Below, piece after piece: positions 1 to 64,000 of a stretch of 64,000 nt of DNA. Numbering within the stretch: position 1 is the first letter of the stretch; every line of letters begins with the position of its first letter. This DNA is from Mariniblastus fucicola. GTDB taxonomy: Bacteria; Planctomycetota; Planctomycetia; Pirellulales; Pirellulaceae. Where the stretch lies: positions 3,844,001-3,908,000 of the forward strand of contig NZ_CP042912.1 of NCBI RefSeq assembly GCF_008087665.1, written 5' to 3'. The position numbers were made by a program, and so were the translations under genes. The notes under the pieces are model-generated. The model was not told the origin of the DNA. It made no database searches and saw nothing but the letters and a program-made list of their open reading frames with translations.

Positions 1-2522
1 GCAAAAAATTGCCCTGGGGCATGAAGCACCTTCCGGTGTTGCCAAGCGAATTCGAACTGCAACCGATCGAACGTAGCGAATCGCGATACAAGCTACTGGT
101 GCGGTTGATGAAAAAGAAGGACGTCGACACCGTCGTCAACGCTTGCGATGCCGGGCGTGAAGGTGAGCTAATTTTTCGGTACGTTCTGAAGCTTGCTGAC
201 CTGAAGAAAGATTTCACGGTCAAGCGAATGTGGATGCAGTCGATGACCGACGATTCCATCAAAGACGCTTGGGCGAATCTCCGCAGCGACGATGAAATGT
301 CCAATCTTGCCGACGCCGCAATGTGCCGCTCGGAGAGCGATTGGCTGATCGGACTCAACGGCACCCGCGCCCTGACCGCGTTCAACTCGCGCAACGGCGG
401 ATTTAATGTAACGACTGCAGGTCGCGTGCAGACTCCGACGCTTTCGATCATCGCTGAGCGCGAACTTGAAATCCGCAGTTTCGTTCCGCGGACATACTGG
501 GAAGTCCACAGTGATTTCGACGTCAAAGCTGGCCAATATCGCGGACGCTGGTTCCGTGAAGGATTCAAGAAGGATGAGAATGACGAGCACAAAAAAGCCG
601 AACGACTGTGGGACCTTGCCGACGCAGAAGCGATCAAAGCGAGATGTCTTGGCAAAGAGGGTATCGTTGAGGAATCAAAAAAGCCTTCGAAATCAGCCCC
701 GCCATTGCTGTACGATTTGACATCGTTGCAACGCGAAGGAAACTCGAAACACGGCTTTCCTGCTCGCAGAACTTTGCAATTGGCTCAGGCCTGCTACGAC
801 CGCTACAAAATCCTGACCTATCCGCGTACCGATTCGAAGTATCTGCCAGAGGATTACATCGAAACGGTCAAGGAAACGATTGCCAAACTTGGAAGCGGGA
901 AAGCCAACGCGCCGATCGACAGCACGATTCAAAACTGTGCGAAATGGATCCTGTCCAACGATCGCGTAAGTCCGACGAAACGAATCTTTAACTCGGCAAA
1001 AGTCACGGATCACTTCGCGATCATCCCGACTGGCAAAATGCCACCGGCATCGCTCGATGAAGGTGCTGCCAAGATCTACAACCTGGTGATGCGACGCTTC
1101 CTCGCGATTTTCTATCCGCACGCCGAATACGAAATCACCAAACGAATCACCCGTGTTGGCGAAGACTCGTTTAAAACAGACGGTAAAGTTCTGATCGTCC
1201 CCGGCTACCTGGAAGTTTACGGTCGCAAGGCCGGGGTTGCTGCCGAAGCCGACGAACTGGTCATCGCCGAAGACGGCGAAACTGCTCAGACGGCCGAAGT
1301 TGAAGTCACCGAAAAGGAAACACGGCCTCCAGCGAGATACACCGATGCCACGTTGCTTTCGGCGATGGAGTCAGCAGGAAAACGCGTTGAAGACGACGAA
1401 CTTCGTGACGCCATGAGCGAACGCGGACTCGGAACTCCCGCCACACGTGCGGCGATCATCGAAAACCTGATCCGTCAAAAGTATTTGTTCCGTAACGAGA
1501 TCCGTAAAAGCGAACTGGTCGCCAGCAATAAATCGCTGGCGTTGTTCGAGCTGCTTAAACAGATGGACATCGAAGTTCTGGCGTCGCCCGAGATGACTGG
1601 CGAGTGGGAGCACAAGCTCAAGGAGATGGAGCAGGGCAGGCTTGATCGCGAAACGTTCATGAACGAAATTCGTCAGGTCACCAACACGATCGTTGACCAA
1701 ACAAAGTCGTTCACCGAAGAAATCGTTAACCGCAAGTTCCCGGATCTGCATGCGAAGTGTCCGGAATGCGGAAAGATGGAACACCATCAAACGGACGGTC
1801 TTTTCAAGTGCAAGGATCCTGAATGCATTTTCAAGATCAAGAAGCACATTGCCAGTCACGAGCTTACCGAAGCAGAAGCCAAGACGTTACTCAATGAGGG
1901 CAAGGTTGGACCGATCGAAGACTTCAAGAACCGCTTTGGCCAGCCGTTTTCTGCCGAACTGGTTTTGGAGAAACCGAAGAAGGTCTGGAAGCTCAATTTC
2001 GTTTTCGAAGGCGACGAAGAACGCGAGAGCGAGATCGAAAAACTGACCGACGAGCAAATTATTTGCGAGTGTCCGATTCTCGACGGATCGACCGAATTGG
2101 TGAAAGTTTACGAGAATGATCGCGCGTTTTTGGCACCGGACATGGCCAAGAAAAAGAACGAACGCGGCGTCCGAATCAGCAAAACAATCCTCAAAAAAGA
2201 GATTCCGACAGAGCAAGGCATGAAACTGTTCCTGGAAGGAAAAACCGACCTGATGCCAGGCTTCCTGTCGAAGAAAGGCCGAAAATTTGCAGCTCATCTG
2301 ACGCTTAATCGCGAAACCGGAAAACTTGGATTTGAGTTTGCCCCGCCGAAAAAGAAGAAAGCCAAAAAGGCTGCCGACGGCGAGAGTGAAGATGCTCCGG
2401 TAAAGAAGAAAGCAACGAAGAAAAAAGCCAAAGCGAAAACGAAGAAGGCTGCGAAAAAGAAAACGACCAAGAAAAAAACGACGACTCAAAAGCCGAAAAA
2501 GAAAGCCGCGGAGGAGGCATAA
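1..2522 (+). CDS. topB: DNA topoisomerase III (type IA), 5'-truncated by window edge
   Basis: Type IA topoisomerase that relaxes and decatenates DNA through a transient 5'-phosphotyrosine link. The reading frame is open to the window edge (first full codon at base 3), so the start of the Toprim domain lies outside. Visible are the Toprim acidic motif [10 protein letters not shown] (about residues 46-55 counted from base 9) and the active-site motif LTYPRTDS with the catalytic Tyr near residue 271. A C4 zinc-finger-like segment (CPECGK...CKDPEC) and topoisomerase C-terminal repeats follow. The last ~55 residues are an extremely Lys/Ala/Thr-rich tail ([20 protein letters not shown]), probably a nonspecific DNA-binding extension. 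The tail is unlike E. coli TopB, but similar basic tails are common on planctomycete nucleic-acid proteins. The family call is certain; TopB rather than TopA is favoured by the spacing around the active site, but less firmly. A convergent gene begins 221 bp after the stop. Confidence 0.9.
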
Positions 2523-2743
2523 CAGGCGTTGCACCTGAAATTGCGAACCACTCCAGTTCACAGGTGCGTTCGTTGAGACCGCGTAACCGAATCAGCTTAC
2601 GGCAGTCGCGTAGACTTTCGAGACAGCAGAATTTGGCGGATGCCGAAACAGACTCTCCAACCACCATTGAGTACTCTGTGGCGGCATCCGCTTCACGCAT
2701 CGAGTTCGCCTGTTTCGAACGAAGTCCGGGTGCCACGCAAGTT

Positions 2744-3196
2744 CTACTCTTTGATTTGGCCTGAATAGACCTCCCGCCATTGCAAACATTCGCCGCAGCC
2801 AGTTTCAAAGTCGCGGCAAACGTTCGGTCGATGCAAATGGTGCTTACACAGTCGCGTTTCCTGGTCCAGCCAGATACAGGGACCGTCAAACGACTCAAGC
2901 GTCCCGTCATACTTTGGTCGAACGTAGTTTTTCATGTGCTCGACCAGCGGAACCTTTAACTCTTTGGGCAACTCGTGCCACCAGGATTCGCCCGGATTGC
3001 CGGCAATCAGATCTTTGCGACGGCGGGAGCCCTTCGGTAACTTTGAGAGCACAGGATCGGCATCGATTTCTTCTTCGGTCATTGGATCTTGAGGCAACAC
3101 AAAGGCTGGATAGCCCATGTGGAAACAGCAAACGCCGCAGCCTTCGCAGGATACAACCGGTAAACTGGAACTTGATTCTGAAGCTGGTGTAGACAT
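2744..3196 (-). CDS. YkgJ-family cysteine cluster protein (zinc/iron-chelating)
   Basis: A 150-residue soluble protein carrying the CxxCxxCC signature (CEGCGVCC) near residue 16 and a second Cys-rich part near the end (LCKHH, NVCRDFETGCGEC). This is the pattern of the YkgJ/UPF0153 family, thought to chelate Zn or an Fe cluster; its biochemical role is not established. The frame stays open upstream for 76 more codons, but that part is low-complexity and would run through the promoter of the divergent dehydrogenase gene. The ATG at 3196, giving MSTPASESSSS, was therefore chosen. It is convergent with topB and divergent from the Gfo/Idh gene (110 bp between starts), so it is probably monocistronic. 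Confidence 0.85.
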   Translation of the reverse strand: MSTPASESSSSLPVVSCEGCGVCCFHMGYPAFVLPQDPMTEEEIDADPVLSKLPKGSRRRKDLIAGNPGESWWHELPKELKVPLVEHMKNYVRPKYDGTLESFDGPCIWLDQETRLCKHHLHRPNVCRDFETGCGECLQWREVYSGQIKE

Positions 3197-3306
3197 GGAA
3201 GAATTGTAGCCGCAAAACGAATCCAGCGAGACGACTGTTAACCTCCGCTTCAAAACCCTGTTAGAATAACCTCGTTGACCAACGCACACGCCAGACAGGA
3301 TCGCCA

Positions 3307-4431
3307 ATGAATCCCATCGAAAAAAACCGCCGTTCGTTTCTTCAAAAAACCGCCGCGCTTTCGACGGCTGCCGTTGCTGGCGGGATGTTTGGATCACCCG
3401 AGCTCTTTGGCAGCCAACCCACACTGCCGGACGATGAAAAGTTGGGCGTGGCGATGGTTGGATTGGGCTCGCTGTCGACCAACCAGATTGCCCCGGCGCT
3501 GCAGAAAACGAAACGCTGTAAGTTGGCAGCCATCGTCTCCGGCACGGCAGCGAAACGTGAGAAGTGGTCGAAGCAGTACGACCTGGCTCCTGAACACATC
3601 TACACTTACGAAACGTTTGACAAAATCGCGGAAGACGAAACCGTCGACATCATCTACGTCGTTCTTCCCAACGGCATGCATTGCGAGTACACGGTTCGCG
3701 CGGCCAAAGCTGGCAAGCACGTGTTCTGCGAAAAGCCGATGGCGATCTCTTCGGTTGAATGCCGGCAGATGATCGACGCCTGCGAAAAAGCCGAACGGCT
3801 ATTGGGAATCGGGTACCGCTGTCAGTTCGAGCCGCATCATCGTAGGTGCATTGAGCTGGCTGAATCCAAAACGTTTGGCGACATCAAAGGGATCACCGGA
3901 GGTTTTGGTTTCAAGATTGGCGATCCGACGCAGTGGCGACTGAACAAGAAACTTGCGGGCGGAGGGCCGTTGATGGACGTCGGCATCTACGCACTTCAGG
4001 CTTGCCGCTATCTGACAGGACTTGAACCGGAATTGATTACCGCCACGCAAACGAAAACCGATCCGGTCAAATTTGCCGAGGTCGAAGAAACGCTTTCGTG
4101 GACCATGAAAATGGGAGACGTAAACTGCAGTCTGATGACAACTTATGCCTTCAACGGCATCAACAACTTTCACGCGTACTGTGACAACGGAAACTTTGGG
4201 CTCGACCCGGCTTTCAACTATAGCGGGATCAAAGGCAAGTCTTCCAAAGGCCCGATCGAGTTCGAGCAAGTGGATCATTTCGCCGCCGAACTAGATCATT
4301 TTGCTGAGTGCATTTCCAATGGCACCGAACTGCGAGTTCCTGGAGAAACCGGGTTGCAGGATCTCTTGATTATGGAAGCAATTTTCAAAGCTGCCGATTC
4401 AGGTTTGGCAATCAAGCCCGAATCGATCTAG
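3307..4431 (+). CDS. Gfo/Idh/MocA-family oxidoreductase with Tat signal
   Basis: A 374-residue NAD(P)-dependent sugar or polyol dehydrogenase of the Gfo/Idh/MocA family. The N-terminus has a twin-arginine signal (KNRRSFLQKTAALSTAA), predicting folded export with bound nucleotide, as in glucose-fructose oxidoreductase. A Rossmann motif VAMVGLGSLS follows at residues 48-57. The family Glu-Lys-Pro motif is intact (CEKPMAIS, Lys143), as is the C-terminal substrate half (GGGPLMDVGIYALQACRYLTG). The length is normal for exported members. It precedes glycogen phosphorylase in the same direction but with 261 bp and a candidate terminator between, so co-transcription is not implied. The substrate cannot be read from the sequence. 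Confidence 0.92.
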   Translation: MNPIEKNRRSFLQKTAALSTAAVAGGMFGSPELFGSQPTLPDDEKLGVAMVGLGSLSTNQIAPALQKTKRCKLAAIVSGTAAKREKWSKQYDLAPEHIYTYETFDKIAEDETVDIIYVVLPNGMHCEYTVRAAKAGKHVFCEKPMAISSVECRQMIDACEKAERLLGIGYRCQFEPHHRRCIELAESKTFGDIKGITGGFGFKIGDPTQWRLNKKLAGGGPLMDVGIYALQACRYLTGLEPELITATQTKTDPVKFAEVEETLSWTMKMGDVNCSLMTTYAFNGINNFHAYCDNGNFGLDPAFNYSGIKGKSSKGPIEFEQVDHFAAELDHFAECISNGTELRVPGETGLQDLLIMEAIFKAADSGLAIKPESI

Positions 4432-4449
4432 TTACTGGACATTAGGGTG

Positions 4450-4480
4450 ACAGCGTCCTAAGGGCAACGCTGTGCATTTT
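4450..4480 (+). terminator. Candidate intrinsic terminator after Gfo/Idh gene
   Basis: A 7-bp perfect stem (ACAGCGT / ACGCTGT) with a 10-nt loop begins 19 nt after the stop codon and is followed by GCATTTT. The stem is short and the T-run has only four residues, so this is moderate evidence. No gene was found in the rest of the 261-bp gap before glgP; a 75-codon ORF there overlaps the glgP start and looks noncoding. Confidence 0.45.
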
Positions 4481-4692
4481 GAGGCGATCGCAACGCCCCA
4501 CAATGCGGCTAACGGAGACTAATCAGGCTGCGCAAAGTTTACGGGGATACGGGTTAGACAACTTTGGAGTTTCAGCCTACCTTCAGGTTGAACAGCCGCA
4601 TTTGCTTTCCTGTTTCCGACCGTTGTTGCCCCACCTTTTGTCTCTTCATGGAGCGATTGTAAACACAATGTCGAAACAAACGGACAGACCTT

Positions 4693-7167
4693 ATGACCGT
4701 GCTTGAGAAACAACTTTCCAGAGAGAATAACTCCGTGAATGTCGCCCTGTCCCCACTGGACCGAGAAGTCCTACGCCATCTGAATTATACGCTTGGTTGT
4801 CTCAACGAGAATATCGACTCGAACTATCTCTATCGGGCATTGGCGATCGCCGTTCGGGACCGACTGGTCGAGCACTGGTCTCAGACCAAATCGAAGATGG
4901 ACGAGTCCGATAATCGTCGCGTCTATTATCTGTCGTTGGAATTCTTGATCGGTCGGTCGCTGTGTAATGCGATCCACAACCTGGACTTGAACGAGAACGC
5001 TCAAAAGGCGGCCCATCAGTATGGCATCGGGCTTGAAGAGCTTGCCGAAAGCGAGCACGACGCAGGCTTGGGGAACGGCGGACTCGGTCGCCTGGCAGCC
5101 TGCTTCCTTGATAGCTGTGCGAATCTGGAACTACCCGTTGTCGGCTACGGTATCCGATACGAATACGGCATGTTCCATCAGCACATTGAAAACGGTCGTC
5201 AGGTTGAAGACCCCGATCATTGGTTGCGCGACGGAAATCCGTGGGAAATGGAACGCCCCGAAGACGAACGACGCATTCGTTTCTACGGTCAAACGTCACA
5301 AGTGATTCGTGACGATGGCCAAACAGGCGTCGAGTGGATCAACACGCAAGACGTTTTGGCAATTCCCTACGACATGCCGATCCCGGGTTACAAAAATGGC
5401 ACGGTTAATACGCTAAGGCTTTGGAAAGCGACCGCGACGTCGGAATTCGATCTGGACGAGTTCAATGCGGGCAGCTATTCGGAAGCCGTGGCGGCCAAGA
5501 ACAGCGCCGAGCAAATCACGATGGTGCTGTATCCGAACGACTCGAGCGAGAACGGAAAAGAGTTGCGGTTGAAGCAGCAATACTTTCTGGTTTCGTCCAG
5601 CTTGCAGGATGTGTTGGCAACCTGGACCTGGAAGCACGGCAAGGACTTTTCCAAATTCGGGGAGAAGAATTGTTTTCAACTAAACGATACGCATCCAGCT
5701 TGCGCCGTCCCGGAATTGATGCGACTGTTGATGGATGAACACGGCCAATCGTGGGATCAGGCCTGGGAAATCACGACGCAGTGTATGGCCTACACGAATC
5801 ACACGTTGCTGCCAGAAGCACTGGAACGTTGGTCGGTCCGACTGTATGGCAATCTGTTGCCTCGATTGTTGGAAATCATTTACGAAATCAACCGTCGGTT
5901 TCTGCAGATGGTCGCTGAGAAATTTCCTGGCGACAAGGATCTGCTGCATCGCGTTTCGTTGATCGAAGAAGGCCACGATCCGCACATTCGCATGGCTTAC
6001 CTTTCGATCGTGGGTAGCTATTCAGTCAATGGCGTGGCGCAGTTGCACACCGACCTGCTCAAAGCCGGATTGTTCTCTGATTTTCACAACATTTGGCCCG
6101 AGCGGTTCAACAACAAAACCAACGGAGTCACGCAACGACGCTGGCTGGCTCACTGCAATCCCGGATTGCGGGAGTTGTTGAACGAAACGATTGGCGACGG
6201 GTGGCAGAAGGATCTTTCGAAGATCAAACAAGTTGAAGAACACTGTGATGATGCCGAGTTCCGGGTTCGCTGGACGAACGTTAAACAGGACAACAAAAAA
6301 GCACTGACAAACTATGTTCGCCAGAACACAGGCGTGGAGTTTGATCCTTCGTTTCTGTTCGATGTTCAGGTGAAACGTATCCACGAATACAAACGACAGT
6401 TGCTCAATACGCTGCACTGCATTCACCTTTACGATCGCATCAAACGCGGCGACACGAGCGGGATGGTTCCACGCTGCGTGCTGATCGGCGGAAAAGCGGC
6501 TCCCGGCTATCACCTCGCCAAACTGATCGTCAAGTTGATCAACAACGTGGCGTCGGTTGTGAATTCGGATCCTGAAACGCGGGATCTGCTGCGAATGGTG
6601 TTCTTCCCGAACTATCGCGTTTCAGCGATGGAAGTCATCTGTCCGGGTACCGACCTGTCGGAGCAAATCTCAACCGCGGGTAAAGAAGCATCCGGGACTG
6701 GCAACATGAAGTTCATGATGAACGGAGCGTTGACTGTTGGAACTCTCGACGGAGCGAACATCGAGATCCGGGAAAAAGCAGGTGCAGAAAACTTCTTCCT
6801 GTTCGGACTCAACGCTCCCGAAGTGGTCGAAACCAGAAAGAACTATCGTCCCAACGAAATCATCGCCGCTGACGAAGAAATTCGACGCGTGATGGAGATG
6901 CTCGAAGGCGGAATGTTCAATCAGAATGAACCGGGCTTGTTCGACATTCTAACGACTGGACTTCGCAATCCTCAGGATCAGTGGGTAACAATGGCTGACT
7001 TCCGCAGCTATATCGACGTACAACGCGAAGTCGGCACGGCCTATCAGAATCAGGATCTGTGGAGTCGCATGAGCATTATTAACGTCGCCAACAGCGGTTG
7101 GTTCTCCAGTGATCGCACGATTCAGCAATACGCGGATGAGATCTGGAAAGTCAAGAAGCTTTCTTAA
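4693..7167 (+). CDS. glgP: Glycogen/starch/alpha-glucan phosphorylase
   Basis: An 824-residue cytosolic enzyme that releases glucose-1-phosphate from alpha-1,4-glucans using phosphate and pyridoxal phosphate. The length matches bacterial GlgP/MalP (about 800-815). The N-terminal family motifs are present: RRVYYLSLEFLIGRSL and LGNGGLGRLAACFLDS. So is VKRIHEYKRQ in the second half and the PLP-lysine motif EASGTGNMKFMMNGA, with the Schiff-base lysine at residue 673. The start at 4693 gives MTVLEKQLS; no strong ribosome-binding site is visible, as is usual in this genome. It would serve storage-glycogen breakdown. No other glycogen gene lies nearby. The only carbohydrate-linked neighbour is the upstream Gfo/Idh dehydrogenase. 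Confidence 0.97.
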   Translation: MTVLEKQLSRENNSVNVALSPLDREVLRHLNYTLGCLNENIDSNYLYRALAIAVRDRLVEHWSQTKSKMDESDNRRVYYLSLEFLIGRSLCNAIHNLDLNENAQKAAHQYGIGLEELAESEHDAGLGNGGLGRLAACFLDSCANLELPVVGYGIRYEYGMFHQHIENGRQVEDPDHWLRDGNPWEMERPEDERRIRFYGQTSQVIRDDGQTGVEWINTQDVLAIPYDMPIPGYKNGTVNTLRLWKATATSEFDLDEFNAGSYSEAVAAKNSAEQITMVLYPNDSSENGKELRLKQQYFLVSSSLQDVLATWTWKHGKDFSKFGEKNCFQLNDTHPACAVPELMRLLMDEHGQSWDQAWEITTQCMAYTNHTLLPEALERWSVRLYGNLLPRLLEIIYEINRRFLQMVAEKFPGDKDLLHRVSLIEEGHDPHIRMAYLSIVGSYSVNGVAQLHTDLLKAGLFSDFHNIWPERFNNKTNGVTQRRWLAHCNPGLRELLNETIGDGWQKDLSKIKQVEEHCDDAEFRVRWTNVKQDNKKALTNYVRQNTGVEFDPSFLFDVQVKRIHEYKRQLLNTLHCIHLYDRIKRGDTSGMVPRCVLIGGKAAPGYHLAKLIVKLINNVASVVNSDPETRDLLRMVFFPNYRVSAMEVICPGTDLSEQISTAGKEASGTGNMKFMMNGALTVGTLDGANIEIREKAGAENFFLFGLNAPEVVETRKNYRPNEIIAADEEIRRVMEMLEGGMFNQNEPGLFDILTTGLRNPQDQWVTMADFRSYIDVQREVGTAYQNQDLWSRMSIINVANSGWFSSDRTIQQYADEIWKVKKLS

Positions 7168-7207
7168 CGACACGTTTCACCGAAACTATAACCTGGAACT
7201 GCATCGC

Positions 7208-7247
7208 ACGCGTCGGCCCCAATCTGGTCAGACGCGTCTTTGCGTTT
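7208..7247 (+). terminator. Candidate terminator after glgP
   Basis: ACGCGTC pairs with GACGCGT, and the stem continues through GGCC with GGTC after a one-base bulge, giving about 11 pairs around a short loop. CTTTGCGTTT follows on the plus strand. It lies between the convergent glgP and propeller genes. The interrupted T-run makes it moderate. Confidence 0.45.
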
Positions 7248-7273
7248 CGGGGCGCGCCGAGTCAAATTTGACT

Positions 7274-9559
7274 TCATTTCGCATCGGTGTCCATTGGAGC
7301 GGCCTCAAACTTTGATCGAATTTCAAGGAGTTTGGTCCAGACCTCTGATTCATACGATTTCGGCGATCCGCAGATAAACAGCACGCCATGCTCGTTCTTT
7401 CCGGTGATCACTTTGACTCGAAGTTTCTGCTTCAACGGAGTCGCGTTCACGAACGGTTCGCGCCACGCCAACACATAGGAGAACTCCCTGTCGCCAGTCG
7501 TCTGATTCAGCTTTTCTGGCTCGATTGAAAACTTGCTCGTATCGATCCGAGTTCCATTTGTGCCAGAGCGACCGTCGGCCAATCCACGGAAATAGAGTAA
7601 CAGTTGCTCGCCGATCGACTGCTCGCTTAGCTCAGTCGCTTTCGTCAGTTCAATCGCAAACAAATACGAGATAAACCAATCAGAATCCGGATCCCGGAAA
7701 TCGGACGGTAGACGCAGATGCTCCAACCCGGTGATCGACATGGTGGGAGCAAAGCTCGGCGGACAGATGATGACTTCCTCCAACCAATCATCCGGAGCGA
7801 CAAGCGAACTTCGATATCGTCTTGCAGCTGATATTTCCAGGAGAGCTTTTTTCGCACCTTCATTTTCAGGATTCAATTCCAGTGACTTCTGGTAATTCCT
7901 GATGGCCGACGATTCGTCGTGATTGTACCGATATGCTTCGCCCAAACTATCGAACGTATTGAAGCTCGTTGGATAGAGAAGCGTATTGATTTTGAGAACA
8001 TCCAGCGCTAGGTCAATCTGCTTCTTTCCGATCAGCTCATAGCCAATTTCATTGAGCGTCATTTCCCGAATGGCCGGTTCGTTCGGGTCATCACCCTGGA
8101 CCGAAAGCAACATCTCCTTAGCGCGTTCGTAATCGCCATCTGCCAACGCGGAAAACGCGGCACCGGCTTTGGCATGGATCCATGTTGGGCTTTGCATTTT
8201 CCCGGCAATGACCTCAGCCATCTCGGACGACAGCCTTCTCCACGGACCGTCTGCTGTCACGTTGAAGAACGACCTTCCGTTGAAACGAAAGAGCCCTCCG
8301 GAAAAACCAAACCAGAGCGTTCCATTCTTGGCTTCGAAAATATCCTGAACGCCGAAGTTCCGTGTCCTGCTGGGCTTGTCGGCCTGATCGAACAGGGTGA
8401 ACGTTTTCCCGTCGTAGCGATATGCCCCCACTCCAGTAGCTCCGATCCAAATGTCGCCATTTCTCGCTTCCATGATCGAGTAGAGATCGTTTGTGGAAAG
8501 CCCTGTGACTTCAGCAAACGTCGTGAACGTGTTTCCATCGAAGCGGCACAGCCCTCCGTCCCCGGTCATTTTTGGCTGGTAAGATTGCATACAGGTAAAC
8601 CAAAAGTTGCCTTTTTTGTCTTCGATAATTCCTGTGACGTTGTTGCTGCAGAGCCCATCTTTCTTTGTGAAGTGAGCGAAAGATTTTCCGTCGAATTTGT
8701 ACGCACCATCGCCATCAATCGCAAACCACAAGTTCCCCTGACTGTCTTCCAATTGAAAGGAAACGTCTCCTTTCAGGATCGAATAGGACTCAATGTTTTG
8801 CAGTGCGACCGGTATGGCGAATTTGCTGAATCGCTTTCCATCGTGTCGGTAGATGCTTTGCCCAACACTCACCCAGATGGTTCCGCTTCGATCCGCACTC
8901 ACGCTGGCCGAGGATTCGGGCGATGGTGTTCCGGGACCAGGTAGGCCTTCGGCGGGCCCAAGACTGACAAACGACTTTCCGTCAAACTGACAAACTCCGG
9001 CCTGAGTGCCGACGAAGAAATTGCCATCTTTGTCTTCGGCAAAGCTTGGCACTGCGTTGGACGGAAGACCATCTTTCTTGGAAAAGTACTCGACGTTGGT
9101 TCCATCGTAGCGAGCAACTCCCTTGTTCATCGTCCCAAACCACAGATGCCCTTTTCGGTCCTGGTAAACAGCGACGACGTACTGAGCGATCCGCTGAGTG
9201 TCGGCGGGCTTCAAGTCGAGCGAATTTTTAATCCAGTTGGTGACCAACGTTCGCTCTTTGTCAGTAGGTTGATCAAAGTTCTTCGGCGGCATCAAGCGAT
9301 CATTCATTTGCTGCGCGACATCGGCAAACATCCCACGATGTGTTTTAACTTCCGTCAATGTCAGAGCACTGAGAAAGTCCAGCCCTTGCATCGCTCCAGG
9401 TTCGTGGCAATCCGCGCAGTACTTGTTCAACAGAGGGCGAATCCTGGTTTCGTAATCGATTGCGGAGTCGGATTCAGCCGAGGTGACTGGCGGATCTTGC
9501 CCGACACAGCAGACCGCTGACAGGAAACACGCGACAACGAAAGAGGTCAGATGGAACAT
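7274..9559 (-). CDS. Exported cytochrome c-like / seven-blade propeller / TPR protein
   Basis: A 761-residue multidomain protein. Residues 1-20 form a signal peptide (MFHLTSFVVACFLSAVCC). Residues 35-110 hold a planctomycete cytochrome-like segment with one heme-binding CxxCH (C48, C51, H52) and the later RLMPP motif of PSCyt1-type domains. Residues ~125-450 contain seven two-component-regulator-type propeller repeats of the form GxxWxGT...GVxRYDG, enough for a complete seven-bladed propeller. Residues ~470-575 are TPR-like (SAIRNYQKSLELNPEN), and the last ~180 residues are unrecognised. There is no transmembrane segment, kinase or DNA-binding domain, so it resembles a detached periplasmic sensor or binding protein. 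It is divergent from a Ser/Thr kinase whose outer domain also carries CxxCH, which suggests a shared redox or heme-linked role. That link is inference from position only. Confidence 0.75.
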   Translation of the reverse strand: MFHLTSFVVACFLSAVCCVGQDPPVTSAESDSAIDYETRIRPLLNKYCADCHEPGAMQGLDFLSALTLTEVKTHRGMFADVAQQMNDRLMPPKNFDQPTDKERTLVTNWIKNSLDLKPADTQRIAQYVVAVYQDRKGHLWFGTMNKGVARYDGTNVEYFSKKDGLPSNAVPSFAEDKDGNFFVGTQAGVCQFDGKSFVSLGPAEGLPGPGTPSPESSASVSADRSGTIWVSVGQSIYRHDGKRFSKFAIPVALQNIESYSILKGDVSFQLEDSQGNLWFAIDGDGAYKFDGKSFAHFTKKDGLCSNNVTGIIEDKKGNFWFTCMQSYQPKMTGDGGLCRFDGNTFTTFAEVTGLSTNDLYSIMEARNGDIWIGATGVGAYRYDGKTFTLFDQADKPSRTRNFGVQDIFEAKNGTLWFGFSGGLFRFNGRSFFNVTADGPWRRLSSEMAEVIAGKMQSPTWIHAKAGAAFSALADGDYERAKEMLLSVQGDDPNEPAIREMTLNEIGYELIGKKQIDLALDVLKINTLLYPTSFNTFDSLGEAYRYNHDESSAIRNYQKSLELNPENEGAKKALLEISAARRYRSSLVAPDDWLEEVIICPPSFAPTMSITGLEHLRLPSDFRDPDSDWFISYLFAIELTKATELSEQSIGEQLLLYFRGLADGRSGTNGTRIDTSKFSIEPEKLNQTTGDREFSYVLAWREPFVNATPLKQKLRVKVITGKNEHGVLFICGSPKSYESEVWTKLLEIRSKFEAAPMDTDAK

Positions 9560-9865
9560 GCGAGATTGCTTTCTCTGGTTTGAAACGTAAACGATGGGGA
9601 TAGCGAGTCAGCTCAAATGCAAATCAGCTCAAATGTGATTCAAATCCCATCCGCAATCGGCGTCCGGTGATCGAATTTACCGTCAGAAGATCGTGGCCGA
9701 AAATGGAGTTTGCCATTTGCTGACGTAGATCCTAACGCGAAGGCGTTACACTAGGAAAACGTCGACATTCTCGGCAAATTCCACCGTGTAACGCTTTGGC
9801 GTTAGTATAAGAGTCGCTGTGCGAGCAGTGTTTAGCGTGGAAACCCAAATGAGAGGAGCAGCAAA
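9560..9865. other. Divergent intergenic region with REP-like element
   Basis: A 306-bp region between the divergent propeller and kinase genes, with no credible ORF. It holds the inverted repeat pair described separately. A good Shine-Dalgarno (AGAGGAGCAGC) stands just before the kinase ATG. No confident promoter hexamers were recognised. Confidence 0.6.
9732..9805. repeat. REP-like inverted pair of small palindromes
   Basis: Two 20-bp units, at 9732-9751 and 9786-9805, lie in inverted orientation and match at 18 of 20 positions. Each unit is itself a mini-hairpin: TAACGC-GAAG-GCGTTA and TAACGC-TTTG-GCGTTA, a 6-bp stem with a tetraloop. They share a conserved ACAC flank on the side facing the other unit. 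This is the layout of a repetitive extragenic palindrome pair (BIME). No further copy was noticed in the other intergenic regions of this window. Confidence 0.65.
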
Positions 9866-11887
9866 ATGCCAGACCAGCCATTGGCACAATGCCCTGATTC
9901 CGACGAACTCGGTGCGTTCGCGATTGGCAATGTCCCTGAGTCGCGTCTGTCTCAGTTGGCTCAGCATGTCGAACAGTGTGTCGCGTGTGGAGTTGCGATT
10001 GATGCTGCTTCAAGCCAGGACGACTCCGGGTTGGTCGCCGAACTCCAATCGATGAACTTGCAGTCAAGTCACACAAGCAAATCATGTAATTCGAAAGGCC
10101 GGCAAGCATTCGAAATCCCTTCGCAACTATTGGAAGCCGCCCGTGAAGCCGCAGACAGCGCGTCAACTCCAGCTTCTTTTGACTCCGGGCGACGGTTGGC
10201 AAACAAGCTACAGGATGGACCTGTACGATTGGGACGATTTGAATTGCACTCGGAACTGGGAGTTGGTTCCTTTGGCTTTGTGTTCAAGGCTCGCGACACG
10301 GAATTGGACCGCTGGGTAGCATTAAAAGTTCAACGGGCAGGCACATTTGCAACGGACGAAGATGCAGAGCGGTTTCTTCGCGAGGCCCAAAGCATTGCTC
10401 AGCTAAATCATCAGGGAATTGTGTCCGTTTACGATACCGTTCGGTCGGAAGAGGAAATCTGCTACCTCGTCACCGAATACATTGATGGGCAGTCGCTGGA
10501 AGCTGTGTTGCAAAACGGAGCTCTGCCTTTCACCGAATCGGCGAACCTGGTCGCTGCGATTGGCGACGCACTGCAATACGCTCACGACAACGGAATCATC
10601 CATCGCGACATAAAACCATCCAACATTCTGATTGACCGCAGCGGCAATGCACATGTCATGGATTTCGGTTTGGCCAAACGGATCCTGGACGCTGGCAACA
10701 CAATGACATCCGTCGGCAGAGTGATGGGCACGCCTGCCTACATGTCGCCGGAACAGGCTTCCGGTGATTCGCGGCGCGTCGACGCACGCAGCGACGTGTA
10801 CAGTTTGGGAGTCGTGCTGTACGAAATGCTGACAGGAGAACTTCCGTTTCAGGGAAATCGCCGCATGCTGCTGTTGCAGGTCATGAATGACGAACCCAGA
10901 TCGCCTCGACAATTGGACCCGAAGATTCCTGCAGATCTGGCCACAATTTGCCTGAAATCACTGGCAAAACCGCAAAACGCTCGATATCAATCGACTGCTG
11001 AACTGACCGACGATCTGCGACGATTCGCACATGGAAAACCGATCAAAGCGAGGCCGCTAGGATTTCGGGAAAAGCTCTGGCGCTGGTGTCGCGCCTATCC
11101 CTTGGCAGCGAGTTTGTTGGCCGCAATTCCGATCATCACCGTGGGAGGATTCGCCTACCTGTCGTCGCTTTCCACACATTTCGTACACAGTACCGCATTG
11201 GAGGGCACACGGATGGAAGCCAACATGCTCGAAGACATCAACGAGTACTACAGCGAGAGCGTTGTCGGCCCATTGAATCAAAATCAGGTTCCCGTAACAC
11301 ATCGCTATACCGAAACGGAAAACTCCATCCCGCTTCCGTTCACGTTTATGATCGATGCCGGGAAACGCATCTCCGCGGGCGAATCAGGGATGCAAGTCAA
11401 AATCTACAGTGACTTTCCATGGCGTGAGAACAGGGGTGCGCAAAACGATTTCGAATTGCGAGCGATCGAAGCACTGGGGCTTGGCTGCCGCACCGAGAGT
11501 CAGACTGAAGATGGATCTGATGCCCGGCTTTCAACCAAAGAGGATGTCGACGGACGTTCCTTCCACGAGTTCGGCGAAGACGACGGCCAACCGGTGCTGA
11601 GGTATGCCCGGGCACAAATCATGAAACAGAGCTGCATCGACTGCCACAACAACGATCCTTCAAGCCCAAAACAAGACTGGGTCGTTGGAGAGGTTGCAGG
11701 CGTGCTTTCGATTGTTCGACCGCTCAAGCGAGACATCGAATCGACACATCGCGGTCTACGGAGCGCCTTCAATCTCATCGGGGCTGTTTCGGCGTTGTTC
11801 ATCGGCCTGACGCTGATCGTTTTCTGGCCTGCGAAGAATCGCTCGCGATACCGATACAAAGCTGGAGCAGATTTTGATGACCGCTAA
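9866..11887 (+). CDS. Membrane Ser/Thr protein kinase with HC2-like zinc finger and heme-sensor-like outer domain
   Basis: A 673-residue signalling protein. Residues 1-50 contain HxxxCxxC (H34, C38, C41), resembling the zinc finger of anti-sigma factors (zf-HC2). Residues 123-390 are a complete Hanks-type kinase: glycine loop GVGSFGFV, ALK lysine 154, HRDIKPSN with Asp248, DFG at 266 and GTPAYMSPEQ. A transmembrane helix spans about 411-434. About 200 extracytoplasmic residues follow, with CIDCH (C590, C593, H594) and the surrounding pattern of Tll0287-like/DUF3365 heme-binding sensor domains. A second transmembrane helix lies at about 634-655. The clear AGAGGAG ribosome site fixes the start. 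The stop codon lies inside the following sigma-factor gene, so the two are translationally coupled. Probable role: sensing an outside redox or heme-ligand signal and passing it by phosphorylation to the coupled sigma factor (inferred). Confidence 0.88.
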   Translation: MPDQPLAQCPDSDELGAFAIGNVPESRLSQLAQHVEQCVACGVAIDAASSQDDSGLVAELQSMNLQSSHTSKSCNSKGRQAFEIPSQLLEAAREAADSASTPASFDSGRRLANKLQDGPVRLGRFELHSELGVGSFGFVFKARDTELDRWVALKVQRAGTFATDEDAERFLREAQSIAQLNHQGIVSVYDTVRSEEEICYLVTEYIDGQSLEAVLQNGALPFTESANLVAAIGDALQYAHDNGIIHRDIKPSNILIDRSGNAHVMDFGLAKRILDAGNTMTSVGRVMGTPAYMSPEQASGDSRRVDARSDVYSLGVVLYEMLTGELPFQGNRRMLLLQVMNDEPRSPRQLDPKIPADLATICLKSLAKPQNARYQSTAELTDDLRRFAHGKPIKARPLGFREKLWRWCRAYPLAASLLAAIPIITVGGFAYLSSLSTHFVHSTALEGTRMEANMLEDINEYYSESVVGPLNQNQVPVTHRYTETENSIPLPFTFMIDAGKRISAGESGMQVKIYSDFPWRENRGAQNDFELRAIEALGLGCRTESQTEDGSDARLSTKEDVDGRSFHEFGEDDGQPVLRYARAQIMKQSCIDCHNNDPSSPKQDWVVGEVAGVLSIVRPLKRDIESTHRGLRSAFNLIGAVSALFIGLTLIVFWPAKNRSRYRYKAGADFDDR

Positions 11888-12533
11888 GCCAAAAACCTCT
11901 TCGATTGCTGCTCGTGAAACCAAATCGAAATCGGATTTCGACAATGCGAAACTGACTTCACACAGCCTGATTGCACGAGTCAAAGACGACGACCCGAATG
12001 CCTGGCGGCGTATGGTGGATCTGTATTCGCCGCTGGTCTATTTCTGGTGCCAGGAATCAGGACTGCCTCAACACGATTTGAACGATGTGTTTCAGGAGGT
12101 CTTTCATTCCGTGGCTCGCCACATCAGCAAGTTTCACCACATTGAAAAAGGCACGTTTCGCGGTTGGCTCAGGACGCTGACGCGAAACAAACTGAACGAT
12201 CACTTTCGTAAACGTGGACGCAATCCAAACCCGATCGGCGGCACAACGGCACTTCAGTTCATGGAGCAAATGCCAGCGAAATCGTTGACCGGACATGCTC
12301 ACCGATCGCATCAGGAATCCGAGATTCACCACACTTTGTTGCGGAAAGCGTTAGACAACATTCGAGGTAGTTTTGCAGATCAAACCTGGAAAGCATTTTG
12401 GATGGTCGTCGTTGACGGTCGCGAAACCATCAATGTGGCCAAAGATCTGTCCATGAAACCCGGAACGGTCAGAGTGGCAAAATCGCGAGTCCTGAAGAGC
12501 CTGCGTTTGGAAATCGGTGATATTGTCGAATGA
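11877..12533 (+). CDS. ECF-type RNA polymerase sigma factor
   Basis: A 218-residue sigma-70 family factor of ECF type. Region 2 spans about residues 28-100 (DPNAWRRMVDLYSPLVYFWC, then DLNDVFQEVFHSVARHISKF and TFRGWLRTLTRNKLNDHFRK). Region 4 spans about 150-215, with a helix-turn-helix ending VAKDLSMKPGTVRVAKSRVL. A TTG three bases upstream is also possible, but the ATG at 11877 is preferred. It overlaps the kinase gene by 11 nt, a strong sign of coupled translation. No separate anti-sigma gene is adjacent; the kinase's own HC2-like N-terminus may fill that role (inference). Planctomycetes have many ECF factors linked to Ser/Thr kinases. Confidence 0.92.
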   Translation: MTAKPKTSSIAARETKSKSDFDNAKLTSHSLIARVKDDDPNAWRRMVDLYSPLVYFWCQESGLPQHDLNDVFQEVFHSVARHISKFHHIEKGTFRGWLRTLTRNKLNDHFRKRGRNPNPIGGTTALQFMEQMPAKSLTGHAHRSHQESEIHHTLLRKALDNIRGSFADQTWKAFWMVVVDGRETINVAKDLSMKPGTVRVAKSRVLKSLRLEIGDIVE

Positions 12534-12577
12534 GCCCGCGAATTGATTGAAAGATCCAGCTTCAACAACTCGGCGCA

Positions 12578-12609
12578 AGAAAAAAGGACGAGCAAGTTTG
12601 CCCGTCCTT
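12578..12609 (-). terminator. Intrinsic terminator of rtcB
   Basis: On the minus strand AAGGACG pairs with CGTCCTT, continued by GCAA/TTGC across one G-T pair, giving about a 12-bp stem with a very tight loop and then TTTTTTCTT. It begins nine bases after the rtcB stop codon. It also lies just downstream of the sigma-factor gene on the other strand and could slow transcription there, but the T-run serves the minus strand. Confidence 0.85.
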
Positions 12610-12617
12610 CACGTCGC

Positions 12618-14012
12618 TCAATCTTCGGCTCGACTTCCGTCGCCGCACATCATCACGATCTTCGGCATGAACTGACCGACAACGTCGACCAAATCCTGCT
12701 GAGCCGCCATCACGTCGTGGATGTTCTTGTAGGCGCCCGGAACTTCATCCAAACCGCCTGCCAACAACCGCACGTTCTTGTGCTTCAAGTGATCGCGCCA
12801 TGAACCCCAACTGAACTTCTTCTTCGCTGCCGTCCGCGACATTGCGCGACCCGCACCATGTGAAGCCGAATTCAGACTCTTGGCGTTCCCCTTTCCACGA
12901 ACGATAAACGCCGCGTCAGCCATGTTGCCCGGGATCACTCCGAGGTCACCTTCACCGGCTGGCGTTGCACCCTTTCGATGCACGTAGACATCCTGTCCGT
13001 CGTGCTTCTCAAGCCACGCGAAATTATGATGGTTTTCAATCGTCGCCAGTGACTTGGCTCCTGCAAGCTTCGTCACATAGCGATGGATCACCTCATGGTT
13101 TGCTGACGCGAACCGGCCCATCAAATTCATCGCCGCCCAGTATTCCTGACCGGCTTCTGAATCCATGTCCAGCCAACAAAGGTGCCGCAACTGCGGATCG
13201 TCCTTGATTCGCGAAGGAGCACCTTGTCGCGCGATGTCCGTGTAACGCTTGCAGGTCATGGCACCCGGACCACGGCTACCGCTGTGCGAAAGCAGACCGA
13301 CGTAGGTTCCGGCTTCCAAACCAAAGTCACCTTCGGCCAACGTCACGACGCCCCACTCAACGAAATGGTTTCCGCTTCCGCTGGTTCCGAGCTGCCCGAC
13401 CGCTTTGTCGCGGACTTGCCGGGTAATCGCCGTGATTGTCCAATCCTCGTCGAGAACCTCGTGATCGTGCGGACGCTTCCACTTTCGACCGGCTCCAAAC
13501 AAGGTGCCTTTCTCGAGCGACCGATCCAGTTCGCGACATTTCGCCGGATCATTTTGCTCAAGCGTCTGCACATCGAGGTCTGTGATCGTCAGCTTCATTC
13601 GGCACGCGATATCAACTCCGACTCCGTAAGGAATCACAGCGTTCTCACAAGCCAGCACACCACCGATTGGCAGACCGTAACCTGAGTGCGCATCTGGCAT
13701 CAGAGCAGCACCACGAGCCACCGGCAACTTGCACGCGTTCTCAATTTGCTGGATTGAAAACTCGTCGAAGTCCTCGCCCCATTTGCTATAAGCGATCGAG
13801 CTCAACGGAACGTCGTTCTCGTGGAATTCGATCAGGGCTTTGGCGAACAGTCCCAAATCCGGATCCGCGACATAGACTTCTGGCGCAGCAACGACCTTTG
13901 GAATCAACTTTTTGGCGCCTTCACGCGTACGCGGCAAAGTCTGGATTGCTGCAATCGCTTCTGGGACGCAATCCTTTGGGACGCCAAGGTTAACTAGCTG
14001 CTTTTTGTTCAT
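12618..14012 (-). CDS. rtcB: RtcB-type RNA-splicing ligase
   Basis: A 464-residue GTP- and Mn-dependent ligase that joins 2',3'-cyclic phosphate or 3'-phosphate RNA ends to 5'-OH ends through a guanylated histidine. The diagnostic motifs are in order: MPDAHSGYGLPIGGVLA, GVGVDIACRM (metal-binding Asp and Cys), SGNHFVEWG, LLSHSGSRGPG, and SHGAGRAMSR with the probable guanylated His385. The length fits the bacterial family. No archease, rtcA or rtcR regulator is adjacent, and the gene stands alone between two intrinsic terminators. It is therefore not organised as the E. coli rtcAB operon. Its role is presumably RNA repair or tRNA healing. Confidence 0.96.
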   Translation of the reverse strand: MNKKQLVNLGVPKDCVPEAIAAIQTLPRTREGAKKLIPKVVAAPEVYVADPDLGLFAKALIEFHENDVPLSSIAYSKWGEDFDEFSIQQIENACKLPVARGAALMPDAHSGYGLPIGGVLACENAVIPYGVGVDIACRMKLTITDLDVQTLEQNDPAKCRELDRSLEKGTLFGAGRKWKRPHDHEVLDEDWTITAITRQVRDKAVGQLGTSGSGNHFVEWGVVTLAEGDFGLEAGTYVGLLSHSGSRGPGAMTCKRYTDIARQGAPSRIKDDPQLRHLCWLDMDSEAGQEYWAAMNLMGRFASANHEVIHRYVTKLAGAKSLATIENHHNFAWLEKHDGQDVYVHRKGATPAGEGDLGVIPGNMADAAFIVRGKGNAKSLNSASHGAGRAMSRTAAKKKFSWGSWRDHLKHKNVRLLAGGLDEVPGAYKNIHDVMAAQQDLVDVVGQFMPKIVMMCGDGSRAED

Positions 14013-14079
14013 CAGTTCTCAATTTCTGGTTCATTCTTTCGTTTCAGGATACCAGACGAAGAACGGAGCTTCAGGTTCA

Positions 14080-14119
14080 CCAAATGAAACTGGCCAGGAA
14101 GCAATGCAACCTGGCCAGT
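14080..14119 (-). terminator. Intrinsic terminator of the outer-membrane protein gene
   Basis: A perfect 10-bp stem (ACTGGCCAGG / CCTGGCCAGT) with an 11-nt loop, followed on the minus strand by TTCATTT. It sits 48 bp past the stop of the barrel-like protein and before the rtcB start, so it separates the two transcription units. Confidence 0.75.
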
Positions 14120-14167
14120 GTTCAGAGAATTGAATTTTTGCCATCGCTCAGATGGCTTTCGTCGTAT

Positions 14168-15151
14168 CTAGTAGCGGATAATCCAGTCAGCAGTGATACG
14201 GTTGTCGATGATGTCCTCACGCTCAGTAAGCGGCATTTCAAACGCAAAACCAAATTCATTGTTTCCGTTCGGCTTGTATTTGACGCCGAAAGCCTGTGTC
14301 ACGATATCGTTTCCGGCAACGCCTGGATTCCCAAGGTTAATCAGATCAAGGCCTTCGATCCCTGGAAGCGGACCGTCCTGGCCGGCGCCGAGCCAGTGAT
14401 ACCAATTCGTCTCGGCGAGCAGATAGAAGCTTTTGCGAATCTGAAAGTCGAAGTGGTTTGAGAAATAGCTGCTGGTCGATTCGTCCGTTGAGTTGATCGG
14501 CAGACGCAGACCACCGGCGGCGATCCAGTGTACTCGCTCGCCCAACTTCTTCGCTCCCGTCAGGAACAGATTCAGTTCGCCATCGCCGTTTCCTTGAAGC
14601 GGATCAGCTTCTCCAGTCGGCAGTTCAAATGTAAAACCACCGCTGAGCAACCGTTGGTTGCAAGTGTCACGAATCAGGTTGAACTTCAGACCAGCAGAAA
14701 GGTCAGCCCATCCGTCGTTCACCAGCGGGTTCGACGACGTGATATAGCCGTCTTTGGTTGCGATCAAAGAAACGTTTTCGCTCAATCGGGCACGAAGCTG
14801 AACGGCGTAGACTTGAACATCGCCGGAGCCTGCAGCGAGCGGAACTTTGTGGTTCATGAAGATCGCTCTCGCTTCGGTCACGTTGCGGGGATCTTCGAAG
14901 AAAATCGGGTTCGTCATCGGGCTGATGAAGTCATCAAACGCGTGATCGCTTTTCTTGATGAAACCACGACCGAGGAGCCCTGCGTCAGCGTAACAGGCCG
15001 CGCCGACGTCGCAGGAATCTGCTGTGCAATCGCCGTAGTAGTTTTGATCGATCGTAGTCGTTGAGTCGTATTGCTGTCCGACGACCATTCCGGTCAATGC
15101 AAACAGGGATACAAAGATTGCCAATCCGTTTGGCAGGAGTTGATTTCTCAT
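14168..15151 (-). CDS. Exported beta-barrel-like outer-membrane protein, function unknown
   Basis: A 327-residue protein with an N-terminal signal peptide (LAIFVSLFALTGMVVGQ). The rest alternates polar and aromatic residues in strand-length runs and ends in an aromatic C-terminal strand (ADWIIRY), typical of outer-membrane beta-barrels. Segments such as DLSAGLKFNLIRDT, GGFTFELPTGEADP and HWIAAGGLRLPI resemble transporter/MetA-type conserved barrels often seen in planctomycetes. A short Cys-containing stretch (CTADSCDVGAAC) follows the signal peptide. The neighbours do not suggest a substrate: it is flanked by rtcB and a polysaccharide export lipoprotein, with its own terminator. The barrel is inferred; the function is unknown. 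Confidence 0.7.
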   Translation of the reverse strand: MRNQLLPNGLAIFVSLFALTGMVVGQQYDSTTTIDQNYYGDCTADSCDVGAACYADAGLLGRGFIKKSDHAFDDFISPMTNPIFFEDPRNVTEARAIFMNHKVPLAAGSGDVQVYAVQLRARLSENVSLIATKDGYITSSNPLVNDGWADLSAGLKFNLIRDTCNQRLLSGGFTFELPTGEADPLQGNGDGELNLFLTGAKKLGERVHWIAAGGLRLPINSTDESTSSYFSNHFDFQIRKSFYLLAETNWYHWLGAGQDGPLPGIEGLDLINLGNPGVAGNDIVTQAFGVKYKPNGNNEFGFAFEMPLTEREDIIDNRITADWIIRY

Positions 15152-15548
15152 TTCGGAACTCGTTGTTTGGGTCGTACAGTGACTTCCGATCTGCGCTAGT
15201 CAGAATCGGAGAAGACGTTCGCACTGGTACAATCGGTCGTGAACCACGTGCACAACGAAAAGAAAAGGATCAGCCCGAAGGTGTCCCCGAAGTCGTTTTG
15301 ACGTTGTAGAAATACGCGTCAGCCTGACCGGCAAGGCTTAATGAGCGGTACCGCACGAAGCTTCCGTGCGGTTTCGCCCGGGCCAGATCAACAACAGGTT
15401 GGGGACGGAACCATCAGGGATTTACTGACATCGAAAATGCTGCGCGAAAAAGTCGACCGCACAGCTATCAGGTCCACGAAACAAAGTTCGTGGATCTACA
15501 ACGGATCGTTGCGAGTTATAAACCAGCGACAAACAGAATGCTATCAGT
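15152..15548. other. Intergenic region with two stem-loops, no gene
   Basis: A 397-bp stretch between two minus-strand genes. The short ORFs in it look random. Two perfect hairpins are visible: ACCGCACG/CGTGCGGT with a 7-nt loop at 15350-15372, and TCCACGAA/TTCGTGGA with a 6-nt loop at 15473-15494, the latter extendable by two pairs. Neither has a T-run on either strand. They may act as 3'-end stabilisers of the export gene or as leader structures of the barrel gene. Confidence 0.5.
15473..15494 (-). terminator. Stem-loop downstream of export lipoprotein gene
   Basis: An 8-bp perfect stem with loop ACAAAG starts 54 nt beyond the stop of the minus-strand export gene. It lacks a U-tract, so it is a candidate 3' hairpin or weak terminator only. 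Confidence 0.35.
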
Positions 15549-16616
15549 CTATTCACAGCCCTGCGGGAGGTCGCATCCGACGTCGCAACCGGCGCATCTC
15601 GGGCATTTTTGATTGCCTTGCGGATTGAAAGTCTGCTTCAAGTCATCCATGAAAGTCATCGAAGGGACGAAAACCCGGTCGCCCGGAAGCAGCTGATAGT
15701 TTGTCGACGCGTCGCCCAGTTGAACGATCTGGTCATAGCAAATTTTCATCACGGTACGACATTCACCACAGGATGAAGGTCGGCTGACAATTATGTTGTG
15801 GCGATTTGAGGAGGTCGTGACCCCGCCGGCTTCGATTAGTGCATCAAGAACCGTCTCGTTTCCGATGTAGAGAAACGAGCCGGGAGAGTTCACTTCACCC
15901 AAAACGTAAATCTTTTTGCTGTCCCAGTTGGTCAAACGGACGCTGACCCGATTCTGCTTCAGTTTCTCATCCAGCCGTCGTTCGAACTCTTTGCGGGCTC
16001 GATCTCTTCGGACTGCTTCGCGTTTGTCGCGCTCTGCGTCCAGCTCAAGCTTGTCTGCAGCGTCAGATGCGTCACCGTTTTCTATGACGGAATCCACAGC
16101 GGGCTCGAAGTCAAGCGTTTCGATATCGCCGCTTTCACGGCTCGATGCCTCAATCTCCGCTTCCGATTTAGCGTATTCAACTTCCATCTCAGATCGCAGT
16201 TTTTGATCGATGTGAGCCTGAATCTCAAGCTGCATCAGCTCAACAGTTTTCCCGTTGGCTTGATAGCTACCAAATTCTCCAAGAGAAATCGTGCCGTCTG
16301 GTTTGACGACTTGATCGCCCGGCAAACGTATCGATGCATCGAAACTGACTGGCTCAACCGAAACGGTGTCCGAGATCTCGACGTTGTAGCCGGCGAGCGG
16401 CGCGATTGCCAATTCTTTTTGAATCAGAAAACTTTGCCCCGGAGCTTCGCTGATCTCTTTGGCTCGATCTAACAGCCGATTGCCTGGGCGACCCACAGGG
16501 ATTCCGAGCGAAGAAAGCGTTGAGCATCCTGTTGAGCCTACCAAGGCAAGTGCGATCAGAATCACAAGGCATCCAACAGCGGGGCTTTGCAGCGATATAG
16601 TTTTTTTGCGAAGCAT
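15549..16616 (-). CDS. Polysaccharide biosynthesis/export lipoprotein (Wza/SLBB-like) with charged insert and Cys-rich tail
   Basis: A 355-residue envelope protein. The N-terminus looks like a lipoprotein signal (LVGSTGCSTL, Cys31). Residues ~75-135 match the polysaccharide export domain (LPGDQVVKPDGTISLGEFGS), and residues ~225-260 an SLBB-type segment (KIYVLGEVNSPGSFLYIGNE). Between them lies an insert of about 85 highly charged Glu/Asp/Arg/Lys residues, probably helical, that Wza-type proteins usually lack. The C-terminus ends with five cysteines in 18 residues (CPRCAGCDVGCDLPQGCE), also unusual. Proteins of this family form outer-membrane channels for capsule or exopolysaccharide. The AsmA-like giant gene lies 67 bp upstream in the same direction, probably the same operon, which supports an envelope-assembly role. 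No glycosyltransferases are nearby. Confidence 0.85.
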   Translation of the reverse strand: MLRKKTISLQSPAVGCLVILIALALVGSTGCSTLSSLGIPVGRPGNRLLDRAKEISEAPGQSFLIQKELAIAPLAGYNVEISDTVSVEPVSFDASIRLPGDQVVKPDGTISLGEFGSYQANGKTVELMQLEIQAHIDQKLRSEMEVEYAKSEAEIEASSRESGDIETLDFEPAVDSVIENGDASDAADKLELDAERDKREAVRRDRARKEFERRLDEKLKQNRVSVRLTNWDSKKIYVLGEVNSPGSFLYIGNETVLDALIEAGGVTTSSNRHNIIVSRPSSCGECRTVMKICYDQIVQLGDASTNYQLLPGDRVFVPSMTFMDDLKQTFNPQGNQKCPRCAGCDVGCDLPQGCE

Positions 16617-16683
16617 GACTGAACCGTCTGAATGAAAGTTGACTGTTCAGGATGATTCGGAAAATCGGAACGTACCGAATCAG

Positions 16684-19600
16684 CTAATTGTTCAGGCCGT
16701 TCGCGTTTGGCAAGATTTGACTGCCGCGTAAGAAGTATCGAATAACCTCTTCTTTCAGCTGTTTTGCCGTGCTCAGGCGGATATGCGGACGCAACGTCGT
16801 GCCGCCAACATCCAGCACCACAATTCGCTCAGAGAGAAACTCTGCGGCTTGGGCAAGAAATGCGACTTCAGGCCCAGTGAAGCGGGCGATCGGAGAACCA
16901 GCCAACTCGTCGAGCAGCGTCGGTTGATTGAGACGCTCAACACGTGCCGCGATCTCCATATCCAATCGACCGTCGAGGAAAACGTCACCGAGGACAACGA
17001 CCGACGCGAGGGAACTTTGCAATCGAAACTGCCGCACGTTGACGCGGCCTTTGGAGAGTACCAAATCGATCGCGTCCGAATCGAATTTGTCGTTGCGGAG
17101 CGAACCCGCGTTGCCGATGAAACGCGACACCTGATCCAGCAGCGGCAGTGAGAACGCGCTGGACTGCTCGAGCTGACCTCGGAATGTTCCGACCAAATCG
17201 TTTTCTGATCGAATGTCTTTTCCGGAAACCTCCAGCCGACCACTCAGTTTTCCATCGCCTGTGTTCGTGTAACCGGTAAGTGCACTGATAAGAGTTTTCG
17301 AATCGATATCCGCAAGCTCAAGTTTTGACTCAAGACGAACGCGAGACCCAATGTCGAGTTTGGCTTTGCCATTTACGTTGCCACGAAACGCACGGAATCG
17401 AGTTCGAGGCATTTCAATCGTGGCCGTTTGCTGAGATGGTTGGACGCTGAAGCGTATGGGAATCTTCATTGATTGATCTGAGACTCCGAACAAACCAGCT
17501 CGAGATAGACCGAGCGTTCCCGCGCCGGTGATCGTTTTCCCGGTCCGACCTGAAATCCTCGCATTGACTTGCCCGGTAGCTTCAATCGGATCGTCCAGCA
17601 GAACAGCCATCAATCGTTCGAGGCTGAAGTTTCTCACGTCCAGCTCGTACTTGCCAGATGCACCTCCCACCAGCGGAACCGTCGCACGGCCTGCGATCTC
17701 TCCCTGTTGCAAGTCGGCGCTAATGTTTTCAAGTTGCATAATGCCTTCGTCGAGACCAATGTCCGAGTAGATTTTTCGACTAACCAGTCGATTTTTCCAC
17801 TTGGCGTCCTCCAACGTCACGCTCCCGGTTCCCGATGGATACTCGCCAGGCGTTACCGACCAATCCATCGCAAGCGACAATCGCCCTTCGAGTTGTCGGA
17901 GGGCTGATCGCGAAAGGGCCGGACTCGATTCAGACAGGCTTCGCAGGCGAGCATTGGTTAGCCTTAGCTTGAGGGGAAAAGCTGCGTTGAAAGGATTGTC
18001 GACGTTATCCAAACGGACGGAGCCGTCGCCTTCAAGTTTTCCATCGAGCCATTCGCTATCGAGTCCATACGCCAGCTTTCGCCCGCCTTTACTCAATGAG
18101 ACCGTGCCTTTGATCCGGGACAGCCTGACACCACCGACTTTGATCGCCTGACTGGTCGCGGTTGCGTCGATGGATCGATTTTCGGGGGACTGCCAATCCC
18201 GGATGACTGCTTCTCCGGAAACGACGCCTGCCAGACTTACCGGCAGTTTCCGAAATGCAGCGAACTGGGCGAGTTCCAGATCATCGACGGAAAAAATCAA
18301 ATCGTCTGGTGAACCGTTTTTGGCACCAAGCCGGGCCCTACCGCCCAATCCGTCAAAATTCAACTGCTGGATCGAGCGTTCGGTATCGACCTCCCATTTC
18401 GCGGTGATATCCGAGAGCGTCGTTTGCTCAAACGCGAGGTTCTGAAGTTTTGCGTTCCCCGACGTCTTCAATTTCCACGGCGCGGCTTCTCCAGACAGAG
18501 TAAACGTCGACGAGACGCTCCCCGACAACCGGTCGTAAATTGCGGTCGACAGTGGCATAAAATGTGTCCGCCCCTTAAGGTCAAACGCAAACGGACGCTG
18601 CGTCGCAAAGGATCCTTTCACGGTCAGCCCGTCTTTGGTTTTCGTTTCCACGTCCTCAAAATGGATTCGGTTGTCAATCGTTTCGATTCGAAATCGATGA
18701 TCGGCCAGCGTTCCGCCCATCGCTCGTGGCTCAATCAAGTCGACCTGGCCTGTAAACTTCGGCTGTCCATTTTCGAACGTGACTTGCAACTCACCATCGG
18801 ATGTCGAAGAGAACGAAGGCGGTAGCGACAGCAGTTTGTCCAGCAAATCCTCAAGCGAGGCGTCTTCCCAAAGCAGCTTCATCTCTCCGGTGTCTTCGAC
18901 CGCATTCCAGTTGCCTTGCATCGCGGCGTTGCCACCGCCGGGAAGTTTGGCGGCCAGTTTCCGAATCGAGAACACGGATTGGTAGTTCCCGGAGGCGACA
19001 ATTTCTGTAAACGGTTTGCCAAAAACAGAAAGCTCTGCCGCATTCGCGTTCCACAATACGTCGCCATCATGCGTCGGATCCAATTCGATTTTCGCATCGA
19101 AGAATCCATCCAAGCTCTCCGTCACATTCTTCGGCTGCAAGCCAGTTCGATCCGTGAATGTTCCCTCAGCGTCCATCTTGATGATCATGTTGGCCAGCCA
19201 TGAAGCCGGAAACTGTTCGGCTGTCATGGTGACGTTCTGAGCTTCGCTGGTCGCGAGGTCCAATGTTGCACCAGCTTCGATGCCACCACCGCCGATCACT
19301 TGGCCTTTCAAGCCATTGACGGAAAGAATGCCATCGTGAATCTTGAGTTCAGAACTCAACTGCTCCAGATTCGTTCCCTCGAATCCAAGTTTCGAATCAG
19401 ACAGCTTCGCCGTCACTTCCCACGATTCGATGGGGCGATCGATGCCCGACGGTAGCGAAATCGCGGACGAAAAATTGAGTGCACCAGCAATGTCTGAATT
19501 TCCCAGCGACTGAATCTGGGGCTCCAAACTGTACTCGACACCGGCGTTCTTCATCTGTCGATTGAAAAATCGAATCGCTTCATCCGGAGGAACATTCGCA

Positions 19601-21213
19601 CCTTTGACTTCAACGAAGCCTGTGTCAGCGATTAGGACGCCGTCCTTTTTCGCGATCGGCCACTTTACATTGACGTCAACTTTCGCCGCTGGTTCACTGG
19701 CGAGACTCGCCGTCGTTGGATCGAAGATCAACAGGCCATCGACAAGTGACGCGGTTAACTTCAAGTCCCGCAGTTCCATCCCGCTAACGTTGCCTGTTTC
19801 GGAGACGGTTTCGACAGTCAGGTTCCAGGTTCGCAGATCTGCGGCGGACTTCAGGGGAATGGTCAAGTCCACGTTTCCGTCACCCGCCATTTCGAACTCA
19901 AATTGTCGATCGAGTTCCTGCAAATCGAAGGTGGCGAGAACCTCATCGACGTCCTGAGATTTGGTGGCTGCTTTGACGACGACGCTTCCCTGCAGATCGA
20001 CGACTTTGCCATCTTTGGTCAAAACCAACGGTTGAATTTGTACGTCAACGTTTCCACGGTTCGCATGAATTTGCCCGTAAGATGCCGTTTTGGTATCGCC
20101 GTTGGCTGAGATCCGCAGCGTGGTGCTGAGCGATTCGTCGACGTCCACCGATCCGGTCACAACGCCGTCGGCGGTTCCAACGACGCTTAGGGGAATATCC
20201 TTAACCAGTTTCCGCAAGTCGGCGACGTTGACGTCGGTAAAGTCGCCTTCGAACTTCGAACGACAAGGCAACCCGTCAATCGATGTCGACCCGCGGCCAT
20301 TGACGATGTCGGCATCGCCCATCGCTGCGACGACGGAATTGTAGGTTACCAATCCGTCACTAATTCTGACATCAGCGGATCGAATCGCGATCGGCAGTTC
20401 AAATTTTGGTATGAAAATTCGAGCGTTGCGTGTGTCGATATCTGCAGAGTAGTGAATGTCGTCGAACGTGCCGCTGGCTTTGCCGTCGAGGTCGAACACC
20501 GTATCGGCGCCGAGGTTATTGGCAACCGACGTCCCGATCCCCGGCCACTTCTGCCACTGTTGATCGACGAGATGCAGTTGCTGCCCTTGAACGTCCAGTG
20601 AAAGTTCACCCGTCGATTTTTCCGCTTCCCCTGAAAACGCAATCTGACCGTCAAGAACTTTCGCGGTTCCATTAATCTGAAACTTTCCGGCATTGTCGTT
20701 GATCGTTGCTTCAACGATCTGAGCACGTAGTTCGCCGTCGTCATCAAAGTAGCGAACCTGAAAGTCTTCCAACCGTATTGTCGACGCCGGCAGGTCGATT
20801 TTCTGCAAGTCGATATCGGCGAGTGAAAAGCTCGAATCGTTTTTCAGGTCGCGGCTGTTTAACGAAATCTCGCTACCGCTGAGCACAACTGAATCCATCG
20901 GCGTGACGCCGCGGGCGAGTTCGAAAATCGATTGGTTGACGGCGAGTTGCCGAAAACTAAGATCCACGCCATCATCGACATGCAATTGCACGTCGTTTGC
21001 GGTGATACCGCCCAAGGTGACTCGAACGGAACCAACCTTGGGTGAATCAAAGCCAGCATCGATCAGCTGGCTTTCGAGTTTCGATTTCGCGATCGAGTTG
21101 ACTTGTGACCAGCCAATTGCCGCCAAAACAACGAACACCAATAGCAGGACCAACAGGATCTTGCGTTTTAGCTTTCGCTTCTTTGGCTTTTGTTCTGGTT
21201 CGTCGGATTCCAT
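16684..21213 (-). CDS. AsmA/TamB-like giant membrane-anchored protein
   Basis: A 1,509-residue protein with a short cytoplasmic basic N-terminus (KPKKRKLKRK), one transmembrane anchor (LLVLLLVFVVLAAIGW), and then a very long repetitive beta-rich periplasmic region. Recurrent short strand patterns such as GxxxGxVxLxN and LxGxxxLDLxxS fit the repeating beta-groove proteins of the AsmA/TamB/YhdP group, which bridge inner and outer membranes and move phospholipids or assist outer-membrane assembly. The C-terminal section (about 1370-1500: VVLGDVFLDGRLDMEIAAR...) is AsmA-like. It is one of the largest genes here and reads without interruption. It precedes the export lipoprotein by 67 bp and follows a terminated Gfo/Idh gene. 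Exact subfamily and cargo are uncertain. Confidence 0.75.
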   Translation of the reverse strand: MESDEPEQKPKKRKLKRKILLVLLLVFVVLAAIGWSQVNSIAKSKLESQLIDAGFDSPKVGSVRVTLGGITANDVQLHVDDGVDLSFRQLAVNQSIFELARGVTPMDSVVLSGSEISLNSRDLKNDSSFSLADIDLQKIDLPASTIRLEDFQVRYFDDDGELRAQIVEATINDNAGKFQINGTAKVLDGQIAFSGEAEKSTGELSLDVQGQQLHLVDQQWQKWPGIGTSVANNLGADTVFDLDGKASGTFDDIHYSADIDTRNARIFIPKFELPIAIRSADVRISDGLVTYNSVVAAMGDADIVNGRGSTSIDGLPCRSKFEGDFTDVNVADLRKLVKDIPLSVVGTADGVVTGSVDVDESLSTTLRISANGDTKTASYGQIHANRGNVDVQIQPLVLTKDGKVVDLQGSVVVKAATKSQDVDEVLATFDLQELDRQFEFEMAGDGNVDLTIPLKSAADLRTWNLTVETVSETGNVSGMELRDLKLTASLVDGLLIFDPTTASLASEPAAKVDVNVKWPIAKKDGVLIADTGFVEVKGANVPPDEAIRFFNRQMKNAGVEYSLEPQIQSLGNSDIAGALNFSSAISLPSGIDRPIESWEVTAKLSDSKLGFEGTNLEQLSSELKIHDGILSVNGLKGQVIGGGGIEAGATLDLATSEAQNVTMTAEQFPASWLANMIIKMDAEGTFTDRTGLQPKNVTESLDGFFDAKIELDPTHDGDVLWNANAAELSVFGKPFTEIVASGNYQSVFSIRKLAAKLPGGGNAAMQGNWNAVEDTGEMKLLWEDASLEDLLDKLLSLPPSFSSTSDGELQVTFENGQPKFTGQVDLIEPRAMGGTLADHRFRIETIDNRIHFEDVETKTKDGLTVKGSFATQRPFAFDLKGRTHFMPLSTAIYDRLSGSVSSTFTLSGEAAPWKLKTSGNAKLQNLAFEQTTLSDITAKWEVDTERSIQQLNFDGLGGRARLGAKNGSPDDLIFSVDDLELAQFAAFRKLPVSLAGVVSGEAVIRDWQSPENRSIDATATSQAIKVGGVRLSRIKGTVSLSKGGRKLAYGLDSEWLDGKLEGDGSVRLDNVDNPFNAAFPLKLRLTNARLRSLSESSPALSRSALRQLEGRLSLAMDWSVTPGEYPSGTGSVTLEDAKWKNRLVSRKIYSDIGLDEGIMQLENISADLQQGEIAGRATVPLVGGASGKYELDVRNFSLERLMAVLLDDPIEATGQVNARISGRTGKTITGAGTLGLSRAGLFGVSDQSMKIPIRFSVQPSQQTATIEMPRTRFRAFRGNVNGKAKLDIGSRVRLESKLELADIDSKTLISALTGYTNTGDGKLSGRLEVSGKDIRSENDLVGTFRGQLEQSSAFSLPLLDQVSRFIGNAGSLRNDKFDSDAIDLVLSKGRVNVRQFRLQSSLASVVVLGDVFLDGRLDMEIAARVERLNQPTLLDELAGSPIARFTGPEVAFLAQAAEFLSERIVVLDVGGTTLRPHIRLSTAKQLKEEVIRYFLRGSQILPNANGLNN

Positions 21214-21233
21214 ATTTCTCGAGATGACTGAAC

Positions 21234-21269
21234 AAAAAAGGGTGTCCGGGAAAAGATCCGAACACCCTT
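21234..21269 (-). terminator. Intrinsic terminator of the DoxX-Gfo/Idh unit
   Basis: On the minus strand AAGGGTGT pairs with ACACCCTT (8 bp), with an inner CGG/CCG helix, followed by TTTTTTGTT. It lies 120 bp past the Gfo/Idh stop and just upstream of the AsmA-like start, so the AsmA-like gene must have its own promoter. Confidence 0.8.
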
Positions 21270-21389
21270 GAATCGTTCAATTTTCGTGCCAATGGTCAAC
21301 AAAAAGATTTTCTGACCATTATTCCGACACGCTATCAGTCGTCCAAGCCATCTCAAACGTGACTGGGCGGCCTCAAATGGCGGATACGC

Positions 21390-23252
21390 TTATGCCAAAC
21401 CGAGCTTCTTCCTGGCCATCGCAAACGTCTTCTTCGTTTCCTCAATCGAAGTCGACTCCGGAACGGCATCTTCGTTGACGTCAAACCACTCAGGCTGGAA
21501 CTGGATGAACCCGTGTCCGCCTTTCTTCTGAGAGTTTTTGATCGCTTGACGAGCCGTTAATGCCACACAAGCATCCGCCAACGCAACTTCGCCATTACAG
21601 CGAGGTTGATTTTCGTGATCGCCCGTGCTGATACACCAGGCCCAGTGCTCAATCTCTTCCTTGTATCCGCGACTGACAACGCCTGCTCCCTGAGCAGCCT
21701 GTGCTGGTGCCGCGTCACCGGATTGAGTCGTGTCGAGGACGACGGCGCCGCCTTTTTGCTTCTTGGCACGCGTCTTGTAAGACGTGCCCGCAGAAGGATA
21801 AACCAGGACTTCTTTTTCTTTGTCCAGAATCATCGTTCCCTTGGTGCCCATCACGACTTCGCCATAGCCGCCGAAACCGTTGCCGTTGATGGACGAGTAA
21901 GTTACGACGACCTTCTTGTTGTTGTCCTGTTCATAGCCAGGAATCTCGCCACCGATATGCTTTCCAGATCTTGGGTCGAACTTGTATCCGTAGTTGTTCA
22001 CCTGATCGTAGTAACCAACATCGAAATCGTAGTCGTAGCCCTGACCAGGATACTCAAACGTGCAATAAACGTGATCCGCCGCATCGCGATCCATCGGCGC
22101 GGTATGCCGACCGCCAACCGCGTGAACCGTCAACGGGTGAACGTGTTTGCCTTTTTCCTGAGACAATGCTGCGATGAAAATACTGGCCGCATCGAGTTGA
22201 TGGCTTCCAAGTTCCGCCATCAAACCACCGCCCGTACGGTCCCACAGCCGCCAACGAATCAGCTCTTCCATCGCCGTTCGGGTGCGATCTCGGTAGACCT
22301 CTTTGTTATCCACGTAGCCGTACTTTTTGGCGTCGATAGACTGGTCCGCATCCAGCTTCATCCACTGAGCCACTTTCTTGCCAAGCTTCTTGCGCTCCGA
22401 AGCGCTTGTGGCCGGATCGTTGAACGCCGCCGTCAACTTCTTCAGATCGTTAGCGATTCTGTCAATCTCCTTACCGGCAACCGTTGTCTCACCACCGGGG
22501 ATTGGAAGCGACCAGGAGTCACGGCCTGGAGCATTGTTGCGGTGCCATTGGGCACGGATTGAGTGAATTTCACCGAGCAGTCCCCACTTGATCAGATTGA
22601 CCGCGTTGTCGTAGAGGATGCTGTAGTGACGCTGGTGACCGATTGAAAGAAACCGTTCCTCGCCCTTCATTCGTGCCTGACGAGTCATCAACTTGCACTC
22701 GGCAACGTTATGAGCCATCAGCTTTTCACAAAGTACGTGCTTTCCGTTTTGCATCGCAGCGATCGCTATCGGAGCATGCAAAAACAGTGGCGTCGCGATG
22801 ATCACGCCGTCAATGTTGGGATCCTGAACGGCTTCTTTCCAGTCCGAGTACTCGCGAACGTGTTTGCGAGCTTCCTCTTCGGTATCCCAACCGTAGACAT
22901 CCATCAAGCCTTTACGAACGCGTTTTGCGTTTTCAGAAGACCAATCGCCGTGGAAGGCGCGATGAATTGACGAAGGACGCATGTCGCAGATCGCAGTCAC
23001 CTGAACGTAGTCCGGGTTGATGGCGCCGATCAGAACGTTGCCCTCGTCGCCCGTTCCAATGACGCACACGCGAACAGGATTGATTGGTTTCTGGTAGCCA
23101 AAGTACATGGCTCCGGCACCGACTGCGGTCGCTCCACCGATGGCCAATGTGTTGCGAATAAAGTCACGACGATTGAGTCGATCGAATTCCGAAAGCGACG
23201 AATAGTAGTTGTCGCTTCCGTTTGCGCGTTCTTCTGCGGAAAGGCTATTCAT
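21390..23252 (-). CDS. Gfo/Idh/MocA-family oxidoreductase, long exported form
   Basis: A 620-residue exported dehydrogenase, far longer than the ~350-400 of typical family members. The N-terminus resembles a Tat signal (LNRRDFIRNTLAIGGATAV). The Rossmann motif VCVIGTGDEGN follows at about residue 58, and the catalytic-region motif CEKLMAHNVAEC keeps the Glu-Lys pair but replaces the usual Pro with Leu. The middle contains a helical insertion (residues ~240-310) and GGGLMAELGSHQLDAASIF, which matches the family's conserved C-terminal GxLxDxGxH-like motif. It follows the DoxX-like gene by 66 bp and ends in an intrinsic terminator. Such long, paired forms are frequent in planctomycetes; the substrate is unknown. 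Confidence 0.9.
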   Translation of the reverse strand: MNSLSAEERANGSDNYYSSLSEFDRLNRRDFIRNTLAIGGATAVGAGAMYFGYQKPINPVRVCVIGTGDEGNVLIGAINPDYVQVTAICDMRPSSIHRAFHGDWSSENAKRVRKGLMDVYGWDTEEEARKHVREYSDWKEAVQDPNIDGVIIATPLFLHAPIAIAAMQNGKHVLCEKLMAHNVAECKLMTRQARMKGEERFLSIGHQRHYSILYDNAVNLIKWGLLGEIHSIRAQWHRNNAPGRDSWSLPIPGGETTVAGKEIDRIANDLKKLTAAFNDPATSASERKKLGKKVAQWMKLDADQSIDAKKYGYVDNKEVYRDRTRTAMEELIRWRLWDRTGGGLMAELGSHQLDAASIFIAALSQEKGKHVHPLTVHAVGGRHTAPMDRDAADHVYCTFEYPGQGYDYDFDVGYYDQVNNYGYKFDPRSGKHIGGEIPGYEQDNNKKVVVTYSSINGNGFGGYGEVVMGTKGTMILDKEKEVLVYPSAGTSYKTRAKKQKGGAVVLDTTQSGDAAPAQAAQGAGVVSRGYKEEIEHWAWCISTGDHENQPRCNGEVALADACVALTARQAIKNSQKKGGHGFIQFQPEWFDVNEDAVPESTSIEETKKTFAMARKKLGLA

Positions 23253-23317
23253 GATTATTCCGTTATGAATTCGGGGTCAAAGTTTGAGATTGTTGGGCAA
23301 AATTTTGTTGGTTCGGT

Positions 23318-24427
23318 CTAGTGTCCGAGCATGGCCGGCTCAGGCGTGTCTGCCGGTCGTTTGCCAAGACTGAAGAAGTAATCCAGTCCACCAAAGCGTC
23401 CGGCGCTGGTCGCAAACAGCACCAGACAGGCAAACATCTCGATGGCTTGATAGTGCGTCGGTGCTGCCCCCGGGACCCAGAACGGCTGAGTCAGCAAAAC
23501 TGAGAACAGGAATGCGGCGGCCGCAAGAGAAGCCCAGCGAGTAAACAAGCCGAGGATTAGCAGCACTCCAACGGTGATGTCGAACCAGGGGATGACTTTG
23601 TTAACCAGATCGTGTCTTGAATTCTTCTGAGCGTAAGGACGATGCAAAGGGAGTGATCCAGTTTCGCGTTCTTGCCGGGCAACCGGTATTGAGTTGATGC
23701 GTGTTTCAAGAGAATCCCAAATCTGAGCAACTTCCGTTTTCCACTTGGTCATTTCTTTGACACGGTCTTTCTGGATCGAATCGACCTGACCTCGTAGGGA
23801 GGCAACATCGAGAGCAACCTTGTCTCGATCCTCGCCATCGCGTTCGAAACCTTCCAGACGTGTTCCACCTCGGTACCAAGCCAGAACAGCAACTCGGTTT
23901 GCCATCGTCCAGTCTTCCAACTCGGCTTCGTGAGCTTCCAAAGCTTCGGCGACTTGCCACGGCTGCTCTTCGATTTCGTCAATCTGCGCCTCCAACTCCT
24001 GAATCTGACTTCGAGCTCGCGATGCTGAATCGTCCTCTCCAGCAGCCAGTTTTTCGTAGTCCTTGATCTCCGCCTGAATCTCAGCGATCAATTCGGGACT
24101 TCCGAACGCGTAGTAGTTGGTTGCCTGTTCGACAAAGTCATCCCAAACGGCAATCGTTCGCTCATTGTTAATCAGGAAGTCAGTTTTCCCTTTATCGTCC
24201 AGCGTTTCTGTGATGCCCAGCTGCATCCGTCCGTTGGCGTCGTCAGTCATGGACAGGAAGAAGTCGGCGAAGGGCCCCTTGGCACCTTTTAGGAAATACT
24301 GCGCGTCAAAACCGTCTTGCAGTTTTGTGACACCCTCCTTGTAAAAGTGGAAACCAACGACCAAACGCAAAGCGATGATCGCGAGGAAAATCAGGAACAG
24401 ATTGAAGCGTGAAAAATGAGAGAACAA
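23318..24427 (-). CDS. DoxX-family membrane protein with large coiled-coil insertion
   Basis: A 369-residue protein. An N-terminal transmembrane helix (LFLIFLAIIALRLVVGFHFY) is followed by the DoxX-like EGVTKL motif. About 220 hydrophilic, Glu-rich, helical residues come next (for example ARSQIQELEAQIDEIEEQP), then three more helices (ITVGVLLILGLFTRWASLAA onward). DoxX/DoxD proteins normally have about 130-170 residues and four helices. Here the four-helix fold appears split by an extracytoplasmic coiled-coil after helix 1. DoxX proteins are linked to quinone or thiol redox chemistry. Co-transcription with an exported Gfo/Idh oxidoreductase hints at an electron path to the membrane, which is inference. 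Confidence 0.75.
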   Translation of the reverse strand: MFSHFSRFNLFLIFLAIIALRLVVGFHFYKEGVTKLQDGFDAQYFLKGAKGPFADFFLSMTDDANGRMQLGITETLDDKGKTDFLINNERTIAVWDDFVEQATNYYAFGSPELIAEIQAEIKDYEKLAAGEDDSASRARSQIQELEAQIDEIEEQPWQVAEALEAHEAELEDWTMANRVAVLAWYRGGTRLEGFERDGEDRDKVALDVASLRGQVDSIQKDRVKEMTKWKTEVAQIWDSLETRINSIPVARQERETGSLPLHRPYAQKNSRHDLVNKVIPWFDITVGVLLILGLFTRWASLAAAAFLFSVLLTQPFWVPGAAPTHYQAIEMFACLVLFATSAGRFGGLDYFFSLGKRPADTPEPAMLGH

Positions 24428-24661
24428 ATTTGTCTCCGAGTCTCGTGCGGCAGATACGTCGATACTGTCTTATCGGGATCGACTTTGGGTCTCCACAATT
24501 GTATCCAGAGTTCAAAAAAACGTCCGCAAACGAAAAGGGGATTTTGACGGTTCTGACCGGATTTTTGGGCTGCCAGTTAACTTCTTATCAAATGGTCGCC
24601 TGAAATTCGTGGCAATTGGGACAATCAGACGCAGCAATTCGGATGGCTGATGGTTCAGCAG

Positions 24662-24675
24662 CGACCAAATTTGGT
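24662..24675. promoter_or_regulatory. 14-bp perfect palindrome, possible operator
   Basis: GACCAAATTTGGTC is its own reverse complement and lies in noncoding DNA upstream of the DoxX-Gfo/Idh unit. A two-fold symmetric site of this size could bind a dimeric regulator. No second copy was noticed, so function is speculative. Confidence 0.3.
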
Positions 24676-24745
24676 CATCGAACGGACGGCTCGAAGCCAG
24701 CCTGAATTTTGAACACCCAGATTTTGACGAAGGGAGGAACTGTTC

Positions 24746-24880
24746 ATGGACGTCGCAAACCGGTACCGCTGTGAGTTACGGCGTCAAAAATATTCCGGAT
24801 TTGAGTGGCTTCGCCCCAAGGACATTTTAGATCGTGGGCAAAAATGCAGATTCCGCGGCCGCATTGCGTATTTACGTTGA
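24746..24880 (+). CDS. Possible 44-residue basic small protein
   Basis: ATG with a strong Shine-Dalgarno (GGGAGG, 8 nt spacing) opens a 44-codon frame: MDVANRYRCELRRQKYSGF... It is rich in Arg/Lys/Tyr, with no signal peptide and no recognised family. The unusually good ribosome site, in a genome where such sites are often weak, is the only positive evidence; codon usage cannot be judged at this length. Confidence 0.3.
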   Translation: MDVANRYRCELRRQKYSGFEWLRPKDILDRGQKCRFRGRIAYLR

Positions 24881-24994
24881 ACCTGCTCCAACGCGATTAT
24901 TCCGGGAATTTGGATCCGTCGGAGGCATTTTTATGCAATGGCTGAACTATGAGCTACGATTCCGCATTCGCACTTTTTCTCGACGAGCCTCACC

Positions 24995-25297
24995 GTGGTC
25001 AGCTATCTGACGTTACCAATTCGATTGCTGGGAATCGTGCTGATGGCTTCCGTTTGCCTGCAAGTCGTGGCACCGCTCCGGTCCATTGAGACCACGTTCT
25101 CCAATCTTGGTGGCGATCCTGGCAGCCAGGCGATCGTCGCAACGTCGCCGCAGACTGAGGATGCTTCGTCCCTGATTTCCATGGGGCTGGGACTGGTCGC
25201 GATCGTCTCAATCTGGTTGATCTACCAAACCTGGCAGCAGCAGACCCAACTTGCCAACGGTGAACTGCGTCGTCGACGCGACGCGAACAAAGAATAG
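24995..25297 (+). CDS. Small two-helix membrane protein, unknown
   Basis: A 100-residue protein from a GTG start. It has two hydrophobic helices (LLGIVLMASVCLQVVA near residues 10-25 and LISMGLGLVAIVSIWLIYQTW near 60-80), separated by about 35 polar residues, and a basic C-terminal tail (LRRRRDANKE). This is the layout of a small inner-membrane hairpin protein. An ATG at codon 17 is an alternative start but would cut the first helix. No family was recognised, and its neighbours, a DoxX-like gene and a peptidase on the other strand, do not suggest a role. Confidence 0.5.
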   Translation: MVSYLTLPIRLLGIVLMASVCLQVVAPLRSIETTFSNLGGDPGSQAIVATSPQTEDASSLISMGLGLVAIVSIWLIYQTWQQQTQLANGELRRRRDANKE

Positions 25298-25395
25298 ACG
25301 CGGCAGCGTAAATCAAAAACTCAGTTTGCATACCGGTTCCAAAGTTTTCCTGCTTGAGCCATCGTCGGCCCAAGTTTGGATTCCGTCGTCGCGTC

Positions 25396-27807
25396 CTATT
25401 CGCCTTTAACGTGTTTCGCAAACCAGCGAATCATCTCCGCCTGAGTCTGCAGCACACTTTGCCGAGCCCGATAGCCGTGCGACTCGTGCGGCAACATCAC
25501 CAGGCGAACCGTTCCACCATTCCCTTTGATCGCCTGATAGAGTCGCTGGCTTTGGATTGGGAACGTACCACTGTTGTTGTCACTGTCGCCGTGGATCAAC
25601 AATAGTGGCTCATTGATTTTGTCCGCGTGCATGAACGGGCTGATCGAATGGTAGATATCCTTGGCGTCCCAATAGCTACGTCGTTCGGACTGAAATCCAA
25701 ACGGAGTCAGCGTTCGATTGTAAGCGCCCGACCGGGCGATGCCGGCTTTGAACAGGTCGCAATGAGCCATCAGGTTGGCGGTCATGAAAGCTCCATAGCT
25801 GTGCCCACCGACGCCAACGCGATTCCGATCCGCGACACCCATTTCGACCGCCTTGTCGATCGCCGCCTGAGCCGAATCGACGATCTGTTCGATAAAGGTA
25901 TCGTTCATGGTTTCCGGATCGCCAACGATCGGCATGGTGGCCGCGTCCATCACGGCGTATCCCTGAGTCAAAAACGTCAGATGCGTGATGCCTCGCATAC
26001 GAGTGAATCTGGCGTCGGAACCTGAAACCTGTCCAGCAGTTGACGGGTCATTGAACTCCTGTGGATAAGCCCATACCAGCAACGGAAGCTTCGTGCCTTC
26101 TTTGTAGTCGCCGGGGAGATACAGCGTTGCGGATAACGGAACGCCGTCTTTCCGTTTGTACGTGACCAATTGTTTCTTGATCGAGCGAATCTGCGGTGTC
26201 GGGTCACGGAATTCCGTCAGTGGCTCGTACGAGTCGGTGGAAAGGTCTCGGCGGCGATAGTTGGACGGCGAAGTTGTGTCCTCGTAGTCCGTTATCAAAA
26301 TCGGAACAGCAGCCTTCCCGGAATCGTCGTCGGCAAATCCAGAAATTCGAACCGGCGCCTCGAGGGCTCCCTCTTCACAACGCCAAAGGCGTTTCGTTTC
26401 CAGGCTGGAAAGACTCTGGCTGTCGACGAACGGAAGATTGCCCTTGGGCGATGCTCCGTTACCGAACCGAAAAACGTCGTCACCGTTTTGCAGCGCCACG
26501 TAATGACCTGTTTCGTCTGGCACCTGAACAAGCCGCCCGGGATCGCCGTATCGATCGCGAACGCTCCGATCGACCAACGTCAACGGCGTCACGTCCGGCT
26601 GGCTCAAGTCGTGAAGCAGCGTGCGGACCCATCGTCGATCACGATCGTACTCCGTCATCGCGACCCGATTTGCGTCACTGAAAAAGTCTGCTCCGAACCA
26701 ACGATGTTCGGTCTTGATGACTGGAGTTGGCTCGGCATCAAACGGAGCGGCCAGCATCGAAACCTGATCGCGAAACGGAGCTTCCACGTTCGGGTCTCCA
26801 CCGTCGAGAGCTTCGCCCCAGATCAACGTCGCGTCTCGCTTCGACATCCAGTCGATTCGCCGCCGGCCAAGCCGAACACCTTCGATCGGAATATTCTCCT
26901 CCATCGGAACATCGGCGACCAAATATTGCTCGTTGCCATCAAGATCGGTCACGGTAACTTTGTGCGGAAACGATCGCCAGGTCAGCAGATATGAAAATGG
27001 CTTTTGCAGTCGCTGGACCAGCAAGTGCTTTCCGTCGGGTGAGGGGTTCACGCCAAAGTAAATATCCGGTGCGGCGAATTTCTTGACGACAGTGCCGTCC
27101 AAATCGACAACGATCAATTCATTGCTGGCGTAATACTCAAACAGCCGTTCGTCGTAGGGAGTCTTGAGCAAGTCCTGATACGTTCGAGTCGGCGAAGTGT
27201 TTCCCGCGGACTCCTGAATCGACGGTCCGGCCGGTGCCACCGGCGGTTTCGGTTCGGCGCCTCGCGATTCCGGAACGGCCAACAACAGCACATGTTTCGC
27301 GTCCGGCATCCACTGTGGCGACTGCATGACAGTCGAAAGGTTGTCGTGCAATTGGCGAATCTCGCCCGACTCGACCAGGCAAACGTATAGCGCGGTTCCA
27401 GAGTCGGTGATCTGCGTGAACAGAAACTTCTTGGAATCGTGACTCCAACGGATCCAGCCAATTTTGGCATCGTCGCCCTGAATCAGTTGCTTGCCGGTGT
27501 CATCAGACTTGCTGTCGGTCTTTCGCAGGCTAATGCCGCGATACCATGAATTCTGAAACCTTGCGTTGGCTTGCGGGTCAATTCTCAATCCTGCCAATCG
27601 CAACCGGCGACGGGCGATGTCGGCGATATCCGGCATGGCATCGAGGTGCAGAAACAGCATCCAGCTCGAATCCGGACTAAAGCTGACAATCGGCTCCGGT
27701 TTGGCATCAATGATATCGACGACTTCCTGTGGAGGCAGTTGCCAGGTTTCGTCAGCAGCAACGGGTGAGCTCATAAGAATGATCAACAGAAGAAATACAG
27801 TGCGCAT
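25396..27807 (-). CDS. Exported S9-family (prolyl oligopeptidase-type) serine peptidase
   Basis: An 803-residue secreted peptidase from the chosen start. The frame extends 55 codons further upstream, but the ATG at 27807 has AAGGA in front and yields a clean signal peptide (MRTVFLLLIILMSSPVAADE). Residues ~60-500 are beta-propeller-like (WD/DPP-IV N-terminal type), and the last ~260 form the alpha/beta-hydrolase domain. The catalytic triad is Ser670 in GGHSYGAF, Asp743 in IHGDSDN and His777 in ESHGYRAR. It would cleave short peptides outside the cytoplasm. It lies 143 bp after the BatA/VWA gene in the same direction and may be a separate unit. Confidence 0.9.
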   Translation of the reverse strand: MRTVFLLLIILMSSPVAADETWQLPPQEVVDIIDAKPEPIVSFSPDSSWMLFLHLDAMPDIADIARRRLRLAGLRIDPQANARFQNSWYRGISLRKTDSKSDDTGKQLIQGDDAKIGWIRWSHDSKKFLFTQITDSGTALYVCLVESGEIRQLHDNLSTVMQSPQWMPDAKHVLLLAVPESRGAEPKPPVAPAGPSIQESAGNTSPTRTYQDLLKTPYDERLFEYYASNELIVVDLDGTVVKKFAAPDIYFGVNPSPDGKHLLVQRLQKPFSYLLTWRSFPHKVTVTDLDGNEQYLVADVPMEENIPIEGVRLGRRRIDWMSKRDATLIWGEALDGGDPNVEAPFRDQVSMLAAPFDAEPTPVIKTEHRWFGADFFSDANRVAMTEYDRDRRWVRTLLHDLSQPDVTPLTLVDRSVRDRYGDPGRLVQVPDETGHYVALQNGDDVFRFGNGASPKGNLPFVDSQSLSSLETKRLWRCEEGALEAPVRISGFADDDSGKAAVPILITDYEDTTSPSNYRRRDLSTDSYEPLTEFRDPTPQIRSIKKQLVTYKRKDGVPLSATLYLPGDYKEGTKLPLLVWAYPQEFNDPSTAGQVSGSDARFTRMRGITHLTFLTQGYAVMDAATMPIVGDPETMNDTFIEQIVDSAQAAIDKAVEMGVADRNRVGVGGHSYGAFMTANLMAHCDLFKAGIARSGAYNRTLTPFGFQSERRSYWDAKDIYHSISPFMHADKINEPLLLIHGDSDNNSGTFPIQSQRLYQAIKGNGGTVRLVMLPHESHGYRARQSVLQTQAEMIRWFAKHVKGE

Positions 27808-27950
27808 GATACGTTCCTTGGAAAGAGAATCGCTGCCTTTAATGTAGCCGCACGAGTATCGTTTCGGGAGTGGCAGTGCGATTTCGTCTGGCCGGAATTC
27901 GGGAGTTTGACAAATCCGCCGAAGCCTCTCCGTCGACGTGTCTGCAGCCG

Positions 27951-30239
27951 CTAATGGTAGCTGCACATCCAACCCAGCGTTTGTTCGGCAACCAGCAAGG
28001 CGACCAACAATAACAGCAGCAGTCGATTGAGCGACGAGACGGATTTTTGCTTTGGCTCTGCGTTAAACTGATCCCAGTTCGTGATCGCAGGAAGCTGATC
28101 GCCGAAAACTTGCGACAGCTTGTCGTCGCGAGCCAGTTGCAAGTCGCTTTCTGCGTGATCGACATTCAATGCAACACGTTCTACCGCTGAGGTTGAGTCC
28201 ATTTGGCGAAAACGCAATTCATAGACTCCGGGAACTCCTGTGCTTCGATTGATGATCGATTGAAGGCTCTCACCAATCTGCCCTCGCAGTCCCTCGTCGG
28301 TCTGCGAAAGCCGAATCTTGCTTTCAATCCGATCTTCCGATTCTGTGGGACTCAACAACGTAACATCCGGAGTCACCGAACCAGTCGGTTTGAGTATTTC
28401 GACCACATCGCCGACCAATCGATCGTCGTGAGGGAACTTGCCGCTGGCCAGATAATCCTGCAGCAAGAGAAGGATCGGCGGAAAGGTTGCGTTGCGCATC
28501 CAGTTGTTCCACTGAGGCCCGGCAGTGGTCATGAACAACATCGTCCGGCCTTTTTGGTATTGTCCGTCGATCACCAATGGCATCTGCCGATTGCCGCGAA
28601 GCGTCGCAAGAACTTTGGCTTGCGAGGGAGGTTTCTGCAGCCACGAAAACGAGGGTCTCAGCGTCTTCTTGACTTGCACCAGGTCCAACAATGAGTTCCG
28701 CACATCGTTGACCGGTGCGAAAATCGGATGCGTTGCAGCCACAATATCCGCTGGCATCCCATCTTCGCGTTCGTCGACGTCCAGTTCATCCGCAAGCTCG
28801 ACAGGCAGCAATCCTTGGCCGTTTTCATAGAAGTTCAGATTGAAAAACCCAAAATTGGTATTCGGGCCGGCGAAGTAAACCAACCCTCCGCCATCAGCCA
28901 CGAACGACTTCACATTCTTGACAGCCCCCTCATCGATTTGTCCGACGTCGCAGAGAAAAATGACGTCGAACCGAGACAGCGATTCAGCGGTGGCATCTCT
29001 CAGAAAGTCAGCCGTCTGAACTTCGGCACGGATGCCCGTCATGCTGTTTGGATTCAGAGCCAGCGACAGAAAATCTGCATGTTGACGATTCGGACGGTAC
29101 ACAATGAGCACGTCTGCATTGGACTCAATATCGACCACGCAATTCCGCACATTGTCCTTCGCGACCGCGTCTTCGCCGATCGTCGCCGTGACGCTGTGCT
29201 GTCCGACTTGACCAAAGTAAACCGGAAAGATTCGCGTTTCCGATTGGCCAGGTTCAATTGACTCGATGAAGACCGTTGGCAATTCCTCGGTCGACGCATC
29301 GGAGTCTGCAGACCCCAGAGCAGGGCGTCTGAAAACTGTGGAGCCGACCTCAACCTGAACCTTATTGGCAATGTCTTCCGAAAAGTTACTGACGGTGACT
29401 TCCATCATCAAAGGCGTTTCAGCTACACGCACGTTTCCAATCGGCTTCAGACCCGTGACGGCAAGATTCGCGTGGACTGTTTTGACGCATCGAATCAGTT
29501 CGACCGCGGCGCCGGAGTCAGAAAGCGATTCTAGCGATTGGCCAATCGAACTGGTTTGCTGCCAGTCTTTTTCCCGGAAGTCCGAAAGCAGATAGACGAT
29601 CGCGTTTTCCTGAGTCCGTGCTTTCACCAGATCGGCGACCGCTTCGAGTGACCTCTGCGAATCAACGGGGAACGCCGAAGGCCGCAAGCCTGCCAACGAC
29701 GATTCGACTTGGCGGGCAAACGAAGAATCAACCGTTTGGTTTTCGATGTCAAAAGCTGGCACCAGCGATTCTGATTCGTCCAATGGCTCGAATCCGGAGT
29801 ACCTCAGCAGTGAAATGCGATGGTTGCCACGACTACGAGCACGGCTGACAATTTGCAAAATCGTCGAACGGGCTCGATCCATTGCCGTGCCCTGTGCGTC
29901 GCGATCCGACATCGAAAAACTGTCATCGACCAGCACGTAATGATGCGTGGAGCGACCGCCAAGCAGCGCCGCAATTCGATCGTTTTCGCAGCCGACTTGC
30001 GATAGCAAAAACAATCCCAGCAACAAAATTGCGATCCGCGACAGCAGCAACAAGAGCTGCTTCAGCCATACCCAGTTGCGATTTTTGCGATGGCTCTTGA
30101 GCAGAAAATCCATCGCCGCCCATTCGATGGTCTTGTGGCGAACGAGATTGATCAGGTGAATCAGAATCGGCAGGGCGACCAGTCCGGCGATCAAACCAGC
30201 CCAAACAGCGGGCGAAGAGGTAAACAGATTGCTGAACAT
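27951..30239 (-). CDS. BatA-type membrane protein with von Willebrand A domain
   Basis: A 762-residue protein. The N-terminus holds two transmembrane helices of the aerotolerance-regulator BatA domain (VWAGLIAGLVALPILIHLINL with conserved RHKTIEWAAMDFLL, then LLLLLSRIAILLLGLFLLSQ). A VWA domain follows with the metal-site motif VDDSFSMSD (DxSxS) near residue 103. A long central region contains a glutamine-amidotransferase-like fold (FVADGGGLVYFAGPN). A final transmembrane helix (LLLLLLVALLVAEQTLGW) ends the chain. It starts two bases after the DUF58 gene, so the two are co-translated. MoxR-DUF58-VWA sets act as chaperone-like complexes for envelope stress or enzyme maturation; the client here is unknown. 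Confidence 0.9.
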   Translation of the reverse strand: MFSNLFTSSPAVWAGLIAGLVALPILIHLINLVRHKTIEWAAMDFLLKSHRKNRNWVWLKQLLLLLSRIAILLLGLFLLSQVGCENDRIAALLGGRSTHHYVLVDDSFSMSDRDAQGTAMDRARSTILQIVSRARSRGNHRISLLRYSGFEPLDESESLVPAFDIENQTVDSSFARQVESSLAGLRPSAFPVDSQRSLEAVADLVKARTQENAIVYLLSDFREKDWQQTSSIGQSLESLSDSGAAVELIRCVKTVHANLAVTGLKPIGNVRVAETPLMMEVTVSNFSEDIANKVQVEVGSTVFRRPALGSADSDASTEELPTVFIESIEPGQSETRIFPVYFGQVGQHSVTATIGEDAVAKDNVRNCVVDIESNADVLIVYRPNRQHADFLSLALNPNSMTGIRAEVQTADFLRDATAESLSRFDVIFLCDVGQIDEGAVKNVKSFVADGGGLVYFAGPNTNFGFFNLNFYENGQGLLPVELADELDVDEREDGMPADIVAATHPIFAPVNDVRNSLLDLVQVKKTLRPSFSWLQKPPSQAKVLATLRGNRQMPLVIDGQYQKGRTMLFMTTAGPQWNNWMRNATFPPILLLLQDYLASGKFPHDDRLVGDVVEILKPTGSVTPDVTLLSPTESEDRIESKIRLSQTDEGLRGQIGESLQSIINRSTGVPGVYELRFRQMDSTSAVERVALNVDHAESDLQLARDDKLSQVFGDQLPAITNWDQFNAEPKQKSVSSLNRLLLLLLVALLVAEQTLGWMCSYH

Positions 30240-30241
30240 GG

Positions 30242-31135
30242 CTATTTCCTCGCCATTCGGCGGCTGAGAAACTGAGCCAACGCCGCGTCCATCGGGTCGG
30301 TCGTGCGAACCATCGCGTAGTCGATCGACGCTCTGGCACAGCCACGCCGAACTTCGGCCAGAAACTCATTGATGGCTTCGAGGTAACCGTCTCGCAGCGC
30401 TTTCGGATTGCAGTTCAGCTTCGTGTCGGACTCCAAATCCGAAAACCGCGACGAACCCGAAAACGGAAACTCAAGCTCGTCTTCGTCCAACACATGCAGC
30501 ACCAAAACGTCATGGCCGCGTTGCCGCAAAAGTCGCAGGCCTTTCAAAGTCGACTGGACGTCACCGAACAGATCCGAAATTACGATCATGATGCCACGCC
30601 GAGGAAAAGTTTCGGCAGCATCGGAGAAGATTGAACTGAGGTCCGTTTTTCGCTTCGGCGAGGCCGATTCCAGGGTCTGCACGATCTTGTTCAGCTGCAT
30701 TTTCTTGCTGGAAGTCGGCGTTCGTGAGCAGACTGATTCGTCAAACGTCATGCATCCGACCGCATCCTGTTGCTTCAACACCAGCCAGGCCAACGAAGTC
30801 GCCAACGTTGCGGCGTAGTCGAATTTATTGAACACGCCGCGGCCATATTTCATGCTGTTGGAGACGTCGACCAACAGGTTGACTCGCATGTTGGTGTCTT
30901 CTTCGTACTGTTTGATCGTGAGCCGGTCCTGGCGAGCCCAGACTTTCCAGTCGACGTGCCGCAGGTCGTCTCCGGGAGCGTATTCGCGATGTTGACGGAA
31001 CTCGATCGACTGGCCGAAGAAGGGACTGCGATGCATGCCGGAAAGGAAGCCTTCGACAACATGCTTTGCCCGCAGATCAAGTCGCGAGATTCGCTTGATC
31101 GCTTCAAGATGCAAATATCTTTTGGAATCGGGCAT
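30242..31135 (-). CDS. DUF58 domain-containing protein
   Basis: A 297-residue soluble protein with the DUF58 core: [34 protein letters not shown], here quoted only by its key parts FRQHREY and DLRHVDW. A VWA-like half follows ([17 protein letters not shown] DxSxS type; [11 protein letters not shown]). It is the constant partner of MoxR ATPases. The start ATG ([11 protein letters not shown]) lies 32 nt inside the moxR-like gene, and the stop is two bases before the BatA/VWA start, so the three genes are tightly coupled. It probably acts with MoxR as an adaptor for metal-dependent protein binding. Confidence 0.93.
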
Positions 31136-32168
31136 CGGAAGTCAGCTCGTCCTCTTTCGCGGGAGTGTTTTGAATCAGCTGGTCGATCACGTCGTCCGTT
31201 GTCATGCCGTCGCTCTGAGCCGCGAAGTTGATCGCGATCCGGTGACGCAAAACGGGCTTGGCCAGAGCAACGATATCATCGGTGGTGACGTAGGTCCGAC
31301 CGTACAACAGGGCTCGCGTCTTGCCGCCAAGGATCAAGTTCTGCACGGCTCGTGGACCGGCTCCCCAGCCTACATTGTCCGCTACGAATTCGGGAATACC
31401 TTCGGAACCGATTCGAGTTTGACGAACCAGCGTAAGAGCAAACCGAATCACGTGATCAGAAACGGGCACGTCGCGAACGGCGTCCTGCATCCGCAAAATG
31501 TCTTCGCCCGAGAGCACGGATTTTACGTCGTGGGTGCTGCGAGCCGTCGTGCGGCGGGCGACTTCGAACTCGTCATCAAACGACGGATAGTCGACGTAGA
31601 CCTTGAACATAAATCGGTCCTGCTGCGCTTCGGGAAGCGAGTAGGTGCCTTCCTGTTCGATTGGGTTTTGCGTTGCCAACACGAAAAACGGATTCGCCAG
31701 TTCGTGCCGAACGCGCCCGACCGTCACGGTGCGTTCTTGCATGGCTTCCAAAAGCGCGGCTTGCGTTTTCGGTGGCGTACGGTTGATCTCGTCGGCCAAC
31801 ACGATGTTGGAGAAAATCGGCCCTTCCATAAATCGACGTTCGCGCGCACCAGTCGACTTGTTTTCCTCCAGGATTTCAGTGCCGGTGATGTCGGCGGGCA
31901 TCAAGTCGGGCGTGAACTGGATGCGAGAAAAGCTCAGATTCAACGTCCGGGCGATCGTGCTGATCATCAACGTTTTGGCTAGTCCCGGGACGCCTTCGAG
32001 CAGACAGTGTCCGCGGCTGAACATCGAGATCAAAATCTGCTCGACCACATCCTGTTGGCCAACAATTACTTGTGAAAGCTCGCCAAGAATCTGCTCTCGG
32101 GCTTTCTGCATCAGTTCGACAGCGTCCTGTCCAATCGGTTGGTCGGGCATAGCGGTTCCGTTTTCCAT
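31104..32168 (-). CDS. MoxR-family AAA+ ATPase
   Basis: A cytosolic AAA+ ATPase of about 354 residues. Motifs: Walker [10 protein letters not shown], Walker [10 protein letters not shown], sensor region [15 protein letters not shown], and the C-terminal lid [18 protein letters not shown]. The start is uncertain: in-frame ATGs at 32213, 32186, 32168 and 32150 all lack a strong ribosome site; 32168 ([10 protein letters not shown]) was taken as a compromise. It heads the MoxR > DUF58 > BatA/VWA run. The promoter must lie in the ~150-200 bp divergent region shared with the giant surface-protein gene. MoxR ATPases remodel or activate partner complexes and envelope functions. Confidence 0.95.
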
Positions 32169-32366
32169 CTTTAGTAACGCGTCCATTGTATCCCAAGCAC
32201 CACGCTGCGGCATCGGGCCCCAATCAACGGTTTACTTCCTGCCCACACACGTCCGCAACGCCTCCAGCGAGGAAATTTCGAAAAACTGTCCGGTCCAAAG
32301 GGACATTTTCGTTTTGATGGTGGGCCCTTATTTCGTGACGGGAAAACCGGGGGAAAGAGAACACTG

Positions 32367-35300
32367 ATGCACAACAAAGATCGCGTGAAGAAGTTACTGG
32401 CAGGCGTACTGGGACGAGTAAAACAGAAAAATTCCAGCCGCAGCGAATCACAAACGACCAACCTACAAATCGAGCAGCTCGAGCCTCGAATGATGCTCAA
32501 CGGGGACGCTCAGGAAGTCCTGTTTAGCGCCGGATTCGAAGACGCCGACGTCGGGGCAGGGCAGTATGCCTTTTTCAATTCTGTATCCGGTTTCACGGCG
32601 ACGAAGAGATCGGTCGAAGTCCAGAACAACCATCCGGCGGTCGGACCGGCGTCGGAAGGGCAGAAGCATCTTGAACTCGACGGTCGCAACGGAATCTTTG
32701 TCAACATCGAGGACGTGCAAGCTGCAAGTCTTTCTCTCGAACTGGATTATTCTCCACGCGCCGGTGCCAGCGTTGCCGAGAACGAAATCGAAGTGCTCTG
32801 GCAAGGCGACGTGATTCGTACACTTTCGGGAGACGGAAGCGCGAGCTCGACGACTCAGTTCCGCGCGATCGACATCGATCTGCCAATCACCAACGGCTCC
32901 ACTGCGGGGCGTCTGGAGTTTCGCAGCAAAGCCTCCGGCGGTCGTGGAATGGGTGGCTTGATCGATGACGTGATCGTTACCGCTACGCTCAGTCCGATCG
33001 CGATCGAAAACATTTCCGATCAGGAAGTGCAACGCGAATCAACGCTGTCGGTCGACGCGGATCTGTTGCCTCCTGACGATTCGGCAGAAGTCCGTTTTGA
33101 ACTGGTGAAGGCGCCGGTCGGCGCAACCGTCAATACTCAAACCGGACAATTCAACTGGCTGGCATCCGACGCCAACATTCAGGCGACTGAAAACCGCGAG
33201 TCGCAGACAACGATCGGGCCCAAGCAACTGGTTCTGTTCGCGGGCTTTGAAGATGTTGACGTTGCGAGCGGCCAGTTCGGTTTCTTTGACCGCGTCTCCG
33301 GCTTCGACGCGACGGCTCGCAAAGTCGAAGTCCAACACAACCACCCTGCGGTCGGTCCGGCCTCCCAAGCCAACCAACATGTTGAACTGGATGGCCGCAA
33401 CGGAATCGCTCGCTCGATGGATACCGTTGTGGGCGACCTGTATGAGCTGAAGTTTGATTTCTCTCCCCGCGCCGGCGCGGATTCGGTTGCCAACGCGATT
33501 GAAGTGCTTTGGGACGGTAAAGTCATCCACGAGGTCACCGCTGACGGACGCAACAATTCGTCGACCAGCTTTCGCACCGTCACCGTCGACCTGTCCGAAT
33601 TTTCGGGCGATACGACTCGACTGGAGTTTCGCAGCAAGGCACCGGGCTCGGTTCCCGGAATGGGCGGGCTGATCGACAACGTGCGTGTCACCCGACAGGA
33701 AGTTTCCACATCCAGTTCCGACAATCCGTTTGAGGTCATCATTCGGGCGACCGATGACCAGGGACGATCCGATACCGAACAATTCAACATCACGATCACG
33801 GATCAGCCCTCAATGGCGGCTCCAGTGTTCGACCCCATCGAAAACCTGACGATCGACGAACTTGGGTCCGTTTCCTTTCAGCTAACCGCGACCGACGCAG
33901 ACACGCCGACGAATGAATTGCGCTACGAAGCCGTTCGAATCCCGATCAATGCGACGTTGAACCCGGCGACCGGCCAGTTCCAGTGGACTTCGGACGAATT
34001 TTCCGGAGGATACTTTTTCAACGTTGACGTAAAAGTCGTCGATACCGATGGTCTGTCGGACCAGAAACGTTTTCGCATCACGGTCAATGAAGTCAACCGC
34101 GGCCCGTCGATCGAAGCGATTGATGATTTTGAAATCGAATCTGATTCAACGATGGTCGTGGCATCGAAAGCCAGCGATCCCGATCGACCGCGGGATACGC
34201 TTTCCTGGTCGCTGACGGAATCTCCTGATGGAGCCAGGATCAACGGCCAGGGCGTCATTTCCTGGACGCCGACGCAGCAACAAGCAGAAAGCTCCGGTCC
34301 TTTCCGATTCACCGTCCAAGTCTCCGATGGAAACGGAGGCATCGCTTCAGAATCGTTTGATGTCTCAATCGACGATCGCAGTCCGGTGTTGGACTTCATT
34401 GAAAACCGAACCATCGACGAACTCACGCCGGTTTCGATCCAACTTTCGGCAACCGACCCCAACGGCAACGACGAAGACCTGATCTTCGAACTGATTCGCG
34501 GACCGGTAGGTTCAACGCTCGACCCGGACACCGGCGTTTTCGCCTGGACGCCCAACGAATGGGCCGGAGCGGTCGACTTTTTCAACATCGACGTTCAAGT
34601 TCGCGACGCTGAGGGGCTGACCGATTCACAGCGATTCCGCATCTTTGTCAACGAAACGAACGTCATCCCGGTCCTCGAAGAAATTGACGATTTTTCGATT
34701 GAACCGGGACAGGACGTTTCGGTGCAGGCGATGGCCAGCGACAGCGACGTGCCGGTCGACACGCTCACCTTCTCACTGTCGAACGCTCCCGATGGAGCCA
34801 CCGTTTCCGACGAAGGCTTGATCCATTGGACGCCGCCGACACCATTGTTCGACGGCACGTTCGCATTTACGGTCACCGTCAACGACGGCAATGGCGGAAG
34901 CGCTTCGGAATCGTTCAACGTCACCATCGGCCAGGCAACGGACTCCTTGACGCTGGTCGAAAACGACGACTTCCTGGTCACCCAGTCACGTGAATTTATC
35001 GTCGGACCTGACACACAGTCGGTCAGCTTCAATTTTTCAACGCAGTTCGACAAAAGCGATCAGTTCGTCAACGATGCATTCGAAGTGGCACTTGTCGATG
35101 TCAATGGCCAACCGTTGGTGCAAACTTTCAACCGCAACCGAGACGCCTTTTTCAATCTGACCGAAGACGAAGCCGCCTCGGTCGGTGTCAACGCGATACA
35201 GTCCGGCGATGTGCTGAGCGTGGATCTGTCGCATCTCGAAGAAGGCACCGTTGCGAAACTGATTTTCCGTCTGGTCAACAACGATTCGGATACGCAAACT

Positions 35301-38300
35301 CGCGTCGAAATCAACAATATCGAAACCAGTTCCAGTGGCCTGAACACGCCGATCGGAGCCAGTTTCAATGAGGTACGGGCGTTGGACGCGGCACCGGACT
35401 TCACGCTTTTGCAGGACGTAACGGAAAGCTTTGCGGCCCGCTTCGGGAGGACTTCGTTCAACGAAGACACCAACGCCCTGTTCACGAATATCGCGTTGAC
35501 GAACGTCGGTCAGGTTGCGGTTTCTGGCCGCATGGTTGCCGCCATCAAGAATATTTCTGATGAGCAAATTCAGCTGATCCAACCGGACGGACGCTTGCCT
35601 GACGGACGATTCTACATCGATGTGACTTCCGATTCAGGACAGGTGGCTCCCGGCCAAATGGCTCGAACTCGGGACTTCCAATGGCTTAATGAAGACGCGG
35701 AAGCGTTCCAGTTTGAGCTTTCCTTGCTGGCAGAAGTGAATTCGGCCCCGACGGGTTTCACTTCTTCACCTCCCGCTGTCGTCGAAGCCGGAAACACCTT
35801 GAATTACAAGGCGGTTGCAACGGATCCGGACGAAGGTCAGCCATTGCGATACAGCATTGTTCGCGGCGACGAAGCGGTTTCGATCGATGAGACCAGCGGT
35901 GAGCTTTCGTGGACGACGAACACCGATGACCTGGGAAACCATGGCATCACGATTCGCGCTACGGACCCCTTTGGACTGTATTCCGAACAGTCGTTTGATA
36001 TCGAAGTCGTCGATTCGCTGCAGAACCGTCCTCCGGTGTTCACCAGCGATCCAGTGACCGAAGCCACCGCGTCGAGCGGCTTTGAGATCACGACGTTTGC
36101 CACGGGAGACAATCCGAACGGTGTGACGGTCATCGAAGGCTTCCAGGGGCCAAGGATCGTGACGACCAACGAAGCCGATCAAACGATTGGCGTCTATGCG
36201 GGCCAGAACAATGATCGATTTGATGATGCCACCGAGTACTCCACGGGTTTCCCGACGACCAATGGTGAGCTGGTCGATGTTGGCTACGCCATCGACTTGG
36301 GGCTGCCTGAACTTTTGACGACCTACGACAGCAACTCGGTCGAGTCCATGGATCAAGGGGATCTCAATGGAGACGGTATCCTCGATTTTGTCGTCATGAC
36401 AACTTACGATTCGTTTAGTACGGGCGAGCGTTACCAGTTGGTCATCCACGCAATGCTGGGAGACGGTGACGGTGGGTTTGCATCGCCCGAGGAAGTCTAC
36501 CGGCACAGCTATTCCACGTACACATTCGACACCAGAAACCTGCTGCTCCGCGACCTTAACAACGACGGTGATCTCGACATCGTGACCTCGGAAGTAGCTA
36601 GTGATCAACGGCTGATATCCATGCTCGGCAACGGAGACGGAACGTTTCAAACGGCCGTCGAGGCACCCTACACAACTGAACCATTTCTCCAGTTTGTTGC
36701 CGCGGATGTCGACGAGGATGGCGTTCTGGACCTGATCGGTCGACGAGGAACCCTTTCACTTGGCGGAGCCCAATATGAACTGGCCTGGTCCAAAGGCCTG
36801 GGCGACGGAACATTCGCCGAATCCACTTTCATCCTGGACGCCGAAGGAACCTACAATGCAAATCCAGGCCGTGGATTTGAAGTCACGGACCTCAACGCGG
36901 ATGGCCATCTGGACGTAGCATTCCTCGGCTCGACGAACTTGCACATCTATCACTCCGATGGACTTGGTAACTTCACGCTGGCCACTGAGTTTCGCCCCTC
37001 AGTCGTTTCGCCTGACTTATGGATTCGGGGAGGCGACTTCAACGGCGACGGATTTGCAGACCTGCTTTACAACAACGGGTGGAACGGTGAGTTCATCCTG
37101 CTGTCTGGCGATGGAAGCGGCATCGACTTTGGTAGCGAAGTCGTCAATGACGTTGATTCCACGATCGCCAACTATGCGGGCAGCGACTCGCCAGTCGACA
37201 TTGATGGCGACGGCGATCTGGATCTGATATTTGGAGTCGCCAATAGTGATTACGTCTCGCCGCGAGTCGCATTAAACGATGGCACTGGCAAATTCACCAT
37301 CACCGAATACCCAATGGTGGATTTTTCACAAACCGCCAGCCAGCTACGTTTTGAGAAGCGTGACGTCGTACGAGGAGCGATGTTCGGCGACTACAACCTC
37401 GATGGCGTGATGGACTTCTCCTACTTCACCCAGGGTGGCGACACCAATGGAGTCGGCGTTCGTCTGGGAACGCGGCCCGGCGAGTTTGGCAGCACCCGCG
37501 CGATCTCATGGGATACCTCCCGAGCCAACCCGGACGCGACGCCGGGAGATTTCAATGGCGACGGAAACGTTGATCTTGTCGATGTCTACAATGACCAGAT
37601 TCACCTTGGACGCGGCGACGGCACTTTTGAAGATCCCTTCCCGGCGTTGGGCTTTTTTGCATCCGGATTTGTATCGGTCAGCGATTTCAATCTCGACGGA
37701 CTCGATGACATCGTTGGCGCTCGTTCGAATCGCTACTTCGTTGCTCTGTCCAATGGCGACGGTACGTTTACGACCAGCGATGACCAGTTGGCGGAAGGCA
37801 GTTTCTACGGATACAGCTCCACAATCGCAGCCGACTTCAATGCCGACGGTTATCCAGATTTTGTCGCTAAAACCGGAGTCGAGCGACAGATCGATGTTCA
37901 TCTGAATGACCCGGAAAATCCTGGCGTGTTCACACGAAGCTTTCGTTACACGTTGCCCGATGGATCGCAGGGAATCAACGTTTCAAACTGGCAGGAGTCC
38001 TACGCAACCGCAGATTTCACCGGAGACGGAATCCTTGATCTCTCTTTTGCAGAACGTGACGACTACAACAATGGCGTGATCAAACTTGTCGTCATGGCCG
38101 GCGATGGAAACGGAGACTTCACCTTCCATAGCGAACTGGAAGGATTCGATTCGTATTCGCAAAACCTGCCGGCACATTACTATGCCCCGGGAGACTTTAA
38201 CGCCGGAGATATTGATGGCGACGGGGACGAAGATCTAATCGCGGTCACCAACTATGGGGCCCGTATCTTTTTGAACGACGGATCAGGCAATTTTGAATTT

Positions 38301-41300
38301 TTCACGCATCTTGATTCTCCAGGAACTCAGCAGCGAGGCCGTGACTCGTGGCTGGTCGATTTCGATCAGGATGGACAACTGGATCTGATCCAAACCGGAC
38401 TTGTCGGATATGGGCCATTGGTAATCCGACTGGGCAACGGTGATGCCTCATTCCAGGCTCCTCAGACGTATGGTCTGATCGGTTCAGTCCAGGGCATCAT
38501 ATCCCGGCAACCCTTTGCGGACCTTGACGGGGACGGTCAACTCGATTTCGTCTACGGCTCGGACAACGTTGGAAACTACAGAAACGATTCCGCTTCCGTT
38601 TACGCTGGCCGCCGAAACGACCTGGTCGATTTGCTTTCAGTCGACCTTGATGGAGACGGCAACCAGGAGCTCCTCGCCGTGCAGGAGCAGATGGATCGCC
38701 TGCAAATCTTCCAGGGCGACAATCTCGGCGGCCTGACGCGGCTACCGGATTTGCAAACAGGTCGCGCTCCGCAGGCAGTTACCGTCGCCGATCTCAATGG
38801 GGATGGAGTTGTAGAACTGCTGGTTGCCAACCGCGCCAGCCAGAGCATTACGGTTTACACGGGCGATCTGGACGCCGGTTATGCTTCGACTGAAGTTTTC
38901 GTCGGCGGTGGTTTGATCGACATCAAAGCCGCAGATGTGAATGGAGATGGGTTCGATGATGTGTTTGCTTTGGATGTGCAGCGCGGCGGACTGTTAAAGT
39001 TCATCAGCGACGGCTCGCTGACGTTGACTTCGCCGATTGAAGTCGCTCTCGGCGATACGCCAGAACATCTGACGCTGGCGGATACCAACAATGACGGCAC
39101 CATCGACGCGTTGATCACGCTTCCCGAAAGCAACCGTTTGATGATCCTTGACGACATCGCGACCGATTCGGGACCCGCTCCTCTGTTCCTTGAATTTGCG
39201 ACATCGCCCGGAGAAGTCGTCGTTTTGGAACTCAACGAGGACGGAAATCCCGACATCGCGGTGACTTTGCCTGAATCCAACGCGGTCTCTGTGCACTACG
39301 GTCGCGGCGACAACCAGTACGCAGCGCCGCAGTTGATCGAAGTCGGAGAAGCTCCTGAAAAGATCACCGTTGCCGATGCTGACGAGGACAGTCGCCTTGA
39401 CCTGATCGTTGCCAATTCGGGCGACAACACAGCCAGTGTGATCTACAACCGCTTCGATCCGAATGAAGTTTACAGCTACGATGCCGATGCCATCGACCCG
39501 GATAACGATGCTGTCTCCTATCGCATCGTTGACGGTCCCGGAGGCCTTTTTATCGACAGCCAGACCGGGGAAGTCACGTGGGCGGCCAGTCCCAATCAGG
39601 TTGGGGGGCACACCGTCACGATCGAGGCCAGTGATGGGCGGGGAGGAATCGCAACGCAGACCTACCGCATCGAAGTCGAACCAGCGCGGGAGAACAATAC
39701 GCCACTGATCGCGACCGAACCGGTGGCAAAAATTGGAGCAGGTGAATCGTTTGAGTATCAAGCCGCCGCGGTGGATGCCGACAATGACGCGCTGCGATAT
39801 CGAATTCTGTCTGGTCCTGATGGTGCGACCGTTGACCCGGTCACAGGGCTGGTTAGGTGGGACGGCCGAATTGATGGCACGGCGTTTCTGTCACCCGATG
39901 GCACGGCAGTCAACCACGGTGACATTGTTACACCCGTCGGGGAAGACAGCTCGATCGCACTGAACACGTTGACCGTCGAAGGATGGTTCAAGCCGGAAAA
40001 TCTTACTGTTGCAGGAGGAGCGGCGACGCTGTTCCGCTACGGCAGCCTTCTGTCGGAGCCTTTCCATGTCCGCTTCCGCTACAACAGCGAATTGGAGCTG
40101 TTCCTGGACCAGGACGGGACCACGACGCAGAGCATTTCCCGGATTCCTTTCGACGTCGAGGTCGATCGTTGGTACCACATCGCGTTATCGGTTGACGACT
40201 CAAACCAGACCTTTGAACTGTTCGTCGATGGCAAGTCCGCAATTTCCGGAAATCTGCCTTCCAGCTTCGTTTACGACGAAAGCATGAAACTTGAAATCGG
40301 CGGAAATTACTGGGACTTTTCAGGACAGGTCGACAACTTTCGAATCTGGAATACCGCCAGAACCGCGGAACAAATCCGTGAAGGCATGACACGCCAGTTC
40401 GATGGCGACGCAAATCTGATGCTGGACTATCGATTCGAAGTCGAAGGTGCCCAGACGGTCCGTGACAACACGCCGTACCGAAACGATGGCTACCTGACGC
40501 CCAACGTCGGCACGCCAGAAATTGTTGATGGCGGACTGGCCGAATTCGGCACTTACTCGTTCGTGATTGGCGTCGAAGACGGTCGCGGAGGGATAAGCAC
40601 ACAAGCTTTTGATGTTGAGATTGTCCCGGAACTTCGCGGCGCGATCGAAGGCAACATTTTCGACGACGCGAATGGTGACGGCATCCGCAACGACGGGGCG
40701 GGCACCGAACCTGCAGAAGACGGGCTTGGCGAGTGGCTGGTCTTTATCGACGCCAACGACAATCAGTTCGCTGATCCAGAAGAAGTTCAAACCGTCACCG
40801 ATGCCAATGGAAACTATCGATTGGCTGGACTGTTGCCAGACACCTATCCGGTTCGCTTTGCTCCCATGGCGGGCTTTGAATCCGTCTCGCCACGAAACGT
40901 CGAAGTTAACGCCAGCGAAACCACGATCGCAAACGTGGCCGCGATGCAATCGCCGCTTGGCCAGATCCAGGGCCAGATTCGTACAATCGATGGCGAAACA
41001 GCCGGTCACTGGACCGCCTACGTCGACATGAACGACAACGGTGTTCGCGACGAAGCTGAACCGATCGCAAACTCCGATCGACTGGGCAATTTCGCCATCA
41101 CGGGACTGGCTGCGGGAACGTACATCCTCAGAGCAGATCTTCCGGCAGGCTGGTTGGCCGCGGACGGATTCGATGGTGTGGAAGTCGAATTGCTTGAAGA
41201 CGCGATTGCGGCAGGCAACGACCTGGCCCTCGAGCCTTCAAACTCGTCAGTGACTGGCGGCGTACGCTTTGTCACCACCGCGCCGCAGTCGGTGAGAGCG

Positions 41301-44300
41301 CGAGACGTATTCCAATACGCTTCGGTTGCGACCAACATCAACGGCGCCCCAATCCAATACGACCTGTCGCTGGCCCCGGAAGGGCTGACCATCGATCCGG
41401 AGAATGGACGAGTCACGTGGCAGCCAACGATCGGTCAAGCCGGACAGCATTCGGTGATCCTGCGAGCCACCGACGCTTCCGGTTCGATCTCATTGCAATC
41501 GTTCACCATCGAAGTCGTCGCTCCAAACACCGCTCCGGCGATCACTTCCACACCACCGGCGTCCGGTTTCATTGGCAAGACGTTTGTCTATCAGGTTCAC
41601 GCGCAGGATGGCGAACTCGATTCGTTGACATTTATGCTGGCCGCTGCTCCGGCGAGTGTCAACATGGATGCCGAAGGCCTTATTGAATGGACGCCGGATG
41701 CATCGGGAGAGGCTGATTTTGAAATCCTCGTCGTCGATTCGGCTGGCAACGATTTTCGTCAGACTTTCACCGTCGATGTTTCGGGCGACAATCCTTCGGT
41801 GACGCCGTTTACTATTGAGCCCGCCCGAAAATCGATCGGGCTGGGCCAGACTTACCTGAGCAAGATCGCCGGCGAGGATTCTCTGGGCAGGCCGCTAAGC
41901 TGGACGCTGGTTAGCGGACCAGCCGGATTTGAAGTCGCAGCTGACGGAATGTTGAAGTGGACTGCAAACTCGATCGGCAACGAAGCCATCGAGCTACTTG
42001 CAACCACAGTCGACGGCGAATCGGAATCCTACACCTTCAACCTCGAAGTCATCGGTTACCCGGTCATCAACACTCCGTCGATCGTTTCCGAGCCGACGCT
42101 TTCTGCCACCATCGGCAATGCATACGCCTACGATGTCGAAGTCGCGAATGTTGTTGGCGAATTGCTGACCTTCACCATCGTCGATGGCCTCATTGGAGCC
42201 AGCATTGACCCGGATCGCGGAACACTACGTTGGACACCGGAATCGGATCAGCTTGGCGAAAGCGACTTTACAATCGAAGTCGTCAACGCGAATGGCGAAT
42301 CGACCTTTCAGGAATTTACCGTTTCCGTCACCCGGTTCGGCGGACCGCCACGGATCGTTTCCACGCCTCCGACAGAAGCCAACGTCGGTGGCTCATTCCT
42401 CTACACCATCGACGCCGTTGACACCGAAGGCGACCCACTGACGTATCGCCTGTTGCAGGCTCCTGCCGGAATGTCAATCAATGAAACGACGGGTGAATTT
42501 TCGTGGACACCAACCGCCGGTCAAGTTGGACTTCGTCGGACCGTGATCGAAGTCGCCGACGGAATCGGAGGAGCCACAACGCAAGCCTTCGCCATCCTCG
42601 TTGGCGATGGTGTCGTCAACCTGGCACCTGACTTCTCCTCGGAAGCACCGCGATTCACGGCCGTCGGCTCGAACTACACCTATCAGCTTGAGGCCACCGA
42701 TGCGGAAGGCACCGAGCTAAGCTATGCCGTCTCGCGCGGACCGACTGGCCTGACGATCAGCGACTCCGGACTGGTTTCGTGGACGCCGGCCGATGGACAG
42801 GACGGAAAGTTCGTTGTCACGTTGCGAGTCACCGACGAAGGCGGCGCGTCGTCGATTGAGTCCTTTGAACTGGATGTGCTTGCCGAGAACCGGGCTCCTG
42901 TCGTCAACAGTTCGGCACCGACAACAAGTGTCAAAGGCGTGGCGTTCCGTTACGATTTGCTGGTCAACGATGCCGACATTGATCCGCTGGCGTTTGCGCT
43001 GCTTGCTGCTCCAGAAGGAGCCGAAATCAATGCTTTTGGTCAGATCGTTTGGCAAACGGACGATGCCGATTTGGGAGACCACCAGTTCGCAGTCGAAGTC
43101 ACCGATCCGCGAGGCGGTATCGCGACCCAATCGTTCACGCTAAATCTGGTCGCCGACACCGAAGGCCCGAAAGTTAGCCTGATCGAAAATTTGGGTGAAA
43201 GCTCCCGCAACGTTTTGCCGTGGCAAGGCCCGTTTGTGGTTTACGCTCGAGCCATCGACAACGTGGGCTTGGCGTCGTTGACACTTTCCGCCAACGGCCA
43301 GGACATCCCGCTTTCCGCCAACGGAACCGCGGTGTTTACTTTCGAGGACTGGCTTTTTGAAAGCATCAATGTCACAGCGACTGCCGTGGATACAAGCGGC
43401 AATGTCACAACCAAATCAATAAGCTTTGACTACGATGTGCCCGAAGGCTGGTCGACGAATCCCGGCCCGGAAGTTCCAACGGCGATCATCACCAGCCCGG
43501 CCGACAGCGGTACCGCGACGGGATTTGTCTCCATCGTCGGCACGGCCGATCACGAAGACTTCGGCGCATACGTTTTGTCATACCGGTCCGTTGACGAAAG
43601 TTCCTTCACCGAGATCACTCGCAGCACCGACGCAGTGGCCAGCGGTGAACTGGGAGTCTGGGACACCAGCATGCTCCGCAACGGCGAATACGTGATTCGC
43701 TTGCAAGTCGCCACGACCGAAGGCGCGGCGAACGTGGTCGAGCATCGTGTTGGCGTTTCCGGCGAGTTGAAACTTGGGAACTTTCAGTTGGAGTTTACCG
43801 ACATGGTGATTCCGATTGCCGGCATTCCAATTGAGATTACCCGCGTGTACGACACGCTTGACGCCGACGTTGAAGGCGATTTCGGATACGGCTGGCGACT
43901 TGAGTTCCGCGACACGGATTTGCAGGTTGGGTTGCCAAAAAGTGGCCTTGAGGATATCGGCATCTATCCTGCACTGCGGCCCGGAACCAAAATTTATCTC
44001 AACATTCCCGGGGAAGGCCGTCAGGGATTCACGTTCAATCCGGACATACAGGTTTTGCCCGGCTTTGGAGGCAACAATCTGGTTTTGGCGAGACCACGTT
44101 TCACTCCGGATCCTCGTGTGACCGCGACTTTGTCTCCCGGCACAAGCGGCTACCTCCAGGTGAATGAACTGGGTGAGTTGTACGCACCCGGCGGCATTCC
44201 CTACAACCCCGCCAGCCCCGATTTCGGCGGCGCGTATCTGTTGACGACCCGTGAAGGCATCACCTATCGGATCAATGGTGCTGATGGAAAGCTGGAATCC

Positions 44301-47300
44301 GCGACGGATCGAAATGGAAACGTTACCGAGTTTTCGACGGCCGGAATCGTCGGCGAAGGCAGTGAAGAAGTCCGCTTCGAGCGGGACGCACGAGGCCGCA
44401 TTGTTTCGATTACGGATCCTGCAGGAAACAGGTTGCAGTATTCGTACAACGATTCGGGCGACCTTGAGCGAGTTGTCGACCGCGAAGGCAACAAAACAGA
44501 GTACTCCTACAACTCGAACAACAGTCACTATCTCGAATCAGTCGTTGATCCTCTGGGGAGAACGGGAACTCGCGCTCAGTACGATGCCGAAGGACAGTTG
44601 ACGTCAGCAATCGATCTTAACGGACGATCGATCGAGTTCACGCGTGAGCCCGGTAGCAGCATTCAACGGGTTGTCGACAAAAATGGCAATGAAGAACTGG
44701 TCGAGTTCGACAACCAGGGGCGTGTCATCAGCCAAACCGACGGGCTTGGCAACACGCGGCGTTTCGAATACGGTCCCAACGGATTTCTGGCGAGGCAAAC
44801 CGATGAACTTGGGCATGTGACCACGTACACGTACTCGGCACGCGGCGACCTGCTTTATTCAACCAATGCACTTGGTGCGACTTCCCGCTATTCGTATAAC
44901 GAGTTCGGGCAGATAATGAGCATCACTGATGCCGTCGGCGACACTCAGACGATGGAGTACGATTCGAACGGCAACCTGATTCGAAGCGTCGATAGCCAAG
45001 GGCGAGTCTCTTCCAACGAGTACGACGAACAGGGCAACGTGATTCTGCAAATTGATACCGCGGGCGGCGAAACTCGCCACACTTACGATGCTTCCGGTCG
45101 TCTAGCAGGCACGACGGATTCGAACGGAGTGACGCGAGTATTTGAAGTCGATGCCAACGGAAATCCGGTTGGAGATCAGGTCACCGTTGTTCGCGATGGC
45201 GAAACGATCACGCTTGAGTCCACTTTGGTTCGCGATGCCAACGGCAATGTCACTGAGAACATTGATGCTCTCGGGCAAACGTTTACCCAGCAGTACAATG
45301 GTCTTGGTCAAGTAACGCAACTGACCAACCAGACAGGAAATTCAGTCCAGTTTGAAGGCACTGACCATTCGGCTCCAGAGCAATACGTCTTCGATGACGG
45401 CTCATCAGCCGGCTACGAGTTTGATGGCAACGGAAACGCTGTGTCTTACGTGGATCAGGAAGGCAACGTTACTCGCTATGAATACAACGAGCGGAATGAG
45501 TTGATCCGGATTATCCTGCCGGATGACACTCCCAACGACGACAACGACAACCCGTTCCAGATTTTCGAGTACGATTCGGCCGGACGCCAGATTGCTTCGG
45601 TTGACGCCCTGGGGAATCGAACAGAATACGAATACAACGCGGTTGGTCAACGAATTGCCGCCACCGACGCCCTGGGCGAAAGAACCTTTTGGCTCTACGA
45701 TGCCGTTGGCAGAGTCGTTCAGCAGACTGACCCGTTGGGGCGGACCACCCGCTTCTCTTACAATTCGCTTGGCCAACTCGTCGAGACGCGTTTCGCAGAT
45801 CAGACGACTGAAACACGAGGCTACGACGCCAACGGAAACCTGGCGGTGGTGACCAATGCAGCGGGTCAGTCGACACGATTCGTTTATGACAGCAACAATC
45901 TGTTGATCAAGTCAATCACTTCCTCTGGTTTCATTACTTCCTATGAACGCGATGAATTTGGCAATGTGATTCGCCAAACCGATGCCAACGGCCATGTCAC
46001 CAGCTATGACTTCAATGCCTTGTCCCAGCAAACTTCAACGTCTCGACCGTTGGGACAGAACTCTTCCATCGTCTATGACGAAGCCGGTAGAGTGCTCGAG
46101 CAAACAGACTTCAACGGCCAGACCACCCGTTTTACTTACGACGATCTCGGTCGGCCCGTAAGCCAGGAATTCGCTGACGGTTCAACGTTGGAGGTGACCT
46201 ACACTCATTCCGGCCTGCGATCGACGGTGACCGATTCCAATGGCACGACCCGATTTGAATACAACGCCGCCGGGTTGATCGCCGCGCAGGTAGAACCCGA
46301 TGGGACTCGTGTTGACTATCGCTACGATCTGGCCGGCAACCTAGTCGAAATCCAGACTCCTTTCGGATCCACAAACTACACCTACGACGAGCTGAATCGG
46401 ATCGTTTCGGTTCAGTCTCCGACCGACGGGCTCACCCGCTACACCTACGACCCCGCGGGAAGATTGCTTGCCACCGAACATGCCAATGGCCTGATCGAAA
46501 GACTGAGCTATGACTCGCTGGACCGGATTATCGAAATGTCCGTCGAAGCAACTGACTCGACTATTATCCAACAGGTAGGTTTCTCCTACGACACCGTCGG
46601 CAACCTTGTCGAGAAAATTGACGGCAACGAAGTAACCCACTACCAGTACGATGCGATGAACCGCCTGGTCGGTGAAGCGACGTCGCGCGACGGTGTGTTG
46701 ACCACAGAGTCTTTCTGGGAGTACGACGCGGTTGGCAATCTGCTCAGAGAAGTCATCGATGGATCGGAAAGCCTTTATCGGTACGACGCCAATGACCGAC
46801 TGATTGAAATTTTCACAGCCGGCCAAACAGAGACTCGTACCTATGACGCCAACGGAAATCAATTGACGGCAACGACTGGAGGCCAGACGACCGAGTTTGT
46901 CTGGGACGCTCGCGGTCGCATGGTTGAGGTTTCAAGTTCCGTCGGTGATTCCACGTACGAGTACAACGCGGACAACCTTCGCGTCGCGATTGATTCCGAT
47001 GGCGAGCAGACTCGATTCCTGTGGACATCGGCTCTGGGACAATTGCCCGAAGTCATCGCTGAGTACGGCGACGGGGAGGCCCTGCAGTTTGTCTATGGGT
47101 CAGGTCGCGACGAAATCATCGTCGACGGCGAGCAATACAGCGTCCATTCGGATCGGCTGGGCAGCACCCGTTTGATTACCGACGAATCCGGAGCCACGAT
47201 CAACGAGTATTCGTACGACGTCTGGGGAGAGTTGCTGGATTCTACCGAAGGCATTGAAAACGGGTATCAGTACACCGGCGGCTACTTCGACGAAGCTTCC

Positions 47301-48098
47301 GAAACGACCTACCTGAGAGCACGCTATCTGGACAACGACACTGCGCGATTTGTGTCGGTTGATCCGTTCGAAGGCAGGCTCACCGATCCGCAGTCTCTTC
47401 ACCGATACCAGTACGCACACCAAAACCCGCTGACGTTTGTCGACCCCACCGGCGAAGTCACTGAATTGGCGAAACAGATGGTTGTGCTTTCTGCGAAATT
47501 GACACTCGCCGGAATTGTTGCCGCAGGATTACAGTACGCGTGGAGCAGGGCGATTGGTGGCGACCCGGTCGAGTGGCAGGGCGTAACGGGGAGTGCAAGC
47601 TTCGGCGCGACCGTTGGCTATGAGAACAGCTTTGCCGAAGCCGGCTTTACTGGAGGATTCGGGGGCGCCGCGACCGCTTTGATCTCGACGCCATTCACCC
47701 AGAGTGGTGAGGACCAGACAAGCTACGGAGCCGGCCTGGTACACATCTTCGCCAATACGGGCGCTGCGATTGCCTTGAAGGCCGATGGTGGTGCCGGGGT
47801 CGGCGGCGTTTCGGTCAATACGCCTGGGGCGGGCTGGATCAAGAACCTTGGCGTCTATCGCTTCGGTCCGACTTACGCCGTTCTGGCCGACTACAACGCA
47901 GCATCGGGCGTCGGACGTTCGTACGGGGCGTTCCTGCAAATTGGATTCGGCAGTGGCAACGCCGCGGGGCTTTCGATCAGCACATCAGTTGGCGGATCGA
48001 TCAACTTCGTCGGTGGCGTCACCATTCCAATCGGCGAAGGAGCAGCGGGAAGTGAAGCTTACCAGCAAGCGAGAGCCTTCATCAGCAACTTCTCATAG
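32367..48098 (+). CDS. Giant LEPR / Ig-like / FG-GAP / LamG / SdrD / RHS-YD surface protein
   Basis: A single 5,243-residue frame. Order: LEPR-type motif EQLEPRMMLNGD (residues ~36-47); a module repeated at ~50-206 and ~287-446; Ig/cadherin-like (He_PIG) domains; about 20 calcium-loop FG-GAP/VCBS repeats (1235-2364; e.g. DLNGDGILDF); a LamG-like domain (~2502-2726); two SdrD-B-like repeats (~2752-2958; GNIFDDANGDGIRND); further Ig-like domains (to ~3800); RHS N-terminal region (GNFQLEFTDMVIPIAG); YD repeats (~3960-4930); and RHS core ending NPLTFVDPTG (5029). A 214-residue Gly/Ser-rich tip of unknown family ends the chain. There is no classical signal peptide; the LEPR motif is the planctomycete-specific N-terminal feature. 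It is probably a surface adhesin or contact-dependent effector (inferred). It is divergent from moxR; a PEP-CTERM gene follows after 85 bp. Confidence 0.93.
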   Translation: MHNKDRVKKLLAGVLGRVKQKNSSRSESQTTNLQIEQLEPRMMLNGDAQEVLFSAGFEDADVGAGQYAFFNSVSGFTATKRSVEVQNNHPAVGPASEGQKHLELDGRNGIFVNIEDVQAASLSLELDYSPRAGASVAENEIEVLWQGDVIRTLSGDGSASSTTQFRAIDIDLPITNGSTAGRLEFRSKASGGRGMGGLIDDVIVTATLSPIAIENISDQEVQRESTLSVDADLLPPDDSAEVRFELVKAPVGATVNTQTGQFNWLASDANIQATENRESQTTIGPKQLVLFAGFEDVDVASGQFGFFDRVSGFDATARKVEVQHNHPAVGPASQANQHVELDGRNGIARSMDTVVGDLYELKFDFSPRAGADSVANAIEVLWDGKVIHEVTADGRNNSSTSFRTVTVDLSEFSGDTTRLEFRSKAPGSVPGMGGLIDNVRVTRQEVSTSSSDNPFEVIIRATDDQGRSDTEQFNITITDQPSMAAPVFDPIENLTIDELGSVSFQLTATDADTPTNELRYEAVRIPINATLNPATGQFQWTSDEFSGGYFFNVDVKVVDTDGLSDQKRFRITVNEVNRGPSIEAIDDFEIESDSTMVVASKASDPDRPRDTLSWSLTESPDGARINGQGVISWTPTQQQAESSGPFRFTVQVSDGNGGIASESFDVSIDDRSPVLDFIENRTIDELTPVSIQLSATDPNGNDEDLIFELIRGPVGSTLDPDTGVFAWTPNEWAGAVDFFNIDVQVRDAEGLTDSQRFRIFVNETNVIPVLEEIDDFSIEPGQDVSVQAMASDSDVPVDTLTFSLSNAPDGATVSDEGLIHWTPPTPLFDGTFAFTVTVNDGNGGSASESFNVTIGQATDSLTLVENDDFLVTQSREFIVGPDTQSVSFNFSTQFDKSDQFVNDAFEVALVDVNGQPLVQTFNRNRDAFFNLTEDEAASVGVNAIQSGDVLSVDLSHLEEGTVAKLIFRLVNNDSDTQTRVEINNIETSSSGLNTPIGASFNEVRALDAAPDFTLLQDVTESFAARFGRTSFNEDTNALFTNIALTNVGQVAVSGRMVAAIKNISDEQIQLIQPDGRLPDGRFYIDVTSDSGQVAPGQMARTRDFQWLNEDAEAFQFELSLLAEVNSAPTGFTSSPPAVVEAGNTLNYKAVATDPDEGQPLRYSIVRGDEAVSIDETSGELSWTTNTDDLGNHGITIRATDPFGLYSEQSFDIEVVDSLQNRPPVFTSDPVTEATASSGFEITTFATGDNPNGVTVIEGFQGPRIVTTNEADQTIGVYAGQNNDRFDDATEYSTGFPTTNGELVDVGYAIDLGLPELLTTYDSNSVESMDQGDLNGDGILDFVVMTTYDSFSTGERYQLVIHAMLGDGDGGFASPEEVYRHSYSTYTFDTRNLLLRDLNNDGDLDIVTSEVASDQRLISMLGNGDGTFQTAVEAPYTTEPFLQFVAADVDEDGVLDLIGRRGTLSLGGAQYELAWSKGLGDGTFAESTFILDAEGTYNANPGRGFEVTDLNADGHLDVAFLGSTNLHIYHSDGLGNFTLATEFRPSVVSPDLWIRGGDFNGDGFADLLYNNGWNGEFILLSGDGSGIDFGSEVVNDVDSTIANYAGSDSPVDIDGDGDLDLIFGVANSDYVSPRVALNDGTGKFTITEYPMVDFSQTASQLRFEKRDVVRGAMFGDYNLDGVMDFSYFTQGGDTNGVGVRLGTRPGEFGSTRAISWDTSRANPDATPGDFNGDGNVDLVDVYNDQIHLGRGDGTFEDPFPALGFFASGFVSVSDFNLDGLDDIVGARSNRYFVALSNGDGTFTTSDDQLAEGSFYGYSSTIAADFNADGYPDFVAKTGVERQIDVHLNDPENPGVFTRSFRYTLPDGSQGINVSNWQESYATADFTGDGILDLSFAERDDYNNGVIKLVVMAGDGNGDFTFHSELEGFDSYSQNLPAHYYAPGDFNAGDIDGDGDEDLIAVTNYGARIFLNDGSGNFEFFTHLDSPGTQQRGRDSWLVDFDQDGQLDLIQTGLVGYGPLVIRLGNGDASFQAPQTYGLIGSVQGIISRQPFADLDGDGQLDFVYGSDNVGNYRNDSASVYAGRRNDLVDLLSVDLDGDGNQELLAVQEQMDRLQIFQGDNLGGLTRLPDLQTGRAPQAVTVADLNGDGVVELLVANRASQSITVYTGDLDAGYASTEVFVGGGLIDIKAADVNGDGFDDVFALDVQRGGLLKFISDGSLTLTSPIEVALGDTPEHLTLADTNNDGTIDALITLPESNRLMILDDIATDSGPAPLFLEFATSPGEVVVLELNEDGNPDIAVTLPESNAVSVHYGRGDNQYAAPQLIEVGEAPEKITVADADEDSRLDLIVANSGDNTASVIYNRFDPNEVYSYDADAIDPDNDAVSYRIVDGPGGLFIDSQTGEVTWAASPNQVGGHTVTIEASDGRGGIATQTYRIEVEPARENNTPLIATEPVAKIGAGESFEYQAAAVDADNDALRYRILSGPDGATVDPVTGLVRWDGRIDGTAFLSPDGTAVNHGDIVTPVGEDSSIALNTLTVEGWFKPENLTVAGGAATLFRYGSLLSEPFHVRFRYNSELELFLDQDGTTTQSISRIPFDVEVDRWYHIALSVDDSNQTFELFVDGKSAISGNLPSSFVYDESMKLEIGGNYWDFSGQVDNFRIWNTARTAEQIREGMTRQFDGDANLMLDYRFEVEGAQTVRDNTPYRNDGYLTPNVGTPEIVDGGLAEFGTYSFVIGVEDGRGGISTQAFDVEIVPELRGAIEGNIFDDANGDGIRNDGAGTEPAEDGLGEWLVFIDANDNQFADPEEVQTVTDANGNYRLAGLLPDTYPVRFAPMAGFESVSPRNVEVNASETTIANVAAMQSPLGQIQGQIRTIDGETAGHWTAYVDMNDNGVRDEAEPIANSDRLGNFAITGLAAGTYILRADLPAGWLAADGFDGVEVELLEDAIAAGNDLALEPSNSSVTGGVRFVTTAPQSVRARDVFQYASVATNINGAPIQYDLSLAPEGLTIDPENGRVTWQPTIGQAGQHSVILRATDASGSISLQSFTIEVVAPNTAPAITSTPPASGFIGKTFVYQVHAQDGELDSLTFMLAAAPASVNMDAEGLIEWTPDASGEADFEILVVDSAGNDFRQTFTVDVSGDNPSVTPFTIEPARKSIGLGQTYLSKIAGEDSLGRPLSWTLVSGPAGFEVAADGMLKWTANSIGNEAIELLATTVDGESESYTFNLEVIGYPVINTPSIVSEPTLSATIGNAYAYDVEVANVVGELLTFTIVDGLIGASIDPDRGTLRWTPESDQLGESDFTIEVVNANGESTFQEFTVSVTRFGGPPRIVSTPPTEANVGGSFLYTIDAVDTEGDPLTYRLLQAPAGMSINETTGEFSWTPTAGQVGLRRTVIEVADGIGGATTQAFAILVGDGVVNLAPDFSSEAPRFTAVGSNYTYQLEATDAEGTELSYAVSRGPTGLTISDSGLVSWTPADGQDGKFVVTLRVTDEGGASSIESFELDVLAENRAPVVNSSAPTTSVKGVAFRYDLLVNDADIDPLAFALLAAPEGAEINAFGQIVWQTDDADLGDHQFAVEVTDPRGGIATQSFTLNLVADTEGPKVSLIENLGESSRNVLPWQGPFVVYARAIDNVGLASLTLSANGQDIPLSANGTAVFTFEDWLFESINVTATAVDTSGNVTTKSISFDYDVPEGWSTNPGPEVPTAIITSPADSGTATGFVSIVGTADHEDFGAYVLSYRSVDESSFTEITRSTDAVASGELGVWDTSMLRNGEYVIRLQVATTEGAANVVEHRVGVSGELKLGNFQLEFTDMVIPIAGIPIEITRVYDTLDADVEGDFGYGWRLEFRDTDLQVGLPKSGLEDIGIYPALRPGTKIYLNIPGEGRQGFTFNPDIQVLPGFGGNNLVLARPRFTPDPRVTATLSPGTSGYLQVNELGELYAPGGIPYNPASPDFGGAYLLTTREGITYRINGADGKLESATDRNGNVTEFSTAGIVGEGSEEVRFERDARGRIVSITDPAGNRLQYSYNDSGDLERVVDREGNKTEYSYNSNNSHYLESVVDPLGRTGTRAQYDAEGQLTSAIDLNGRSIEFTREPGSSIQRVVDKNGNEELVEFDNQGRVISQTDGLGNTRRFEYGPNGFLARQTDELGHVTTYTYSARGDLLYSTNALGATSRYSYNEFGQIMSITDAVGDTQTMEYDSNGNLIRSVDSQGRVSSNEYDEQGNVILQIDTAGGETRHTYDASGRLAGTTDSNGVTRVFEVDANGNPVGDQVTVVRDGETITLESTLVRDANGNVTENIDALGQTFTQQYNGLGQVTQLTNQTGNSVQFEGTDHSAPEQYVFDDGSSAGYEFDGNGNAVSYVDQEGNVTRYEYNERNELIRIILPDDTPNDDNDNPFQIFEYDSAGRQIASVDALGNRTEYEYNAVGQRIAATDALGERTFWLYDAVGRVVQQTDPLGRTTRFSYNSLGQLVETRFADQTTETRGYDANGNLAVVTNAAGQSTRFVYDSNNLLIKSITSSGFITSYERDEFGNVIRQTDANGHVTSYDFNALSQQTSTSRPLGQNSSIVYDEAGRVLEQTDFNGQTTRFTYDDLGRPVSQEFADGSTLEVTYTHSGLRSTVTDSNGTTRFEYNAAGLIAAQVEPDGTRVDYRYDLAGNLVEIQTPFGSTNYTYDELNRIVSVQSPTDGLTRYTYDPAGRLLATEHANGLIERLSYDSLDRIIEMSVEATDSTIIQQVGFSYDTVGNLVEKIDGNEVTHYQYDAMNRLVGEATSRDGVLTTESFWEYDAVGNLLREVIDGSESLYRYDANDRLIEIFTAGQTETRTYDANGNQLTATTGGQTTEFVWDARGRMVEVSSSVGDSTYEYNADNLRVAIDSDGEQTRFLWTSALGQLPEVIAEYGDGEALQFVYGSGRDEIIVDGEQYSVHSDRLGSTRLITDESGATINEYSYDVWGELLDSTEGIENGYQYTGGYFDEASETTYLRARYLDNDTARFVSVDPFEGRLTDPQSLHRYQYAHQNPLTFVDPTGEVTELAKQMVVLSAKLTLAGIVAAGLQYAWSRAIGGDPVEWQGVTGSASFGATVGYENSFAEAGFTGGFGGAATALISTPFTQSGEDQTSYGAGLVHIFANTGAAIALKADGGAGVGGVSVNTPGAGWIKNLGVYRFGPTYAVLADYNAASGVGRSYGAFLQIGFGSGNAAGLSISTSVGGSINFVGGVTIPIGEGAAGSEAYQQARAFISNFS
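32520..33701 (+). repeat. Intragenic duplicated module, copies 711 bp apart
   Basis: About 475 bp at 32520-32993 is repeated at 33231-33701 with a constant 711-bp offset. Both copies encode GFED-DV...GQ-FF--VSGF-AT...HPAVGPAS...LDGRNGI...GMGGLID. The nucleotide match is patchy, so the duplication is not recent. The second copy is embedded inside the Ig-like domain that follows the first. Confidence 0.85.
47454..48098 (+). other. C-terminal tip of the RHS protein (residues 5030-5243)
   Basis: This segment follows the DPTG that closes the RHS core, where polymorphic toxins place their variable effector. It has one hydrophobic helix (MVVLSAKLTLAGIVAAGLQ) and then about 170 residues of Gly/Ser/Ala-rich alternating strands with regularly spaced aromatics (SYGAFLQIGFGSGNAAGLS). 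No nuclease, deaminase, peptidase or ADP-ribosyl motif was recognised. Confidence 0.6.
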
Positions 48099-48183
48099 CT
48101 CAGTTTCAAAATGGTCACGATCATAGATCGCCGACAACCAAACTTTATTACGACAGAAGTGAAATTCGTTTTAGGAAGACAAC

Positions 48184-48786
48184 ATGAAAACAAACATCCT
48201 GCGAATCGCTGTTTGCCTGATCGCTGCAATGGTATGGAACAGCCATCCGGTTTCGGCGGACACTGTTTACAACATCGCACCGTACTCCATGTCCAACGGT
48301 TACGAAATTGTCGGAGGGTCCATCACGACGGACGACACCGTGGGACAGGGGCAAACCGATTTCTTCAATTCCAACATCGTGGATTATGAAGTGATCGTGA
48401 CGGGGCCGATCAACCTTACCTTCACTCCCAGCAACCGAAGTGCGAGTATCTTTTCAGTTGACTCCGGGTTGATGGTCACCGACACCGGGATTTGGCTGGA
48501 GCCATCGGATAGCTCAAGTCATCAACTTCGAATCGAAGCTCGCGAAATCGGGATCAACGCCCTCAATATCCAACAGGTATTCTGGAGCCACGGACCGTCC
48601 GGCAATCCTGCATCCACTGTCGGCTTTGTCGCCGGAGGAGGAACCGATCAAGGCACCTTCAACCAATCGCCTCGCGTCGACCGATTGCTTATTGCTGGCT
48701 CACTGCCTGCGGTCCCTGAACCGACTTCCGGGGCTTTCCTGATCGCGCTGTTCATTGCATGCGGCATCAAACGGCATCGAGGCTGA
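48184..48786 (+). CDS. PEP-CTERM sorting-domain protein
   Basis: A 200-residue exported protein. A signal peptide (MKTNILRIAVCLIAAMVWNSHPVSA) is followed by a beta-rich passenger with no recognised enzyme motif. A C-terminal PEP-CTERM signal closes the chain: VPEPTS, hydrophobic helix GAFLIALFIACG and basic tail IKRHRG. Proteins with this tail are handled by an exosortase and attached to the envelope or exopolysaccharide; no exosortase gene is in the window. AGGAAG before the ATG supports the start. It lies 85 bp after the giant RHS gene in the same direction and could be co-transcribed. A possible immunity or anchoring partner role is only positional. Confidence 0.82.
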   Translation: MKTNILRIAVCLIAAMVWNSHPVSADTVYNIAPYSMSNGYEIVGGSITTDDTVGQGQTDFFNSNIVDYEVIVTGPINLTFTPSNRSASIFSVDSGLMVTDTGIWLEPSDSSSHQLRIEAREIGINALNIQQVFWSHGPSGNPASTVGFVAGGGTDQGTFNQSPRVDRLLIAGSLPAVPEPTSGAFLIALFIACGIKRHRG

Positions 48787-48805
48787 ATCGCGAAACGCGA
48801 TCAGG
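48781..48805. terminator. Stem-loop shared by two convergent genes
   Basis: GGCTGAATCGCG pairs with CGCGATCAGGCC around an AAA triloop, with one bulge on each side. The stop codon of the PEP-CTERM gene lies in one arm and that of selB in the other. No T-run follows on either strand, so termination is uncertain. Confidence 0.35.
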
Positions 48806-50717
48806 CCAAAACCCGCAGGTCGCCTTCGCGTCGCGTAAATCCGGATTCGTCGAAATACTCGCAAAGCGGAACTGCCCATTTGCGGCTGGTGTCGATAAGC
48901 GTGCGGATGTCGCTCATCGTCATCCCGCCCCCCGTTTCGATTGCTTCGCGAATTTTTTCCTGCGCTGAATCGAAAACCTCGGCGTGAAAGTAGTACTCAC
49001 TGTTTACTTTGATGATGTCGCCATTCTCGGCCGCCATCTCCAGCAACTCCGGAACGGATTCCTTGTTCTTCGTGGCTGACTTCTGCAACTCCGCAGCAGT
49101 TGGGGGTTTCAATTCGGCTGCCCGCAGCTGTTTCAGCAGTTCTTCCAACAAGGCTTTCTGGCCCTTGGAAAGCTTGGGGCCAAAACCGGCAAGCGACACG
49201 GACTGAACATTCGCAAAGACAGTTTTCTCTTTCTTGAGATGTTCGATCACCGCATCGAGCAACTCTTTCTGTTTCAACCACGCAAATTCGTTCTCGACAA
49301 CGTTGCGTTTGTGATTGAAACGAAGCGGATTTGCCTCGTGTAAACGAGTCAACGTCTTCACGACCTGAGCGCCAAGTAACTCAAAACGGTCTCGATGCAT
49401 GCAAACAGAACGCGTTTGCGAGATTGCGGTTTCGACCAGTTCGCCAGACTCCTTGAGCCGGTCGTAGGTTGCCAGAAAATCAATCGCACCCGCAACCCGG
49501 GGAAAAGATGCCGGATCGAAACTCGCGTCATTGAGTAAGTAAACGGCCGACGCCGCACGTTCGTCCGGAGATTCGGAGTCCATGCGGTTGACGTGTTTCA
49601 GGTCCGCTGCGGTGGCTTTCTTGATCGCTGCCGCTTCCGGGTGAAGGACGCGACCTCCGCCGATCGTCATGACCGGCGACTCAAGCCGAATCACGAAAGG
49701 CTGATTCCACACTGTGACCGCAGGCTCGGATAGCCAAATCTGCGCTATGCCACTTTTCCCGGGATCAATTTCCGAACAGCCGAGCAATCGCACGTTGCCA
49801 AAAAGCTCTGCAGTCCCCACATGAAAACGGACTCTTGTACGATCCTTGAGCGGTTTTCGCACTGAGGAAAGCAAATGAATGCGAACGGTCAACAAACTTG
49901 AAGGAACGAGATGCCCAACAGCGGCAAGTTCGTGGCCACGACCGAACTCGTCAAGTTTGACGCCGCCCAAATTGATAGCCGCACGTTGCCCACGATGTAC
50001 TTCTTCACTACCCGAATCGTGATTTTGAATTCCGCGGACGCGTACGGGGATCGAGCCGGGTTGAACCTCGACTGAATCGCCCATGCTGAGCTTACCGCTG
50101 CTGACACTTCCGGTGACGACGGTGCCGTGGCCTTCGATCGAAAACGCCCGATCGATCGCCATGCGGAACGGAGCGGATTCAAGGTTGGCGACCTCTGTTG
50201 CGGCAACTTTGCCGGCAGCATCCCCCAACGCCTGCTTCAGTTCATCAATCCCCATCCCAGTTTTGGAGCTTGTGCGAATGATGGGAGCATCGTGCAAAAA
50301 CGTGTCGGCAACGGTTGAGCGAATCTCGTCCTCGACCAGTTCCAGCCACGAGTCTTCGCAAAGGTCGCATTTGGTCAACGCGATCACGCCGCACGTCAAA
50401 TCCAGCAACCGCAAAATATCAAGGTGCTCGATCGTCTGTTGCTTGACAGAATCGTCGCCAGCGATCACCAGTAGAACCATGTCCATGCCGGTGGCGCCGG
50501 CCAACATTTGACGGACGAATTTTTCGTGCCCCGGAACGTCAACGACGCCGATTCGATAGTCACCGATTTCGAGAAACGCGTAACCGAGTTCGATCGTAAT
50601 GCCGCGTTTTTTCTCTTCCGGCAATCGGTCCGTGTTGGTCCCGGTCAGGGCTCCGATCAGCGAAGTTTTTCCGTGGTCGATATGCCCCGCAGTGCCCAGA
50701 ATCAAATCACGCATCAT
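48801..50717 (-). CDS. selB: Selenocysteine-specific elongation factor
   Basis: A 638-residue GTPase that delivers Sec-tRNA to recoded UGA codons. The G-domain begins at once ([21 protein letters not shown], quoted only as [11 protein letters not shown]; then [28 protein letters not shown]). Beta-barrel domains follow, then a C-terminal half of winged-helix character ([38 protein letters not shown]) that would bind the SECIS hairpin. The length is right for SelB and too long for EF-Tu. The frame is open 12 codons further upstream, but the ATG at 50717 overlaps the previous stop (ATGA) and gives the canonical N-terminus. selA, selD and tRNA-Sec are not in the window. Confidence 0.95.
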
Positions 50718-51469
50718 TTTTCCCGATAGAGAATTGCTCCGCAGCCATTGCAAACCAGAGGCTTTTTCGCGAGGAGGTTGCTGGCCGTTTGCTGTGTCAG
50801 TGTGAGGTTGCAGTTGCCACAGGTTTTCGTATCGGTGGAAGCAAACGTATCCTCCGCCATCGTTTTGATATTGCGCTGATAGGGCACTCGCAAGTCGGGA
50901 TGCAGTCGTTCGAGCGCTACCGCCAACTCGTCGCGAATCCGGGCATCTTCGTTCTTCAAAGTCACCAACTCCTCGGCGACCTTCTTTTCGATTCCCGCCG
51001 TTTCAGATTTGGCTTTCTCGAGGTTTTCCTTCGCAGTCGCCAGCTCCGATTCGAGAACGTCAATTTTCTCAAGCGTCTCAAAGATTTCGTCTGCCTGGAC
51101 GCTGTTGGCCTGTTCGTCCGCCGCGATGCGATCTTTCAAAAGTTGATACTCTTTGTTCGAATCAGCAGCGTTGAGCTTGCCGCGAAGATCTTCCAGCTTC
51201 GCTTCCCGATCGTCCAATTGAGACTGTTTGGCGCGAGATTCCTTTTGTACCGCCTGGAGCTCGAGTTTCTTGGCTTCAAGCGCATCTGTGAACCCTTGCT
51301 CTGTCGTTTTCACCAGTCTGATTTGAATGGGTCCACGACGCATCCGATCTTCAATATCAGTCAACTGAGTGAGCATCCGATGCAAGCGTTGGAGCAAGAC
51401 GTAGTCGACTTGTTGGTTAGTCTGTTCGTTCAAACCTAGTTCCGTGCTGGAGATTTTTTTCTTCAGCAC
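50714..51469 (-). CDS. Coiled-coil protein with C4 zinc ribbon
   Basis: A 251-residue cytosolic protein: a long antiparallel coiled-coil hairpin (about residues 20-190, e.g. [20 protein letters not shown]), then a C-terminal C4 zinc ribbon (TCGNCNLTL...[10 protein letters not shown]). This is the CT398/DUF164-type family found in most bacteria, suspected to act in nucleic-acid or secretion-related scaffolding but not functionally settled. The start [12 protein letters not shown] was taken at 51469. The stop overlaps the selB start, so the pair is translationally coupled. That link is notable but does not prove a joint role. Confidence 0.88.
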
Positions 51470-51559
51470 TCATGTTAGCAAACCTGGATTCGACGCGTTA
51501 GAGGGCGAATTTCCCCGGCCAGCCGATTCCGAAAATCACCGCCCGGTTTCGTTGGCTGA

Positions 51560-52039
51560 TCAGTCCTCGGGCAAGAACTTGATCGCCAACGGATAGCTCC
51601 AGACCTCGCCGTTGTTGCACTTCAAAGCCGCAAGGATTGGGAAAACAATGGACAATACTGCGAGGATCAGAAGCAACGGGAACCCAATGAAGACCAAACA
51701 GAGTATCGACGCGACCACTCCATAGATGAAACCACTGATGATCCAGTTCATCATCCGGTTGCCATGTCGGCGAACCAAGTCCGATTTGTCTTTCCCAAGA
51801 ATCCACATTGCGATTGGAATGACGATGCCAATTGCGGAATAGATCAGCAATTGGGAAATATGCATCAGCGTACACCACGTTCGCTCGTCAATTCCATGAA
51901 TCATTCCTGCCGATTGTTTGTAGGGAGGCATCGGCTCGCCGGCGATCACCCGATTTTTTGCAATCTGAAATTCGGCATCCGAAAGCGAGCCTTCAGAGCG
52001 AAGTTTCTCAAGTTGTTCCAATTGCTGGGGAATGTTCAT
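51560..52039 (-). CDS. SHOCT-like / DUF4870 membrane protein
   Basis: A 159-residue protein. The N-terminal ~30 residues form a SHOCT-like helical motif (LEQLEKLRSEGSLSDAEFQ). Three hydrophobic segments typical of DUF4870 follow (HISQLLIYSAIGIVIPIAMW; NWIISGFIYGVVASILCLVF; LLLILAVLSIVFPILAAL). The conserved DUF4870 start (ERTWCTLMHISQLL) and the centre HGNRMMNW are present. The TTG four codons upstream is possible, but the ATG at 52039 is preferred. The function of DUF4870 is unknown; SHOCT motifs are thought to aid oligomerisation. It has 90 bp to the Zn-ribbon gene start on its 3' side. Confidence 0.85.
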   Translation of the reverse strand: MNIPQQLEQLEKLRSEGSLSDAEFQIAKNRVIAGEPMPPYKQSAGMIHGIDERTWCTLMHISQLLIYSAIGIVIPIAMWILGKDKSDLVRRHGNRMMNWIISGFIYGVVASILCLVFIGFPLLLILAVLSIVFPILAALKCNNGEVWSYPLAIKFLPED

Positions 52040-52198
52040 ATCTGCTCGCAAGTTCTTTGAGGGAAGTGGCTTTCGCCGCGGGAGTTCTCCGAACCGGAAT
52101 CGTCAACGCTGCTGAATGCTGACGCCCGCAACTTTAATTCGCTGCCAAGTTGAATTTATTGGAAAGATTCGGCGCCGGAAACACACGAACGAATTCTG

Positions 52199-53056
52199 TC
52201 AGTCGCGATCAGCCACGTTTTCGCCAACGGTCAACTTGAGTTCAGCAACCATCCGGTCGATCGCGATCCGTGCGACGTCCGGGACGAAGTGCTGGTCCAT
52301 GTCGAACTGGTGATCAAGTTCAAACAACGTGACTGTCCAAACGTCGGTTCCTGAAGGTGACTCGATGATCTGTCGCGTCGGAATCACGACGTCACCATAT
52401 TTTTTGTGTTTGGAGTACGTGCGGATGACCTGCCTCGTTCCCGACCGATGCTCCACTCCTGTTTTTTGAATCAGGAAATTCGTTTCCACGTCGAAGCACC
52501 GGGTCGTCGTGTTTTGCCTGGCATCGACAAATTCCAATACATGACATCTCTTGCCGCTGACCCCTACGATGCCTTTGCACTTAATGGATTCGTATCGCTC
52601 CTGCCATTGAATCACGTCGGCGATCGTGGCCGCATCAATAAGACTTTCGCCCAACGCGTCACCACCATGAAACGTAACTCGCCCGCGACTCACCTGCCAC
52701 GAAACACCGGACAACGAATCAGACTTCAAATTACGGTCGGCAACCCAGCATCCATAGGTTGTCGTTGAGAGCTCGCTGCGGCGAATGGAATGGAATCGAC
52801 CAGGCACGCGCCAACGTTCAAACTCCCACTCACCGCTGGGGTCTGACTTTCTCCAAACCGTGTGAGTGCTGGAAATGCTTGAGAGCAATTCATAGCCGCC
52901 GATGGCCAGAATGTGGCGGTCGAGAACCTGCTCGGCCGTCGGAAGTCCAGACTCCTGTTGCATTGCGAATGCGTTCGGCACAACGGGTTGCCAAATAAAA
53001 ATGCAAACACCAAGAAAAAGGATAACAGCAAGTCGAACGATGGCTCGTGAAGACAT
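52199..53056 (-). CDS. Exported LolA-like protein of unknown function
   Basis: A 285-residue protein with a signal peptide (AVILFLGVCIFIWQPVVPNAFA). The segment LPTAEQVLDRHILAIGGYE is typical of planctomycete and acidobacterial periplasmic proteins with a LolA/LolB-like half-barrel. The rest is beta-rich (ERWRVPGRFHSI, KRCHVLEFVDA, YGDVVIPTRQI), as in lipoprotein-carrier folds. No lipobox, active-site motif or transmembrane segment beyond the signal. It might carry a lipid or lipoprotein in the periplasm. It has 126 bp to the protease gene and 147 bp to the DUF4870 gene, so operon membership is unclear. Confidence 0.65.
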   Translation of the reverse strand: MSSRAIVRLAVILFLGVCIFIWQPVVPNAFAMQQESGLPTAEQVLDRHILAIGGYELLSSISSTHTVWRKSDPSGEWEFERWRVPGRFHSIRRSELSTTTYGCWVADRNLKSDSLSGVSWQVSRGRVTFHGGDALGESLIDAATIADVIQWQERYESIKCKGIVGVSGKRCHVLEFVDARQNTTTRCFDVETNFLIQKTGVEHRSGTRQVIRTYSKHKKYGDVVIPTRQIIESPSGTDVWTVTLFELDHQFDMDQHFVPDVARIAIDRMVAELKLTVGENVADRD

Positions 53057-53182
53057 GGCAGGCTCCGTATGATTTACGAAACCTCAATCTATCAAACTCA
53101 GCGACCGCAATCCAGCAAAGTTCGTGACTGCGTTTCCATCAACGATGGCGCAGATGGCCAGTGCGTCGTGCAGGACAGCAGC

Positions 53183-54763
53183 CTACTTGAGGTTGTCCAA
53201 ATATCTGGCGTCAGCTTCGGAGAGAATATTAAGCGGCACTTCGACGGTTTTCCCGTTGATTTTTTCCAGCGTCACTTTTCCGCCTTCTACGCGAACGACT
53301 TTCGCGATCACGCTATGCCGACCGGCCTTCCAGGTTCGCATTTCGCCTTCGATTTCTTTGCTTTTGATGGCTTTATCCTGAACGTCGCCGAAGATCGCGG
53401 TCTTCAGTTCGGATTCTTTCAGTCCAACCAAAACCGTGACAGCCATGGTACTGCGGCCAGGAATCGCGACGGTTTCCGTGCCAGCGACATAAACGGTCGT
53501 CGGAGGCAGCGGTGTGCCGCCGGCCAATCCACTCGTCGAAGGCAACCAAATCAGAAACGGTTTTCCGTCGTAGAGCACGATCGCGTCGTGATCGTTGAAC
53601 GGATGCAGCACGATCGCGTCCTGAATAAATCCGATCGAACGTCGATAGTTGGGATCGACGTACGGACCGGTGTGCTGCAGCAATTCATACAGAGACTCAT
53701 CGTCAACCTTCTTTGAAATTTCGCTTTTGAGCTTTTTCAGATCCTTGGATTTCTTTTCAGCCCGTCGCACAAACCGGTCTTTGACACGGTCGCTGCGAAA
53801 ATAGTATTCGCGATTCTTGTTACGGGTACTGCCGACGATCAGGACGTCTTCTTCGATGTTAACCTGTCGCGGAAACGGAACGTTACCTTTGCGCATCTGT
53901 TTGTATTCACGATCAGCTTCTAAAGAATCACGCAGTAGTCGTTTGTAGAGACTTGAATAGTCTTCGCGACATTCCGAAACGTAATCCTTGAGGACTTCAT
54001 CGGAGATGCCTGGACGGTCGATCATCGCCTCTCCTCTTCCGCCGCCGCCTTCGTCCGTCTCCAGTTCACCAACCCCGTCGGGCAACGAAATCAAATCGTA
54101 GTCCTGAGATTTTTTGATCGCATCGCGAATGTCTCTGGCCGAGATCCCAAAGTTCAGGTTTTGCGAGCTACCTGTGGAAGCCAATGTGCTCATCGCAATC
54201 ACTTTCCCTTTGGAATTAATCAGCGGGCCGCCGCTGTTACCGGGAGAGAGAGCAGCATCGATCTGAATCCAGGTACCGGCTCGGTCGCCGCCAAGCTGTT
54301 CGCCATCTCGCATCGCGCTGACGATTCCATTGGTCGCGGTGAAAGAAAGACCTCGTGGAGCACCGAGGGCCGTTACAGTCTCGCCCTTTCTTGGAACGAG
54401 TGGGCTGACGGGGATCGTGTCGAAGTCTTTTCCTGAAAGTTGAGCGATGCAGACGTCTCTTGATTCGTCAAAGTAGTACGTGCCTTCGATTTCGTAAGAT
54501 CGCCCGTCAGCGAATGTCGCAGTGGCACTTTCTGCTCCTGCGAGCACGTGGACATTGGTGACGAAGACGCCTTCTTCTTCGACGACAAATCCGCTGCCGA
54601 TGGAGTCACCGTCTCTACCTTTGACTTCAATGCGGACGACCGAGCGTTCACATTTTTCAATGACGTCGGCAAGGTCTTGAGCGTTCGCCAGGGAAGGCAA
54701 CACAACCGAAGACAGTGTGAGAAAAACCGCGACAATAGCGAACGGGAAAAAGCGTTGTGACAT
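53183..54763 (-). CDS. Exported trypsin-like serine protease with SHD1 domain
   Basis: A 526-residue secreted protease. The start at 54763 (MSQRFFPFAIVAVFLTLSS) gives a good signal peptide; the upstream 13 codons are discounted. Residues 35-190 are a trypsin/DegP-like domain with a full triad: His72 in TNVHVLAG, Asp103 in SRDVCIAQL and Ser177 in SPGNSGGPL. About 270 residues follow without a PDZ domain, unlike DegP/HtrA; part is strongly charged and helical (RAEKKSKDLKKLKSEISKK). The last ~50 residues match the SHD1 domain (AKVVRVEGGKVTLEKINGK...EVPLNILSEADARYL), a module seen in many planctomycete secreted proteins. Probably quality control or processing at the cell surface. Confidence 0.88.
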   Translation of the reverse strand: MSQRFFPFAIVAVFLTLSSVVLPSLANAQDLADVIEKCERSVVRIEVKGRDGDSIGSGFVVEEEGVFVTNVHVLAGAESATATFADGRSYEIEGTYYFDESRDVCIAQLSGKDFDTIPVSPLVPRKGETVTALGAPRGLSFTATNGIVSAMRDGEQLGGDRAGTWIQIDAALSPGNSGGPLINSKGKVIAMSTLASTGSSQNLNFGISARDIRDAIKKSQDYDLISLPDGVGELETDEGGGGRGEAMIDRPGISDEVLKDYVSECREDYSSLYKRLLRDSLEADREYKQMRKGNVPFPRQVNIEEDVLIVGSTRNKNREYYFRSDRVKDRFVRRAEKKSKDLKKLKSEISKKVDDESLYELLQHTGPYVDPNYRRSIGFIQDAIVLHPFNDHDAIVLYDGKPFLIWLPSTSGLAGGTPLPPTTVYVAGTETVAIPGRSTMAVTVLVGLKESELKTAIFGDVQDKAIKSKEIEGEMRTWKAGRHSVIAKVVRVEGGKVTLEKINGKTVEVPLNILSEADARYLDNLK

Positions 54764-54841
54764 GTTACCGCCGGACTGGAACCCTGGATCTGCCTCTGCC
54801 AAACCTTACCCCGGAAAGGACGAGCAACTATCTGACGATAT

Positions 54842-54904
54842 CGTCAAAATTGAGCAGCGTCAATTTTTTGCGTCAATTTGGCTGATAACCGTTATTCGCG
54901 TCAA
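54842..54904 (-). promoter_or_regulatory. Cluster of four TTGACG direct repeats upstream of the protease gene
   Basis: On the minus strand TTGACG occurs four times, starting at 54904, 54876, 54863 and 54847; the first three continue as TTGACGC. The copy at 54863 is followed after 17 nt by TATCGT, a passable -35/-10 pair pointing at the protease gene about 60-100 bp away. The last copy forms part of a 14-bp palindrome (TGACGATATCGTCA). Promoter or operator function is inferred from position. Confidence 0.4.
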
Positions 54905-54918
54905 AGTTGGAATCAACA

Positions 54919-55866
54919 TCAGCCCATAACGCTTGCGATCACGGCAACGTCGACAATATCACCAGGCGAACATCCGCGCGACAAATCCATGCAAGGCCTC
55001 GCCAAGCCCTGGATTACAGGCCCGAGGGCAGTGGCTCCTCCGATGCGTTGTGTGATTTTGTAAGCAATGTTACCCGCGTCCAAATCTGGAAAAACGAACA
55101 CATTTGCGTTGCCGGCGACGGGAGAATCAGGAGCTTTTCTGGCCGCAACGTCAGGGACAAACGCAGCGTCGAATTGCAACTCTCCATCGATCAACAGATC
55201 GGGATTCAACTCTTTGGCGATTCGTAGTGCGGTCAAAACTTTGTCGACGCGAGGATGAGCAGCGCTGCCTTTGGTGGAGAATGACAGCATCGCAACTCGC
55301 GGAGTTTCTCCCGTCAGAGTTTCATGGCTTGCAGCGGAAGCGATAGCGATCTCGGCCAACTGCTCGGCGGTTGGATCTGGCACGACACCACAGTCCGCAT
55401 ACGTGACGGCGCGATCGGCAAGTTGCATCAAAAAGAAACTGGAAACAAGTTTACTTTCGGGAGCAGTCCCAACGCCGTAAAGTCCGGCCCGGATCACGTC
55501 GGCCGTCGTGGCTACGCTTCCCGATACACATCCGTCGGCAAACCCGATCTTTACAAGCAACGTCGCCAGCAGCAGCCTGTTTGAAATGAGCTCCGCAGCC
55601 TGCTGTGGGTCCACTCCCTTGTGTTTTCGATTTGCAACCAGTTGGTCAATGCAGCGCTGCCGCAAATCGTCATGATTGAGGTCAACCACTTGCACATCGG
55701 GATGCAAACCGGACCCAACGGGAGGTTCAAGCACGACGGATTTGCCAAACCCGGACGACTGGAACTGGTTCGCCGCCTCAATGACTCGCGGGTCGCCGGT
55801 TTCTGGAAAAATGATACGTCGCGGTCGCGATCTGGCTTGTGCGCGAAGTTTCTCTAGAGCGTTCAT
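54919..55866 (-). CDS. pta: Phosphate acetyl/butyryltransferase (Pta family)
   Basis: A 315-residue enzyme interconverting acyl-CoA and acyl phosphate. It corresponds to the catalytic domain only (about 320-330 residues), without the DRTGG and N-terminal parts of the long enterobacterial Pta. Family motifs: [16 protein letters not shown] at the start, [50 protein letters not shown] and [17 protein letters not shown]. It begins six bases after the AtuA C-terminal-domain gene, strongly suggesting one transcript. No acetate kinase is adjacent. Context with AtuA genes hints at acyl-CoA catabolism rather than simple acetate overflow, but the substrate (acetyl or longer) is not readable. Confidence 0.9.
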
Positions 55867-55872
55867 GGTAGC

Positions 55873-56208
55873 TCAGGCGTGAAGCTGAAAGTCGTCGGGA
55901 ACTTCGACTTGCATGTAGAGAATCCCCAAGCCATGCGTTTTTCCCTGAGCGTCAGTCTTGAGGCTCTCGCTGCCACCGCCGCCGAGCGAATCGTGCAAGA
56001 TGAAGTTGAGCGCCATCAGGTTGGGAGCTTCGTAACGTTTGACTTCACCGAAGCAGATTTCACTGAAATGAGACTTCACTGCTTCGACGGTCAACTGTTC
56101 ACGAATCACGTCATAGCCAGCCTGATGGTAGGCCACGACGCCGACGTTGCTGCCATCGCCTTTGTCGCCAGAACGGGCATACGCAACTTTGGATAGCGGA
56201 ACTCTCAT
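55873..56208 (-). CDS. AtuA C-terminal-domain protein, stand-alone
   Basis: A 111-residue protein matching the small ferredoxin-like domain that forms the C-terminus of AtuA (acyclic terpene utilisation) proteins. Motifs: VPLSKVAYARSGDKGDGSNVG at the start, cited by its key part ARSGDKGD, then FGEVKRYEAPNLMALNF. In pseudomonads this domain is fused to the larger AtuA part; here it is a separate gene 155 bp after the AtuA core gene and 6 bp before pta. The gap carries stop codons and no continuing similarity, so this is a genuine split rather than a frameshift. It probably rejoins the core protein as a subunit. Confidence 0.88.
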   Translation of the reverse strand: MRVPLSKVAYARSGDKGDGSNVGVVAYHQAGYDVIREQLTVEAVKSHFSEICFGEVKRYEAPNLMALNFILHDSLGGGGSESLKTDAQGKTHGLGILYMQVEVPDDFQLHA

Positions 56209-56363
56209 GATTTGTCGCCTTGGTTCTTGTAATGATTCGCGTTGAGATTGGCAAAACGTCGTGCCCCGTTTAGCAAACCAGCTTGCCTCAACCGGACAGT
56301 GCTGCGATAGCCGAAGTGCCTCGAAGTGGAAACTGACCTCGCAAGCAGAGACTCACTCCGCAT

Positions 56364-57734
56364 CTAAACTTCTTCCACCGAAACTGAACATTTGACTTTC
56401 TCTTTCGAGATCAAAGCCGGCCAGTAGCTGATGATATCTGTTGCTTTCGGCCGACCACCCGCGAAACCGGTTACTCCTGGAGGCCCACTGGTCACCAACG
56501 GCACGATCTCCATACCCAGCCGATTCAGTTTGTCTTTGTCATGGCCTTTGGCTCCGATCCGAAGCACAACTTCGGCGGGTTCTTCGGGAGCATCCGCGAT
56601 CCCGGCGTGGCAAACATTTGTACCAAGGATTTCGACGAATCGTTCTTCGGGAGCAAACTCGACTCCGTCCAGCGCAACACGATCGAACACAATGTCGGCA
56701 CAGAGTTTTGCTTTCTCGACCGCGTCGGGGCCAGCGACGGTCAACTGGCCGACCAACTTGTAGCCATCCTTGAACGAGACCGATACTTTGTAAGTATCCG
56801 TTGCCGCGGCGCCACGAATGCCTGAAACCTGAACGCGGTTCTCGGATTCCTGCTGCAATTGAATCGAAGTGAAATCAGCGATGCAATCGGGCGTGATGTA
56901 GCACGATGGATCGCCCATTTCGTAGACCAACTGCGACGAAACGGTTTCCACATTGACCAGCCCGCCGGTGCCTTCGTGTTTGGTGACGACAAACGTTCCG
57001 TCGGGACTGGCTTCGATCACGGGATAGCCCATCCTCGCCATGTCGGGCACGTCTTTCCAGCCGACAAAGTTTCCTCCCGTGCACTGGGCTCCACACTCAA
57101 CAATGTGGCCCGCGATCGTTCCGGCCGCCATCATGTGCATGTCATCCAGAGACCAACCGAATTCATACATCAGTGGCGCCAGAACCACCGAAGGATCCGT
57201 GGCTCGCCCCGTGATCACAATGTCGGCGCCTTGCTGCAGAGCTTCCACAATCGGTTCGGCTCCGATGTAGACGTTGGCGCTCATGACTTTATCGAGATAC
57301 GGAGCCAGTTCTTCGCCAGTGTCCATGTTCTTGAACTTTTCGCCGCCGTCGATCAGCGATTTCAGATCGGACAGAATGTCATCTCCTTCGACGACTCCGA
57401 TCTTCAACCCTTTGATGCCAAGTTTTCGGACAACATCCGCCACGGCGGCGCGACATGCCTGAGGGTTCACGCCGCCTGCGTTGGCAACGATCTTGATGCC
57501 TTTCTCCCGGCAAACGGGAAGCACGCGTTCGACCATGCGAACGAAGTCCGTCGCATAGCCCGCATTGGGATCACGCATCTTGAGCTTTTGCATGATGCTC
57601 ATCGTGACTTCGGCGAGATAGTCCAGCGTCAGATAGTCGAGCGGTCCTTCGTTCACCAAACGAATGGGTCCGAGGATACTGTCCCCCCAGAACCCTTGCC
57701 CGTTAGCGATCAGAACCTTGTCCTTATTTGGCAT
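56364..57734 (-). CDS. AtuA-family (DUF1446) protein, core domain
   Basis: A 456-residue protein of the AtuA/DUF1446 family, tied in Pseudomonas to degradation of acyclic terpenes (citronellol, geraniol), though its reaction is unknown and the family is much wider than that pathway. Motifs: IANGQGFWGDS at the start, LTLDYLAEVTMSIM, IVANAGGVNPQACR, VITGRATDPSVVLAPL, GHIVECGAQCTGGNF and GARGHDKDKLN-like (GAKGHDKDK). It ends at SVSVEEV without the C-terminal domain, which is a separate downstream gene. No citronellyl-CoA dehydrogenase or geranyl-CoA carboxylase genes accompany it, so terpene use is doubtful; a general acyl-CoA or hydroxyacyl role is equally possible. Confidence 0.9.
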   Translation of the reverse strand: MPNKDKVLIANGQGFWGDSILGPIRLVNEGPLDYLTLDYLAEVTMSIMQKLKMRDPNAGYATDFVRMVERVLPVCREKGIKIVANAGGVNPQACRAAVADVVRKLGIKGLKIGVVEGDDILSDLKSLIDGGEKFKNMDTGEELAPYLDKVMSANVYIGAEPIVEALQQGADIVITGRATDPSVVLAPLMYEFGWSLDDMHMMAAGTIAGHIVECGAQCTGGNFVGWKDVPDMARMGYPVIEASPDGTFVVTKHEGTGGLVNVETVSSQLVYEMGDPSCYITPDCIADFTSIQLQQESENRVQVSGIRGAAATDTYKVSVSFKDGYKLVGQLTVAGPDAVEKAKLCADIVFDRVALDGVEFAPEERFVEILGTNVCHAGIADAPEEPAEVVLRIGAKGHDKDKLNRLGMEIVPLVTSGPPGVTGFAGGRPKATDIISYWPALISKEKVKCSVSVEEV

Positions 57735-57872
57735 TGGCGGCCGTTCATTTTCGATTGCGAGAAAAACTGCTCTTAAATTCTAGCCGACAAAACGAAATCG
57801 TTCGACCGGTAGTGGATCGCCAGATCGCTTGCCAAATTTAAAGACACCGTTTTGCCGCGAGAACCGACCGCA

Positions 57873-60800
57873 TCAAGCTTCGCTACCGACGTTCATGACC
57901 TTGTTCCACGCCTTCGCCAGAACCTCCACCGAGTGGCGAATCTGTTCTTCGGTGTGGCTGGCCGTCATGAAAATCCGCACGCGCGTTTCTTCCTGAGGCA
58001 CTGCCGGGTACAGGATCGGCTGTGCGTTGATGCCTTGCTTGTACAGAGCTTCCGACAGCAACAGGGCACGTGAGTTGTGGCCGCAGATAATCGGAATGAT
58101 CGGTGTCCCAAGCGCCATGCCAGTATCGATGCCAGCGTCCTGAGCCAGTTTGAGGAACAACTGCGAGTTGCTCTGCAGCTTCTTCACCAGATGCGGGTTG
58201 GCCTTGAGCATTCGCAATGAACCAAGTGCCGCGCCTGCGTTGGCCGGAGGCATTCCCGCGGCAAACACATATCCTGGTGTCGTGTAGCGGAGAAACTGAA
58301 TCAGTTCTGCTTTTCCGGCAAGGAAACCACCACAGCTTCCGAACGATTTGCTCAGCGTACCCATCCAGCAATCAACATCGCCGCGATCAACACCGTACAT
58401 TTCGCCGATGCCGCGACCTGTTTCGCCAAGCGTGCCGATCGAGTGGGCCTCGTCGACGTACAGCCAGGCTTTGAATCGTTTCTTGATCTCGACAAAGCGA
58501 GGCAAGTCCGGATAGTCACCGTCCATGCTGTAGAGACCTTCGACTGCAATCAAAACTCGGCGGAAATCGCGACGTGCGTCCTTGAGGATTTCGAAAAGGT
58601 CGCGCCAGTCGTTGTGCTTGAACGGTCGGCGACGGGCACCAGAAAGGATAGCTCCCTGAACGATACTGTTGTGGGCAAACGCGTCATGGACAATCAAATC
58701 CTGCGGCCCAACAAGGTGACCAATGATGGTTTCGTTTGTTGCGTGGCCACCAGGAAACGTCATCACGTCTTCGACGCCGAGGAACTCGGAAAGTTCGGCT
58801 TCGAGGTCGCGATGAATCGTTTTCTCACCCGACACAATTCGGCTGGCCGAAACCGAAGTTCCGAACGTATCGATTGCGTCTTTCGCGCTGGCGTTAACAT
58901 CTGGATGCCCCGAAAGCCCGAGGTAGTTGTAGCTGGCATAGGAAATCAGTTCCCGGCCATCGATTCGCGTCATGTTGTCGACCCGGCCTTCATGAACGCT
59001 GAAGAACGGATTTCGAACTCCGGAAGCTTCCATCTGTTTCTGCTGATCGTTGAGCAACAGGAATTCGGGAAACTTGGTGAGGTCAAAATACGACTCTGGA
59101 ATCGGGCCGCTGATCCGGGATTTGCTTCCGCGACCGCCGACAGGTTTTCCGTTGGTCGGTTCAACGCCAATGTGTTCCTGAATCGCAGCCGCCACATCGC
59201 GAACGGTTTCAATTTCCTGTAGCACATCTTCTGGCAAACGCCCACCGAAGGCTTCTTCGAGCGTGTGTGCGATGTCGAGTCGCTCAACCGAGTCGAGGCC
59301 AAGGTGCACGATGTTCGTATCGATGCCAACATTGTCGGCCCGGTTGCCAGCTGTACTCGTGACGACCTGAATTACCGAATCAACGACGACAGGAGACAGG
59401 CCTTCTGCGGTGGCCGCTCCATTGCTCGAACTGTCCTGCTGAGACGGTTGCGAGACAGGTTTCTGTTGAGTCTCGTGTTCCCAGGAAATCCATTCAGCGA
59501 CAACATTTTTCAGCTGACGCTTTTCGAACTCGGCCTTGCAGGCATGACGCTGGACTTTTCCGCTGGACGTTTTCGGAATGCTGTGGCCCCGAACCAGCAC
59601 GATCGCATCCGGCGGAAGCTCGTGCTCTTCGGCAATTTCGGTCCGAATCGCCGTGAAAACTTCATCCCAGTTACGGCTCTTTCTCCCGCGGTCGACTTCG
59701 CAAACAATCACCAGGTGCTCACGGTCCCAACGAGTCACCGCAAAGGCTGCGGCACCACCGGAACGCGTCGATGGATCGCACCCTTCAACCGTAGCCTCGA
59801 TATCCTGAGGATAGCGATTCACACCGCGGACGATGATCATGTCCTTGAGCCGGCCACAAACAAACAGCTCACCCTGGTGCATGAATCCGAGGTCGCCGGA
59901 GCGCACGTAGCTCTTACCATTGTCGGGGCTAAGTCGAGCCTCGAAAACTTCAGCGCTCATCTCGGGTCGTTCGAAGTAGCCGACCCCGCAGCTTGGACTG
60001 TTAATCCAGATCTCACCAATTTCATCTTCCGGGAGAGCTCGCCTGGTTTCAGGTTGAACGATTTGCACATCTTCTTCCGGAAGCACCTGCCCGCAACCGA
60101 CCAGGTTTCTGCCCACGCGATCGTCGGCTTCCACCTCGACAACACGGTGCTGGACCAGTTCGTTTCGATCAAAGCCGCGGATCACAGGGGCTTCATCACG
60201 GCGCCCGCCGGTCACCAACAGCGTCGTTTCCGCCATGCCGTAACATGGATAGTGGGCTTTGGGATTGAACCCGTAAGGACCGAACTTTTTGTTGAACGCG
60301 TCCATCACGTCCGCGCGAACCGGTTCGGCTCCATTGAAGGCAACTTCCCACGAGGAAAGATCAAGACCTTCGCACTGTTCTTCTGTGATTTTCGTCGTGC
60401 ACCATGCGTAGGCGAAGTTCGGACCGCCGGTCACGCTACAGCCGTAGTCTGACATGGCCCGCAGCCAGCGAATCGGATACGTCAAAAATGCAACGGGCGA
60501 CATCATGACCTGAGTCGCACCCAAAAATAGCGGATTAAGGATGCCACCGATCAGCCCCATATCGTGATAGGCGGGCAACCAGGTGCAGGACATGGTTCCG
60601 TTGCTGACTTCGAATGCCTGCGTAATCATGCGGCAATTTGAAATCAGGTTGTCGTGGGTGAGCACGACGCCTTTGGGCGTTCCGGTTGAACCGGAGGTGT
60701 ACTGAATCAGCCCGACATCTGACGAGCCGACTTTTGGAGAGACCCAGTCGTTGGCCATGTCATTGGTGACTTCATCCGTCGCGATCCATTCGAGGCTATC

Positions 60801-61256
60801 GAGGTTCGGTGCATCTGCTAGCCATGTGCGAGATCGCTCAATAACGGTTCGAACGGTTAGCGCGACAGCAGCATGGCAGTTTTCCGAAATTGAATTGACG
60901 CGGCCCATGTTTCGGTTCCGCCGCGGCGGGTAAGCCGGCACTGGAATGACGCCTGCGTAGTGACAGCCCAGAAAAGCGCGAATGAAATCGAGCCCAGGCG
61001 GATACATCAGGACCGCGCGCTTGCCAGCAAAGCCTTTGACAACAAGTGCCGCAGCGATACTCCGCGCGTCTTCGTCAAGCTTCGCATACGTCACGGACTC
61101 GACTTCGTGCTCGCCGTGATCGAGGTATCGATACGCGACGCGGTCAGGAGTCGCTGCAGCCCAATAGCGCAGCCGCTCCATGAAGTTCGTTTCCGGGGGC
61201 GAGTAAGGGTGTAACAGTTGTTTGGCGTCAGGTTTCACGGCAGGAGTGTGCTCCAT
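57873..61256 (-). CDS. Fatty acyl-AMP ligase - acyl carrier protein - alpha-oxoamine synthase fusion
   Basis: A 1,127-residue three-part enzyme. Residues ~20-600 are a fatty acyl-AMP ligase: FLGCHYAGVIPVPAYPP, the adenylation motif YTSGSTGTPKGVVLTH (~183-198), YGMAETTLLVTGG, and a C-terminal SGKVQRHACK lysine. Residues ~615-695 are an acyl carrier protein with the phosphopantetheine serine at 656 (LGLDSVERLD). Residues ~725-1120 are a PLP-dependent alpha-oxoamine synthase (BioF/KBL/SPT type) with YVDEAHSIGTLGETGRG and Schiff-base Lys970 in TLSKSFGSCGG. Expected chemistry: activate a fatty acid, load it on the carrier, then condense it with an amino acid with loss of CO2, giving a long-chain 2-amino-ketone (sphinganine-like). 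The amino acid is unknown. It is divergent from a small Zn-ribbon gene and stands alone. Confidence 0.9.
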   Translation of the reverse strand: MEHTPAVKPDAKQLLHPYSPPETNFMERLRYWAAATPDRVAYRYLDHGEHEVESVTYAKLDEDARSIAAALVVKGFAGKRAVLMYPPGLDFIRAFLGCHYAGVIPVPAYPPRRNRNMGRVNSISENCHAAVALTVRTVIERSRTWLADAPNLDSLEWIATDEVTNDMANDWVSPKVGSSDVGLIQYTSGSTGTPKGVVLTHDNLISNCRMITQAFEVSNGTMSCTWLPAYHDMGLIGGILNPLFLGATQVMMSPVAFLTYPIRWLRAMSDYGCSVTGGPNFAYAWCTTKITEEQCEGLDLSSWEVAFNGAEPVRADVMDAFNKKFGPYGFNPKAHYPCYGMAETTLLVTGGRRDEAPVIRGFDRNELVQHRVVEVEADDRVGRNLVGCGQVLPEEDVQIVQPETRRALPEDEIGEIWINSPSCGVGYFERPEMSAEVFEARLSPDNGKSYVRSGDLGFMHQGELFVCGRLKDMIIVRGVNRYPQDIEATVEGCDPSTRSGGAAAFAVTRWDREHLVIVCEVDRGRKSRNWDEVFTAIRTEIAEEHELPPDAIVLVRGHSIPKTSSGKVQRHACKAEFEKRQLKNVVAEWISWEHETQQKPVSQPSQQDSSSNGAATAEGLSPVVVDSVIQVVTSTAGNRADNVGIDTNIVHLGLDSVERLDIAHTLEEAFGGRLPEDVLQEIETVRDVAAAIQEHIGVEPTNGKPVGGRGSKSRISGPIPESYFDLTKFPEFLLLNDQQKQMEASGVRNPFFSVHEGRVDNMTRIDGRELISYASYNYLGLSGHPDVNASAKDAIDTFGTSVSASRIVSGEKTIHRDLEAELSEFLGVEDVMTFPGGHATNETIIGHLVGPQDLIVHDAFAHNSIVQGAILSGARRRPFKHNDWRDLFEILKDARRDFRRVLIAVEGLYSMDGDYPDLPRFVEIKKRFKAWLYVDEAHSIGTLGETGRGIGEMYGVDRGDVDCWMGTLSKSFGSCGGFLAGKAELIQFLRYTTPGYVFAAGMPPANAGAALGSLRMLKANPHLVKKLQSNSQLFLKLAQDAGIDTGMALGTPIIPIICGHNSRALLLSEALYKQGINAQPILYPAVPQEETRVRIFMTASHTEEQIRHSVEVLAKAWNKVMNVGSEA

Positions 61257-61717
61257 CCATCAAGTGATCGACAGTGTGGTCAACTAGGCATTGTCCATTC
61301 GGGCGAGTCACAGATTGAACCGATCCCCGAATTTTTGCCTCGTATTGTAACGGGTATCGGGAAATTGATCACGACACGTTTCCGCCGGCTGATTTGCCAC
61401 ACCCAATCGTATATGAGGGCAAACGTCCCCAAGGCTGACGACTGATACATCCCGAACACCGTTTGTCGTGTCAGCAGGATCGTACGGGTTGCGCACTCAA
61501 TTTGCTCTTGCAATAGTCATATTAGACAAGAAAACACGGGTTTTAGAGCATACACGGCTAATGATAGGTAATCCCTCGGCAACAAAGATTACGCCTCTGT
61601 GGGTCCGATGCTGCAAAAGAACCAAAACGTAAGCAAAGCTTCTGGACAAGCCCCTACCCATTTCAGTTACGTACGTTTGCCATCCCCCCGCGGCAACAAA
61701 AGACAGGAATAATAAAA
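61257..61717. other. Divergent regulatory region
   Basis: 461 bp between the divergent fusion-enzyme and small Zn-ribbon genes. Short ORFs on both strands look random. A GTAATC/GATTAC helix with a 13-nt loop (about 61570-61594) lies in the probable leader of the plus-strand gene. No known riboswitch motif or tRNA was recognised. Confidence 0.5.
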
Positions 61718-61957
61718 ATGTCATCCATGTCCACTGACTTAAGAGAGTCCCAGTCTGCCGATTTGCGAAAGTCGCGTTCGGCTGCGCGAAAGTCCAAGTC
61801 CGAAAAACATTGTCGAAGTTGCTTTCGCAGCGACATCCACGTGCCAGTCAAATTTCCTGCTTTCGTGCATGGATTTCTGACTGTGATGTCGTTTGGACTG
61901 TTTCTGGTGGTCAAGCCGACGCGCTGTGTTTGCTGCGGCACGAAACGAATTTTCTAG
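61718..61957 (+). CDS. Small LITAF-like Zn-ribbon membrane-associated protein
   Basis: A 79-residue protein with AGGA ten bases before the ATG. A Ser/Arg/Lys-rich N-terminus (~1-30) is followed by HCRSC (C32, C35), a 23-residue hydrophobic stretch (KFPAFVHGFLTVMSFGLFLV) and RCVCCGTKR (C70, C73). The arrangement CxxC - hydrophobic segment - CxxC is that of LITAF/SIMPLE zinc-ribbon domains, in which the two knuckles join in one zinc site and the hydrophobic part dips into the membrane. Some bacterial short proteins share this plan. It is convergent with lepA and divergent from the acyl-ligase fusion; its role is unknown. Confidence 0.7.
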   Translation: MSSMSTDLRESQSADLRKSRSAARKSKSEKHCRSCFRSDIHVPVKFPAFVHGFLTVMSFGLFLVVKPTRCVCCGTKRIF

Positions 61958-61975
61958 CCAACGATGCTGTGCGGG

Positions 61976-62000
61976 TCGGTCCCGAATAAAGGTGGACCGA
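61976..62000. terminator. Stem-loop between convergent small gene and lepA
   Basis: TCGGTCC / GGACCGA, 7 bp with an 11-nt loop, in the 71-bp gap between the two convergent stop codons. There is no T-run on either strand, so it is a weak candidate terminator. Confidence 0.35.
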
Positions 62001-62028
62001 AAATTCCCAATCTAAGTCACGGCGAACG

Positions 62029-63834
62029 CTATTCGCCAGTGCTCAGGATCGACATAAACGCCTTCTGTGGAATGTCGACGCTGCCGACTGATTTCATTCG
62101 CTTCTTTCCGGCTTTCTGCTTTTGAAGCAACTTGCGTTTACGCGAGATGTCTCCACCGTAACACTTCGCCGTTACGTTCTTGCGTTGCGCCTTGACGGTT
62201 TCACGAGCGATCACTCGCGAGCCAATCGCGGCTTGCACGGCGACCTCAAACATGTGCCGATCGATCTCTTCTTTCAACTTTTTCACCACCGCACGTCCGC
62301 GGCGATCCGCATCGGCACGGTGACAAATGACGCTTAGTGCATCAACCTTGTTGCCGTTGACCAGAATATCCATCCGCACCAGGTCAGCCATAAAATAGCC
62401 AACCATGTCATAGTCCATCGTGCCGTAACCACGAGTGATACTTTTCAGCCGGTCGTGCATATCGTAAATGACTTCGGCAAGCGGCAAATCATAAGACAAC
62501 ATGACTCGCGTCGCAGAAAGGTATTCTGTGTTCTGCAGCAGCCCGCGACGCTCGTTGCACAGCTTCATCACCGGGCCGACAAATTCTTCTGGTTGAATCA
62601 GGTTGACCCGAACGATCGGCTGGCGAAACTCTTCGATGTCGCCGGAATCAGGAACTTCCTGCGGTCGGTGAATGTGCAGGATTTCGCCCCGCTTGGTAAG
62701 GACCTCATAGGTCACGTTGGGAGCAGTTTGAACCAGATCGACGTCTGATTCCTGCTCCAACCGCTGCTGGACGACTTCCATGTGCAGCATCCCAAGAAAG
62801 CCACAGCGAAACCCGAAACCGAGTGCTTCGCTGGATTCCGGAGCGAACTCAAAGCTTGGGTCGTTGATCGCCAGTTTTTCCAGCGCCTCACGCAGCTCTT
62901 TAAAATCCTGACCATCAGACGGATAAAGGCCGCAATAGACCATCCGTTTGGGTTCGTGATAGCCCGGCAAAGGCTCGATGTCTTTTTCCGAATTGAGCGT
63001 TACCGTATCGCCGATATTCACATCGTTGAGCGATTTGATGTTGCAGACCAGATAGCCGACCTGACCAGCGCGAAGCTCGTCACATGGAGTTTGCTGCGGG
63101 CGAAACTGACCGATTTCGACGACTTCGTGAATCGTATTGGCGCGAACCATCCGCACCTTTTGGCCTTTGCGGACCGTGCCGTTCATGATTCGCACATAAG
63201 TAATCGCGCCCCGGTACTCGTCGTAGTGCGAATCGAAAATCATGGCCTGCAATCCAGCCTTCGCATCACCTTCAGGCGGCTTGATTTTCGTCACGATCGC
63301 ATCGATCAAGCCATCAATATTGATCCCGGTTTTGGCGCTGACGCGCACCACGTCTTCCGCATCGACACCCAACGTCTGCTCCATTTCCTGGACCACTTCG
63401 TCGGCGCGTTGATGCTTCAGGTCGATTTTGTTGACGACTGGAATAATATCGAGGTCGTGTTCGATTGCCGCGTATCCGGTAGCGACCGTTTGTGCTTCGA
63501 CGCCCTGAAACGCATCGGCCAACAGCAACGCGCCTTCGCAACAGTTTAGCGAACGGGAAACTTCGTATTGAAAGTCAACGTGGCCAGGCGTGTCAATCAA
63601 ATTCAGCTCGTACGTCGTACCTTTGTGCTGGATCGTCATCGCGACGGCGCGGGCTTTGATCGTGATCCCACGTTGCCGCTCAAGTTCCATGTCGTCGAGC
63701 AACTGTTCCTGCATGTTGCGTTTCGCGACCGAGCCGGTGTGCTCAAGGATACGATCGGCAAGCGTACTTTTGCCGTGATCGATGTGTGCGATGATGCAGA
63801 AGTTGCGAATATTGGTTTGGTCGATTTTTGCCAT
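62029..63834 (-). CDS. lepA: Elongation factor 4 (ribosome back-translocase)
   Basis: A 601-residue translational GTPase that binds stalled ribosomes and promotes back-translocation or assists initiation and ribosome biogenesis. Motifs: IAHIDHGKSTLADRIL (P-loop), RGITIKARAV (switch I), DTPGHVDFQYEVSR (switch II), VNKIDL. The LepA-specific C-terminal domain (KRKLLQKQKAGKKRMKSVG) is intact, as in nearly all LepA proteins; the length matches E. coli LepA (599). The start codon overlaps by one base the stop of the upstream ROK gene (TGATG), so the two are translationally coupled, an unusual partner since lepA usually pairs with lepB or other genes. Confidence 0.98.
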   Translation of the reverse strand: MAKIDQTNIRNFCIIAHIDHGKSTLADRILEHTGSVAKRNMQEQLLDDMELERQRGITIKARAVAMTIQHKGTTYELNLIDTPGHVDFQYEVSRSLNCCEGALLLADAFQGVEAQTVATGYAAIEHDLDIIPVVNKIDLKHQRADEVVQEMEQTLGVDAEDVVRVSAKTGINIDGLIDAIVTKIKPPEGDAKAGLQAMIFDSHYDEYRGAITYVRIMNGTVRKGQKVRMVRANTIHEVVEIGQFRPQQTPCDELRAGQVGYLVCNIKSLNDVNIGDTVTLNSEKDIEPLPGYHEPKRMVYCGLYPSDGQDFKELREALEKLAINDPSFEFAPESSEALGFGFRCGFLGMLHMEVVQQRLEQESDVDLVQTAPNVTYEVLTKRGEILHIHRPQEVPDSGDIEEFRQPIVRVNLIQPEEFVGPVMKLCNERRGLLQNTEYLSATRVMLSYDLPLAEVIYDMHDRLKSITRGYGTMDYDMVGYFMADLVRMDILVNGNKVDALSVICHRADADRRGRAVVKKLKEEIDRHMFEVAVQAAIGSRVIARETVKAQRKNVTAKCYGGDISRKRKLLQKQKAGKKRMKSVGSVDIPQKAFMSILSTGE

Positions 63835-64000
63835 CAGGCTTGCTGACCTTTCAGAAATTCAACGCGAGCCAATCCGGCGGCTCCGATATAACCGGCGTCA
63901 CCACCGAGTGAGGCGTAGCAAACGACAAGCTCTTCGGCCAGGACCGGGAACACCAATCGTCTGGTTTCTGCAATCACTCCGTCGATAAAACGGCGACCGA
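63834..64000 (-). CDS. ROK-family sugar kinase or repressor, C-terminal fragment
   Basis: Only the last ~54 codons are inside the window, read on the minus strand from base 63998 to the TGA at 63834-63836. The decoded end is GRRFIDGVIAETRR...VVCYASLGGDAGYIGAAGLARVEFLKGQQA. The GGDAGYIGAAGLAR segment is the typical C-terminal motif of ROK glucokinases. The start and active site lie beyond the window, so kinase versus repressor cannot be decided. Glucokinase is most likely given the absence of a visible DNA-binding part, but that part would be N-terminal and unseen. It overlaps the lepA start by one base. Confidence 0.82.
   Translation of the reverse strand, partial: GRRFIDGVIAETRRLVFPVLAEELVVCYASLGGDAGYIGAAGLARVEFLKGQQA

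Follow-up and report, generated by a model that had tools for sequence, protein, structure and literature searches.

Known class I zinc anti-sigma factors, such as ChrR, RsiW, RslA, and DdvA, carry sensor or membrane parts other than those described here. The signature of their zinc-binding domain is an H-x3-C-x2-C motif that lies over helices 2 and 3 (PMC7406223). A kinase combined with a zinc anti-sigma/ECF pair is known from mycobacteria, where PknB acts on RshA/SigH, and where the kinase and the anti-sigma are separate proteins (PMC8999054, PMC13147305). ECF sigma factors encoded next to Ser/Thr kinases (STPKs) include ECF43, which is activated by phosphorylation, and the planctomycete groups ECF59, ECF61, ECF62, and ECF217. 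According to PMC8999054, STPK-linked groups other than ECF43 keep the acidic motif or one like it, and their mechanism is still to be worked out.

A further relevant family is that of the sCache_heme sensors (Tll0287-like, DUF3365, PF11845), exemplified by Tll0287, GSU0582, and GSU0935. Their defining feature is a short inserted helix, between strands 3 and 4, that bears a CxxCH motif, and the outputs named for them in a 2026 preprint are HK, MCP, GGDEF/EAL, and cyclase (PMC12889525). The words serine, threonine, sigma, and Planctomycet* are absent from the main text of that preprint.

The locus described here lies in a 64,000-nucleotide stretch of Mariniblastus fucicola DNA, referred to below as the window. 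As in the planctomycete groups listed above and in ECF43, kinase and ECF genes are neighbors, so that the STPK neighbor by which ECF59, ECF61, ECF62, and ECF217 are recognized is found in the window as well. What the window kinase adds to such systems is an anti-sigma-type finger and a sensor identified as heme-type. The finger resembles ChrR, RsiW, RslA, and DdvA in its motif over helices 2 and 3 and in the adjacent sigma gene. Unlike in those proteins, it is fused to a kinase, and the functions that PknB and RshA divide between them would share one chain. Compared with known sCache_heme sensors, the output is a Ser/Thr kinase, and the Cache domain follows on its C-terminal side.

Architecture of the Kinase

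The kinase gene (9866..11887, + strand) encodes 673 amino acids arranged as finger, Hanks kinase, transmembrane helix, heme-type Cache domain, and second transmembrane helix. Its limits, and the end of the sigma frame at 12533, agree with a preliminary description of this DNA, as does an 11-nt overlap of the two genes counted from the sigma ATG at 11877 (14 nt from a TTG at 11874). The same description had proposed a complete Hanks kinase and two transmembrane helices, and both were recovered. The kinase domain (residues 125–369; 10238..10972, +) matches PF00069 Pkinase in Pfam at 1.4e-52 and contains VALK at 151, HRDIKPSN at 246, DFG at 266, and SPEQ at 294, corresponding to the VAIK Lys, HRD-x-K-x2-N, DFG, and APE-like motifs of Hanks-type enzymes. 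Residues K154, E173, D248, K250, N253, and D266 are unchanged in all 31 aligned rows. Hydropathy reveals two hydrophobic windows (about 408–436 and 630–657) with the Cache domain between them, placing the predicted transmembrane helices at about residues 411–433 (11096..11164, +) and 634–656 (11765..11833, +). Helices 412–467 and 621–669 correspond to them in an AlphaFold2 model of the whole protein (mean pLDDT 79, pTM 0.53).

The N-terminal finger, C9-x24-H34-x3-C38-x2-C41 (9890..9988, +), includes the HxxxCxxC previously noted at residues 34–41, and its H34, C38, and C41 are kept in 31/31 rows. C9, which was absent from the earlier list of ligands, is likely the fourth (Cys in 30/31 rows and His in the other). 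In a structure model, H-x3-C-x2-C spans the second and third of three helices (12–20, 25–37, and 39–69), as in the class I anti-sigma domain (ASDI). The assignment to the anti-sigma type, also made previously, comes from the family profile; the window protein alone has no zf-HC2 match in Pfam at E ≤ 1. In the family alignment, 15/31 proteins match zf-HC2 (best 9.1e-7), and a profile of the finger family, searched against PDB, matches all of DdvA, ChrR, RsiW, and RslA (DdvA 8rlz at 8.9e-6, ChrR 2q1z at 1.1e-4, and the anti-sigma entries 5wuq at 0.0057 and 3hug at 0.012). The predicted finger fold retrieves anti-sigma structures in the first nine rows of Foldseek and the first seven of a VIA search, in both cases weakly. 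Since the Foldseek E values exceed 1 (1.7 to 4.7), the fold match was not accepted as proof of an anti-sigma domain.

The outer domain (residues 442–619; 11189..11722, +), predicted to be extracytoplasmic, is Tll0287-like, in agreement with the preliminary description. Its PF11845 match (3.9e-16) scores 60.2 bits against a curated Pfam cut-off of 24.1, and the only PDB match of Cache profile A1 at E ≤ 0.1 is Tll0287 itself (5b82, 0.0035). The CxxCH at residues 590–594 (CIDCH; 11633–11647, +), whose C590, C593, and H594 occur in 31/31 rows, lies in the model on a short helix (588–596) between strands 3 and 4 (575–585 and 610–619). As in membrane sensors of this family, hydrophobic helices flank the domain on either side.

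Apart from those of CxxCH, the compared stretch of Tll0287 has a single Cys, which is presumed to be the axial ligand, and this position has no Cys counterpart in the kinase-fused Cache domains. By eye, a stand-alone Tll0287-type copy in the same genome does have Cys there. A signaling-type sCache_heme protein without the axial Cys holds NO tightly, and Tll0287-type domains can serve redox roles (PMC12889525). By analogy with those proteins, NO or redox is the more likely signal. Of the outside heme or redox signal first suggested, the redox part remains likely and NO is to be added, while heme is probably a bound cofactor rather than the signal. A cytochrome-c assembly gene is present.

Recurrence of the Fusion and Its Pairing with Sigma Genes

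A search for the same fusion elsewhere, as the preliminary description advised, yielded 33 complete loci with finger, kinase, and heme-type Cache domain after removal of duplicates, a set that still includes near-copies such as L086/L087 and L088/L089. All 33 lie beside a related sigma gene. In contrast, this holds for 0/10 Cache-kinases without a finger, with L044 and L098 having too little flank to judge. All but one of the finger-Cache kinases form one clade in the kinase tree (bootstrap 91, not fully settled; SH-aLRT 92), while L107 stands apart, as does its sigma factor. An artefact or chance fusion was rejected given the 33 loci and the 32-member clade. A single origin of all Cache-kinase fusions is not favored either, as the fingerless ones occupy several other branches and supported branches force at least three changes.

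Finger kinases as a whole are spread over several branches of the tree. With a four-ligand pattern ([CH]-x15-32-H-x3-C-x2-C), 12 of the 69 kinase frames in the M. fucicola genome carry the finger. Among 556 ORFs of the retrieved stretches that are at least 300 aa long and do not encode kinases, one has the pattern within its first 260 residues. An ECF gene adjoins 12/12 of these finger kinases and 10/57 of the other kinases (Fisher p 7e-8). Both comparisons, within the genome and among the Cache-kinase fusions, support a link between finger and sigma gene. The genome count also narrows what had seemed new about the locus: the heme-type Cache domain is special to it, and the pairing of finger kinase and ECF gene is common in its own genome.

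The Sigma Factor

The sigma gene (11877..12533, +) encodes a 218-aa ECF protein that matches Sigma70_r2 at 2.1e-11 and TIGR02937 above its cut-off. Unlike ECF43 factors (EcfP/PknT, EcfK/PknS), it keeps the acidic RNA-polymerase motif DxxDxxQE, at residues 67–74. The form [DE]xxDxxQ[DE] occurs in 31/31 sigma factors of the family, and motif loss of the ECF43 type, where uncharged residues with a phosphorylatable Thr stand in place of the acidic DAED/DxxD motif of region 2.2, was found in none of them. Since the motif is kept, unlike in the phosphorylation-activated ECF43, an inhibitor of the sigma factor is expected. Conserved Ser/Thr residues are T27 (31/31), S28 (29/31), S30 (29/31), and Thr or Ser at 123, after region 2 (30/31).

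A Shared DNA Element and Partner Genes

Two features not covered by the preliminary description are a DNA element and a divergent partner gene that shares it. The dyad TGTAACG-N6-CGTTA precedes many finger-Cache operons and exported-looking neighbor genes. In the window, one promoter-proximal copy faces the kinase-sigma operon (9787..9804, +), and a second faces the divergent gene (9733..9750, −). TAACG-N6-CGTT lies upstream of 21/33 finger-Cache kinases and 15/16 genes for Tat-type partner proteins (shuffle means ≤0.05), versus 0/9 fingerless Cache-kinases. The element is oriented, being preceded by TG (20/23 and 22/23) and followed by AT (18/23 and 20/23). A genome-wide REP repeat was rejected for the window, as TAACG-N6-CGTTA occurs three times in the 6.57-Mb genome, twice at this locus (a reversed control pattern occurs ten times). 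A looser N4–8 pattern also matches a large repeat array elsewhere in the genome. Sequence recognition is preferred over an RNA hairpin because the arms do not vary.

The divergent gene (7274..9559, −), with the element ≤300 nt upstream, encodes a 761-aa protein that by eye looks exported. It combines Reg_prop propeller repeats (8.3e-29), TPR, and a CADCH segment; its Cytochrome_CBB3 match (0.0012) is under the Pfam cut-off. Its co-regulation with the kinase-sigma operon is predicted.

Proposed Mechanism and Alternatives

Judged from sequence, the best-supported mechanism is one in which the kinase would double as the anti-sigma factor. Heme c would be attached to the CxxCH outside the membrane, where the Cache domain would bind NO or shift its redox state, and the transmembrane stalk would relay this change to the kinase in the cytoplasm. 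At rest, the zinc-type finger would keep the co-encoded sigma factor inactive. Release would come once (auto)phosphorylation has modified either the sigma factor or else the finger or linker, and the freed sigma factor would turn on its own operon and the divergent gene, via the region holding the element. The probability that sensor, kinase, and anti-sigma are joined in this manner in one transmembrane chain, gated by a c-heme sensor, can be put at roughly 55%.

A direct switch of the ECF43 kind, in which the kinase phosphorylates and activates the sigma factor and the finger only docks, is unlikely. Adjacent STPK and ECF genes are its hallmark (PMC8999054, PMC13147305), and the conserved Ser/Thr residues of the sigma factor could serve as targets. 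However, the motif whose loss inactivates ECF43 factors is intact in every family sigma, the finger resembles sigma-sequestering domains, and motif-keeping STPK-linked groups may work otherwise according to PMC8999054. Still less probable is a finger that serves the kinase as a zinc module, structurally or in regulation, without touching the sigma factor, the pairing being inherited linkage. The weak fold match, a non-significant independent-pair test, and the ten sigma-paired kinases lacking a finger speak for such a module, yet the top sequence matches of the finger are anti-sigmas, and finger kinases of several branches all adjoin ECF genes.

Two other alternatives concern the input and the output, and are otherwise compatible with the kinase acting as anti-sigma. 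The outer domain may sense redox or electron transfer (e.g., respiratory state or iron) and not NO, a credible minority option: the redox roles cited above and the CADCH segment of the divergent protein fit it, and the missing axial Cys, as in the NO-holding signaling type, speaks against it. The element, in turn, may serve as operator for a dimeric regulator encoded elsewhere rather than as a site read by the sigma factor, which is possible to a comparable degree. It is a dyad, and an Rrf2 gene adjoins L132. CRP/FNR sites have the same 5+6+5 geometry, and the half-sites presumably do not fit the -35/-10 spacing of a plain ECF promoter. On the other hand, its orientation, its absence upstream of the nine fingerless Cache-kinases, and the lack of any recurrent regulator gene recognized by eye among the listed neighbors, a minority of which were searched, argue against an operator.

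With the kinase as anti-sigma, the fused finger provides a concrete, testable answer for the motif-keeping STPK-linked ECF groups and, if true, a general way in which these factors stay off. The range of outputs of Cache sensors that bear heme would likewise grow by Ser/Thr kinases and sigma factors. Also predicted is a short regulon, marked by a defined DNA element, together with an unassigned family of Tat-type, His-rich proteins. The broader proposal, for which the odds appear just short of even, is that planctomycetes possess kinases with a built-in anti-sigma (about a dozen here) that keep motif-bearing STPK-linked ECFs off, the window version having a periplasmic c-heme NO/redox sensor and driving a small exported-protein regulon via TGTAACG-N6-CGTTA.

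The Tat-type partner protein matched no family at E ≤ 0.01 (four members versus Pfam and three versus NCBIfam), and its one PDB match, 5mfi (4.8e-5, ~60 columns), was set aside, as the name resembles that of an engineered repeat protein. Reg_prop genes were examined by Pfam in loci L078–L081. Distance matrices of sigma factors and kinases correlate with r 0.87, a value that merely restates their shared descent.

Organization of the Kinase-Sigma Locus

The kinase-sigma locus belongs to a conserved family, and the pairing of a finger-kinase with an ECF gene recurs more widely in the genome of the window. The kinase open frame (9866–11887) and the sigma open frame (ATG at 11877, end at 12533) agree with the preliminary description, including its 11-nt overlap. 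Profile searches, which that description had proposed for the kinase and heme domains, matched the kinase protein to Pkinase (Pfam, 1.4e-52) and to the Tll0287-like family PF11845 (Pfam, 3.9e-16; 60.2 bits versus a cut-off of 24.1), while the sigma protein matched Sigma70_r2 (2.1e-11) and, above its cut-off, TIGR02937. The complete kinase, HxxxCxxC finger, and CxxCH that had been reported were all recovered, as catalytic motifs, H34-x3-C38-x2-C41, and CIDCH590, respectively. The two transmembrane helices likewise correspond to two hydrophobic stretches, one on each side of the Cache domain. From this flanking arrangement we infer that the kinase and finger lie inside and the Cache outside, fitting the need of a c-type heme. 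A Cytochrom_C_asm gene is present in the genome. The original observation on the locus is correct and its interpretation largely sound; the sensor-kinase-sigma mechanism is one that we infer.

The motif [DE]xxDxxQ[DE] is kept in all 31 aligned sigmas. This differs from ECF43, in which uncharged residues take the place of the acidic motif and phosphorylation restores the charge (PMC8103513, PMC8999054, PMC13147305). Groups other than ECF43 keep the motif and may therefore work differently (PMC8999054). Since the motif is intact and no separate anti-sigma gene was seen among the operon's direct neighbours (a convergent gene at 12618–14012 and, on the other side, the divergent gene with propeller repeats), the finger is the natural candidate for the sigma inhibitor. 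A precedent for the proposed phosphorylation switch is provided by mycobacterial ECF factors, which are freed once PknB phosphorylates their zinc anti-sigma factor (PMC8999054).

The Heme-Type Cache Domain

An AlphaFold2 model of the whole kinase protein (mean pLDDT 79, pTM 0.53) places the CxxCH in a short helix (588–596) between strands 575–585 and 610–619, the same layout as that given for sCache_heme in PMC12889525. The heme ligands of Tll0287 are stated there to be Cys and His, and the sole Cys beyond CxxCH in the compared stretch of the Tll0287 structure (5b82) is taken to be that Cys ligand. In the alignment the kinase-fused Cache domains have no Cys to match it: 29 of 31 fused rows have no Cys in the region, and two have one five places further on. 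PF11845 occurs twice in the window's genome (G000), once in the window kinase and once in an open frame of its own, 216 aa long. The stand-alone Tll0287-like protein of this genome (G000:C1:4620609-4621106, minus strand; L076) has a Cys in the matching axial-ligand motif, as judged by eye where the automatic alignment is poor. PMC12889525 also describes slow NO release by a signalling-type protein without the ligand Cys and fast release by the stand-alone protein; by analogy, the fused Cache of the window kinase may behave as the former.

Distribution of the Fusion

Of the 396 genomes in the order, 214 have a PF11845 match (E<=0.001). A scan of genome contigs with 16 Cache domains as queries gave 448 pattern matches, 342 of which were confirmed as relatives. 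The search for the same fusion elsewhere, also suggested in the preliminary description, yielded at least 33 complete finger, kinase, and Cache proteins among the best 80 of the 342 relatives plus further fetched stretches, with duplicates removed, a few near-copies left in, and rarer or more distant members uncounted. Among the matches listed, a related sigma gene lies on the same strand in 33/33 of these loci, downstream of the kinase in 30 and upstream in three (L060, L061, L107). Ten fingerless Cache-kinases among those matches (L044, L047, L056, L097, L098, L103, L109, L110, L113, L139) gave no match to the related-sigma profile, the only one applied, at E<=1 in the flanks examined, which are short at L044 and stop within the gene at L098. 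Four fusions cut at the N-terminus were not counted: a sigma is present at L085 and L111, L043 has a finger with no sigma in view, and L095 likewise shows no sigma.

In the kinase tree, the finger-Cache kinases form a single clade of 32 (bootstrap/SH-aLRT 91/92). Of the 30 named members, 29 carry titles of planctomycete MAGs, and the remaining one (L083) is labelled Verrucomicrobiales. Occurrence is patchy: 27 same-genus genomes gave no full-length match at E<=1e-90. No description of such a fusion was found in the open-access literature searched; work on ECF classification or sigma phosphorylation may mention the finger. The main text of PMC11032199, on Planctomycetota kinase architectures, does not contain heme, zf-HC2, or anti-sigma.

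Of the ten fingerless Cache-kinases, L097, L098, L044, L103, L113, L109, L110, and L139 represent other lineages of the fusion, without finger or related sigma; by eye, the N-termini of the first three are zinc-ribbon-like with CxxC. Separately, two finger-kinase/ECF pairs stand side by side in tandem at G000:C1:2324281-2330065 (L187).

Shared DNA Element and Neighbouring Genes

In the window and in L078–L081, the operon is preceded by two oppositely oriented copies of TGTAACG-N6-CGTTA. Within the window, TAACG-N4-8-CGTTA has two matches versus 0.06 expected from shuffles. Among the matches listed, TAACG-N6-CGTT occurs <=300 nt upstream of 21/33 finger-Cache kinases (shuffle mean 0.03) and of 0/9 fingerless Cache-kinases (shuffle mean 0.00). 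It also precedes 10 of 138 other genes of >=150 aa in the same loci, all divergent from the kinase and, in L083, the two nearest. Because the dyad is near-identical in either strand's reading, a single copy can be scored for both genes of a divergent pair, as with the only copy in each of L090, L094, and L129.

The divergent gene in the window (7274–9559, minus strand), with the element upstream, encodes a protein of 761 aa that contains TPR and Reg_prop propeller repeats as well as a CADCH segment. Elsewhere, 16 of the examined loci have, next to the module, a Tat-type partner of ~520 aa that has many invariant His and, by eye, begins with a twin-arginine-like sequence. These loci are 14 of the 33 together with L287 and L288; some stretches end too early to show whether the partner is present. 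Examples in alignment A10 are L091:2830-4395(-) and L114:7377-9005(+). Four members scanned had no Pfam match and three no NCBIfam match. The element stands in front of 15 of the 16 partner genes, divergent or downstream, each time as a copy distinct, by eye, from that nearest the kinase. Of 16 genomes searched, 13 encode the partner; it is absent from G000, G350, and G794, where a Reg_prop gene holds the divergent place, with the CADCH segment in the window copy.

An Rrf2-family regulator (Pfam, 5.4e-35) is divergent from the module at L132:4038-4454 (minus strand); some Rrf2 proteins are NO sensors. A HutW/ChuW heme-degrading radical SAM-like gene lies 3′ of sigma at L129:7406-8923 (9.9e-37, below the curated cut-off). 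By eye, L143:7366-8919 is similar to it, and a transporter-like protein follows.

A part of the other dyad copies in these genomes was also examined. Of nine that have the leading TG, seven are no more than 350 nt ahead of a gene that the copy faces, two of these genes being FGE-sulfatase-like in two genomes; of 15 lacking the TG, nine are inside a predicted frame. In G000:C1:2351793-2406437 and from 2666172 onward, at least dozens of TAACG[CT]CCGCGTTA-type sites are spaced a few hundred bases apart, which suggests very large repetitive genes or arrays.
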